Notes under the pieces: model-generated
What the model was told of the DNA's origin: nothing
The model's database searches: none
The model's input: only the letters and a program-made list of their open reading frames with translations
DNA from: a virus
DNA: 34,449 nt
Virus record (IMG/VR): IMGVR_UViG_3300047440_000214
Coordinates: 1 to 34,449 of that record
Direction: 5' to 3' (one strand)
Translations under genes and position numbers: made by a program
In this document: positions 1-34,449 of the stretch, piece by piece
Layout: each line of letters opens with the position of its first letter
Numbering within the stretch: position 1 is the stretch's first letter

Positions 1-154
1 CGACACGGTGCGAGTGCGCTGGCTGCCATGGCGCAGACATCACCTCGGGCACATTGATGAACCGAACGCTGGGCTGCAGATGCCCTATCGATGGGAAGTG
101 CAACCAGCCCAGCACCTTCGCTGGTGTGCAGCAGCAGCGCACGGCGTATCGCAT
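1..154 (-). CDS. Hypothetical phage protein, partial (3' end outside window)
   Basis: An open frame of 51 codons starts at the ATG at 154-152 and runs off the left edge without a stop. The start overlaps the stop of the preceding gene as TGATG, the same coupling seen through this whole minus-strand operon, which is the main reason to accept it. The product begins MRYAVRCCCTPAKVLGWL and has three consecutive cysteines near the N-terminus. No family is assigned with confidence. It would be the last gene of the cro-side operon visible here. Confidence 0.5.
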   Translation of the reverse strand, partial: MRYAVRCCCTPAKVLGWLHFPSIGHLQPSVRFINVPEVMSAPWQPAHSHRV

Positions 155-549
155 CACACACCCAGCTCGCGGATCTCGACGTACTCGGGCGCATTGGCCG
201 CATACGTCTCGCCGGGCGCGACCTGCACCTCGCTGACGTTGCTACCCAGCAGCACGCGCAGGCCGTTCGTGCCTTCGTTGTAGATCGACACGGACACCTG
301 CGCAGGATCGGCGTCGGGCTGCTTGCGCTTCCAGAACATGACCAGCGCGGCGATGGCCTCGAGCAGGTCTTCGATGGCATCGCGCACCTCTTCGCGGAAT
401 GTCGGGTTGTCGCCCGCAGAGGCCACGGTCACGGCCTCGCTGTCGATGGTGTAGCCCTCACCGGGGTCGAGGTCGTAGGCGAAGCCCTTGTCCTGGGTCG
501 AGTAGAGCGGCACGGGAACGGTGCCGAGATTGGTGATCGTTGCGTGCAT
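154..549 (-). CDS. Conserved phage hypothetical protein, 131 aa
   Basis: The product starts MHATITNLGTVPVPLYSTQD and is rich in alternating hydrophobic and polar residues. Two beta-like segments (about 1-40 and 85-131) flank a helical stretch (about 48-75, REEVRDAIEDLLEAIAALVMFWKRKQ). No signal peptide, metal site or catalytic motif is visible. It follows the truncated DpdA-like fragment after a gap of 48 bases, the only real gap on this side of the operon, and its stop overlaps the next start. It resembles small structural or accessory proteins of phages, but the function is unknown. Confidence 0.7.
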   Translation of the reverse strand: MHATITNLGTVPVPLYSTQDKGFAYDLDPGEGYTIDSEAVTVASAGDNPTFREEVRDAIEDLLEAIAALVMFWKRKQPDADPAQVSVSIYNEGTNGLRVLLGSNVSEVQVAPGETYAANAPEYVEIRELGV

Positions 550-597
550 GGTTTGCTTTCGTTGGTTGGTGGAAGGGGCGGTGCCAGGGTCAGCCGG

Positions 598-777
598 TCA
601 CCTTCGGCGAAAGCGGTAGTGGCCGTGCGAGCTGATCTCGGTGAAGGCGCCCGAGTCCATGATCCAGTCGCGCACCTGCATCGGCGCCTTGCGCGTGCGC
701 AGGCGGTTGACGCTGATGAAGGCCGCGTCGAAGTGCCGCGCGTCGCTCGGCTGGTGCAAGCCGGTAAAGAACCTCAT
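598..777 (-). pseudogene. N-terminal fragment of a DpdA / tRNA-guanine transglycosylase-like phage protein
   Basis: The 59-residue product begins MRFFTGLHQPSDARHFDAAF and contains WIMDSGAFTEISSHGHYR. This matches, from memory of the family, the N-terminus of phage DpdA/TGT-like proteins, which are usually well over 200 residues and use a DSG-(A/G)-F segment at the active site. Here the frame ends abruptly in RFRRR-stop right after HGHYR, and no continuation is seen downstream before the next gene. The start overlaps the upstream stop as ATGA (774-777), so the beginning is intact and the rest has been lost. Full-length relatives would replace guanine by a deazaguanine in DNA or tRNA; this fragment should be inactive. 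It could instead be expressed as a small protein. Confidence 0.5.
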
Positions 778-1355
778 GCCGGCACCTCGGCGAAGGACCG
801 GCGCGCCACAGCGACGAGCCAGCGAGCCAGTGGCGGTGGTGTCTGCTCGCGCTCCGCGTGAGTCACGGTAGGCATGGACTGGGCAGAGGGCCGGTAGCCC
901 CTGCGATTGCGCTTGATGTAGTGCGTCGGTTCGCCACGTGGTGGCAGCTCGGGCAAGTCGTCGGGATGCACGCCGACGATGTAGAGCCATGTCAGCTTTT
1001 CGGCCTTGTGGCCCCAGTCGCATTGCCGGATCTCGGCAGTCCAGCCATCGAAGCGATCTGGTGCGCGGCCAGGGAGCGGTAACCCGCAATGCGCCCAGAG
1101 CGTCGACTCGGCCGGATGCTCGAGCACACCGCCATGCGCCTGGACGGCCTGGACGGCCTGGACGGCGAGCATGAGCTCGGCATCCGTGGCATGCGAGAAC
1201 TGGCGCAACTTGCCCCAGCCGCGGCAAGGTGGATGCGCCACCACAGGACAGCCACCCGGCCATGTGCGCGCGTCGCGCTCGATGTCGTAGACATCGCAGT
1301 CGGGCAGGGTCTTGTAGACCGAGTCTGCGCGAGCGAACAGCACGGCGACTTTCAC
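774..1355 (-). CDS. Conserved phage hypothetical protein with HPPCRGWG motif, 193 aa
   Basis: The start is taken as the GTG at 1355, which overlaps the rusA stop as GTGA and gives an N-terminus VKVAVLFARADSVYKTLPDC. The protein has a conserved-looking core VVAHPPCRGWGKLRQFSH, followed by LEHPAESTLW and WGHKAEKLTWLYIVG. The HPPCxxW segment recalls the PPC motif of cytosine-C5 methylases, but no AdoMet-binding glycine motif is seen, so this is not called a methylase. An in-frame triplication of a 9-bp unit (about 1140-1166) encodes AVQAVQAVQA. It lies between rusA and the DpdA-like fragment. Confidence 0.75.
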   Translation of the reverse strand: MKVAVLFARADSVYKTLPDCDVYDIERDARTWPGGCPVVAHPPCRGWGKLRQFSHATDAELMLAVQAVQAVQAHGGVLEHPAESTLWAHCGLPLPGRAPDRFDGWTAEIRQCDWGHKAEKLTWLYIVGVHPDDLPELPPRGEPTHYIKRNRRGYRPSAQSMPTVTHAEREQTPPPLARWLVAVARRSFAEVPA

Positions 1356-1843
1356 AGCAGCACCTGATCGAGCCGCCGCACGCTCACCCGCACGCCAGGC
1401 GATGAGAGCGCGAGCGGGTGCTCGCCGGGGTAGCACTTGCCGAGGACTTCGTACAGAACCACTCGCGCGTCATCGGCCCAGAAGCCCGCATCGGTGAGCG
1501 CGTCCTCGGTGCTACGGGCGAGCTTGCTGACATCGGGCTTTCTGTCCGGCCAGGTCTGCCGACGCTTCGGCGCACTGCTGGGCTTCGGCAGCGTGAAGAC
1601 CATCGACACCACGAGCGGGCCCTCGAGCGGCATCGAGGCGGCATGCGCATCGCGCACGAGCTCGGCGGCGGCCTTCACGTCCATGCGCCAGGGCTTGACC
1701 TTCTTGCTGCTCTCGACGAGCAGGCCGCGGCCTTCCTTGGTGGTGCCGACGAACTTCTTCGAGCCCTGGGGTGCAGGGTTGCCGTAGACGACGAGGTGCA
1801 CGGAACCACCGTCGAACATTGGGGTTTGTGAGGCGCTGGTCAT
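1352..1843 (-). CDS. rusA: RusA-like Holliday junction resolvase
   Basis: RusA is a small dimeric endonuclease that cuts Holliday junctions made by recombination or replication. The 163-residue product (start at the ATG at 1843, overlapping the upstream stop as ATGA) has the right length and an early VVYGNPAPQGSKK segment. The family's acidic core is visible in RKPDVSKLARSTEDALTDAGFWADDARVV, with Asp104, Asp114 and Asp124/125 the likely metal ligands. In lambdoid phages rusA sits downstream of replication genes, as here. It would complement the RecE-like nuclease and Bet encoded on the opposite strand. Confidence 0.9.
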   Translation of the reverse strand: MTSASQTPMFDGGSVHLVVYGNPAPQGSKKFVGTTKEGRGLLVESSKKVKPWRMDVKAAAELVRDAHAASMPLEGPLVVSMVFTLPKPSSAPKRRQTWPDRKPDVSKLARSTEDALTDAGFWADDARVVLYEVLGKCYPGEHPLALSSPGVRVSVRRLDQVLL

Positions 1844-2433
1844 GACGCCACCTTGACCGCTGCAGCAGCGAAGTCGATCTCGCGTTGCCTGACTCGCGTC
1901 TTCTTGAACGCTCCAGGCCGCAGCTCGTCGCACAAGCGATCGATTGGTGCAAGCACGCCCCAGGTGTCATTCGGCTGATCGCTCTTTGTCTGCACCGCCT
2001 CGCGCAGAGCACCGCTGCACCAAGCGCCCATTCTTTTCTTGTAGCCGAACAACCAGCGCTGCACCGAGAGCAGGTCGAGCGAATACAGGATGTCTGCGTC
2101 GATGAAGTAGTACAGCAGCAGGTCGGCCTTGCTTTTCATCATCCAGCCGACATTCGAGCCGCGCTCGGCGTGGCTGGCCCGGTTGTCGAGGTTGCGGTTG
2201 CTCCAGACCTCGAGGAACAAGTTGCCGGTGTGCTTCTGCTCGGCCTTCAGCTCGACCCCGAACATGCGCTCGTTGCATTCGAGCACCACGTCGCCGACCG
2301 ACTCCTGCAACCAGCGTGCGAGCGTGCCCTTGTTCGTCATGACGAGACGACCGTCGCTCTGCTCGAGCAGGTAAGGCAGCAACACCTTGTTCGCCTTCGC
2401 CTCGATAGCTTGGCAAGCGCGCATGGCGTTCAT
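1840..2433 (-). CDS. Phage hypothetical protein, possible PD-(D/E)XK nuclease fold, 197 aa
   Basis: The product carries VVLECNERMFGVELKAEQKHTGNLFLEVWSN. The spaced acidic residues followed by VELKAE resemble the D/E...(D/E)xK strands of PD-(D/E)XK nucleases, and a second Glu lies in the following strand (FLEVWSN). Aromatic-rich LLLYYFIDADILYSLDL follows. The catalytic assignment is only inferred from this pattern. The gene overlaps the MT-A70 methylase upstream and rusA downstream by 4 bases each, so it is firmly inside the operon. A role in nucleic-acid processing or in a methylase-linked system is plausible but unproven. Confidence 0.7.
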   Translation of the reverse strand: MNAMRACQAIEAKANKVLLPYLLEQSDGRLVMTNKGTLARWLQESVGDVVLECNERMFGVELKAEQKHTGNLFLEVWSNRNLDNRASHAERGSNVGWMMKSKADLLLYYFIDADILYSLDLLSVQRWLFGYKKRMGAWCSGALREAVQTKSDQPNDTWGVLAPIDRLCDELRPGAFKKTRVRQREIDFAAAAVKVAS

Positions 2434-3464
2434 GCGACAAGCTCCTCGACGCTGTCGTCGAACACCGTGCGCTCGATCTCATTGCCCCACACCACCCAGC
2501 CAGGCGCAGGGCGACGCCCGAACAATTCGAGGCGCGGGCCCGGGCTGGCCTTCTCGATGAGCGAGCGGATCTGGTCAGGCTTTGCGCTGTGCTTGCCGCG
2601 CGGGAACTGACCCCAGGACATGAGCGAGCGATCGGCGAATGGGCACGAGCCGCGAATGCCGAGCAGCAAGAACTCGTGCGACACGCGCCAGTAGTTGCCC
2701 ATGCCCATCTGAGGCTTGACCCACACGTAGCAGCTGCGGTACTCAAAACCCCAGGCTTCCATGATCTGCTTCGACTCGAACAGGAACGCGTTCGTCGTCC
2801 ACAGGTGCAGATGGGCGTTCGGTGCTGCGAGTTTGGCGATCGGCAACGCTGCGATCTCGGCCACCGTCATGCCGACGTAGTGGTCGCCAGTCGCGCCGCG
2901 CGTGCCCTGGTTGCCGTAGATCCACGGCGGGTCGGCGAGCACGGTGCCGAACTTCATGCCGCGCGTGGTGAGCGCGGCCAGGTCGGATGTCTTGACGCTT
3001 GCGATGTCGGCTACCGCTGCCGTCGCTACCTTGGCTTTGCGCGTGGCCTTGACCACCAAGCGCGCCACCTCCTCGCCAGTGACCACTTGCCCGGCCGTGG
3101 CCTTCTGCGCGAGGAAGGCCTCGAACTCAGGCTCGGCCACCTTGGCGAGCTGCTCGCAGCGGTGGGCTTCGTCCTTCGTGATGCCTGCTGCGGCGAGCGC
3201 TGCTCGTTTCCCCAACGTCGCAGCATTGCGACCTTGGACGTTCTCAATGACCGGGGCATGCTCCAGCGCCGCCGACAGCTCGCCCAGCTTGCGCTTCGCA
3301 CGCACCCGGATGTCAGACACCCAGCGCTCCATCTCTGGGTCTTTGCTGAGCCGGGCATAGGCGCGCATGGCCTCGGCTTTGTCGGCGATGTCCTTTGCTT
3401 CGTCGATGCTCGCAGCGCGCTGGATCGCCGTGCGCGCTCTGTCGTACAAGGCGAGCGCCGTCAT
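2430..3464 (-). CDS. MT-A70 family adenine-N6 DNA methyltransferase, with N-terminal helical region
   Basis: The C-terminal half (about 165-335) is an MT-A70 domain: FGTVLADPPWIYGNQG holds the catalytic DPPW at 178-181, followed by HLHLWTTNAFLFESKQIMEAWGF, YVWVKPQMGMGNYWR and RLELFGRRPAPGWVVWGNE, all standard family landmarks. The N-terminal half (1-160) is helical and charged, as in many phage versions where it helps bind DNA. The enzyme should transfer a methyl group from AdoMet to N6 of adenine in DNA, most simply protecting the phage from restriction or marking its genome. Start and stop overlap the neighbouring genes by 4 bases. Confidence 0.92.
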   Translation of the reverse strand: MTALALYDRARTAIQRAASIDEAKDIADKAEAMRAYARLSKDPEMERWVSDIRVRAKRKLGELSAALEHAPVIENVQGRNAATLGKRAALAAAGITKDEAHRCEQLAKVAEPEFEAFLAQKATAGQVVTGEEVARLVVKATRKAKVATAAVADIASVKTSDLAALTTRGMKFGTVLADPPWIYGNQGTRGATGDHYVGMTVAEIAALPIAKLAAPNAHLHLWTTNAFLFESKQIMEAWGFEYRSCYVWVKPQMGMGNYWRVSHEFLLLGIRGSCPFADRSLMSWGQFPRGKHSAKPDQIRSLIEKASPGPRLELFGRRPAPGWVVWGNEIERTVFDDSVEELVA

Positions 3465-3799
3465 GCGCCTAACTCCTGCCCGTAGGCATCAACCGGCGGC
3501 AGCTCGACCGCCGGCGGCACCTCACCCGGCAGCGGCACGCGGCGATGGTCGCCGGGAAGCTGCAGGGTTTCGGCTCCGTGCTCACGCCGCGGACTGGCGT
3601 GCATCGCCTGCGCAGCTCGTGACCGCGGTTGTGCCTTCGGCACTGCGCGGCAATAGGCCTGGAAGCACGGGAAGCACCGCGCGCCATAGTCGCGCAACGT
3701 GCCGGGTGCCGTGGGCATGCGGCAGACCATGCAGGGCAGCATGCCGGCCGATGGCGTGACGGTTTCGCCTTTCGCTTCGGCGAGGTCTTTGTAGCTCAT
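3461..3799 (-). CDS. Small four-cysteine (zinc-finger-like) phage protein, 112 aa
   Basis: The start is the ATG at 3799, which overlaps the replication gene stop as ATGA; it gives MSYKDLAEAKGETVTPS. Four cysteines in two CxxC pairs (Cys23/Cys26 and Cys42/Cys45, in LPCMVCRMPT and RCFPCFQAYC) suggest a single bound zinc. The C-terminal half is Pro- and Arg-rich and looks disordered. It lies directly after the replication initiator, where lambdoid phages often keep a helicase loader or a small DNA-binding partner, but no loader signature is present. Function unknown. Confidence 0.7.
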   Translation of the reverse strand: MSYKDLAEAKGETVTPSAGMLPCMVCRMPTAPGTLRDYGARCFPCFQAYCRAVPKAQPRSRAAQAMHASPRREHGAETLQLPGDHRRVPLPGEVPPAVELPPVDAYGQELGA

Positions 3800-4566
3800 C
3801 GCTGCATCCTTTCGGCCTTGCCCAGCCAGTTGCTCCATGACTGCCGCCAGCCCTTGACGCTGCGGCGCGTTCCTGCCCCTTTGCCGGTCACCCAGTACTG
3901 GCGGAAGCGTTCGGCTTCGTGCAGCACCTCGGTGGGTTTCCAGCCGAGCGCCTCGGCGTCAACGCCCCAGGCTTCGGGCAGCTCCCACGTGGTGGCGAGC
4001 GCAGCGAGAGCCTTGCCGTTGAGTTGGCCAGCGTTGTTGCCATCGAAAGCGGAGGGCGGCGGTGGCGGCACGATGCGAAGCAGCGCGGCGCCTTCTTCTT
4101 CAGGATTCAGAGAATCAGGATTCAGAGAATCAGGATTCAGAGAATCAGGATTCAGGGGGTAGCAGGGGGGTCTTGATGGCGGGTCGTCTCCGGGAGTACT
4201 TTCGGAGTCAGTGCCCGACATAGAGCCGCAAATTTCTTGGAGTGGTGGCGGCTTGATGACGCTCTCTTTCTCGGTGTAGTGCGGTGTCTGGTGCTTCTTG
4301 AAGGCCAGGATCTGGATGAAGCGGCCGTCCGAATTCGTGTAGCGCACGAGAAACCCGTGTTGCTCGAGCTCGTCGAGCAGCGGCTCGACTTCGACCGAGT
4401 CGAAGCGGAACAGCTCACCCTTGATGCGCTTGGGCCGGTCTTCGAGGCGGCCTTCCTTGTCGGCCAGCGTCCACAAACCAGCGAAGCAAAGGCGGGCCCA
4501 AGGACCGCACTCGGCGAGGGATTCATTGGCGAAGAACCCCGGCTTGATGTTGCGTGCGCGTGCCAT
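3796..4566 (-). CDS. Phage replication initiator (winged-helix replisome organiser)
   Basis: The N-terminal 95 residues (MARARNIKPGFFANESLAEC onward, with ARLCFAGLWTLADKEGRLEDRP and LLDELEQHGFLVRY) match the winged-helix DNA-binding domain found in many phage and plasmid replisome organisers. The middle (about 105-160) is low-complexity and contains LNPDS repeated in tandem, then the C-terminal domain has EAERFRQYWVTGKGAGTRRSVKGW, a segment typical of these initiators. The gene follows cro in the early operon, as lambda O does. It should bind the origin and recruit host helicase. The repeats that encode LNPDS are themselves the best origin candidate in the window. Confidence 0.85.
   Translation of the reverse strand: MARARNIKPGFFANESLAECGPWARLCFAGLWTLADKEGRLEDRPKRIKGELFRFDSVEVEPLLDELEQHGFLVRYTNSDGRFIQILAFKKHQTPHYTEKESVIKPPPLQEICGSMSGTDSESTPGDDPPSRPPCYPLNPDSLNPDSLNPDSLNPEEEGAALLRIVPPPPPSAFDGNNAGQLNGKALAALATTWELPEAWGVDAEALGWKPTEVLHEAERFRQYWVTGKGAGTRRSVKGWRQSWSNWLGKAERMQR
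4101..4155. repeat. Candidate replication-origin iterons: 15-bp direct repeats inside the initiator gene
   Basis: The unit caggattcagagaat is present at 4101-4115, 4116-4130 and 4131-4145, with a 10-base partial copy to 4155. Each unit contains the dyad GATTC-AGA-GAATC. The block is AT-richer than its surroundings and lies in the linker of the replication initiator, the same position and architecture as the lambda origin inside gene O. That it works as an origin is inference; it also encodes (LNPDS)n. Confidence 0.6.
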
Positions 4567-4655
4567 CAGCCATCGCCCGCCGGTCTACCAGTGCGCTGCC
4601 AGTTTGGCTGCAGCAGCTGCTCGCGGTAAGGGAGGGTCGGCGCCTGGGTGCCCAT
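4566..4655 (-). CDS. 29-aa ORF between cro and the initiator, possibly the remnant of an HNH-type gene
   Basis: A strong Shine-Dalgarno GGAGGGG lies 6 bases before the ATG at 4655, and the stop overlaps the initiator start as TGATG, so this short frame is likely translated. The product is MGTQAPTLPYREQLLQPNWQ followed by RTGRPAGDG. The segment YREQLLQPNWQR resembles the start of small phage HNH-type proteins (usually YxEQLxxPxWQRKR...), but the Cys/His domain is missing. It may be a truncated remnant or simply a leader peptide that couples translation into the initiator. Confidence 0.4.
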   Translation of the reverse strand: MGTQAPTLPYREQLLQPNWQRTGRPAGDG

Positions 4656-4658
4656 GGT

Positions 4659-5018
4659 TCACCCCTCCGCCTCAATTGCGGTACGCCGCTTGCCGTTTGC
4701 TACATCAGTGTTAGTTCCTGCTTGAAACCGTGCGGTTTCTGTATTATTCGCGTTACGCTGCGCAGAACAGTGAGAGCCTGTATGCCCACAAATGTGCCCG
4801 TAAAGCTCCGGGGGAAGCGTGATCCGGTCAGGCCGGCCCCGGCCCTTCCGTTGCCCCGCCAGAACAAGCTGGCGAACCACCGCGGCGATCACCCGGTCGG
4901 CCAGTCGAGCGGGAAGGTCGTCCGGCCAGTTGCGCACGGCCTGGCCAGTGCATCCAATCCGCGCACCGACGCGATTGGTGTTGGTGCCGAGCAAGGCAAG
5001 GGCAGTGGCTTTCTTCAT
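4659..5018 (-). CDS. cro: Cro-like repressor
   Basis: The start is taken at the ATG at 5018, giving MKKATALALLGTNTNRVGAR with IGCTGQAVRNWPDDLPARLADRVIAA. This is the compact Cro-type helix-turn-helix pattern, with IGCTGQAVRNW as turn and recognition helix and LPARLADRV after it, as in many proteobacterial phage Cro proteins. The product is 119 residues, longer than a minimal Cro (about 60-75); the extra C-terminal part is polar and unrecognised. It is the first gene of the leftward early operon and diverges from the repressor gene. No Shine-Dalgarno is seen just before the start. Confidence 0.75.
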   Translation of the reverse strand: MKKATALALLGTNTNRVGARIGCTGQAVRNWPDDLPARLADRVIAAVVRQLVLAGQRKGRGRPDRITLPPELYGHICGHTGSHCSAQRNANNTETARFQAGTNTDVANGKRRTAIEAEG

Positions 5019-5028
5019 GGGGCTGATG

Positions 5029-5057
5029 ATTTGACTACCACGAAAGCGCGAAAGCAA
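5029..5057 (-). promoter_or_regulatory. Possible cro promoter
   Basis: On the minus strand TTGCTT (5057-5052) and TCAAAT (5034-5029) are separated by 17 bases. The predicted transcript would begin only a few bases before the cro ATG, so it would be almost leaderless, which fits the missing Shine-Dalgarno but also makes the call uncertain. CCGCCGGAC (5059-5067) lies next to the -35 and resembles the other operator candidates. Confidence 0.35.
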
Positions 5058-5093
5058 ACCGCCGGACACGCGGCGAAAACCCCTGCACGCACT

Positions 5094-5513
5094 TTGACGT
5101 CCGCTGACGTCCGCCGGCGTCCGCTGGCGTCCACAGATCGCGTCATCGACCGCCTCGACAAGGCCATGAAAGTCGTGGGGGCTTCAGGCGTTCAGCTGGC
5201 CGCGGCGATCGGAATCAAGCCGCAATCGCTCACCAATCTGCGCAGAAAACCCAAGGGCGGCATGCGAGCGGAGTTGCTCGCCTACGCTGCCGACTTCCTC
5301 CGCTGCGACCTGCACTGGCTGTGCACCGGCGAAGGCGGCGACTACGTGCGCGCGACGAACCCGGAGTTCGATCGCCTGGCGCGTGAGATCGCCGAAGGCG
5401 TCACCCGCTGGGACGAGGGTGATCGCATGAAGTTCTACACCCTGTTCACCTTGGTGAATCGGGGCGTGTGGCCTACGTTCGAAGGCGTCGAGCCAGCTCG
5501 AAACGGTAGGTGA
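5094..5513 (+). CDS. cI: CI-like phage repressor, short form without peptidase domain
   Basis: The helix-turn-helix is clear: VIDRLDKAMKVVGASGVQLA is helix 1 to 2, then AAIGIKPQSLTNLRRKPKGG carries the recognition helix, followed by DLHWLCTGEGGDY, a stretch common in small phage repressors. The only ATG (5166) would cut off the first helix, so the TTG at 5094 is preferred, though it lacks a clear Shine-Dalgarno; the start is uncertain. The protein (about 139 residues) has no S24 LexA-type cleavage domain. It therefore should not be inactivated by RecA-stimulated self-cleavage, which makes the antirepressor at 15574 the natural induction route. It is divergent from cro. Confidence 0.75.
   Translation: MTSADVRRRPLASTDRVIDRLDKAMKVVGASGVQLAAAIGIKPQSLTNLRRKPKGGMRAELLAYAADFLRCDLHWLCTGEGGDYVRATNPEFDRLAREIAEGVTRWDEGDRMKFYTLFTLVNRGVWPTFEGVEPARNGR
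5096..5135. repeat. Four tandem 10-bp repeats at the start of the repressor gene
   Basis: gacgtccgct, gacgtccgcc, ggcgtccgct and ggcgtccaca follow one another with a period of exactly one helical turn. They lie between the cro promoter region and the repressor coding region. Related GTCCGC/CGGAC elements occur at 5059-5067 and 6000-6010. This is consistent with cooperative operator sites, but may be only coding repetition if the TTG start is correct. Confidence 0.5.
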
Positions 5514-5898
5514 CGGCAATCGAGCGGCACCAGGCCTCCGCGGCCTGACGCTCGTTTCCGCCGAAGGCATTCAGCACCACCGCCTGCCCCGGCGGCGCAT
5601 TGGCCAGGCGCAAGGCCAGCGTGTACCAGGCGGCCTCGCCGCCCTCATGACGCAGCACCGCGCAGGGCCGCTGCGGCATGCGCTCGAGCCACAGATCCGC
5701 CAACCCGCCCACCGTCAACCGCAGCGCCGTGGTCTGCGTCAGATCGAGCAGCAGGGCGCCGAACTTCGGCCCGGCCTTGGTGTGCCCCTGCGTCGCCATG
5801 TCGATGACCGATTGCATTGTCGGCAAGTCGAGCACGCCCTCGACCGCGATCTGCAGAACATCGTCGGCCAGCTCCAGCTCTGTCAGTGACTTGAACAA
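5473..5898 (-). CDS. STAS/SpoIIAA-like hypothetical protein with TTG start
   Basis: The start is the TTG at 5898: AGGAGG (minus strand, 5910-5905) lies 6 bases upstream, a near-ideal Shine-Dalgarno. The 141-residue product (LFKSLTELELADDVLQIAVE read with Met first) runs through GVLDLPTMQSVID, FGALLLDLTQTTALRLTVGGL and QAVVLNAFGGNERQAAEAW. The alternating strand/helix order and the LLLDLTQ... segment suggest a STAS or SpoIIAA-like fold, which usually mediates protein partner switching or membrane association; this is fold-level inference only. It is convergent with, and overlaps by 41 bases, the repressor gene, and diverges from the recombination operon. That position is typical of lysogen-expressed accessory genes. 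Confidence 0.6.
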   Translation of the reverse strand: MFKSLTELELADDVLQIAVEGVLDLPTMQSVIDMATQGHTKAGPKFGALLLDLTQTTALRLTVGGLADLWLERMPQRPCAVLRHEGGEAAWYTLALRLANAPPGQAVVLNAFGGNERQAAEAWCRSIAVTYRFELARRLRT

Positions 5899-5992
5899 AC
5901 CATGCCTCCTGGCAATCGTTTTTCTTCGACAAGCGCGAACCCAGTCTGACGAGTTCGCACCGAGAAACATAGTCGGCCGCATGGTCGATGAG

Positions 5993-6010
5993 TTGACAAG
6001 TCCGCCGGAC
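5993..6010 (+). promoter_or_regulatory. Consensus -35 with adjacent operator-like palindrome, recombination operon promoter region
   Basis: TTGACA at 5993-5998 is a perfect -35 hexamer, followed at once by the palindrome GTCCGCCGGAC (6000-6010), which shares its core with the repeats near the repressor. A repressor bound here would cover the promoter. No good -10 is seen at 16-18 bases, so the exact promoter is not settled. Confidence 0.4.
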
Positions 6011-6055
6011 GAATCGCCAACTTGCGCCCCAAACAGGAAACCAGGGGACACGACA

Positions 6056-6988
6056 ATGCAAACCGATTGTGCATCAGCTGTCGCAAGTTCTGTAGAGAGC
6101 GATTACTCGGCCGAAACCGAGGCGCCCGACTGGCGCGCTCTGCTCGGTCTGCAGCACGGCATGCCAAACGAGCAGTACCAGCGCGGGCCCGGTGTCTCGA
6201 ACAGCGGCCTGAAGGCCCTGCGCAAGAGTCCCTGGCACTACCACGCGCTGCACCACCTGCCGCGGCCGAAGTGGTTCCTCGAGGACTTCGACGCCGACAC
6301 CACGACCGCGCTGTTCGCCGGCACGCTCTGCCACTGCGCCACGCTTGAGCCGCAGGAGTTCGACAAGCGCTACGTGGTCGGCCCCGAGGGCGTGAACAAG
6401 AACACCAAGGAGTGGAAGGCCTTCGTCCTGGCCAATGCGCCGCGCACCGTCATCAGCGCGAAGCAGTACGCCGTGGCCCATGGCCAGGCCGCCGCGTTGC
6501 GTGCCGTGCCGGCGGTGGCCGAGATCCTCGACGGAGGCGAGTGCGAAGTTTCGGGTTATTGGCTCGACCCGGCCACCGGCGTGCTGTGCCGCTGCCGGCC
6601 CGATTGCATGAACCGCACCTTCGGCACGCCCGATGCGCCGGCCATCATGCTGCTCGACCCGAAGACCACCACCGACGCCAGCGACGCTGCGGTGAAGAAC
6701 ACGATCGCGCGCTACGGCTACCACCATCAAGCGGAGTGGTATTCGCGCGGCATTGCCCAGGCGACAGGCCTGCCGGTGGCGGGCTTCATCTTCGCTTTCG
6801 TCGAGTCGAGCTACCCGTTTGCTTGCTCGGTGCACGAGATCGACCCCGACAGCTATGACGTGGCGCGGCGCGAGAACCGCGAGGCGCTGCAGCTGTATGC
6901 GGCCTGCACGCGCTCGGGCGTGTGGCCGGGCTACTCGCAGGAGGTGAAGTCGACAGGCCTGCCGCGCTGGGCCGGCGGGGGCGACTGA
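6056..6988 (+). CDS. RecE-like PD-(D/E)XK exonuclease
   Basis: The start is the ATG at 6056 after AGGGGACACGACA; earlier in-frame ATGs have no support. The 310-residue protein contains ALFAGTLCHCATLEPQEFD, the usual entry motif of phage RecE/exodeoxyribonuclease VIII-type nucleases. The nuclease core follows: CEVSGYWLDPATGVLCRCRPD (Asp183), IMLLDPKTTTDAS with D201-x-K203, and YGYHHQAEWYS (about 221-230). It should degrade one strand of a linear duplex 5' to 3', giving single strands for the Bet annealing protein encoded at 10068. It is the first gene of the plus-strand early operon, where lambda has exo. Confidence 0.85.
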   Translation: MQTDCASAVASSVESDYSAETEAPDWRALLGLQHGMPNEQYQRGPGVSNSGLKALRKSPWHYHALHHLPRPKWFLEDFDADTTTALFAGTLCHCATLEPQEFDKRYVVGPEGVNKNTKEWKAFVLANAPRTVISAKQYAVAHGQAAALRAVPAVAEILDGGECEVSGYWLDPATGVLCRCRPDCMNRTFGTPDAPAIMLLDPKTTTDASDAAVKNTIARYGYHHQAEWYSRGIAQATGLPVAGFIFAFVESSYPFACSVHEIDPDSYDVARRENREALQLYAACTRSGVWPGYSQEVKSTGLPRWAGGGD

Positions 6989-7197
6989 TGACGCGCGAGC
7001 CTGGCCGTGTGGCGCGCGAGCTGCGCGAGCTCGAGCACGATCCGAGCGACTGGATCGAAGGGCCATGCGAGCCGCGCCGGCTGTCAATCCACGAGCCATG
7101 GCACCGGCTCGACCGTGGCGTGCTGCTTGTCCTCGTGCTGCTCGCCCTCGTTGGTGCGGTGGCCTTCGTGCGCTGGGTGTGGAACTGGCTGCAGTGA
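6988..7197 (+). CDS. Small single-pass membrane protein, 69 aa
   Basis: The ATG at 6988 overlaps the exonuclease stop (TGATG). The N-terminal 45 residues are highly charged (REPGRVARELRELEHDPSDW), and the C-terminal end is one hydrophobic helix, GVLLVLVLLALVGAVAFVRW (about 44-63). The topology suggests a cytoplasmic N-terminus anchored by its tail. No family recognised; membrane-anchored small proteins in this part of temperate phages are sometimes exclusion factors, but nothing here shows that. Confidence 0.65.
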   Translation: MTREPGRVARELRELEHDPSDWIEGPCEPRRLSIHEPWHRLDRGVLLVLVLLALVGAVAFVRWVWNWLQ

Positions 7198-7204
7198 TCG
7201 CGCC

Positions 7205-7441
7205 ATGCCCACCTTGAACGTCTATGTGACTCGTGATCTCAGGGCGGAAATGCGCGAGTTCGATTTGAACTGGTCGTCGATTGCAGCCGCTGCTTTCCGC
7301 AGCGCGATCGACGCCGAGAACGATGCCGTGAGAGCAAGGCCACGGTGCAAGAAGCCCAGCGAATTCGAGTGCGTCACGGCCCGGCGTGACTTGCTCGAAC
7401 AAACAAACCACCGGGACAGCGAGAACCAACATGGCTACTAA
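7205..7441 (+). CDS. Ribbon-helix-helix-like small protein, 78 aa
   Basis: The N-terminal half, MPTLNVYVTRDLRAEMREFD with NWSSIAAAAFRSAIDAE, has the strand-helix-helix spacing of CopG/Arc-type DNA-binding proteins (strand LNVYVTR, helix RDLRAEMREF, second helix SSIAAAAFRSAI). The C-terminal 35 residues are polar and run 11 bases into the next gene. It may be an autoregulator of this operon. No partner toxin is visible next to it. Confidence 0.65.
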   Translation: MPTLNVYVTRDLRAEMREFDLNWSSIAAAAFRSAIDAENDAVRARPRCKKPSEFECVTARRDLLEQTNHRDSENQHGY

Positions 7442-8315
7442 GAAAACTGAAACGAGCACCCCTGCTGAGCAGGTTTACGACTTCAAACTGCAAGAGGAGG
7501 CGATCACGTTCCATATCAAAGGCACTTCGCCTCTCCTGCTGAATCGCATGACCACGAAATCGAAGATGGTGCTGCTCGCACCGCAGAAGAAGACCACGGC
7601 CGACAAGGCTGCATCGCTCAAGCATGACCCTGTGGCCGAGTTCCGTGCCTCACCGTATCGCCTGCGCGCTGACGATGCGCCGACGCTGCTCGCGCTGCTG
7701 CCGACGATGTTCAAGCAGGCGATGGGGCTGGCAGCGCTCGACGTGCCGGGCATGAAGAAGTCGCAGGTTCTGCGCCTGACGCGCGTCGATTGGGATCGCA
7801 TCCCTGTGTGGGGCCTACCTCAATTGCACATGGCCGTCGTGCGCAATTCGGACATCAACCACACGCCCGACGTTCGCACCCGATGCATCGTTGCCAACTG
7901 GGCGACCGAGCTGACGATGTACTACTCGCCGCAACTGCTGCGCACCCAGGCCATCGCGAACCTGCTGCACTCGGCCGGCATCTCGTCAGGCATCGGCGAA
8001 TGGCGGCAAGGCAAAGGCTCCAGTTCGTTCGGTGGCTTCTGCATCTGCACGGCTGACGATGCCGAGTATCTGATGATCAAGAAACACGGCGGGCGCGCTG
8101 CGCAGCTCGCCGCAATGGAAGCGGCGGAGCCGTTCGACGACGAGGCCGAGGAGCTGATCGCGTGGTTCGAGGATGAGGTCGTCGTCAAGCGCGGTAACAA
8201 GGCCGCAGCGCGCCGTTCACCCGACAAGCACGGCGACGATGGTGTGCCGCCCGTGGTCGGTGCGACAAAGGGCGGCTATCGCGGCAACGGTAGCAGCGCG
8301 ACGGTGGCAGCATGA
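7431..8315 (+). CDS. Conserved phage protein of the recombination region, 294 aa
   Basis: The start is the ATG at 7431 (MATKKTETSTPAEQVYDFKL). The core begins ITFHIKGTSPLLLNRM and continues through FRASPYRL, LLPTMFKQAMGLAALDVPGM and a conserved-looking GISSGIGEWRQGKGSSSFGG F. This ordering (a GTSPLL strand, a helix that selects a substrate or partner, then a Gly-rich GIGEWR loop) recurs in conserved phage proteins near recombination genes. It distantly recalls ferredoxin-like RAMP proteins; that last point is an impression. It lies between the exonuclease and Bet, where other phages encode a single-strand binding or nuclease-inhibitor protein. Confidence 0.7.
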   Translation: MATKKTETSTPAEQVYDFKLQEEAITFHIKGTSPLLLNRMTTKSKMVLLAPQKKTTADKAASLKHDPVAEFRASPYRLRADDAPTLLALLPTMFKQAMGLAALDVPGMKKSQVLRLTRVDWDRIPVWGLPQLHMAVVRNSDINHTPDVRTRCIVANWATELTMYYSPQLLRTQAIANLLHSAGISSGIGEWRQGKGSSSFGGFCICTADDAEYLMIKKHGGRAAQLAAMEAAEPFDDEAEELIAWFEDEVVVKRGNKAAARRSPDKHGDDGVPPVVGATKGGYRGNGSSATVAA

Positions 8316-8815
8316 GCCCGGCTCGACGCAAGCCTGCCGACAGCGATGAGAAGCGGAGCATCCAGGCTGCGCTTGCGGAGCTCGAGCAAGGTGACTATGG
8401 CCTGACTGCCGAGGCCGTGATCGAAGCGGCACGCAAACCGTCGAGCCCACTGCACCGGCTGTTTGAGTGGGACGTCAAGCGCGCGGCCTACCAACATTGG
8501 TTGGTGCAGGCGCGCGAGGTGATCGGCACCTACAAGGTGACGACGGTCACGAGCACGACAACCTACAAGGTGCCGTTCTACGCCCACAACCCAAAGGCCC
8601 CAGCGGGCCAGCAGGGCTACGTGACCGTCGACCAGATGCGAACCGATGCAGATCTCGCGCACGAGCACCTCGTCGCCGAGTTCACCCGGGTTCGTTCGGC
8701 CCTCGATCGAGCGCGTGGCTATGCGGTGACCCTCGGCCGCTCGCAGGAGATCGACGGATTGATCGAGCAGGTCGTCGGCATTCACCAGCGGTTCGATGAC
8801 CGCAACGCGGCGTGA
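8312..8815 (+). CDS. Hypothetical phage protein, 167 aa
   Basis: Start and upstream stop overlap as ATGA. The N-terminal part is helical and acidic/basic (DEKRSIQAALAELEQGDYGL), the centre has a Thr-rich strand region (YKVTTVTSTTTYKVPFYAHN), and the C-terminal third is helical (EHLVAEFTRVRSALDRARGY). No motif or family is recognised. It is the last gene before the GGNNN array, so it marks the upstream border of that element. Confidence 0.65.
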   Translation: MSPARRKPADSDEKRSIQAALAELEQGDYGLTAEAVIEAARKPSSPLHRLFEWDVKRAAYQHWLVQAREVIGTYKVTTVTSTTTYKVPFYAHNPKAPAGQQGYVTVDQMRTDADLAHEHLVAEFTRVRSALDRARGYAVTLGRSQEIDGLIEQVVGIHQRFDDRNAA

Positions 8816-10015
8816 GGTTCTGCGATGGCACGGAAGGCAGGCAAGGGCCGGCCGGGAACGGCGCGGCATGGCATGGGGAGGAATGGATTGGTGTGGCCGG
8901 GCCGGGAGAGGCAGGCAAGGCGGGGCGCGGCGCGGTATGGCAGGGCGCTGCAGGGCGGGGTCGGGTTTGGCAAGGCAGGATAGGTTTGGCGCAGCACGGC
9001 GCGGCTTGGTGAGGGCCGGAATGGCGAGCAATGGCGAGGCCGGTTAGGTGTGACGGGGCGATGCTGGGTCAGGCACGGCCAGGGCCGGCGAGGCAGGCGG
9101 GGTGCGGTCTGTCAAGGCACTGCTTGGTCTGGCATGGCGTGATGAGGCAGGCAACGCATGGCCGGGTTCGGCGGAGCAAGTCAGGGCCGGGCATGGATAG
9201 GCAGGCATGGAAGGCGGGGTCAGGTCTGGCGCGATTGGGTCCGGCGTGGCGCGGCAGGCTGGGCCGGGCATCGATGGGCTGTGCCAGGCGTGGTCAGGTT
9301 GCGCTCGGCGGGTTCTTACCCGGCATGGCGTGGCGTGGCTGGCAGGGCTGGGGTCGATGGGGCATCGCACTGTTTGGCGCGGGTAGGCAGGCGCGAACAG
9401 GTGAAGCACGGCTAGGCCGGGATCGGTGCGGTGTGGCATTGCGCGGATGGGCAGGCAGTGATGGGCGCGGCTAGGCCGGGACTGGCGTGGAGTGTTCGGG
9501 AACGGTTCGGGTTGGCAGGCGTGATTAGGACGGGCGCAGCAAGGCATGGCGCGGCCGGGAGTGGTCGGGATGGGGCCGGTGTGGCAGGCGTGACTCGGCA
9601 ACGCTGGGCGTGGATAGGTCGGGTCGGGCAAGGCAGGTACGGCTCGGCGGGGCAACGCGGGTTCCGGCAGCGACCGGCATGGCAGGCGTGGACGGTACTG
9701 GTGTGGCAAGGCTTGGCAGTGCTAGGCAAGGCAGGCACGGCGAGGCGCTGCTTGGCAAGGCCGGGCGTGGATAGGCCGGCATGGATAGGCCGGCATGGAT
9801 GGCTCAGGAGCAGCACGGCGGGTCCGGGCGAGGCAGACGAGGTCGGACGAGGTATGGCTAGGCGAGGCCTGGCAGTGCGCGGCAAGGCATGGCAGGTTTG
9901 GATCGGCTCGGTGCAGCAAGTCTCGGAAAGGCCGGGCCTGGATAGGCTGGGCAGGCACGTCGAGGCGAGGCGAGGAATGCGATGGCAAGGCAAGGGCAGG
10001 CTGGCACGAATGCAG
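8816..10015. repeat. 1.2-kb degenerate GGNNN pentanucleotide array
   Basis: For about 1200 bases the plus strand is built from units of five starting with GG, most often GGC plus two variable bases, for example GGCAAGGCATGGCAGG at 9881-9896. The phase slips occasionally by one base (GGCAGGC). Units are not identical; only the GG spacing is kept. The plus strand is strongly G-biased. Because 5 is not a multiple of 3, all three frames on both strands are open for long stretches and give Gly/Ala/Arg/Trp-rich (plus) or Pro/Ala/Leu/Ser-rich (minus) nonsense peptides. No gene, tRNA or CRISPR is seen. A 14-bp unit (ggataggccggcat) is repeated twice near 9769-9796. The array ends about 50 bases before bet. 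Confidence 0.85.
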
Positions 10016-10067
10016 CCCCTCGGGCACCAAGGTGTTCCTGGGAGTGCGTTTTCACACGGAGGCACTT

Positions 10068-10907
10068 ATGAGCAATGAAGTAGCAGAGCGCGCCACACCG
10101 CGCGTGTCCCTGGTCGCCAAAATGGCCGGCCGATTCAACGTCGAGCCCACGAAGCTCATGGCGACGCTGAAGGCGACGGCCTTCAAAAGCGACAAGGCAA
10201 TCTCCGACGAACAGATGATGGCGCTGCTGGTTGTCGCCGACCAGTACGACCTCAACCCGTTCACGAAAGAGATCTTCGCTTTCCCCGACAGCAAGGGGGG
10301 CGGCATCGTGCCGGTGGTGAGCGTCGACGGCTGGACTCGGATCATCAACGAGCACACGCAGTTCGATGGCGTGACCTTCGAGACCACCATCGGCGACGAT
10401 GGCGCCGAGTGCACCTGCACGATCTTCCGCAAGGACCGCGCGCACCCTACCGTCATCACTGAGTATTTCGCCGAGTGCAAGCGCGGCACCGCGCCCTGGT
10501 CGTCGCACCCACGCCGCATGCTGCGCCACAAGGCGCTCATTCAATGCGCACGAGTGGCGTTCGGTTTCGCTGGTGTCTTCGACGAAGACGAGGCGCAGCG
10601 CATCGTGAAGAACATGGGCGAGGCCGAGGAAGTCGTCACCGCCGACGGCGAGATCATCACGCCGGCCGTCAAACCATCGGCCGCCGAGGCAGTCGCCGCG
10701 CGCCGAGCTGCACGCCAGAAGGCCGCAGCGCAACAAGCCGAGGTGAAGCCCGCCGACCGCAAGCCCGCCTCGGCCTTCATCGAGGCCGTCAATGCCGCGC
10801 CCGATGCCGAAGCCGCGGCCATCGTGCTCGACGAAGCGCGCAGCACGCTCACCGAGGAAGAGCAGCAGCAGGTGAGCCAGGCCTACAGCGCGAGGTGGCA
10901 GCCATGA
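10068..10907 (+). CDS. bet: Bet/RecT-family single-strand annealing protein
   Basis: The start is the ATG at 10068 after CACGGAGGCACTT; the frame upstream is open only because of the repeat array. The 279-residue product has the Bet core: DEQMMALLVVADQYDLNPFT, then KEIFAFPDSKGGGIVPVVSV and DGWTRIINEH, then HPRRMLRHKALIQCARVAFG. It binds single-stranded DNA and anneals complementary strands, working with the RecE-like nuclease at 6056. The C-terminal third is Ala/Glu-rich and flexible, as usual. The distance between nuclease and annealase, more than 3 kb with the array between, is unusual. Confidence 0.93.
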   Translation: MSNEVAERATPRVSLVAKMAGRFNVEPTKLMATLKATAFKSDKAISDEQMMALLVVADQYDLNPFTKEIFAFPDSKGGGIVPVVSVDGWTRIINEHTQFDGVTFETTIGDDGAECTCTIFRKDRAHPTVITEYFAECKRGTAPWSSHPRRMLRHKALIQCARVAFGFAGVFDEDEAQRIVKNMGEAEEVVTADGEIITPAVKPSAAEAVAARRAARQKAAAQQAEVKPADRKPASAFIEAVNAAPDAEAAAIVLDEARSTLTEEEQQQVSQAYSARWQP

Positions 10908-11224
10908 GCATCACCATGTATGGCTACCTTCGCTCGCACTGCGCCATTTCTGCACACGAGGTCGCATATGTCTCGGAGCATCTGCTTGCGGAGGTTCTGT
11001 GTTGGAGCCCGAGCGACTGGCGCGACGACCCCGAATGGCCTTGCGCCGCCATCGGCACGATGGACATCGAGCGCGTCGACCTGAGTCAGCTGGTGCCGCA
11101 CCAGGTGGCGCTGCTGCGCAAGAAGCAGACCGACCTGATGGCCGCTGCACAGGCCGCCAGCGTCGAGATCGACCGACAGATCAACGGCCTGCTGGCCATC
11201 GAGAACGCGGTGGTTTCACCATGA
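10904..11224 (+). CDS. Hypothetical phage protein, 106 aa
   Basis: The ATG overlaps the bet stop as ATGA. The N-terminal part is compact and aromatic (MSITMYGYLRSHCAISAHEV, then VLCWSPSDWRDDPEWPCAAI), the C-terminal half is a helix with many Gln and Ala (LRKKQTDLMAAAQAASVEID). The helix may mediate oligomerisation. No family recognised. Its tight coupling to bet suggests a recombination or DNA-metabolism role, as inference only. Confidence 0.65.
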   Translation: MSITMYGYLRSHCAISAHEVAYVSEHLLAEVLCWSPSDWRDDPEWPCAAIGTMDIERVDLSQLVPHQVALLRKKQTDLMAAAQAASVEIDRQINGLLAIENAVVSP

Positions 11225-11442
11225 GCACGCTCGCATCAACCCGGATCTATTTGGTCGAGTCGACGAACGGCGCTGGCGAGCGGTTGCTGCGTGCGTCGAA
11301 CAAGTCGCGCGCCGTGCGTCAGGCTGTTACGGCACGCATCGCTACGCAGGCGGACCTCGAGCGCCTGATCGCGCAGGGCATCAAGGTCGAAGGCTCGGAG
11401 CCTGATCGTCGGCCGAAGGCTCGCGCGCAGAGGAGAGCGTGA
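11221..11442 (+). CDS. Hypothetical phage protein, 73 aa
   Basis: The start ATG at 11221 overlaps the previous stop (ATGA). The product begins MSTLASTRIYLVESTNGAGE and continues RLLRASNKSRAVRQAVTARI, a strand followed by a basic helix, then ends in a basic Arg/Lys tail. Short proteins with a RIYLV...RLVRA start are common in proteobacterial phages without known role. Nothing else can be said. Confidence 0.6.
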   Translation: MSTLASTRIYLVESTNGAGERLLRASNKSRAVRQAVTARIATQADLERLIAQGIKVEGSEPDRRPKARAQRRA

Positions 11443-11633
11443 TGGACGAAGAGACCGCCAAATTCACGCCGCTGCTATGCAACCAGGGCGAAGGCCTGCG
11501 GTTGCTGCAACTGCTGCAGGAAGCGCTCGGCATCCCCGACCGGGCGCGACGCTTCACAGTGACGTTTGCGGCCGGCGAGCCGGTCGTCGTGAGCGTCGAG
11601 TATCTACCGCAGACCAAGGAAAACCATGTTTGA
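11442..11633 (+). CDS. Hypothetical phage protein, 63 aa
   Basis: The ATG at 11442 has the upstream AGGAGAG and overlaps the previous stop as TGATG; an in-frame GTG directly before it is less well placed. The product (MDEETAKFTPLLCNQGEGLR) has a helix LRLLQLLQEALGIP and a beta segment FTVTFAAGEPVVVSVEYLPQ. Such a helix-strand pair is frequent in small phage DNA-metabolism proteins. Its end overlaps the next gene by 8 bases. Confidence 0.6.
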   Translation: MDEETAKFTPLLCNQGEGLRLLQLLQEALGIPDRARRFTVTFAAGEPVVVSVEYLPQTKENHV

Positions 11634-12210
11634 ACTCACCCGCCCCACCACCGTGCTGCTCGGCAGCGTCACCAACCGCGGCGAGCTGCACGGCGAGGAC
11701 AAGGTGCCCGCCGTCTCGCTGGGCCTCACCATCGTGACGAGCGCGGCCATCCTCGATTCCTTGTGCCCCGAGGTGCGTGCCCTGCTGCGCGCGCCCGGCG
11801 TCGATGCGGTGTCGCTCAAGACCATCTGCCAGGGCTGGACGGTGCTGGTCGACCACGGCATCGACGTGGACGAGCCCATCAAGCTGTGCGGCTGCAAGAT
11901 CGACAAGTTCAAGGTGTCGCCGAAGGACGATGACGCCGTTGAGTTGCGCCTGCGCGTGGCCTCGAGCGACCTCACGCCGCTGCGCCTGGGCCTGCTCGGC
12001 ATGAAGGTTCAGCAGGAGATCGTCGTCAAGATGACCGCGCCGAAGGGTGCCACGCAGACCAGCGACGACGACACCATCAAGGCGATGAAGAAGCAGCACG
12101 AGCAGGAAGCCGCTGGCCAGGAGCGCCTCGACGCAGGCGAGCAAGACACCCCGCTCAAGGCCCTGACGCGAGGCGTCAAGGCCAAGGCCAAGCGCCAGCT
12201 CGCTGCCTGA
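11626..12210 (+). CDS. Conserved phage protein of the bet operon, 194 aa
   Basis: The product starts MFELTRPTTVLLGSVTNRGE and is mostly beta up to about residue 145 (VPAVSLGLTIVTSAAILDSL, LCGCKIDKFKVSPKDDDAVE, LRLRVASSDLTPLRLGLLGM), followed by a charged, Lys/Gln-rich tail. The beta-rich body plus flexible tail, and the place behind bet, would fit a single-strand-binding or accessory recombination protein, but no OB-fold signature can be confirmed by eye. It is the last gene before a 255-base gap. Confidence 0.65.
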   Translation: MFELTRPTTVLLGSVTNRGELHGEDKVPAVSLGLTIVTSAAILDSLCPEVRALLRAPGVDAVSLKTICQGWTVLVDHGIDVDEPIKLCGCKIDKFKVSPKDDDAVELRLRVASSDLTPLRLGLLGMKVQQEIVVKMTAPKGATQTSDDDTIKAMKKQHEQEAAGQERLDAGEQDTPLKALTRGVKAKAKRQLAA

Positions 12211-12465
12211 ATCGCCCTGTCCGGCGGTTTACCTTCCCTGCAACCACAGTTGCGCTCGTTGGTTTCCTGAACTACCCTTCAGGCCACGCAAAAAACAGGT
12301 TTACCGGGCGCCGTTGGTGTTCGCTTTGCGCTGACGTTCGCGTTTCCTCCCTCGGAGCGTCGGCCGTGCCGGGCTACTTCTCAGCGACTTCCAAGCCGGC
12401 ACCTTGGACACCGACTCCCAGCCCTTACCCAGGGCCGGGCGCCTTCTTTCTTTTCTGGAGATGAC
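12211..12465 (+). other. Non-coding gap with small hairpins and spaced GGTTT elements
   Basis: No gene is supported. GGTTTACC occurs at 12226-12233 and 12298-12305, with GGTTTCC (12261-12267) midway, giving spacings of 35 and 37 bases. Two small hairpins lie between them (GCAAC-CACA-GTTGC at about 12240-12253 and CCTGAA...TTCAGG at about 12266-12283). Neither is followed by a T-run, so they are not standard terminators. The region may carry the promoter and control sites for the accessory cassette that follows. Confidence 0.4.
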
Positions 12466-12708
12466 ATGCCCGACGAGCTTTCAAAGGAAACCATCGTGCG
12501 TGCGCACGAGCAGCACATCAGCGCCCGCTTCGAGCGCTGGCTGCGCGAGCCCACGGTTCGCCTGCTGGTGAGCATGATTCCGCCAGGCCCTGCACCCGAG
12601 CTGGTGCAGACGCTGCTGCGTGAGGCCTACACAAGCGGAGCCGACGCAAGCATGGGCTTCGTGGTTGGCGAGCTGGCCACCCGCATGCTCAAGGCAGAGA
12701 AGCCATGA
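12466..12708 (+). CDS. Hypothetical phage protein, 80 aa
   Basis: The ATG at 12466 follows GGAGATGAC, a good Shine-Dalgarno, and opens the accessory cassette. The product (MPDELSKETIVRAHEQHISA) is largely helical, with ARFERWLREPTVRLLVSMIP and ELVQTLLREAYTSGADASMG. It is soluble and has no motif. Its stop overlaps the next start by 4 bases. Confidence 0.65.
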   Translation: MPDELSKETIVRAHEQHISARFERWLREPTVRLLVSMIPPGPAPELVQTLLREAYTSGADASMGFVVGELATRMLKAEKP

Positions 12709-12929
12709 CCGGCCCTCAAATCAACGGCCCCGGCAAATACGACGACATCACGACCCTCGTACGCGACGTCACCGAAGCCGAGGGCGTCGCCTTGATCGTC
12801 ATCAACGGCAACAAGGGCCGGGGCTTCTCGGTGCAGGGCTCCGAGCGCTTCATCGAGCGCCTGCCGGACGTGCTCGAGGACATGGCCCGCAGCATCCGCG
12901 CGCAGCGGCAGACGGAGGCCGCACCATGA
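12705..12929 (+). CDS. Hypothetical phage protein, 74 aa
   Basis: The product MTGPQINGPGKYDDITTLVR contains GVALIVINGNKGRGFSVQGS, a strand-turn pattern that recurs in short conserved phage proteins of unknown role, then a helix ERFIERLPDVLEDMARSIRA. Start and stop both overlap neighbours as ATGA. No function can be assigned. Confidence 0.65.
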   Translation: MTGPQINGPGKYDDITTLVRDVTEAEGVALIVINGNKGRGFSVQGSERFIERLPDVLEDMARSIRAQRQTEAAP

Positions 12930-13303
12930 GCTTCACCGTGCCGAACAAGTACCGGGTGCGCAGTGGGCCGTATGGCACCGACGACAACGCGACGGACTTC
13001 GGTGCCTTCTTTGTCCCGAACAAGTTCGCGCGCACTGGTGCTCCCCTGAAGGTCATCGCCTGCTCCGACAGCGGCTGGGAGCACGTCAGCGTCAGCCTGC
13101 CGAACAGGTGCCCGACCTGGGACGAGATGTGCTTCATCAAAGACCTGTTCTGGAGCGACGACGAGGTCGTCATGCAACTGCACCCGCGTCGCGCCGACTA
13201 CGTGAACAACCATCCCTATTGCCTGCATCTGTGGCGACCGTTCAATGCGGCGCTTCCCCTGCCGCCGACTGAAGCGGTGGGCATTCCAGGCCTGGAGCGG
13301 TGA
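12926..13303 (+). CDS. DUF7694-like phage protein, 125 aa
   Basis: The product starts MSFTVPNKYRVRSGPYGTDD and contains APLKVIACSDSGWEHVSVSL, CPTWDEMCFIKDLFWSDDEV and HPYCLHLWRPFNAALPLPP. This ordered set (WEHVSVS, TWDEM..iKdlFW, LHLWRP) matches, as I recall it, a conserved phage domain of unknown function known as DUF7694. Coupled to both neighbours. Function unknown. Confidence 0.75.
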   Translation: MSFTVPNKYRVRSGPYGTDDNATDFGAFFVPNKFARTGAPLKVIACSDSGWEHVSVSLPNRCPTWDEMCFIKDLFWSDDEVVMQLHPRRADYVNNHPYCLHLWRPFNAALPLPPTEAVGIPGLER

Positions 13304-13305
13304 CC

Positions 13306-13650
13306 ATGCACCAGGTCACCCGCCTCCTGATCCGCACCGATGGCACGCAGCAGGTGCTGCCCGGCCCGGTGAGCTCGGCCGAGATCCACCAGCTGATCGA
13401 TGCCGAGTGCCTCGACACCGTGAGCCTCCATCACATGGGCCACCCGCTGCACGTGATGATGGTCGACGACCACGGCTATGAAACCGAGGAAGAGGTCGAC
13501 GGGCACATCTTCACCATGAAGCCCGTTCGAGCGCTGAAGCCGGTGAACGTCGAGGCCACGCGTCTCTACCACCTGAACTGCCAGCCAGGCACCACGCACC
13601 AGATCGTCGGCGACGTGGTGATCGTGCCCGACGAGGACTTCGAGCCATGA
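13306..13650 (+). CDS. DUF3846-like phage protein, 114 aa
   Basis: The ATG at 13306 is preferred over the GTG at 13300 because GGAG lies 8 bases before it. The N-terminal part MHQVTRLLIRTDGTQQVLPG with AEIHQLIDAECLDTVSL fits DUF3846-type proteins, and the end LYHLNCQPGTTHQIVGDVVI VPDEDFEP is the strongest landmark. These proteins are widespread in phages and mobile elements without known activity. Overlaps the next gene by 4 bases. Confidence 0.7.
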   Translation: MHQVTRLLIRTDGTQQVLPGPVSSAEIHQLIDAECLDTVSLHHMGHPLHVMMVDDHGYETEEEVDGHIFTMKPVRALKPVNVEATRLYHLNCQPGTTHQIVGDVVIVPDEDFEP

Positions 13651-13862
13651 ACAAGATGACAGAGGCGCAGTACCGCGAGGCCCTCGCGCGCGTCGAGGTG
13701 CTCGTCGTGCTCGACCCGGCACCAGACACGCCCGATGGGTTTGAACTGTTCAAGCTCGCGGTTGCGTGCGATGTTTATGAGCAATCGCGCTGGCCGTTCC
13801 CGCAGCCGCAGCGAACAGAGACGGCGCTGAGAAGGTTCCGCAGCAGGGAGGGCAAGTCATGA
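13647..13862 (+). CDS. HigA-antitoxin N-domain-like small protein, 71 aa
   Basis: The sequence YREALARVEVLVVLDPAPDT followed by PDGFELFKLAVACDVYEQSR WPFPQPQR matches the pattern of the N-terminal region of HigA-type antitoxins (YExALxRIExLxD..PGTPEGDELELLxxLVExYExxHYPI). The helix-turn-helix that normally follows is absent: the protein stops at residue 71. As HigA's N-domain contacts the toxin, a free-standing copy might bind a host toxin, but this is inference. No HigB toxin is encoded beside it. Confidence 0.55.
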   Translation: MNKMTEAQYREALARVEVLVVLDPAPDTPDGFELFKLAVACDVYEQSRWPFPQPQRTETALRRFRSREGKS

Positions 13863-14128
13863 CGGGCCACCGCACGAACGCCGAAGCGCGCTGCCCGGCC
13901 TGCCAGCACAAGCTCGACGGCGCGAGCCACCCCGGCGACGACAGCAAGAAACCCAAGCCGGGCGACATCTCGGTCTGCATCAGCTGCAGCGTCGTACTGG
14001 AGTTTCAGACCGATCTGACCCTGCGCCTGGCGCCGCAGAAGGTGGTCGATAGCTTGCCCTTTCCTGTGCGCATGCAGATCGAGACGCTGCGCCACGTCAT
14101 TCAGAGGATGCCCAGAGACAAGCCATGA
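13859..14128 (+). CDS. Zinc-ribbon-like small protein, 89 aa
   Basis: Two CxxC pairs, CPACQHKLDG (Cys12/Cys15) and ISVCISCSVVLEF (about Cys40/Cys43), flank a polar linker and suggest one zinc-ribbon. The second half is a helix-rich tail LRLAPQKVVDSLPFPVRMQI. The layout is typical of small phage nucleic-acid or protein-binding factors. The start overlaps the preceding stop as ATGA, and the end overlaps the YkgJ-like gene in the same way. Confidence 0.65.
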   Translation: MTGHRTNAEARCPACQHKLDGASHPGDDSKKPKPGDISVCISCSVVLEFQTDLTLRLAPQKVVDSLPFPVRMQIETLRHVIQRMPRDKP

Positions 14129-14778
14129 CGACTCCGACGACCATCCCGATTCGCAGCGAAGCGCTCGCCGGTTGGGCAAGCAAAGCGCCGCCACACGAGA
14201 AAGAGGTGGTGCTGCACATGCACTACCACTACCGCGAACAACTGAGCGCAGCCCGGTTCGCTGTCCCGCTGACTCAGCCGGAAGGCATCGCGGCCGGCAT
14301 CAATGAGGTGATCGACACGGCGGTCGAGCGGCAGCTCAAAAGCAAGCAAGGCCGCAAGGTCACGTGCCGGCGCGGCTGCTCGGCCTGCTGCCACCTGCAC
14401 GTGACGATCACCGAGCCCGAGGCGAAGCTCGCGCTGCTCGAAGCTGCCGACGCTGGCTGGCAGATCGACACTGAGCGCGCCCGTCTGCAAGCCCAGGCCA
14501 AGGGCATCGAAGCATGGGGTGCGCTGCGCGACGAGCAGCGCGCGTGCATCTTCCTGACCCCGGCGGGCCTGTGCGCGATCTACCAACACCGGCCGGGTGC
14601 GTGCCGAAAGTACATGGTGATCAGCCCGCCGGCCGAGTGCGACAGCATCCGCAGGCCAGGGCACAAGGTCGCCCAGTTGATCGCCGTCGAGGCCGAGGTC
14701 ATGTTTAACGCAGCGCTTGACGTGTTCCCTTCCGGCACGCTGCCGGCGATGGTGCTGGCCGAGCTGGAGAAGCCGTGA
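14125..14778 (+). CDS. YkgJ-family cysteine-cluster protein, 217 aa
   Basis: The signature C-x3-C-x2-CC is present as CRRGCSACC (Cys81, 85, 88, 89), followed by CIFLTPAGLCAIYQHRPGAC RKY (Cys141, 150, 160) and a further Cys172. The YkgJ/FliB-like family binds a metal or Fe-S cluster through these residues; its biochemical role is not settled, though some members are linked to protein lysine methylation. The first 75 residues are helical. A cluster protein inside a run of tiny phage genes is unexpected and may be an acquired host gene. Confidence 0.85.
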   Translation: MTTPTTIPIRSEALAGWASKAPPHEKEVVLHMHYHYREQLSAARFAVPLTQPEGIAAGINEVIDTAVERQLKSKQGRKVTCRRGCSACCHLHVTITEPEAKLALLEAADAGWQIDTERARLQAQAKGIEAWGALRDEQRACIFLTPAGLCAIYQHRPGACRKYMVISPPAECDSIRRPGHKVAQLIAVEAEVMFNAALDVFPSGTLPAMVLAELEKP

Positions 14779-15065
14779 GCAATCCCCTGCTCGACCAGCT
14801 GCGTGCAGACATGGAGAAGCGGCATCGACGCATCTGTCGCCTGCAGCGCTTGACGTACTGCTGTGTCGCCCTGCAGGTGTTCATCGCTGCCTGGTCAGCT
14901 TCGAGAATTGCACTCGGCGAGTCGAGCGTGCTTGCATATGTCAACGTGCTGTTCAACGCGACCATGGCGCTGGTGGGCCTGCACTGGCAGACCCAGCGGC
15001 GAGCAGCATGGAATGAGTTGCGCGACCAGTTCGAGCGCGAGATCGAGCGCCTGGAGAAGTCGTGA
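14775..15065 (+). CDS. Two-helix membrane protein, 96 aa
   Basis: The GTG start at 14775 has GGAGAAG 5 bases upstream and overlaps the YkgJ stop (GTGA). Two hydrophobic segments, LTYCCVALQVFIAAWSA (about 26-42) and VLAYVNVLFNATMALVGLHW (about 52-71), are framed by charged ends (RADMEKRHRRICRL and RDQFEREIERLEKS). The size and topology recall class II holins, but no endolysin or spanin is nearby, so it is kept as a membrane protein of unknown role. Confidence 0.65.
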   Translation: MSNPLLDQLRADMEKRHRRICRLQRLTYCCVALQVFIAAWSASRIALGESSVLAYVNVLFNATMALVGLHWQTQRRAAWNELRDQFEREIERLEKS

Positions 15066-15289
15066 GCGAGCCGCTCAAGGTCTGGACGCTGTTCGAACAC
15101 CCGAAAGACGCGCCCGACTTCTACGTGCTGCGCCTGTTCGTGTGCACCGCCGGGTGTGCTTTTCCCACCACCACGGCCCACTTCGCCATCGACCCTGAGC
15201 CCTTGCGCGACCTGATGCGACGTCGAGGACTGACCCGCATCACGCGCTCGCCGAAGGACGAGCCGCAGATCGTCGAGGTCTGGCTGTAG
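15062..15289 (+). CDS. Hypothetical phage protein, 75 aa
   Basis: The GTG start has GGAGAAG 5 bases before it (the sequence reads GGAGAAGTCGTGAG) and overlaps the preceding stop. The product (VSEPLKVWTLFEHPKDAPDF, Met first) contains YVLRLFVCTAGCAFPTTTAH and ends QIVEVWL. It has a beta-rich look and no recognised motif. It closes the accessory cassette; the next 280 bases are non-coding and hold the C4 RNA. Confidence 0.6.
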   Translation: MSEPLKVWTLFEHPKDAPDFYVLRLFVCTAGCAFPTTTAHFAIDPEPLRDLMRRRGLTRITRSPKDEPQIVEVWL

Positions 15290-15386
15290 TTCCGCCTATC
15301 ACGGATCAATTTGAGCACGCTACACTGCCGCCGTCCCTGCGATAGGTGGGGATCGAGATTGGCGTCTCGTTGAACCGCTGCGACGC

Positions 15387-15418
15387 AAGCCGCAGCCACC
15401 CCGCAGGGTCTGCGGCTT
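15387..15418 (+). promoter_or_regulatory. Hairpin in the leader of the C4 RNA
   Basis: AAGCCGCAG (15387-15395) pairs perfectly with CTGCGGCTT (15410-15418) around a 14-base loop that can itself form CCC-GCA-GGG. It lies just upstream of the C4 core. It could be a processing signal or an attenuator. Confidence 0.5.
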
Positions 15419-15420
15419 CA

Positions 15421-15543
15421 TTGTCTGTGCCTCCATTTATGGCGGCCCGGACGGGGGGCCGCAAGGCCCGCCGGTTCGCGCAAGCGGTTCCCGGTACGCC
15501 AACCCGTTCGGGCTGCCGCCAACGCCTGGCGTCGTGACGGCAG
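15421..15543 (+). ncRNA. c4: C4 antisense RNA (P1/P7 type) upstream of the antirepressor
   Basis: The block TGCCTCCATTTATGGCGGCC ... GCCGGTTCG ... ACGCCAACCCG ... CTGCCGCC follows the conserved plan of phage C4 RNAs, which precede antirepressor genes in P1, P7 and many prophages. Visible structure: GGCGGC (15441-15446) with GCCGCC (15515-15520) closes the domain; inside are GGGCC-GCAA-GGCCC (about 15456-15469) and CGC-GCAA-GCG (15479-15486 region), both GNRA-like. Two segments are antisense to the antirepressor leader: GCCTC (15429-15433) pairs with GAGGC (15565-15569), and the stretch 15479-15490 pairs with 15554-15565 apart from one A-C mismatch and one G-U. C4 would block antirepressor translation in the lysogen. 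Confidence 0.75.
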
Positions 15544-15548
15544 TTTTT
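15513..15548 (+). terminator. Rho-independent terminator candidate at the end of C4
   Basis: CTGCCG (15513-15518) pairs with CGGCAG (15538-15543) and is followed by TTTTT (15544-15548). An inner ACGC/GCGT hairpin (15522-15532) shortens the loop. The 5' arm is shared with the closing helix of C4, so the two structures exclude one another and could act as a switch between C4 and read-through into the antirepressor. Confidence 0.55.
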
Positions 15549-15573
15549 CAACTGAACCGTCTGCGAGGCCCAA

Positions 15574-16203
15574 ATGGCTGACACGTTCCAAAGCGTCACG
15601 GCGCTGAATTTCCACCTCGATTCCATCAACCTGCGCATCATCATGCGCGGCGACGAGCCCTGGTTCGTCGCCGCCGACGTATGCGCCGCGCTGGAAATCG
15701 TCAACAGCCGGGATGCCTTGAGCCGACTGGACGACGATGAGAAGGGTGTCGGTTCAACCGACACCCTTGGTGGCAAGCAAGAGGTTGCCATCGTCAACGA
15801 ATCTGGCCTCTACAGCTTGATCCTCACCAGTCGCAAGCCCGAGGCGCGGCGGTTCAAGAAGTGGGTCACGGCCGAAGTGCTGCCGGCCATTCGGCGCACT
15901 GGCCGATTTGAATCCGGGACGCACATTGGATCCGCGGACGGTATCGACAAGTGGGTGGCCTTCGACGATGCCTATGAAGCCTTCGTCAAGGCTTACCCTA
16001 TGCTGGGGCTGGGCGGCGGTTCCTGGGCCGCCATCAATCTGCGGCGCAACTTCGGCCAACAGTTACTCGCGGCAGGCGCCGTGCTGCAACTGAAGAATCG
16101 CCGCTGGATCGCTCACCGGGACACCTTTGGCCCAGCCCTGTTCTCATTGCTGAACCGCTCGGCGGCCGAGATCATCGAGAAAGCTCTCCAAAGGAGACTC
16201 TAG
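15574..16203 (+). CDS. ant: BRO-family antirepressor
   Basis: Residues 10-110 form a BRO-N domain: LNFHLDSINLRIIMRGDEPW, FVAADVCAALEIVNSRDALS, EVAIVNESGLYSLILTSRKP and ARRFKKWVTAEVLPAIRRTG are all family landmarks. Residues about 122-202 form a second domain (FDDAYEAFVKAYPMLGLGGG, NRRWIAHRDTFGPALFSLL) that is encoded again as a separate protein at 19386. The ATG at 15574 has the Shine-Dalgarno GAGG (15565-15568), which lies inside the predicted C4 target. The protein should bind and neutralise the repressor, starting lytic growth, which matters because the repressor lacks a cleavage domain. Confidence 0.9.
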   Translation: MADTFQSVTALNFHLDSINLRIIMRGDEPWFVAADVCAALEIVNSRDALSRLDDDEKGVGSTDTLGGKQEVAIVNESGLYSLILTSRKPEARRFKKWVTAEVLPAIRRTGRFESGTHIGSADGIDKWVAFDDAYEAFVKAYPMLGLGGGSWAAINLRRNFGQQLLAAGAVLQLKNRRWIAHRDTFGPALFSLLNRSAAEIIEKALQRRL

Positions 16204-16455
16204 GCACCTAGCACAGATCTGTGCACTCTGACCGGGTGGCGCTTGGGAGCGTGAGAAAGTGCCAATGCCTCTAGAACGTGCCAGAAAGGCCGCTGTTCCA
16301 TTGGCAACAATCAAGCACCCAGCACACCTAAAAAAGTTATCCCGCGCACCTGCGGCTGTTCACATTCTGTCCACAGGTGCCGCCATGGGTGTTTTTTGCC
16401 ATTGGCACAGTTTGCCCACAGCTGTGGATAACCTCGTTAGCGCCCGCTGACGTGT
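16204..16455. other. Palindrome-rich non-coding region with a perfect DnaA box
   Basis: GCACAGATCTGTGC (16211-16224) and CCACAGCTGTGG (16416-16427) are perfect palindromes. GTGCCAATG (16259-16267) is repeated inverted as CATTGGCAC (16400-16408), and CCATTGGCA occurs at 16298 and 16399. TGTGGATAA (16423-16431) is the exact complement of the DnaA box TTATCCACA; TTGCCCACA (16412-16420) and CTGTCCACA (about 16367-16375) differ by two bases. GCACCTG (16346-16352) and CAGGTGC (16374-16380) form another inverted pair. No gene is supported here. Confidence 0.55.
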
Positions 16456-16480
16456 CTAGGTGGTTTCCCTAGTCGTCAGC
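16446..16480. terminator. Nested inverted repeat overlapping the stop of the XRE gene
   Basis: GCTGACG (16446-16452) pairs with CGTCAGC (16474-16480), and inside it CTAGG (16456-16460) pairs with CCTAG (16468-16472). The structure contains the stop codon of the leftward XRE gene. It lacks a T-run on either strand, so it may end transcription weakly, protect an mRNA 3' end, or be a protein-binding site. Confidence 0.4.
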
Positions 16481-16701
16481 ACCTCGGCGACCAGCTTGGC
16501 CATGGTGACCGGGTGTGCCTCGATCAATCCGAGCAGTACCCGAGCGGCCCGGTCAGGTTCACGCCGGGCAGTTTCCCAGTTCCGAACGGCGGTGACGTCC
16601 AGGCCATAGGCAGCTGCGAAGGCCTCCCGGGTCATGCGCGTGACGCGACGGGCGCGCAGTGCAAGCGGTGGCGGATCGAGGTCTGGGGCCGGAGGTCTCA
16701 T
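16456..16701 (-). CDS. XRE-family helix-turn-helix regulator, 81 aa
   Basis: The C-terminal 60 residues read RMTREAFAAAYGLDVTAVRN WETARREPDRAARVLLGLIE, a textbook XRE/Cro-CI helix-turn-helix with the conserved NWExxRREPD ending found in HigA/NadS-like regulators. The N-terminus is Pro-rich (MRPPAPDLDPPPLALRARR), so the start may lie a little inside. It is the only minus-strand gene between the immunity region and the tail genes, and faces away from attP. A 9-bp inverted repeat sits 17 bases upstream and is its likely autoregulatory operator. Confidence 0.8.
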   Translation of the reverse strand: MRPPAPDLDPPPLALRARRVTRMTREAFAAAYGLDVTAVRNWETARREPDRAARVLLGLIEAHPVTMAKLVAEVLTTRETT

Positions 16702-16717
16702 GGGTTTCGATTCTTGA

Positions 16718-16757
16718 CTGGGTAAATCGTCGCGGGCTCTTGTTTCGTTTTACCCAG
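16718..16757. promoter_or_regulatory. Inverted-repeat operator candidate upstream of the XRE gene
   Basis: CTGGGTAAA (16718-16726) and TTTACCCAG (16749-16757) are perfect inverted 9-mers, 22 bases apart, directly in front of the regulator start. The dyad and its place are typical of an autoregulated helix-turn-helix gene. Confidence 0.55.
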
Positions 16758-16829
16758 CCACTGCGAGAGGAGGACGGCCTGCCTTGCCGTGGCATGGCCT
16801 CGAGGCTTACCCACGCAACGCGTATCAAT

Positions 16830-16898
16830 CTGCAAGCCATTGCAGCAAACCAACGCCAACCGGTGCTAAAGTTACTGCTGTGCTGCAAGCAATTGCAG
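16830..16898. repeat. Pair of 16-bp arm-type repeats beside attP
   Basis: CTGCAAGCCATTGCAG (16830-16845) and CTGCAAGCAATTGCAG (16883-16898) differ by one base. Each is an imperfect palindrome (CTGCAA...TTGCAG). A third, diverged copy, CTGCAAGCCGTTGCAC, lies at 19268-19283 before the AlpA-type region. Their place next to the attachment core suggests integrase-arm or excisionase sites. Confidence 0.5.
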
Positions 16899-16909
16899 AT
16901 TGTGCCGCA

Positions 16910-16954
16910 TTCACACTGTCGGGGTCGGGGGTTCGAAACCCTCACCGCCCACCA
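16910..16954 (+). other. attP: attP core: 3' half of tRNA-Val(CAC)
   Basis: Read 5' to 3', the sequence fits tRNA positions exactly: anticodon loop TTCACAC (16910-16916, anticodon CAC), 3' anticodon stem TGTCG, variable loop GGGTC, T stem GGGGG, T loop TTCGAAA, T stem CCCTC, acceptor strand ACCGCCC, discriminator A and CCA (to 16954). The 5' half of a tRNA is absent. Phages that integrate into tRNA genes carry such a 3' fragment in attP so that the host tRNA is rebuilt on insertion. The integrase gene starts 129 bases downstream. Confidence 0.8.
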
Positions 16955-17022
16955 AGAATACAGAAAAGCACAGGAAATCAAGGGCTTACAGCACACCGAT
17001 ACCCGGCGGACCCGGGGTGTCA

Positions 17023-17064
17023 GTGCAGTGCTCCTGGGGTTAACCCGAAAAAGGAGCACTGCAC
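17023..17064. promoter_or_regulatory. 12-bp perfect inverted repeat upstream of int
   Basis: GTGCAGTGCTCC (17023-17034) and GGAGCACTGCAC (17053-17064) are perfect inverted copies around a loop that holds the palindrome GGGTTAACCC (17037-17046). A further GTGCTCC (17075-17081), touching the int start codon, can pair with the second arm, giving two mutually exclusive hairpins. No other Shine-Dalgarno precedes int, so this may control integrase translation or be a protein-binding arm site. Confidence 0.5.
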
Positions 17065-17082
17065 GGATCAGAAAGTGCTCCC

Positions 17083-18327
17083 ATGAACCACGCTGAAACT
17101 GTTTCGACCACCGGCGCGCCCCGCGCCATCCCCGGCGCTGCGCCCAGCGCATCCCCCACCACCACCAGCAGCACCACCGCGCCCAAGCGCACACGCCGCC
17201 TCGGCGTCAGCGCCGACCTGCGCGTCATCGCACCCCGCGAGGGCCTGCCGCTCACGCTGCGCGAACTGATCGCGCTGCGCCAGGCCGAGAACCCCACCGC
17301 CCACGCCGACAGCACCATGCGCATGCGCAAGTGGCTCGACGACTTCCAACTCGGCGACCTGCCCGCCTGGGGCATCACCCGCGAACAGATCGAGGCGGGC
17401 TCGCGCATCATGGTGCAGCAGGGCTATGCCATCAGCACCGCAAACCGCGACGTCGGCGAGCTCGGCATGCTCTACCGCTGGGCGGCCAAGAAGGAATTCA
17501 CGCCGGACGGCTTCAACTCGCCCACCATCACCATCGCGCGCGACCCCGAGCCCATGCGCGTGATCGAGCCGGCCCGCCCCGGCGAGTGGGAGCAACTGCG
17601 CCGCCTCGCCAAAGGGTTCCAGGACCCGAAGTTCACGCTCTTTGTCTGGTTGCTGATGGACACCGGCGCACGGCGCAGCGAGATCGGCGAGCGCACCTGG
17701 GCCGACTTCGACCTCGATGCCGAGGAAGGCCCCAACCTCGTGCTCAAGGCCGAGGACACCAAGACCGACAAGCCGCGGCGCCTCTACTTCAGCCACGAGA
17801 CGGCGCAGCTGCTGCGCCGCCTGCGCCCGGTCGAGCGCTACCGCGGCTGCCTCGTCTTCGTGAGCCCACGCGGCACCGGCCCGAACAAGTACCGCAAGCC
17901 CTGGGCGCGCCTGACCGAGCTGCTCGGGCGCCCCGACCTGCGCGTGCACGACTTGCGCCACATGGTCGCCGCGGAGCTGCTCAAACAGCGCAAAGGCATG
18001 AGCCAGGTCGCACAGATGCTCGGCCACAGCAGCCTCGTGCTGCACCGCCGCTATGGTCACCTCGACGATTCCGCGGTGCGCGACATGCAGGCCGACCGCC
18101 TCGGGCTGGAGAACGAGCGCCCGCTGGGCTGGAAAGAGGTCGACGAGGCCAAGGTGCGCCATGCCGAGCGCGTGGCCAACGCGCCGGCCGACGCCTACGC
18201 CGAGGCGCAGCGCCTGCAGCTCGTCGCGCAGGAGGCCATGGCCGCCGCGATGGCTGCCGCCCAGGCCCTGGCCGGCATGCGCAACCCCAACGTGGCGCCC
18301 ACGTTGCGCGCAGGAGTCCAGGCATGA
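17083..18327 (+). CDS. int: Tyrosine-recombinase integrase
   Basis: The catalytic residues are visible: Arg197 in LMDTGARRSEIGERTW, a Lys in the beta-hairpin EDTKTDKPRRLYF, His289-Arg292-His293 in RVHDLRHMVA, His315 in QMLGHSSLVL, and Tyr324 in HRRYGHL. Residues about 55-135 form the core-binding helical domain (LTLRELIALRQAENPTAHAD). The 414-residue length is normal; the first 35 residues (Thr/Ser/Pro-rich) and the last 50 (Ala-rich) are extra. It should join attP to the 3' end of a host tRNA-Val gene. The start is the ATG at 17083, although no ordinary Shine-Dalgarno is seen. The stop overlaps the next gene. Confidence 0.93.
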   Translation: MNHAETVSTTGAPRAIPGAAPSASPTTTSSTTAPKRTRRLGVSADLRVIAPREGLPLTLRELIALRQAENPTAHADSTMRMRKWLDDFQLGDLPAWGITREQIEAGSRIMVQQGYAISTANRDVGELGMLYRWAAKKEFTPDGFNSPTITIARDPEPMRVIEPARPGEWEQLRRLAKGFQDPKFTLFVWLLMDTGARRSEIGERTWADFDLDAEEGPNLVLKAEDTKTDKPRRLYFSHETAQLLRRLRPVERYRGCLVFVSPRGTGPNKYRKPWARLTELLGRPDLRVHDLRHMVAAELLKQRKGMSQVAQMLGHSSLVLHRRYGHLDDSAVRDMQADRLGLENERPLGWKEVDEAKVRHAERVANAPADAYAEAQRLQLVAQEAMAAAMAAAQALAGMRNPNVAPTLRAGVQA

Positions 18328-18734
18328 AGCGCCTCGCCCTGGTTCTGGCTGCCGCGGCCCTGGCCGGCTGCGCCGCCAAGACCATCGCGAATGCCGACCT
18401 CGAGGAAGCGCAGCGCATCGTGCCGACCTGCGCGGCCGGCCCCGACTGTGATGCGAAGTGGAGTGCCGCCCGGCGCTGGATCGACCAGAACATCAGCTTC
18501 AAGCTGATCATGTCCGGCGACTACCTGCTGCAGACCGAGGGGCCGATCTACGTCGAGTGGGGCACGAGCCAGGGTGTGAAACTGGCCGCGTCGGTCAGGC
18601 GCGTGGCCGATGGGCCCGAGCGTTTCCGCATCGTCGCCGAGATCAACTGTGGCAACCCCTTCGGGTGCTACCCCGAGTGGCAGTCGGCCCTGCTCGATTT
18701 CAACCGCACCGTGGGCGCGGCGCAGGCGAAATGA
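18324..18734 (+). CDS. Predicted lipoprotein downstream of int, 136 aa
   Basis: MKRLALVLAAAALAGCAAK is a complete lipoprotein signal: basic start, hydrophobic stretch, lipobox LAGC with Cys16 as the acylation site. The mature part (CAAKTIANADLEEAQRIVPT) has further cysteines (TCAAGPDC, INCGNPFGCY) that could form disulfides in the periplasm. The gene is coupled to int by ATGA and followed by another coupled gene, so it may be expressed from the lysogeny region. Lipoproteins at this place can change the host surface or block superinfecting phages; that role is inference. Confidence 0.8.
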   Translation: MKRLALVLAAAALAGCAAKTIANADLEEAQRIVPTCAAGPDCDAKWSAARRWIDQNISFKLIMSGDYLLQTEGPIYVEWGTSQGVKLAASVRRVADGPERFRIVAEINCGNPFGCYPEWQSALLDFNRTVGAAQAK

Positions 18735-19213
18735 CGAAGCCGCTGGCCTGGCAGGTCGACCCCGCCTGGCCGGCGGTGCCCGCATCCGCCGAGGATGACG
18801 AGGCGCCGGAACAGGATATTGACGTCCCGCGGCAGGTCGACCTGGTCGACCAACAGGTCTCGGCATTGCGCCAGCGCGTCGCCGCCTTTCATTGCGACGG
18901 AACAAACCTGCAGGTCAAACTCCACCACGCCCAGCGCGCCCTCCAGGCGCACACAGGAGCGCCGCAAGTGCCGACCAGCATGGCGCGCCCGCGGCGGCAG
19001 TTTGCGGGGCACCACGCGCGCAACGACCGCCTTCTTGCCGCCTTCGAAACGACGCCGGCCCACCTGCCGCACCTGCAGCGCTGCCGCCTCGCCGCGCAGA
19101 TCCTGGCCGCCGAGATTGCGGCCAGCGCCGGCCTGCCGATCGAGCGCGCCCGCGTCCTGCCGGCGACCACTGCGCGAGACGCCATCGCCGAAGCGAAGAG
19201 CCGGCGGGGCTGA
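18731..19213 (+). CDS. Hypothetical phage protein, 160 aa
   Basis: The ATG overlaps the lipoprotein stop. The product begins MTKPLAWQVDPAWPAVPASA and continues with an acidic linker, then a helix-rich, basic body (VDQQVSALRQRVAAFHCDGT, RARVLPATTARDAIAEAKSR). It lacks a signal peptide and membrane segments, so it is cytoplasmic. No family recognised. It is followed by 172 non-coding bases that hold a strong hairpin. Confidence 0.6.
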   Translation: MTKPLAWQVDPAWPAVPASAEDDEAPEQDIDVPRQVDLVDQQVSALRQRVAAFHCDGTNLQVKLHHAQRALQAHTGAPQVPTSMARPRRQFAGHHARNDRLLAAFETTPAHLPHLQRCRLAAQILAAEIAASAGLPIERARVLPATTARDAIAEAKSRRG

Positions 19214-19319
19214 TCCAAATCCCGCCAAAGCCCGCCAGCGGGTTTGCGTCTGAACCACTCCACTGCGCTGCAAGCCGTTGCACGATGGCCACCGGCTGAC
19301 GTGCTGTCGGCCCTTGTTT

Positions 19320-19357
19320 CCCGCAGGGATGCGCCACACCGTCGCACTCCCTGCGGG
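19320..19357 (+). terminator. Strong hairpin before the stand-alone antirepressor-domain gene
   Basis: CCCGCAGGGA (19320-19329) pairs with TCCCTGCGGG (19348-19357), and TGCG (19330-19333) with CGCA (19343-19346) extends the stem past a single bulged C. The stem is followed by GCTTTTAC, a short T-run. It may terminate the int transcript or attenuate expression of the gene that starts 28 bases later. Confidence 0.55.
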
Positions 19358-19385
19358 GCTTTTACAGCGGAGAGAGCAAACAACC

Positions 19386-19688
19386 ATGAGCAACGCACAC
19401 GACAGACTGGCGGACACCGTCGACGAGTGGCTGTCCTTCGACGACGCCTACGAGGCATTCGTCAAGACCCACCCCATGCTCGGACTGGGCAATGGCACCT
19501 GGGCCTCGATCAACCTTCGGCGCAACTTCGGCGAGCGCCTGCTGGCCACCGGCGCCGTGCGCCAGCTGGTGAACCGCCGCTGGATCGCACACCGCGACCA
19601 GTTCGGCCCGGCCTTGTTCTCGCTGCTGACGCGCGAGCCGGCCAAGATCATCGAGGGTGCGAAGGCACGCCAGGCGGAGCAGTCATGA
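19386..19688 (+). CDS. Stand-alone copy of the antirepressor C-terminal domain, 100 aa
   Basis: Residues 10-90 (DTVDEWLSFDDAYEAFVKTH onward) align without gaps to residues 122-202 of the antirepressor at 15574, with 61 of 81 identical by hand count; HPMLGLGNGTW, SINLRRNFGERLLATGAV and NRRWIAHRDQFGPALFSLL are shared. The BRO-N domain is missing. The start is the ATG at 19386 with GGAGAG upstream. It is coupled to the AlpA gene. It could compete with, or form mixed complexes with, the full antirepressor; the function of this domain is not known. Confidence 0.8.
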   Translation: MSNAHDRLADTVDEWLSFDDAYEAFVKTHPMLGLGNGTWASINLRRNFGERLLATGAVRQLVNRRWIAHRDQFGPALFSLLTREPAKIIEGAKARQAEQS

Positions 19689-19969
19689 GCGCCGCGCGCT
19701 TCGAAGCCACGGCCGGCCCGGCGCTGGTGCCGCTGCCGGTGGTGATGCAGATCACCGGCTATGGCCGCAGCATGGTCTACGAGGCGATGGCCGAGCAGCT
19801 GCTGCCGCGCCCGGTGAAGCTCGGCCGTGCGAGCCGCTGGCCCGAGCACGAGGTGCTGGCCGTGCATGCGGCCATCGTGCGAGGCGATGACGAAGGCGCC
19901 CGGCGTGCGCTGGTGCGTCAGCTGCGCGCCCAACGCGGTGCGCATTCGCTGCACCTGGTGCGCGGCTGA
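19685..19969 (+). CDS. AlpA-family regulator / possible excisionase, 94 aa
   Basis: VPLPVVMQITGYGRSMVYEA followed by MAEQLLPRPVKLGRASRWPE HEVLA is the MerR-like winged helix of AlpA/Xis-type proteins: the V..ITGxGRSxxY turn and the PxPVKLG.ASRW..xE segment are characteristic. Such proteins control integrase genes or act as recombination directionality factors. It is next to the int region, and the third copy of the attP arm-type repeat lies about 400 bases upstream, so an excisionase role is plausible. Its stop is 2 bases from the convergent tail fibre gene. Confidence 0.85.
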   Translation: MSAARFEATAGPALVPLPVVMQITGYGRSMVYEAMAEQLLPRPVKLGRASRWPEHEVLAVHAAIVRGDDEGARRALVRQLRAQRGAHSLHLVRG

Positions 19970-19971
19970 CT

Positions 19972-22005
19972 TCAGATGATCGCCACCCAGCCGGTGGTGC
20001 CGGTGCCGGTGTTCTTCCAGTACAGCCGGGTGCCGGCGACGCCATCCGAGCGCAAGAACAGCGACCCCACCGCCGCAGTGACCGCCCCTTCCGGTGTGCC
20101 CGCGCCCGACAGAATGCTGACAGACGAACCAGAAGCGCCGACATAAACCTGATTGAAGAAGCCGCGCTTCCATCTGAATGCAGACTGCGTGCCGATGTCC
20201 TGCGCGTCAGGGACACCCGGGCGCACCGTGCCGACGGTATCCAGGTGAACTTCCCAAGAAGTTGCAGTGCTGTCATTGCGAGAAACAAGAACGAGTTTCC
20301 CGGGGGATGTGCTATCCCCGATGCCGTACATCGTGATCCCTGCGCCGTTGACCAACCCACTGTCGCGGGAACGAAGCTGCACCTGCTCTCGCCCACCACC
20401 AAAACTCACATCGGTGTAGGAGTACTTTGTGTTGTCTGATCCAGGCCGTTGGTCAAAGAGGCGCAATGCGTTCTGACTGGCGTATTGAAGCCCGTTGTAG
20501 AAGGTCTCGGTGTTCTCGCTGAAGCCCGCGATCTGGAAGCTGTCTCCATACCGGAACGCCACGTCGACCGCATTGGCCCGGCTGTTGAGCGATGCACCGG
20601 ATTGCTTCGCCGTGATGCCTGCCGAGGTGCCCTTTTCGCCGACGACGCCGCGCGGCGCGCGGATGCTGTACACAACCTTTGAGCGTCTGCTGCTCGTGCC
20701 GGTGCCGTAGTCAGTCGTGGTGTTCCACGCGCCTGCAGTCGCCGCCTTGGTTGTACGAATCCAGTAAAGCTCGTTCTCGGGGCTGTGGTTGACGTTCGGC
20801 GAAGCGATCGACACCCAGTTGCGGCCGAGGTAGCTGACGATGGCGCCGCCCGTGCGCCAGTTGTCCATGCTCAACACGAGAACCTCGCCATCGTCACGCA
20901 GCGCGATCCCCTCGGGCTCGAAGCTGATCGGGCTGCCGAGTGTCGGGTGGTTCAGGATCAGATCAATCCCGTACTCTGAGCGCACATCGTCGGTCTGAAT
21001 CTCAGTCACGAGGTTGCCGTAGAAGTCGAACTTCTGGATCGTGTGCTGCAGCAGCGGCGAGTAATAGCCGCGCGTCATGTAGATGAATTGCCCGTCGCAG
21101 GCGACGCCCTGGTTGTAGTTGTTGCGCGAGCTGTCTGGCGGCACGAGCGGCACGCAATAGAGCGGATTGACCGTCAAGGGATCAGCCGCGGCCTCGACCT
21201 GCAAGCGGTCATAGACGAAGGCGATATTGATGGTGTCTTCAGGGTCGCCCGCGACCTCGGTCGCGTCGGTGGCGACGAGCACGACGAAGCGGCCATCAGT
21301 CGACACGGCAACCGTGGCACCCGTGTACGAGGCGAAGCGGTGGCCGCTGCCGACATAGCCCCAGAGCTGATAGCTGCGCACGTCAGCCTGCGCCGTCGCC
21401 GCACCCTTCCACGTGGTGACGGCATAGCCCTTGCCAACATCGGTGCCCTCGTGGCCGACGACCACGGGTATCTGACCGTACAGCTTGAGCACCCCGCCTT
21501 CCATCAGAGCCGACAGGCCCTGGTGCCCGAGGTTGAGCTCGCCCGTGAACACGGTGTGCCCGATCACGCCACCATCGTCGGTGAGCTGGTACTCGACGAT
21601 GCGCTTGCGCTCGTCGGCCTTCGCTGTGCTCCCGGAGGTCGTCTGCAGCAGGTACAGCCATTCGATGCCGCCGACCTTCACATAGGCCAGGCCCTGCGAC
21701 GCATTCGCAGCGTTCGGGAAAATCTGCGTATCGGTGGTGCCGTCGTTGAAGCCGCAGAACAGTTCGTTGGCCCTGCGCTGCACGAGCACTGCGTGGGATT
21801 GAGCATCGCTACCGCCGCCACTGCCACCGCCGGCCACGGCGAATGGCAGCTCGGAGAATCTCAGCACGCCGTTACCGACCTTGAAGGTGACGACCTCTCC
21901 GTCGCGCAACAGGGCCAGCTCGCCGTCGCCGATCACGAGGTCATTCGCTGCCCAGTCAGCAGCCGTGCCGATGATCTGCCGCATGCGCTTGAGTTCGGTT
22001 GCCAT
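19972..22005 (-). CDS. Tail fibre / receptor-binding protein, 677 aa
   Basis: The start is the ATG at 22005 (MATELKRMRQIIGTAADWAA). The first 50 residues, with NDLVIGDGELALLRDGEVVT FKVGNG, match the N-terminal attachment module of many phage tail fibre and tropism proteins. Residues 55-480 are a beta-rich body with repeated Gly/Asp turns, in keeping with a propeller or beta-helix. The end (about 590-677: RWKRGFFNQVYVGASGSSVS, LFLRSDGVAGTRLYWKNTGT) is the common fibre tip ending in GWVAI. As the last gene of the late operon it should contact the host surface. No second ORF resembling a fibre chaperone follows. Confidence 0.8.
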   Translation of the reverse strand: MATELKRMRQIIGTAADWAANDLVIGDGELALLRDGEVVTFKVGNGVLRFSELPFAVAGGGSGGGSDAQSHAVLVQRRANELFCGFNDGTTDTQIFPNAANASQGLAYVKVGGIEWLYLLQTTSGSTAKADERKRIVEYQLTDDGGVIGHTVFTGELNLGHQGLSALMEGGVLKLYGQIPVVVGHEGTDVGKGYAVTTWKGAATAQADVRSYQLWGYVGSGHRFASYTGATVAVSTDGRFVVLVATDATEVAGDPEDTINIAFVYDRLQVEAAADPLTVNPLYCVPLVPPDSSRNNYNQGVACDGQFIYMTRGYYSPLLQHTIQKFDFYGNLVTEIQTDDVRSEYGIDLILNHPTLGSPISFEPEGIALRDDGEVLVLSMDNWRTGGAIVSYLGRNWVSIASPNVNHSPENELYWIRTTKAATAGAWNTTTDYGTGTSSRRSKVVYSIRAPRGVVGEKGTSAGITAKQSGASLNSRANAVDVAFRYGDSFQIAGFSENTETFYNGLQYASQNALRLFDQRPGSDNTKYSYTDVSFGGGREQVQLRSRDSGLVNGAGITMYGIGDSTSPGKLVLVSRNDSTATSWEVHLDTVGTVRPGVPDAQDIGTQSAFRWKRGFFNQVYVGASGSSVSILSGAGTPEGAVTAAVGSLFLRSDGVAGTRLYWKNTGTGTTGWVAII

Positions 22006-22036
22006 GGTGGGCCTCGTTGTGTGTGGTTGTCGCTGG

Positions 22037-23803
22037 TCAGGCCAGCGCTGCCGGCGCGAGCGCGGTGCCGCCGCTGATCCAGTGGGGTGATGGCGCAGCC
22101 GGGGTGCCGGCGACGATCCAGTCGGGCGGGCTGCCGATGTCGCCTTCGAGCGGCACGCGCGCACCGTAGTAGCGCAGCGCCTTGATCCAGCCGCCGAGCA
22201 GCGATGCGCCATTGAGTGAGCCGAGCCACAGCCGGTCGAGGCCGGCCGGCAGTGCGCCGCTCAGGTCGCGCGCACCGAAGATGCCGTTCACCTGCAGGGT
22301 GTAGTCGTCGACCTTGTAGGCCAGCGTGCTGGTGACCTGCGACCCCCAGGTGCGGGCGACGTTCACGGCAATGGATGCCACCTCGACGCCGGCCACGATG
22401 CCACCGCCTCGCACGGACGCAGGCGCGAGCGCGGTCTGGTGCAGCAGGTTCGCCGCGCTGCCATCGGTGACCGAGAGCGCATAGGCCGTCGTGATGTTCT
22501 GCGCCGACCAGTCCAGGCGCAGCGAGCCCTCGCCGGGCTTGTACCAGCTGCTGAAGGCAGCGCCTGTGATGCTCGCTTGATCGGCCGCGCGCGCAGTCGC
22601 GGCCGTCAGCGCCGGGATGTAGCTGCTGGAGAACGCGCCGACCTCGAACTGCGCGCCCCACACGTACATGCCGCTGATGCCATCGCCCTGATACGTTGTG
22701 GCCGCGAAGACCGGCGGTGTCGGGTAGGTCGCCGACATGCTGAAATTGAGCGACGCGGTGCCCGTCAGGATGCACGGCACGCCGAACCACGAGCAGCGCC
22801 ACCAGCCGTTGCCGCAGTCCTGCATGGCAACGCTGCCGAAGCCTGCGGACTGACATGCGCCCGCTGCGAGGTTGAACGAGGCGTGCGAGAACGACGCGCC
22901 GAATGTGGCGTCGGGCAGGTTCAAATAAATCACGCTGCGCGCGCCAGCCTTGGCGAAGAAGCTCACCGAATACTGCAGCCCCGCCGTGACGGCGATGGCC
23001 GGCGTCGGCGTCACCGAGTGGGCAGCGTTCGCCGTGTTCTCCATCATGAAGTCGGCGCTGTTCGTCCTGTCCGGTGCGGCGATTGCGTTGGCGGTGATCG
23101 TCACGCCGGATTTTGTCCACGCCGCGTTTTCGAGAGCCTGCGACTGCCGCACCAGGTTCGTCCGGCCTTCCTCGATCAGCAGGCCGAGCGCCGCATGCGT
23201 CACGGGGTTGTGGTCGAAGCGCGCGACGTTGGCAGCAGCGACCCGCAGCACGCCTGTCGCATCGAAGTAGGTGCCGACAGATGCGCGGGTGAACGTGATG
23301 GCCGGGTCGAGCGGTGCCGTGGTGAAGTCGAACGAGCGCACAGGTGCCGGCCAGGTCTGCGCCCAGTCGGGCGGGTTCTGCCCGTCGATCCAGTCGCCGA
23401 TCGGCATGTTGACGAGATCCGCCGGTGTCGGCAAATACTCGGCCTCGATGCGCACGCGCCAGTACCACAGCCGATGCACCGGCAGCAGCTCGGCCGGGTG
23501 GTCGGAGATAAAGCGCACGAGGATCGGGGCCGTGTCCGTGCCCGCGCGGCTGGCCACGATGCCGGGCAGGGCCAGCTCGACCCACTGGTCCCAGGCGTGC
23601 GCGTTCACCCAGGTCAGCCAGTCCGCATAGTCGGGCTGGTGGATCACGAAGGCCAGGCTGATGCGCGTCGGCAGCGTCTCATGCTGGCGGCGTTGGCGCG
23701 AGATCGGCCCGCCCGGCGTGCGCACCAGGCCCGCACTCATCGCCTGGGCGTGTCCCTCGATGCGCGAGGGGCAGGGGAAGTGCGCCGGATAGGCGATGCT
23801 CAT
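22037..23803 (-). CDS. Tail protein with phage spike-fibre domain, 588 aa
   Basis: The start at 23803 overlaps the upstream stop (ATGA). Residues 1-135 (MSIAYPAHFPCPSRIEGHAQ ... RLWYWRVRIEAEYLPTP) repeat the whole of the preceding protein. Residues about 160-440 form a spike-fibre type carbohydrate-binding module: FTRASVGTYFDATGVLRVAA, GLLIEEGRTNLVRQSQALEN, AGLQYSVSFFAKAGARSVIY, GNGWWRCSW and SSSYIP are its usual landmarks. The rest is beta-rich with LDRLWLGSLNGASLLGGWIK, a laminin-G-like segment. It probably adds a surface-binding arm to the tail tip. Confidence 0.75.
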   Translation of the reverse strand: MSIAYPAHFPCPSRIEGHAQAMSAGLVRTPGGPISRQRRQHETLPTRISLAFVIHQPDYADWLTWVNAHAWDQWVELALPGIVASRAGTDTAPILVRFISDHPAELLPVHRLWYWRVRIEAEYLPTPADLVNMPIGDWIDGQNPPDWAQTWPAPVRSFDFTTAPLDPAITFTRASVGTYFDATGVLRVAAANVARFDHNPVTHAALGLLIEEGRTNLVRQSQALENAAWTKSGVTITANAIAAPDRTNSADFMMENTANAAHSVTPTPAIAVTAGLQYSVSFFAKAGARSVIYLNLPDATFGASFSHASFNLAAGACQSAGFGSVAMQDCGNGWWRCSWFGVPCILTGTASLNFSMSATYPTPPVFAATTYQGDGISGMYVWGAQFEVGAFSSSYIPALTAATARAADQASITGAAFSSWYKPGEGSLRLDWSAQNITTAYALSVTDGSAANLLHQTALAPASVRGGGIVAGVEVASIAVNVARTWGSQVTSTLAYKVDDYTLQVNGIFGARDLSGALPAGLDRLWLGSLNGASLLGGWIKALRYYGARVPLEGDIGSPPDWIVAGTPAAPSPHWISGGTALAPAALA

Positions 23804-24207
23804 GGCAGCACCGCCAATTGTTCGGGCGTCGGGTAATACTCGGCCGCGACCCGCACGCGCCAGTACCAGAGACGCTTCACGGGCAGCAGGTCCATCTGCA
23901 GGTCGGACATGAAGCGCACCACGATGCTGGTGGTGTCGACCCCGAGCCGGCTGGCCTCCAGGCCGGGCAGCTTGATCGTGATCGCATCGCGCCATGCGTT
24001 CGTGTTGACCCACGAAACCCAGGCCGCAAGCTCGGGCTGGTGGACCATGAACACCAGGTTGATCAGCGTCGGCAGGTTGCGGTGCGTGCGGCGCTGGCGC
24101 GTGTTGCCGGCACTCATATCCGTGCGCACCAGCCCCGCCCCGCTGGCCTGGCTGTGGCCCTCGATGCGCGAGGGGCAGGGGAACACCGATGGATAGATCA
24201 GGCTCAC
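23800..24207 (-). CDS. Small tail-tip protein, paralogue of the next protein's N-domain, 135 aa
   Basis: The start is the GTG at 24207, which overlaps the tail-tip stop (GTGA). VSLIYPSVFPCPSRIEGHSQ (Met first), then RQRRTHRNLPTLINLVFMVH, WVSWVNTNAWRDAITIKLPG and RLWYWRVRVAAEYYPTP align along the full length with residues 1-135 of the following gene. It lies directly after the J-like protein, where small tip-associated proteins are expected. A domain duplication, once as a single protein and once fused to a fibre, is the simplest history. Confidence 0.75.
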   Translation of the reverse strand: MSLIYPSVFPCPSRIEGHSQASGAGLVRTDMSAGNTRQRRTHRNLPTLINLVFMVHQPELAAWVSWVNTNAWRDAITIKLPGLEASRLGVDTTSIVVRFMSDLQMDLLPVKRLWYWRVRVAAEYYPTPEQLAVLP

Positions 24208-26732
24208 GTCTGCGGCTCCAGCTGCGGCACCGGGTCGAGCAGGTGCGCCGCCGCGCCGTCCCACACCGCCGGGTCGTAGTTCGTCGCCTGGATGGTCACG
24301 GTGTCGCCCTGTGGCTGCATGGCGGTCACGGTCCAGTCGGTGATCTCTTTTCCATCGACACCGAAGGCAAGGGACGTGGCCTCCATGTCGTCACCATGGG
24401 CCACCGGGGCGAAGGGCAGCGAGGGCAGGACGATCTCCCAATGCGTGGCACCCAGCGACACCGGGCTGACTTTGAAGGGTCGGCCCTGCGGGTCGCGCAA
24501 CTGCACGGCATGCAACGCGCCCGCCTTCCAGCTCAAGGCCTTGTCGAGCGTCAACACCAGGCCGGCCACCTTAACCACGCGCGCGCCCTGCGCCCAGCGC
24601 GGCATGCTGGCCTGCACCCCGATGCGGTCGCCGGGCAGGCAGGACAGGCCCTCCAGCTCGGTCGTGAAGCTGATGCTGGTGCGCTGCAGGCGGCGGCGGT
24701 TCTGCGTCAGCGTGGCGTGCTGCTGGGCGACCTCGGCATCGGTGCAGCCGAACAGGCTCACGGTCTCGTAGTCCGGCGCGCCCGGTGGGTCGAGCAGGGC
24801 TGCGGCGCTGAAGGTGCGCGGGTCGCGGTACTCGACGCGCACCCCCAGCGGCGTGCCGTCGCGGTCGAACGCGTGGTTGATCGCAAGCGAGCCGGTGGCG
24901 ATGTTGGCATCGGTGAAGAGTTGGGTGCGCACCGGCTGCGCGCCGTCCTGCATCAGCGACATGCGCGTGCCCACCGGCAGCGGTGCGGCGCTCACCGTCT
25001 GCACCGACAGGCCGAGCGCCTCCCACACGGTCGAGGGCTGGTCGAACACCGCGTTGAACCCGTTGTGCGCCAGCCAGCGCGCGCGCCCGGCGTTGAGCGC
25101 ATCGAAATCCAGCTCGTCGGCATTGCGCGGCCGGTTGCCGCCGTAGGCCGCACACACGATGTCGGCGAAGGCGTCGGCCGGGTTCGAGGTCGCGGCCAGC
25201 GCCCCGCCTTCGGGCGGCGGCAGCTTGCGCGTGACCCGAAAGCGGATGCTGCTGGCCGCGTCGCTCGCAATGCCGTTGCTGGCGCGCAGCGTGACCGCGG
25301 CGAGGGTGACATCACCATAGACCGGCCCGAGCGGCACCGGCGGCGACAGCATGAACTTGAGGCCGGTCCAGTTCAGGCGCTCGCTGGTGCTCGCCTTGCC
25401 ATCGCTATTGCTCTTGCGTGAGACGCGCACGCGGTAGCGGCCGAGCGAGATGGCGTACTTCTCGGTAAAGCGTAGCGCGGTGTTTGTGGCGCCGCTGAAG
25501 CTCTGCTCGAAGGAGATCACTGCGCCGGCCGCCGCGCCGTTGTCGTCAATCGGCTGGTATTCGATGGTGACCGTCACCGAGATTCCGCCGAGGTTGCCGG
25601 CGTTGTCCATGGTGAACAGGCCCCCAGCGAAAGCGAAATCCAGCTCCAGCGAACTGCCGCGCTGGCCGGCCTTGCACGTCTCGAAGGGGCCGACCCACTT
25701 GGTGGTGCCGATGGTGACGAAGCCGGGCGGCGGCACGAGGGAGCCGGGCGGGATGGCCGCGGCCGGATCGTAGTCGGATGCAATCAGCGTCGTAACGTCA
25801 TACGTCGTCACGTCGCCGCCGCTGTCCCCACCGTTATAGAACGAGGAGCCGGTCACGGCCTCCACACCGACGCCAATGGCCGGGTTCTGCGGCAAGATGG
25901 CGAGTTGTTCGAGAACGCCGTTTGCGCCCGTCAAGTCATACACCGGCGGGAAAGCGGGTGGAACTTCCGGCGGCACTTGAACGTATCGAATGCCGCTTGC
26001 GCGCCAGTACCAGGTGCTGGGCGTGATGTCGCTGGCCGCATTCGGCGGCAGCAGTTCCTGGTCGGACACGTCCACCGAGGTCACCACGTTTTCGCGCACG
26101 CCGGTGGCGGCCTGGATCACGCCCAGCGTCGAGGCGTGATCGCCGGGGCCGAAGATCTGGTATTTGGCGATCTCCGGCGGCAGCACGCTCGCGTCGGAGT
26201 TGCCCAGCGTCATCGAGTGCACCACGTACTCGCCCTGGCCCAGACAGAGCAGCGCGTACAGGTACTGCTCATTGTTCAGGTACTCGGTGTAGGGCTGCGC
26301 CGCGTAATCCGGCAGCGCGAGCACCGTGCCGTAGATCACCGGGATGGGCTCGCCCAGGCGCGCACTGTTGCGCGGGGCCGCAAGGCCGTAGACCTGCGAG
26401 GGGCTGGGCACGGTGCCCGCCTTGGGCCTCTTCGGCGAGAAGATATTGGTGAGCAGCAGGCCAATGAGAAACGAGAAGAAGGCCTTGGCGACGAAGGCCG
26501 CGACCTCGTAGCCGGTGCCGGGCTTGATCGACACCAGCACCTCGTCATGGGCTTGCGTGCAGTAGGCGCGGTCGGTGAGCTGCTCGCCGTTGAGCCACAC
26601 GTCGCGCGTGCAGGTGCCCGGCGCGGGTTCGTTCTCGTCCAGCCAGTCGAGCAGCGGCGTGCCGTCCGGCAGCTCGACGCGGCGACGCCGCGAAGTGTCG
26701 AGCGGGTTGTAGAGAACGATCAGGCTCGCCAT
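24204..26732 (-). CDS. Tail tip attachment protein J (TipJ family), 842 aa
   Basis: The start is the ATG at 26732 (MASLIVLYNPLDTSRRRRVE); the upstream in-frame Met lacks coupling. The order is that of TipJ-type proteins: an N-terminal MoaD-like part, a hydrophobic segment VAAFVAKAFFSFLIGLLLTN (about 78-97), then SQVYGLAAPRNSARLGEPIP VIYGTV, the best landmark, the hub with WYWRASGIRYVQVPPEVP, a fibronectin-like insert, and the C-terminal PAFNAVFDQ-like region (WLAHNGFNAVFDQPSTVWEA). It forms the central hub of the tail tip and contributes to receptor contact and DNA release. It overlaps the NlpC/P60 gene by 13 bases. Confidence 0.85.
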   Translation of the reverse strand: MASLIVLYNPLDTSRRRRVELPDGTPLLDWLDENEPAPGTCTRDVWLNGEQLTDRAYCTQAHDEVLVSIKPGTGYEVAAFVAKAFFSFLIGLLLTNIFSPKRPKAGTVPSPSQVYGLAAPRNSARLGEPIPVIYGTVLALPDYAAQPYTEYLNNEQYLYALLCLGQGEYVVHSMTLGNSDASVLPPEIAKYQIFGPGDHASTLGVIQAATGVRENVVTSVDVSDQELLPPNAASDITPSTWYWRASGIRYVQVPPEVPPAFPPVYDLTGANGVLEQLAILPQNPAIGVGVEAVTGSSFYNGGDSGGDVTTYDVTTLIASDYDPAAAIPPGSLVPPPGFVTIGTTKWVGPFETCKAGQRGSSLELDFAFAGGLFTMDNAGNLGGISVTVTIEYQPIDDNGAAAGAVISFEQSFSGATNTALRFTEKYAISLGRYRVRVSRKSNSDGKASTSERLNWTGLKFMLSPPVPLGPVYGDVTLAAVTLRASNGIASDAASSIRFRVTRKLPPPEGGALAATSNPADAFADIVCAAYGGNRPRNADELDFDALNAGRARWLAHNGFNAVFDQPSTVWEALGLSVQTVSAAPLPVGTRMSLMQDGAQPVRTQLFTDANIATGSLAINHAFDRDGTPLGVRVEYRDPRTFSAAALLDPPGAPDYETVSLFGCTDAEVAQQHATLTQNRRRLQRTSISFTTELEGLSCLPGDRIGVQASMPRWAQGARVVKVAGLVLTLDKALSWKAGALHAVQLRDPQGRPFKVSPVSLGATHWEIVLPSLPFAPVAHGDDMEATSLAFGVDGKEITDWTVTAMQPQGDTVTIQATNYDPAVWDGAAAHLLDPVPQLEPQT

Positions 26733-27112
26733 GCGTGCCACCCCGTGTCCGGGAACATGGAGCGCCACAGCATGAAGCCGGACGCGGTGACGCCCTGGCC
26801 ACGCGCGGCGTGGATCACGCGGCCGTGCAGCACATAGCCCACATGACAGGCCGAGACGCTGCAGGCAATCGCCCCCTCGGCGGGACCGTCCAGGCGCTGC
26901 GTGCGCTGGCGTGCAGCCTCGTCCATGACGGCGCGCAGTTCGGCGCGGCTCATGTCGCCGGATCTCCAGTCGGCCGGCACCGTGCGCCCGCAGCGCTCGG
27001 CCAGCACCAGCACCAGGCCCCAGCAGTCGAAGGCGTCAGGCCCGCGCGCCCCCTTGCGCCAGGGCTTGCCGATCAGGTCATCGGTGCGCACGAGCAGGGC
27101 GGCGGCATTCAT
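26720..27112 (-). CDS. NlpC/P60-type tail-tip peptidase
   Basis: The catalytic Cys30 is in PDAFDCWGLVLVLAE, His90 in ACHVGYVLHG, and His101 in VIHAARG: the usual Cys-His-His triad of the NlpC/P60 fold. The 130-residue protein is a minimal catalytic domain. In siphophage tail tips such enzymes cleave peptidoglycan peptides during DNA entry (lambda K equivalent). The order DUF1833, NlpC/P60, J is a typical tail-tip module. Confidence 0.85.
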   Translation of the reverse strand: MNAAALLVRTDDLIGKPWRKGARGPDAFDCWGLVLVLAERCGRTVPADWRSGDMSRAELRAVMDEAARQRTQRLDGPAEGAIACSVSACHVGYVLHGRVIHAARGQGVTASGFMLWRSMFPDTGWHAWRA

Positions 27113-27603
27113 CGATCAAGCCCCGGAAAGTGCTGCACGTCATACCAGACCCCCGGGAAGCGGCGATTGAGCACATCGCTGCGCCCGGCCACGCCGCTCA
27201 CGCTGTCTTCGGCGATCTGCACCGCCGAGAAGGTCAGGCGCAGCGGGGCCGACTGCGGCGCGCCGAAGTCATCGCTCAGGAATTCCCGGTACGTGCACTC
27301 GATGCGCTGCGTCGGGTCGGTGTGCGCCAGGCGCACGAGGTCGGCCACCGCCTGGTCGGCATTCGTGAGCGTGACCTGCATGTCCTGCTGCCCGGCCCCG
27401 TCGACGGTGGGCAACTGCACGGCAAAGGGGAACGGCGTGAAGGTGGCGGTGATGCCGTTCTCCAGCAGCGTGGTAAAGGCGGCCGGCCAGCTCGTCAGGT
27501 ACTGCCGCGCGGACCACGCCGGGTGCCACAGCTCCAGCGTGCGGACGATGTCCTGCCGGGCCGGTGCGCTGGCGCGGTTGGTCTTGAGTGCATCGGTTGC
27601 CAT
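27109..27603 (-). CDS. DUF1833-family tail assembly protein
   Basis: TLELWHPAWSARQYLTSWPA, then ITATFTPFPFAVQLPTVDGA GQQDMQVTLTNAD and RIECTYREFLSDDFGAPQSA, follow DUF1833, a phage protein between tape measure and tail-tip genes (lambda M/L position). The 164-residue length is usual. Its end overlaps the NlpC/P60 gene by 4 bases. Likely a baseplate or tip structural protein. Confidence 0.8.
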   Translation of the reverse strand: MATDALKTNRASAPARQDIVRTLELWHPAWSARQYLTSWPAAFTTLLENGITATFTPFPFAVQLPTVDGAGQQDMQVTLTNADQAVADLVRLAHTDPTQRIECTYREFLSDDFGAPQSAPLRLTFSAVQIAEDSVSGVAGRSDVLNRRFPGVWYDVQHFPGLDR

Positions 27604-27612
27604 GGCCGGGCC

Positions 27613-29610
27613 TCAGAACTGCGCCGCCGCACCGCGGCCCACGCCATAGGCCTGCTCGATCGAGCGCGAGACCATGGTGCCACCGCGGCTGACATCGGAA
27701 GCGATCGCCGCGCGCGTGCGCTCGATGATGATTTCCAAGTCCTGCGGACCGGTCTGCCGCGTGGTGACCGTCGTGTCGGTGTAGTTGTTCACCGTGACGT
27801 TCATCGGCGAGGCCTGCGACTGCACGCCGAGAGCGCCGAGCGATGCACGCTGCAGCGCGACGGGCTCGGCCACGCTGACGCCGGACAGCGCCGTAGGGAA
27901 CACCAGGGGGCTCACGCTGGTGCTGGCGGATGGAATGTTTCCAGACGGGACAGCGGGCTCAGTGATCGTGACCGAGCCCCCGCTGCCGCCCATGCCGAAG
28001 CGCGTGATCGCGTCGATGATGTATTTCTTCGCCCACAGCTTGAGCAGGTCCGCAATGATCGATTCGACCGCGCGATGGAACAGGTCGGACGCGTCGCCCG
28101 TGCCCTGCGCCAGGTTCTCGAAGAATCCCTCGAAGCCACGGTCGAGAATGGCGACCTCGTCCGACTGCTTGGCAATCTTTGTGCTGGTCTTGCCGCTTGC
28201 CTCGCCGAGCGCGAGCTGGGCGCGTGCATAGGCGTGCAATGCTTCGCTGCTGTTCTTGTAGGCGTCGCTTTCCTCGTCGGTGAGGTCGATCAGGTACTGC
28301 AGGCGCGCGCCTTCTTCTTCGATCGTGTCGAGGTGTTTCTTGGCCGCCGCGTCGACATCCATGATGGCCCGCTGCTGCGAGGTCAGGTCGCCGTTGCGCT
28401 CTGTCAGCGCGTCGTCGCTGGCCTTCTGCGCGGAGTCGAGCGCACCCTGCAGCCGGATGCGTTCTTTCCACCAGTCCTCTTCGGCCTTTTTGTGTTCCTT
28501 GATGGCCTCGGCCGCGCGCCGTTCTTGCTCGGCCAGCTTGGCAGCGGCGGCGGCGGCGGCTTCGCGTGCCTTCCTTCCTTTCTCTAGCGCCTCGTTGCTT
28601 TCATTGACGTTGCCCGTGAAGGTCTGGAAGTCCGTGCGCATCTTGGCGAGGGTGCGATTGGTCGCCTCGCCCAGTTCGTCCACGCGGGTCTTGGCCGCTT
28701 TCAGAATCTCGAAGCCGTTGGCCTTGTCGGCCAGCACGTCGCCCATGGCACCGATCAGGATGCCGGCGGCCTCAAAGGTCGCTCCCAGCTTGAGCGCAAT
28801 CCCGGTGATGTTGAGCAGCATCTCGCCGAGCTTGGCGCCCGTGCTCACGAAACCGTCGCCGGTGGTGGTCGCGTCGACGAATGCCTGCGAGATCGTCTGC
28901 AGCGCGGGCAGCATGCCGGCCGTCAGCTGCGCCCCGGCACCGTGTGCGGTGCGTTCCAGGCGTGACAGGTTGTCGTTGAAGTTCTCGGCCGAATTGAGCA
29001 CGCCCTGCGAGATCACGCCGCCGAACTTGTCGGCCTCCTTGGTCAGCTCGCGGAAGGCCTCGGCGCCTCCACTGAGCAGCGGGATCATGTCGGCGCCGGC
29101 CTTGCCGAAGATCTTGATTGCCAGCGCGGTGCGTGCCATCAGGTCGGGCATCTTGGCGAACTGGTCGGCAATCTTCTCCAGCGCCTCGCTGGTGGTGTCG
29201 CCACTCTTGACGCCGATCTTTGCCAACGCGTCGCCGACCTCGTTGCCCTTGACCCCGAGCATGCCCATATTGACGGACAGCTTGGCGATGGCGGTGTTGA
29301 GCTCGTCGGCACCGACGCCCGCCATGTCCGCCGCGAAGCGCAGGCGCTGCAGATCCTCGGCGGCGATGCCGACCTTCTGCGCGTCCTTGCTCAGTTGGTC
29401 GAAGGATTCGATCACCGACTTGATGCCGGCCACCGCGCCGCCGATGGCCGCACCGACGCCGAGCGCGGCAGCGAACTTCTTGATCGAGCCGACCGCGGCC
29501 TCGAAACGCTTGTCCATGCTCTCGGTGGACTTGGCGATCTCGTTCAACTGGCGCGCGGCCTGCGCGCCGTCGACGGTCAGCTTGTACAGACGCTCGATGG
29601 TCTCGGCCAT
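27613..29610 (-). CDS. Tail tape measure protein, 665 aa
   Basis: The ATG at 29610 has AGGAGG 7 bases upstream. The N-terminal 150 residues (MAETIERLYKLTVDGAQAAR, AALGVGAAIGGAVAGIKSVI, VGIAAEDLQRLRFAADMAGV) are a classic tape measure start, followed by the long helical body with hydrophobic stretches (ITGIALKLGATFEAAGILIG), an Ala/Glu-rich coiled coil (about 350-420) and a C-terminal GFEGFFENLAQGTGDASDLF region typical of lambda-like tapes. It fixes tail length and helps eject DNA. At the usual 0.15 nm per residue it would give a tail near 100 nm. Confidence 0.9.
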   Translation of the reverse strand: MAETIERLYKLTVDGAQAARQLNEIAKSTESMDKRFEAAVGSIKKFAAALGVGAAIGGAVAGIKSVIESFDQLSKDAQKVGIAAEDLQRLRFAADMAGVGADELNTAIAKLSVNMGMLGVKGNEVGDALAKIGVKSGDTTSEALEKIADQFAKMPDLMARTALAIKIFGKAGADMIPLLSGGAEAFRELTKEADKFGGVISQGVLNSAENFNDNLSRLERTAHGAGAQLTAGMLPALQTISQAFVDATTTGDGFVSTGAKLGEMLLNITGIALKLGATFEAAGILIGAMGDVLADKANGFEILKAAKTRVDELGEATNRTLAKMRTDFQTFTGNVNESNEALEKGRKAREAAAAAAAKLAEQERRAAEAIKEHKKAEEDWWKERIRLQGALDSAQKASDDALTERNGDLTSQQRAIMDVDAAAKKHLDTIEEEGARLQYLIDLTDEESDAYKNSSEALHAYARAQLALGEASGKTSTKIAKQSDEVAILDRGFEGFFENLAQGTGDASDLFHRAVESIIADLLKLWAKKYIIDAITRFGMGGSGGSVTITEPAVPSGNIPSASTSVSPLVFPTALSGVSVAEPVALQRASLGALGVQSQASPMNVTVNNYTDTTVTTRQTGPQDLEIIIERTRAAIASDVSRGGTMVSRSIEQAYGVGRGAAAQF

Positions 29611-29614
29611 GGCT

Positions 29615-30367
29615 TCACCTCCTGCTCTTGAAGCGGGCGCGGATGGTGATCACGCCGGTGGCCTTGGTGCCGCCCTTCTCAAAGGCATAGACCTCGCCGG
29701 GGATGGCGTGCGCCTGGGTGAACTCGGCCACGACCGCGAACTGCTTGAACTCGGGCCGGCCCTTGACCGCGCGCGTGGTCGCCGCCAGGAAACCCGAGTC
29801 ACGCGTGGCTTTCATGTTCATGCCGCCCTTCCGGGTTCGCCCCTTCAGGCCCTTGCCCAGCACCGAGCGATTGACCGCGGTCGCATACGGCACATTCACC
29901 GGCACCAGAACCAACTTGTCGCCGCTGGCCATCGTGGCCGGCGGGTTGGCGCTGCTGACGACGCGCGCCGCGCCGCCCTTGGGGATGAAGCGCCACTGCC
30001 ACGAGCTGGCCACGTTGGACAGTCGGCCGCTGCGCGCGTGCGTGCTGCGGCTGATGTTGGCGCGCAGCTCGGTCTCGACCATGCGCATGGCAGCCCGCGC
30101 GAGCACGGTGCCGAACAACACGACCACGATCCGCTCGGCCTGGGTCACCGGCTTGTTGGTGTTGTTGTCGACCTCGACGATCTGCGGCGGGTTGCCCAGC
30201 TTGATCTGCTCGGCCGTCTTCTCGCTGGTGATGCCCACGAGCTGGCTGTGCAGGTCGGCCTTGCTCTGGATTTTCATGTCCTCGACCAGGCGCAGGCCGG
30301 TCGCGGCCCCGCCGCCGAGCTTGATCGTGCGCGACTTGGGAACAGCGAGCGGCATGGGAAAGGCCAT
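29615..30367 (-). CDS. Phage tail protein, 250 aa
   Basis: The ATG at 30367 is preferred over the GTG at 30376: GGAG lies 8 bases before it. The product (MAFPMPLAVPKSRTIKLGGG) has a central RAAMRMVETELRANISRSTH ARSGRLSNV, close in style to HK97 gp10-like head-tail proteins, and a C-terminal beta region. Between chaperones and tape measure it may be a minor tail protein; the exact family is not certain. Confidence 0.65.
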   Translation of the reverse strand: MAFPMPLAVPKSRTIKLGGGAATGLRLVEDMKIQSKADLHSQLVGITSEKTAEQIKLGNPPQIVEVDNNTNKPVTQAERIVVVLFGTVLARAAMRMVETELRANISRSTHARSGRLSNVASSWQWRFIPKGGAARVVSSANPPATMASGDKLVLVPVNVPYATAVNRSVLGKGLKGRTRKGGMNMKATRDSGFLAATTRAVKGRPEFKQFAVVAEFTQAHAIPGEVYAFEKGGTKATGVITIRARFKSRR

Positions 30368-30372
30368 GGCCG

Positions 30373-30756
30373 TCACTCCGCCGTCATGCCTGCGCCGAGG
30401 TATTCCCCCGAGATCCGCCAGGCCCTGAAGCTGGGCTCGAAGTCGTCCAGCTCGGCCTGCAGCGCCCAGCCGCCCGACAGGATGACGCCGCGCACTTGCG
30501 TATTGAGCGCGCGGGCGGCCTCGTACTCCTGCACCCAGACGTGCACCTGCAGCGTGGTGTCAACCAAGGGATTGAGATCAACGCACATGTCGGCATAGGG
30601 CGAGGCCGAGGCCAGCGAGCGCTGCAACGTCACCAGCGGCAGCGTCGGCGGCGCCTCGGCGGTCTCCAGCGCCTTCCAGCCCCAGCGCACATTGATGCCC
30701 GGCAGGCTGGCCTCAAGCAGGGCGAAAAGTTCGCGCTCGGTGATGGATGCGGCCAT
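30373..30756 (-). CDS. Possible tail terminator / completion protein, 127 aa
   Basis: The start is the ATG at 30756 (MAASITERELFALLEASLPG), 2 bases from the GT stop. The alternating helix-strand order, with LPLVTLQRSLASASPYADMC, TTLQVHVWVQEYEAARALNT and FRAWRISGEYL, is that of small tail terminator proteins (gpU/DUF3168-like), which cap the tube in a hexamer. The assignment rests on size, fold pattern and neighbourhood. Terminator genes usually lie before the tube gene; here it follows the chaperones, which is unusual. Confidence 0.55.
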   Translation of the reverse strand: MAASITERELFALLEASLPGINVRWGWKALETAEAPPTLPLVTLQRSLASASPYADMCVDLNPLVDTTLQVHVWVQEYEAARALNTQVRGVILSGGWALQAELDDFEPSFRAWRISGEYLGAGMTAE

Positions 30757-30757
30757 G

Positions 30758-31293
30758 TCAGCGCCCCGGAAACATGCTGCGCAGCGACTGCGGCGAGAGC
30801 GTCGCCAGGTCGAGCGCGTCGTCATCGGGCGCCGTCGCCGGTTGGTGCCAGTAATCGATCCAGGCCTGCACCTCGCGCGTGCTCATGGCTTCCACCGCGG
30901 TGACGGTGATGTGCAGGCGCTCGGCAATGGCAAACATGACGCGCGTTTCCGGGGTCAGGCTTTTGGGCCCGGCGTGTCGTCGTTGACAGCGGGTGCCGGC
31001 ATGTCGCTTTCGGGCTCCTTATCGACCATCAGGCCGTGCAGGCGCAGCACCTGCTCCAGTGCGTTGGAGATCGCCCCCGAGAAGCGGCCAGGCAGGGCCT
31101 GCAGACCGCCGTAACCGATCGGCTGGCCGTCGATGTGCAGCGAGGCCCCGAGCAGGCGCTCGGCGCTCTGGCCGGGCTTGTCGCTCTGCGCCATGGTTTC
31201 GCGCATCTGGCCGTAGGGCAGCTCGCGCACCTCGACCACCTGGCCCAGCGTGGCCAGGCCGGCCGGTGCGGTTTGTGTTTGCAGCTCGAACAT
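30758..31293 (-). CDS. Tail assembly chaperone GT, made by -1 frameshift (178 aa)
   Basis: Translation of the minus strand from 30960 to the stop at 30758 gives SLTPETRVMFAIAERLHITV, then TAVEAMSTREVQAWIDYWHQ and a Pro/Asp-rich end MFPGR, an open frame with no start of its own. It is entered from the G frame at the slippery site CCCAAAA (30967-30961). The fusion would be 111 residues of G plus 67 from this frame. GT-type proteins bind tape measure and tube subunits. This reading frame is invisible unless the frameshift is considered. Confidence 0.7.
30955..31293 (-). CDS. Tail assembly chaperone G, 112 aa
   Basis: The ATG at 31293 (a GTG at 31299 overlaps the tube stop) gives MFELQTQTAPAGLATLGQVV with VRELPYGQMRETMAQSDK and LHIDGQPIGYGGLQALPG. 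The gene lies between tail tube and tape measure genes and ends in NDDTPGPKA, with the slippery heptamer just before its stop. Gene position, size and frameshift together identify the lambda G equivalent, which guides polymerisation of tail subunits around the tape measure protein. Confidence 0.75.
   Translation of the reverse strand: MFELQTQTAPAGLATLGQVVEVRELPYGQMRETMAQSDKPGQSAERLLGASLHIDGQPIGYGGLQALPGRFSGAISNALEQVLRLHGLMVDKEPESDMPAPAVNDDTPGPKA
30961..30967 (-). promoter_or_regulatory. Programmed -1 frameshift slippery site CCCAAAA
   Basis: In the G frame the codons read GGC CCA AAA GCC, so C-CCA-AAA fits X-XXY-YYZ exactly. Slipping back by one base restores Pro and Lys pairing (CCC AAA) and continues into the GT frame. 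The G stop follows 3 bases later. Confidence 0.75.
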
Positions 31294-31295
31294 GG

Positions 31296-31982
31296 TCACA
31301 GCGCCCAGCTGTAGGTCGGCATTTCAGTGAACACACCGGAACCCGAGAACTGCAGGCCCTGCGCGGTCTGCGCGGTGATGGTGACCTCGGCGATCTCGAC
31401 CGGGCCGAAGATGTAGCCGCCGCCGACCGTGTAATCGATCAGCATCCAGCGCGGCGTTTTCGGCGACTCCAGCGAGGCCTGCATCAGGTTGCGAAAGCCT
31501 GGACTCTCGGCGTCGACGAAGCCCGAGAAGGTGAAGGTGGGCGGCTTGGGCGAGCCGAGCACGGTGGTCGAGCCACACATGTCATCCATGGCGATCGAGT
31601 CGGGCGCGACGCCAGCGACCGTGATGTTCACCAGACAGACTTCCTCCAGCCCGGTGAGGCCGGCCTTGGTCCAGATCTGGCCGGTGCCGGTGGCCACCGC
31701 CGCGGCGAGCTTGGTGCCGTCCAGGCCGTACAGCTCCAGCGTCGGCGCGGCCGGCGTGGTGGTGTTCAGGGCCTGGATGCGGAAGGTCTTGCCGTCGAGC
31801 AGCGGCTCGCCGGTGCCCTCGATGTGGATCATGTCGCCATTGGCGGTGTCGGCCGGCGCGGCGGCCCCCAGCGTCACCACCGCCGGCAGCGTGTTGGTGA
31901 TGCTGGTGATGGCCACCGGCGTCGGCTCGGGGTCGCCGGTGCCGGTGAGGTAAAGGTGCGCGTCACTCTTGATCTTGGCCAT
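31296..31982 (-). CDS. Major tail tube protein, 228 aa
   Basis: The ATG at 31982 has AAGGAGG 7 bases upstream, the strongest Shine-Dalgarno on this strand, in keeping with high expression. The product (MAKIKSDAHLYLTGTGDPEP) has an Ig-like or insertion segment near the front (TPVAITSITNTLPAVVTLGA) and a C-terminal tube core TFTFSGFVDAESPGFRNLMQ, PRWMLIDYTVGGGYIFGPVE, TITAQTAQGLQFSGSGVF. It polymerises into the non-contractile tail tube. Confidence 0.85.
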   Translation of the reverse strand: MAKIKSDAHLYLTGTGDPEPTPVAITSITNTLPAVVTLGAAAPADTANGDMIHIEGTGEPLLDGKTFRIQALNTTTPAAPTLELYGLDGTKLAAAVATGTGQIWTKAGLTGLEEVCLVNITVAGVAPDSIAMDDMCGSTTVLGSPKPPTFTFSGFVDAESPGFRNLMQASLESPKTPRWMLIDYTVGGGYIFGPVEIAEVTITAQTAQGLQFSGSGVFTEMPTYSWAL

Positions 31983-31994
31983 GGTGGGGCCTCC

Positions 31995-32333
31995 TTACGG
32001 TTGAGACTGGCCGGACGTGGCCGCGATGGTGAGGTCGTTGTGGGCGTGGCTCGGCAGGATGGCCACGAAGTCATACGAGCCGCCGCTGTCGATGTCGATG
32101 CCGCGCCAGCTCGGCTCGATCTGGACGCCGGGGATCTCGCGCAGGGTGATGCGCCAGGTGATGCCGGCCAGCTCGCGGTCGGCGGCCATGAACTCGCGGC
32201 CGGTGACGGAATCAATGGCGGCATCGACCGTGACCACCTCGGTCCAGACCTTTTGCTCGCCGCCATAGGCGTCGAGCGTGCCGGGGTCGGGGCGCTCGAT
32301 GCGCAGGCGGTGGCGCAGGCGGCCGGATTTCAT
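31995..32333 (-). CDS. Head-tail joining (head closure) protein, 112 aa
   Basis: MKSGRLRHRLRIERPDPGTL DAYGGEQKVW is a classic start of SPP1 gp16-like head closure proteins (MxxGxLRHRIxIQxP...DxxGxxxxxW). The beta-rich remainder (VDAAIDSVTGREFMAADREL, TWRITLREIPGVQIEPSW) fits. It seals the connector after DNA packaging and accepts the tail. Start overlaps the gp6-like gene by 4 bases; gap of 12 bases to the tube gene. Confidence 0.85.
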   Translation of the reverse strand: MKSGRLRHRLRIERPDPGTLDAYGGEQKVWTEVVTVDAAIDSVTGREFMAADRELAGITWRITLREIPGVQIEPSWRGIDIDSGGSYDFVAILPSHAHNDLTIAATSGQSQP

Positions 32334-32890
32334 GCCCCTGGCCTCCACATGCCCATCAGTTCGTCGCTGAAGGCCTCGGCCCACAGGTCGCTGCTGGCTT
32401 CGCGGTTCTCGTACATCGAGCCCGTCAGGCGCAGGATCAGCAGCAGGAACGCAGGGGCGAGCAGCGCCGGGTCGTCGACCCCGACCTCCAGCGTGACCTG
32501 CGCAGCGGCCGGCAACGACTTGCCCGAGGCCGGTGGGTTCACCGGGTACAGGTAGTTCGAGGTGTTGCCGCCGAAGTCCTGACCGCCGAGCAGGTAGTCG
32601 GCGCTGGTGTCGCTGCCTTCGTTGTCGACCTTGAACGTCAACACGTTGTTGAGCGGGCTCCACCAGCCCGGCCGCAGGCCCATGCCGTACTTGAATTCGT
32701 CGCCCGTCAGCACGTAGGTCGCAGGGTTCAGCGACACGTTGCACTTGGACTCGACGGTGCGGATCGCCGCCTGCGTGTAGGTCGTCAGCAGCGCATCGTC
32801 GCGCGCATGCTCGACGCGACAGTGAGCCTTGACCGTGGGCAGCATCGCAGTCGGCAGCACGACGGTATCGACCTCGGTGCGTTCGATCAT
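32330..32890 (-). CDS. Head-tail connector (gp6-like), 186 aa
   Basis: The start is the ATG at 32890, which overlaps the lipoprotein stop as ATGA. The product (MIERTEVDTVVLPTAMLPTV) continues KAHCRVEHARDDALLTTYTQ AAIRTVESKCN, the two-helix signature of the HK97 gp6-type connector (VKxHLRIDHxxEDxxLxxxIxAA). The end SMYENREASSDLWAEAFSDE LMGMWRPG is also characteristic. It forms a ring under the portal. Confidence 0.8.
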   Translation of the reverse strand: MIERTEVDTVVLPTAMLPTVKAHCRVEHARDDALLTTYTQAAIRTVESKCNVSLNPATYVLTGDEFKYGMGLRPGWWSPLNNVLTFKVDNEGSDTSADYLLGGQDFGGNTSNYLYPVNPPASGKSLPAAAQVTLEVGVDDPALLAPAFLLLILRLTGSMYENREASSDLWAEAFSDELMGMWRPGA

Positions 32891-33084
32891 GGCTTGGCCC
32901 CTGATGCTGCCGGCACGATGGTCGACAAGGTGCTCGGAGGCACGACGATGGCGCTGCCGCCCTGACCGCAACGCAGGCTCCAGCTTTGCGGCTCGCGCGC
33001 GAGGTCGCACTCGCCGACGATGGCGACACAGGCCGACAGCAGGGCCAACCCGCCGACCGAGGCGATGACGGTGCGGCTGCTCAT
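32887..33084 (-). CDS. Small predicted lipoprotein in the head-tail module, 65 aa
   Basis: MSSRTVIASVGGLALLSACV has a short basic start, a hydrophobic stretch and LLSAC as a lipobox (Cys19). The remainder contains GECDLAREPQSWSLRCGQGG with two more cysteines that may form a disulfide. It is coupled to both neighbours by ATGA overlaps. Lipoproteins are not expected between portal and connector genes. It could be a spanin-like or exclusion protein expressed late, but no partner is seen. Confidence 0.65.
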   Translation of the reverse strand: MSSRTVIASVGGLALLSACVAIVGECDLAREPQSWSLRCGQGGSAIVVPPSTLSTIVPAASGAKP

Positions 33085-34037
33085 GCGCTGCCCTTCGCGC
33101 GCGTCGGCTCGGGGTCGAGGATCGCGTCTATGTCCTCGGCGCGCTGCTCGATCCACTCGGCGCTGATCGTGCTGCGCTGCACGGTCGGCTCGCCCTCCTG
33201 CTCGATCCACGCCTGATTGCTCGCGGCGGTGCGCTGGACGGTCTGGATCAGCGGCGCATGGCCCTCGGCCAGCCGCTTCGCCTGCGTGGCGATTTCCAGC
33301 GCCGACTGCGCGGTGACTGCTGCCGCCTTGACCTCGCTCGGCTTCGGCGCGCGCGCCACCAGTAGCGCCGTGGTCTCGCCGTCGCTCAGGAACTTGGACT
33401 CGGCATCCGTGAACAGGTCGAGCGGTTCGATGATCGCGGGCTTGGACTTCAGCACGCGCAGACCATGCGAGCCGATGCGCTTCCAGACCTTCGGGTGGTC
33501 GCCGGGTTCCTGCGCCATCGAGGAACGCACGCCGGGGGCCAGTTCGTAGGTGCGCCCTCCGTAGCAGGAGACCACCGCGCCCTCGCCGTAGAAGGCGGCG
33601 CGGTCCCAGCGCTCGGCACCGCCCATGCGCAGCACCTCGCGCGCGACCTGCGCAGTGGCATCGGCGGTCAGGCCCTCGCGCAGCGACTCGATGCCGCTGC
33701 CGACCTGCGCGGCGATGCGCTCGACAAGCTGCACCAGCGTCGCCTTCGTCGTCGCGCCGCTGCGCTGCACGATCATCAGGTCGCCGGCAGCGTCGACCAG
33801 CATGGCGGTGATCGGGTCAGCGCTGGCAAGCTCGCGCACCGCATCGAGGTCGCGCGCCAGTTGATCGGCCCGCGCCTCGGCGCGCTCGCAGCGCTGCACC
33901 AGCGTGCGCTGAATCTCGATAGCGTCTGATTGGATTGCGGTTAGACGCTGCTCGAAATGCTGGCGCACCTCGGCGCACCCGAGCGTGATGGCCTCATTGA
34001 TCGCTGCGGCGAAGCCGGCGCGTTCTTCGGGCGTCAT
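33081..34037 (-). CDS. Phage protein with coiled coil and beta C-domain, 318 aa
   Basis: Residues 1-75 form a coiled coil (EVRQHFEQRLTAIQSDAIEI, QRCERAEARADQLARDLDAV). The middle (about 80-185) contains DAAGDLMIVQRSGATTKATL and WDRAAFYGEGAVVSCYGGRT YELAPG, resembling a small beta module found in phage decoration or adhesion proteins. The C-terminal third is helical. It lies directly behind the portal gene. No protease or capsid fold is recognisable; a virion-associated adapter or surface protein is possible. Confidence 0.6.
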   Translation of the reverse strand: MTPEERAGFAAAINEAITLGCAEVRQHFEQRLTAIQSDAIEIQRTLVQRCERAEARADQLARDLDAVRELASADPITAMLVDAAGDLMIVQRSGATTKATLVQLVERIAAQVGSGIESLREGLTADATAQVAREVLRMGGAERWDRAAFYGEGAVVSCYGGRTYELAPGVRSSMAQEPGDHPKVWKRIGSHGLRVLKSKPAIIEPLDLFTDAESKFLSDGETTALLVARAPKPSEVKAAAVTAQSALEIATQAKRLAEGHAPLIQTVQRTAASNQAWIEQEGEPTVQRSTISAEWIEQRAEDIDAILDPEPTRAKGSA

Positions 34038-34449
34038 GTGCGGACCTCCCTGGCAGTGCGAAGCGCGCGCTGCATCGCGCTGCGGGCGACGTCCTCGGCC
34101 ACCGCAGGATCGACGGCAGACGGGTCGTCGCCTTCAGGTGCAGGCGCAGGCAGTGCGACCGGCGGCGGCGCGGGCGGCGGGGGCGGCGGCGCGGTCAGTG
34201 CGTCGAGCTCGGCCTGGGCGAGATCCGCAGCGAGCGTGATCGGGACCATTTGCCGCTGCACGAAAAGCTGATCGCCGCCAGGAGCCGGCCCGAGGCCGAG
34301 CGAGCGGCGCGATTCATCGGGGGTCTGCACCCCGCCCTGGACGAGCTTCGCCAGCGCCTCGGCCTGCGCCGCGAGGTCGGAGCGCAGCAGCGCCTCGGTC
34401 GACATTTCAATCAGGTCGTGCCGGCCGTCGAGACGGAACAGCCGGTCAA
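34034..34449 (-). CDS. Portal protein, C-terminal part (5' end outside window)
   Basis: The frame is open to the right edge and reads DRLFRLDGRHDLIEMSTEAL, then AEALAKLVQGGVQTPDESRR SLGLGPAPGGDQLFVQRQMV PI. The ...LVQxGxxTPNExRxxxGLxPxxGGDxLxxQ pattern is the hallmark C-terminus of HK97-type portal proteins. A Pro/Ala-rich tail follows (about 14 prolines near the end). The internal ATG at 34405 is not taken as a start. The portal is the dodecameric channel for DNA packaging; terminase and capsid genes must lie beyond the window on either side. Confidence 0.8.
   Translation of the reverse strand, partial: DRLFRLDGRHDLIEMSTEALLRSDLAAQAEALAKLVQGGVQTPDESRRSLGLGPAPGGDQLFVQRQMVPITLAADLAQAELDALTAPPPPPPAPPPVALPAPAPEGDDPSAVDPAVAEDVARSAMQRALRTAREVRT

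Follow-up and report, generated by a model that had tools for sequence, protein, structure and literature searches.

The Viral Interference Programmable Repeat (VIPR) system, described in 2026, pairs a RAMP protein, Vipr, with guide RNAs (vrRNAs) built of alternating GGY and NN (PMC13142463). The preprint text proposes VIPR as the viral root of CRISPR and describes phages that appear to use it against rivals (PMC13142463). Published vrRNAs have 9-16 repeats, and the preprint text distinguishes seven VIPR types, accessory genes vap1-6, and some arrays interspersed with hammerheads (PMC13142463). Type II comprises the SUSP1 and P. fulva clades, whose vrRNAs are each capped by a structured 3' tail, and 'staggered arrays with overlapping vrRNAs' are mentioned as well (PMC13142463).

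Here, we analyzed a window of 34,449 nucleotides (positions 1-34,449 of IMG/VR virus record IMGVR_UViG_3300047440_000214), whose status as a virus record, together with its exonuclease and Bet genes, marks it as phage-encoded. Its array is, with a probability of roughly 0.9, the vrRNA array of a VIPR system with a mechanism as in PMC13142463. The locus shares with VIPR a predicted RAMP-fold Vipr homologue, a partner gene, an adjoining GGY/NN tandem-repeat array, its phage origin, and units of vrRNA size and, through its relatives, guide matches that skip one nucleotide at the wobble position and guides against other VIPR systems. On the other hand, it differs from the SUSP1 system in having about 20 units in 1.2 kb rather than four vrRNAs, in units that abut with only GGCA between them and no 3' tail, whereas SUSP1 units are tailed, in a dissimilar partner gene, and in a C-terminal extension of Vipr. 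We file the locus as a VIPR member that belongs neither to type II (no tails) nor to the hammerhead type (none found). The long, tail-less, GGCA-marked array may correspond to the 'staggered arrays' of the preprint, whose main text does not contain the GGCA punctuation (PMC13142463), and it is unusually long.

Class 1 CRISPR-Cas systems (type III Csm3/Cas7) have the RAMP backbone fold and a multi-guide array beside the effector gene in common with the locus. However, the window array has no direct repeats and spacers, its guides are gapped dinucleotides in a periodic scaffold, and PADLOC gave no match for the vipr, partner, or bet proteins, the three that were scanned. TIGR-Tas, too, is linked to phages, is guided by RNA, and has its guides in a tandem array; its Tas protein carries a Nop domain, whereas the window protein is a predicted RAMP without a Pfam match.

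Results

A plus-strand GGYNN array punctuated by GGCA

Within positions 8816-10015, GG recurred at a lag of five bases 2.49 times as often as expected (z = 13.3 against 500 dinucleotide-preserving shuffles), and lags of 10, 15, and 20 were also elevated over dinucleotide shuffles of this region (z of 12, 10, and 9). The excess at lag 5 was confined to the plus strand, and the rest of the window contained no comparable GG cluster on either strand. This autocorrelation check bears out the plus-strand periodicity reported in a preliminary description of this DNA, which also correctly saw that the spacing is kept while the other bases vary, as slippage of one unit would not produce. The array extends from about 8826 to about 10010-10013, leaving the ~50 bases before the bet start codon that had been reported. 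It does lie between the exonuclease and bet genes, as first described, but the vipr and partner genes intervene after the end of the exonuclease gene (Table 1).

Since the units are degenerate, Tandem Repeats Finder recovered only fragments of the array. About 76% of tokens in the window array begin with GG, and the third base of the GG tokens is A or G in ~20%, compared to 4% in most relatives. Given this looser GG and Y, some window units may have decayed. The one-base slips that had been noted are present but nonrandom, with 16 of the 22 four-base steps reading GGCA and serving mostly as punctuation. Of the 18 gaps from one GGCAGG to the next, 11 had a length of 5n+4 (p = 1.6e-4), 12 of the 15 units between GGCA marks had 9-13 repeats, and GGCAGG was present near each end of the array. 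A search of positions 8300-10200 against Rfam 15 gave no hammerhead ribozyme at E ≤ 1, only sub-threshold noise, and a promoter scan found no promoter. Two other tandem repeats occur in the window, a perfect 15-bp repeat at 4100-4155 (TCAGGATTCAGAGAA, 3.7 copies) and a 10-bp repeat at 5095-5132 (TGACGTCCGC, 3.8 copies).

Table 1. Features of the probable VIPR locus in the window
Feature	Position	Strand	Remarks
Exonuclease ORF	ends 6988		
Small ORF directly 5' of vipr	7205-7441		Weak, sub-threshold Pfam match, CcdA-like (E 0.007)
vipr, predicted Cas7/Csm3-like RAMP protein, 294 aa	7431..8315	+	Profile homology to SUSP1 Vipr, AF2 model, Foldseek, VIA
Partner gene (candidate vap), 167 aa, phrog_15946, overlaps vipr stop codon	8312..8815	+	Homologues in relatives
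Probable vrRNA array, about 18-20 head-to-tail GGYNN units, GGCA-punctuated, tail-less joints	8826..10013	+	Lag-5 signal, step parsing
First GGCAGG punctuation	8836..8841	+	
Further GGCAGG starts	8910, 8939, 8974, 9092, 9146, 9200, 9253, 9341, 9386, 9450	+	
Further GGCAGG starts, continued	9514, 9583, 9632, 9681, 9730, 9891, 9950, 9995	+	
Guide unit	8840..8909	+	NN = AA CC CG AC GC AT AT GA AT TT GT CG CG GA
Guide unit(s)	8914..8973	+	Internal GGCAGG at 8939
Guide unit, 12 repeats	8978..9037	+	NN = TA TT GC AC GC TT GA CC AT GA AT GA
Guide unit, 10 repeats	9042..9091	+	Mark at 5' side is variant GGCC
Guide unit	9096..9145	+	NN = GG GC CT AA AC TT CT AT GT GA
Guide unit	9150..9199	+	NN = AA AT CG TC GG AA AG CG AT TA
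Guide unit	9204..9252	+	Additional 4-nt step GGAA
Guide unit, 16 repeats	9257..9336	+	Partly degenerate
Guide unit, 9 repeats	9341..9385	+	
Guide unit	9390..9449	+	NN = GC CA GA AC TA CG TC GC GT AT GC TG
Guide unit	9454..9513	+	NN = AG TG GC TA CG CT GT GT CG AC TC TT
Guide unit	9518..9582	+	NN = GT TA CG GC AA AT GC CG GT CG TG CC GT
Guide unit, 9 repeats	9587..9631	+	
Guide unit, 9 repeats	9636..9680	+	
Guide unit, 9 repeats	9685..9729	+	
Guide units, 8 + 8 repeats	9734..9831	+	Flank duplicated 14-nt stretch GGCATGGATAGGCC
Guide unit, 11 repeats	9836..9890	+	
Guide unit, 11 repeats	9895..9949	+	
Last guide unit, 9 repeats	9954..9998	+	GGCAGG at 9995 closes
bet	ATG at 10068	+	

A predicted RAMP-fold homologue of Vipr near the array

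The preliminary description could put no name to such an element, yet its pattern is the one that vrRNAs of VIPR have (PMC13142463). Since GGY/NN matches these guide RNAs, we searched for a Vipr gene near the array. The product of 7431-8315 belongs to phrog_4652, of unknown function, and had no match in Pfam. When its single sequence was searched against PDB sequences, the sole match was SUSP1 Vipr (E 0.56). Profiles strengthened this match, with E 2e-7 for 6 sequences and E 6.6e-11 for 44 sequences (PDB 36pp); the other seven matches of the latter were unrelated, with E of at least 0.24, and SUSP1 Vipr was the only match below E 0.1 among 177,635 distinct PDB sequences. A comparison to SUSP1 Vipr by hhalign gave 96%, and in the SUSP1 genome the homologue of the window Vipr lies between GGT-type repeats with tails.

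For structure prediction, we used an AlphaFold (AF2) model from a 44-row alignment (pLDDT 81, pTM 0.75) instead of a single-sequence model, for which pLDDT was only 31. Foldseek matched the model to Csm3/Cas7 (E 3e-5, probability 1.00), and its matches with E ≤ 1e-3 were Csm/Cas7/Cmr RAMP complexes; in the fold search of the PDB to April 2026, the SUSP1 Vipr entry was absent among the matches listed. VIA aligned the model with Csm3 at Z 9.3 and an rmsd of 4.0 over 156 residues. Residues 187-194 form a G-loop motif, GIGEWRQG. The C-terminal extension of about 80 aa (residues about 210-294), modeled with low confidence at its end, is found mainly in the window's clade and is absent from most others. 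Together, the profiles and the model indicate that 7431-8315 encodes a predicted RAMP-fold homologue of SUSP1 Vipr.

Vipr, partner gene, and array form a conserved cassette

A scan of viral contigs for Vipr homologues gave 56 loci; 51 loci, the window included, were compared. A same-strand GGYNN array lay within 1 kb of the vipr homologue in 46 of the 51, and an opposite-strand array in none. The five remaining loci were L003, whose contig ends before the place of the array, L014, L016, L035, and L041. By eye, a stretch that resembles GTYNN repeats, a 'related consensus', and carries the same GGCA marks follows the partner gene in L016 (6081-6330) and L035 (6150-6480). Next to the vipr homologues of UmaThurman, Pipp, ODay, and Brocalys are 6-12 perfect GGY repeats. 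Almost all relatives tested had a homologue of the partner gene (hmmsearch E ≤ 1.5e-9) downstream of vipr, at a distance of 2.5 kb or less, and the window partner gene had no detectable similarity to that of SUSP1.

A genome scan revealed two cassette-bearing prophages (L064 and L065) in one Paraburkholderia adhaesiva genome. Of 398 genomes from the Paraburkholderia family, P. adhaesiva was the only one with a match, which makes the clade rare among sequenced hosts. L064 also has another short GGY cluster, at 9436-9503, beyond the recT of that prophage.

GGCA-bounded units turn over as wholes in relatives

Across 41 related loci, GGCA accounted for 319 four-nucleotide steps, compared to 10 for the next commonest. 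This preference was not built in, since our array parser charges every four-nucleotide step alike. Gaps between GGCAGG marks in these loci were of length 5n+4 in 243 of 442 cases (p = 4e-59). The relatives' units mostly had 8-14 repeats, with a mode of 9-11, and the first N after a GGCA mark was a purine in 83%. Under a strict window, 31 of 61 longer arrays started at GGCAGG and 32 of 61 ended there.

Mycobacteriophages with flanks that are 93-99% identical in their best-aligned blocks differed by whole units upstream of vipr, with one additional unit in L021 compared to L025 and two additional units in L018 compared to L024. One guide unit drifted by single dinucleotides among L018, L021, L024, L025, and L026. 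Since near-identical mycobacteriophages differ by whole units, the GGCA-bounded stretch is the evolutionary module, and it may also be the processed RNA.

Guides of relatives match rival vipr genes with a one-nucleotide skip

We decoded guides as NNxNNx and scored ~400 of them on the vipr genes that other loci carry. The top five matches under this 1-nt skip, all from relatives, paired 23/26, 17/18, 21/26, 17/20, and 18/22 bases, with per-guide E values of 1e-6 to 2e-3 that are uncorrected for the ~400 guides. After correction for 400 guides, the first match alone was clearly significant and the second was borderline. The skipped base was codon position 3 in all five, and this shared phase, which has a chance of about (1/3)^5, supports the five as a set. 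Skips of 0, 2, and 3 gave one or two matches with E < 0.02 and none below 0.002. Order-shuffled guides gave 1-5 weak vipr matches (E < 0.02) compared to 7 for the real guides; since shuffling reduces weak matches only modestly, it is the handful of strongest matches, with the codon phase they share, that carries the case for targeting. When the ~400 guides were run all-against-all on the compared loci, the excess at a 1-nt skip was slight unless limited to vipr genes.

Each of the top five guides scored lower on its own vipr than on the rival vipr. The L027 guide, for example, matched the rival gene at 17/18 and its own at 14/18, with the differences at Ser and Leu codons, in which the first two bases can change silently. 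The L064 guide falls on a VVRxADxNRTPDV motif of the window's clade and matched L065 and L003 at 21/26 and the window vipr at 19/26; L064 and L065, matched here at 21/26, share the one P. adhaesiva genome. These alignments support a 1-nt-skip code in five relatives, including L064 of the window's clade.

For the window guides, three 9-dinucleotide cores and one 8-dinucleotide core, each scanned as an exact pattern, had no target in 2.9 million viral contigs. The core matches (0, 1, and 0 for the 9-dinucleotide cores and 3 for the 8-dinucleotide core) were rejected on mismatching flanking dinucleotides. Against the relatives' vipr genes, the best per-guide E of the window guides was 0.02, out of codon phase and attributable to chance. 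One mycobacteriophage guide core that was scanned had no match, all 8 matches of the L064 guide core were judged to be chance from their flanks and gene context, and one 16-repeat L065 guide had no match in the P. adhaesiva genome at ≤3 mismatches.

Alternative explanations for the array

The array could be a true descendant of vrRNAs in which most guides have drifted and no longer work, although we consider this rather unlikely. Its loose GG starts and third bases would fit such decay, as would the lack of targets for window guides in the scans made, and its clade mates L002, L009, and L064 have arrays about as loose. However, both ORFs, vipr and partner, remain intact and conserved, the array keeps its GGCA punctuation and unit size across 1.2 kb, and it is a guide of the equally loose L064 that reads the L065 and L003 vipr genes in codon phase.

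A cis-acting recombination or annealing region for Bet or the exonuclease, as the preliminary description had offered, is very improbable and largely refuted. The position between recombination genes in the window phage speaks for it, as do exo and recT-like genes close to the cassette in L003, L064, and L065 and, for exo only, in L002. On the other hand, the cassette lies before recE/recT in L064 but after exo/recT in L065, the gene 3' of the array is phrog_3657 in L002 and a RecE-like exonuclease in L064, and UmaThurman, Brocalys, and ODay have no neighbor gene annotated as exo or recT, yet their arrays still adjoin vipr. Arrays thus go with vipr, whatever gene comes next. Since placement around exo/recT varies and the L002 array precedes phrog_3657, bet is incidental to the array.

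We give as little credence to a G-quadruplex or other structured 5' region that would control bet translation. The two-layer motif pattern proposed earlier is indeed present, with 34 non-overlapping motifs in the 1.2 kb, but only one motif is of the three-layer (G3) type and there is little folding beyond shuffles: eight of nine array units tested folded no better (z of -1.4 to +0.5), the exception being the unit at 8836 (z -3.0). In some relatives, moreover, the array lies upstream of vipr or adjoins unrelated genes. We also reject the diversifying spacer first suggested. Finally, a low-complexity spacer from biased mutation or slippage would suit G-rich, strand-asymmetric, degenerate pentamers but is already refuted by the comparative data, namely the one-strand association with a RAMP gene, the favored GGCA step, the narrow unit size, and the turnover of whole units.

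Discussion

Our reading of the array as the vrRNA array of a VIPR system is based on the RAMP fold and Vipr homology, the conserved cassette, the vrRNA-size units, their turnover, and the wobble-phased vipr matches of relatives. Transcription, Vipr binding, DNA recognition, and repression are carried over by analogy from PMC13142463. The array would be transcribed in the direction of vipr and the partner gene, and Vipr would coat either the transcripts or fragments processed from them, each about as long as one GGCA-bounded unit (9-14 GGYNN repeats). The GGY bases would anchor the RNA on Vipr and stay unpaired, and each NN would pair with 2 of every 3 target bases, the skipped base usually being the codon wobble position. 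The bound complex would repress transcription of its target, and targets in the Vipr-homologue family would include the vipr genes of rival phages. SUSP1 processing is not transferable to the window array, since its units have no SUSP1-like 3' tail.

It is possible, though we hold this only tentatively, that the locus represents a tail-less VIPR branch in which GGCA replaces the tail and marks guide boundaries, where the RNA would perhaps be cut. Whole guides might then also come, go, and be reshuffled at GGCA, so that phages would possess, in the absence of adaptation genes, a memory of their rivals that can change as in CRISPR and that covers rival vipr genes while sparing their own.

The locus and its relatives add a VIPR lineage with long guide arrays in phages of Burkholderiales and actinobacteria, and with GGCA as a simple rule of punctuation, such arrays lend themselves to automatic parsing. 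The matches of the relatives lend partly independent, sequence-only support to the 1-nt-skip code and suggest that phages direct guides against one another's vipr genes, their own gene being the poorer match. Altogether, these findings make the origin of guide repertoires without adaptation genes testable in cultured mycobacteriophages.
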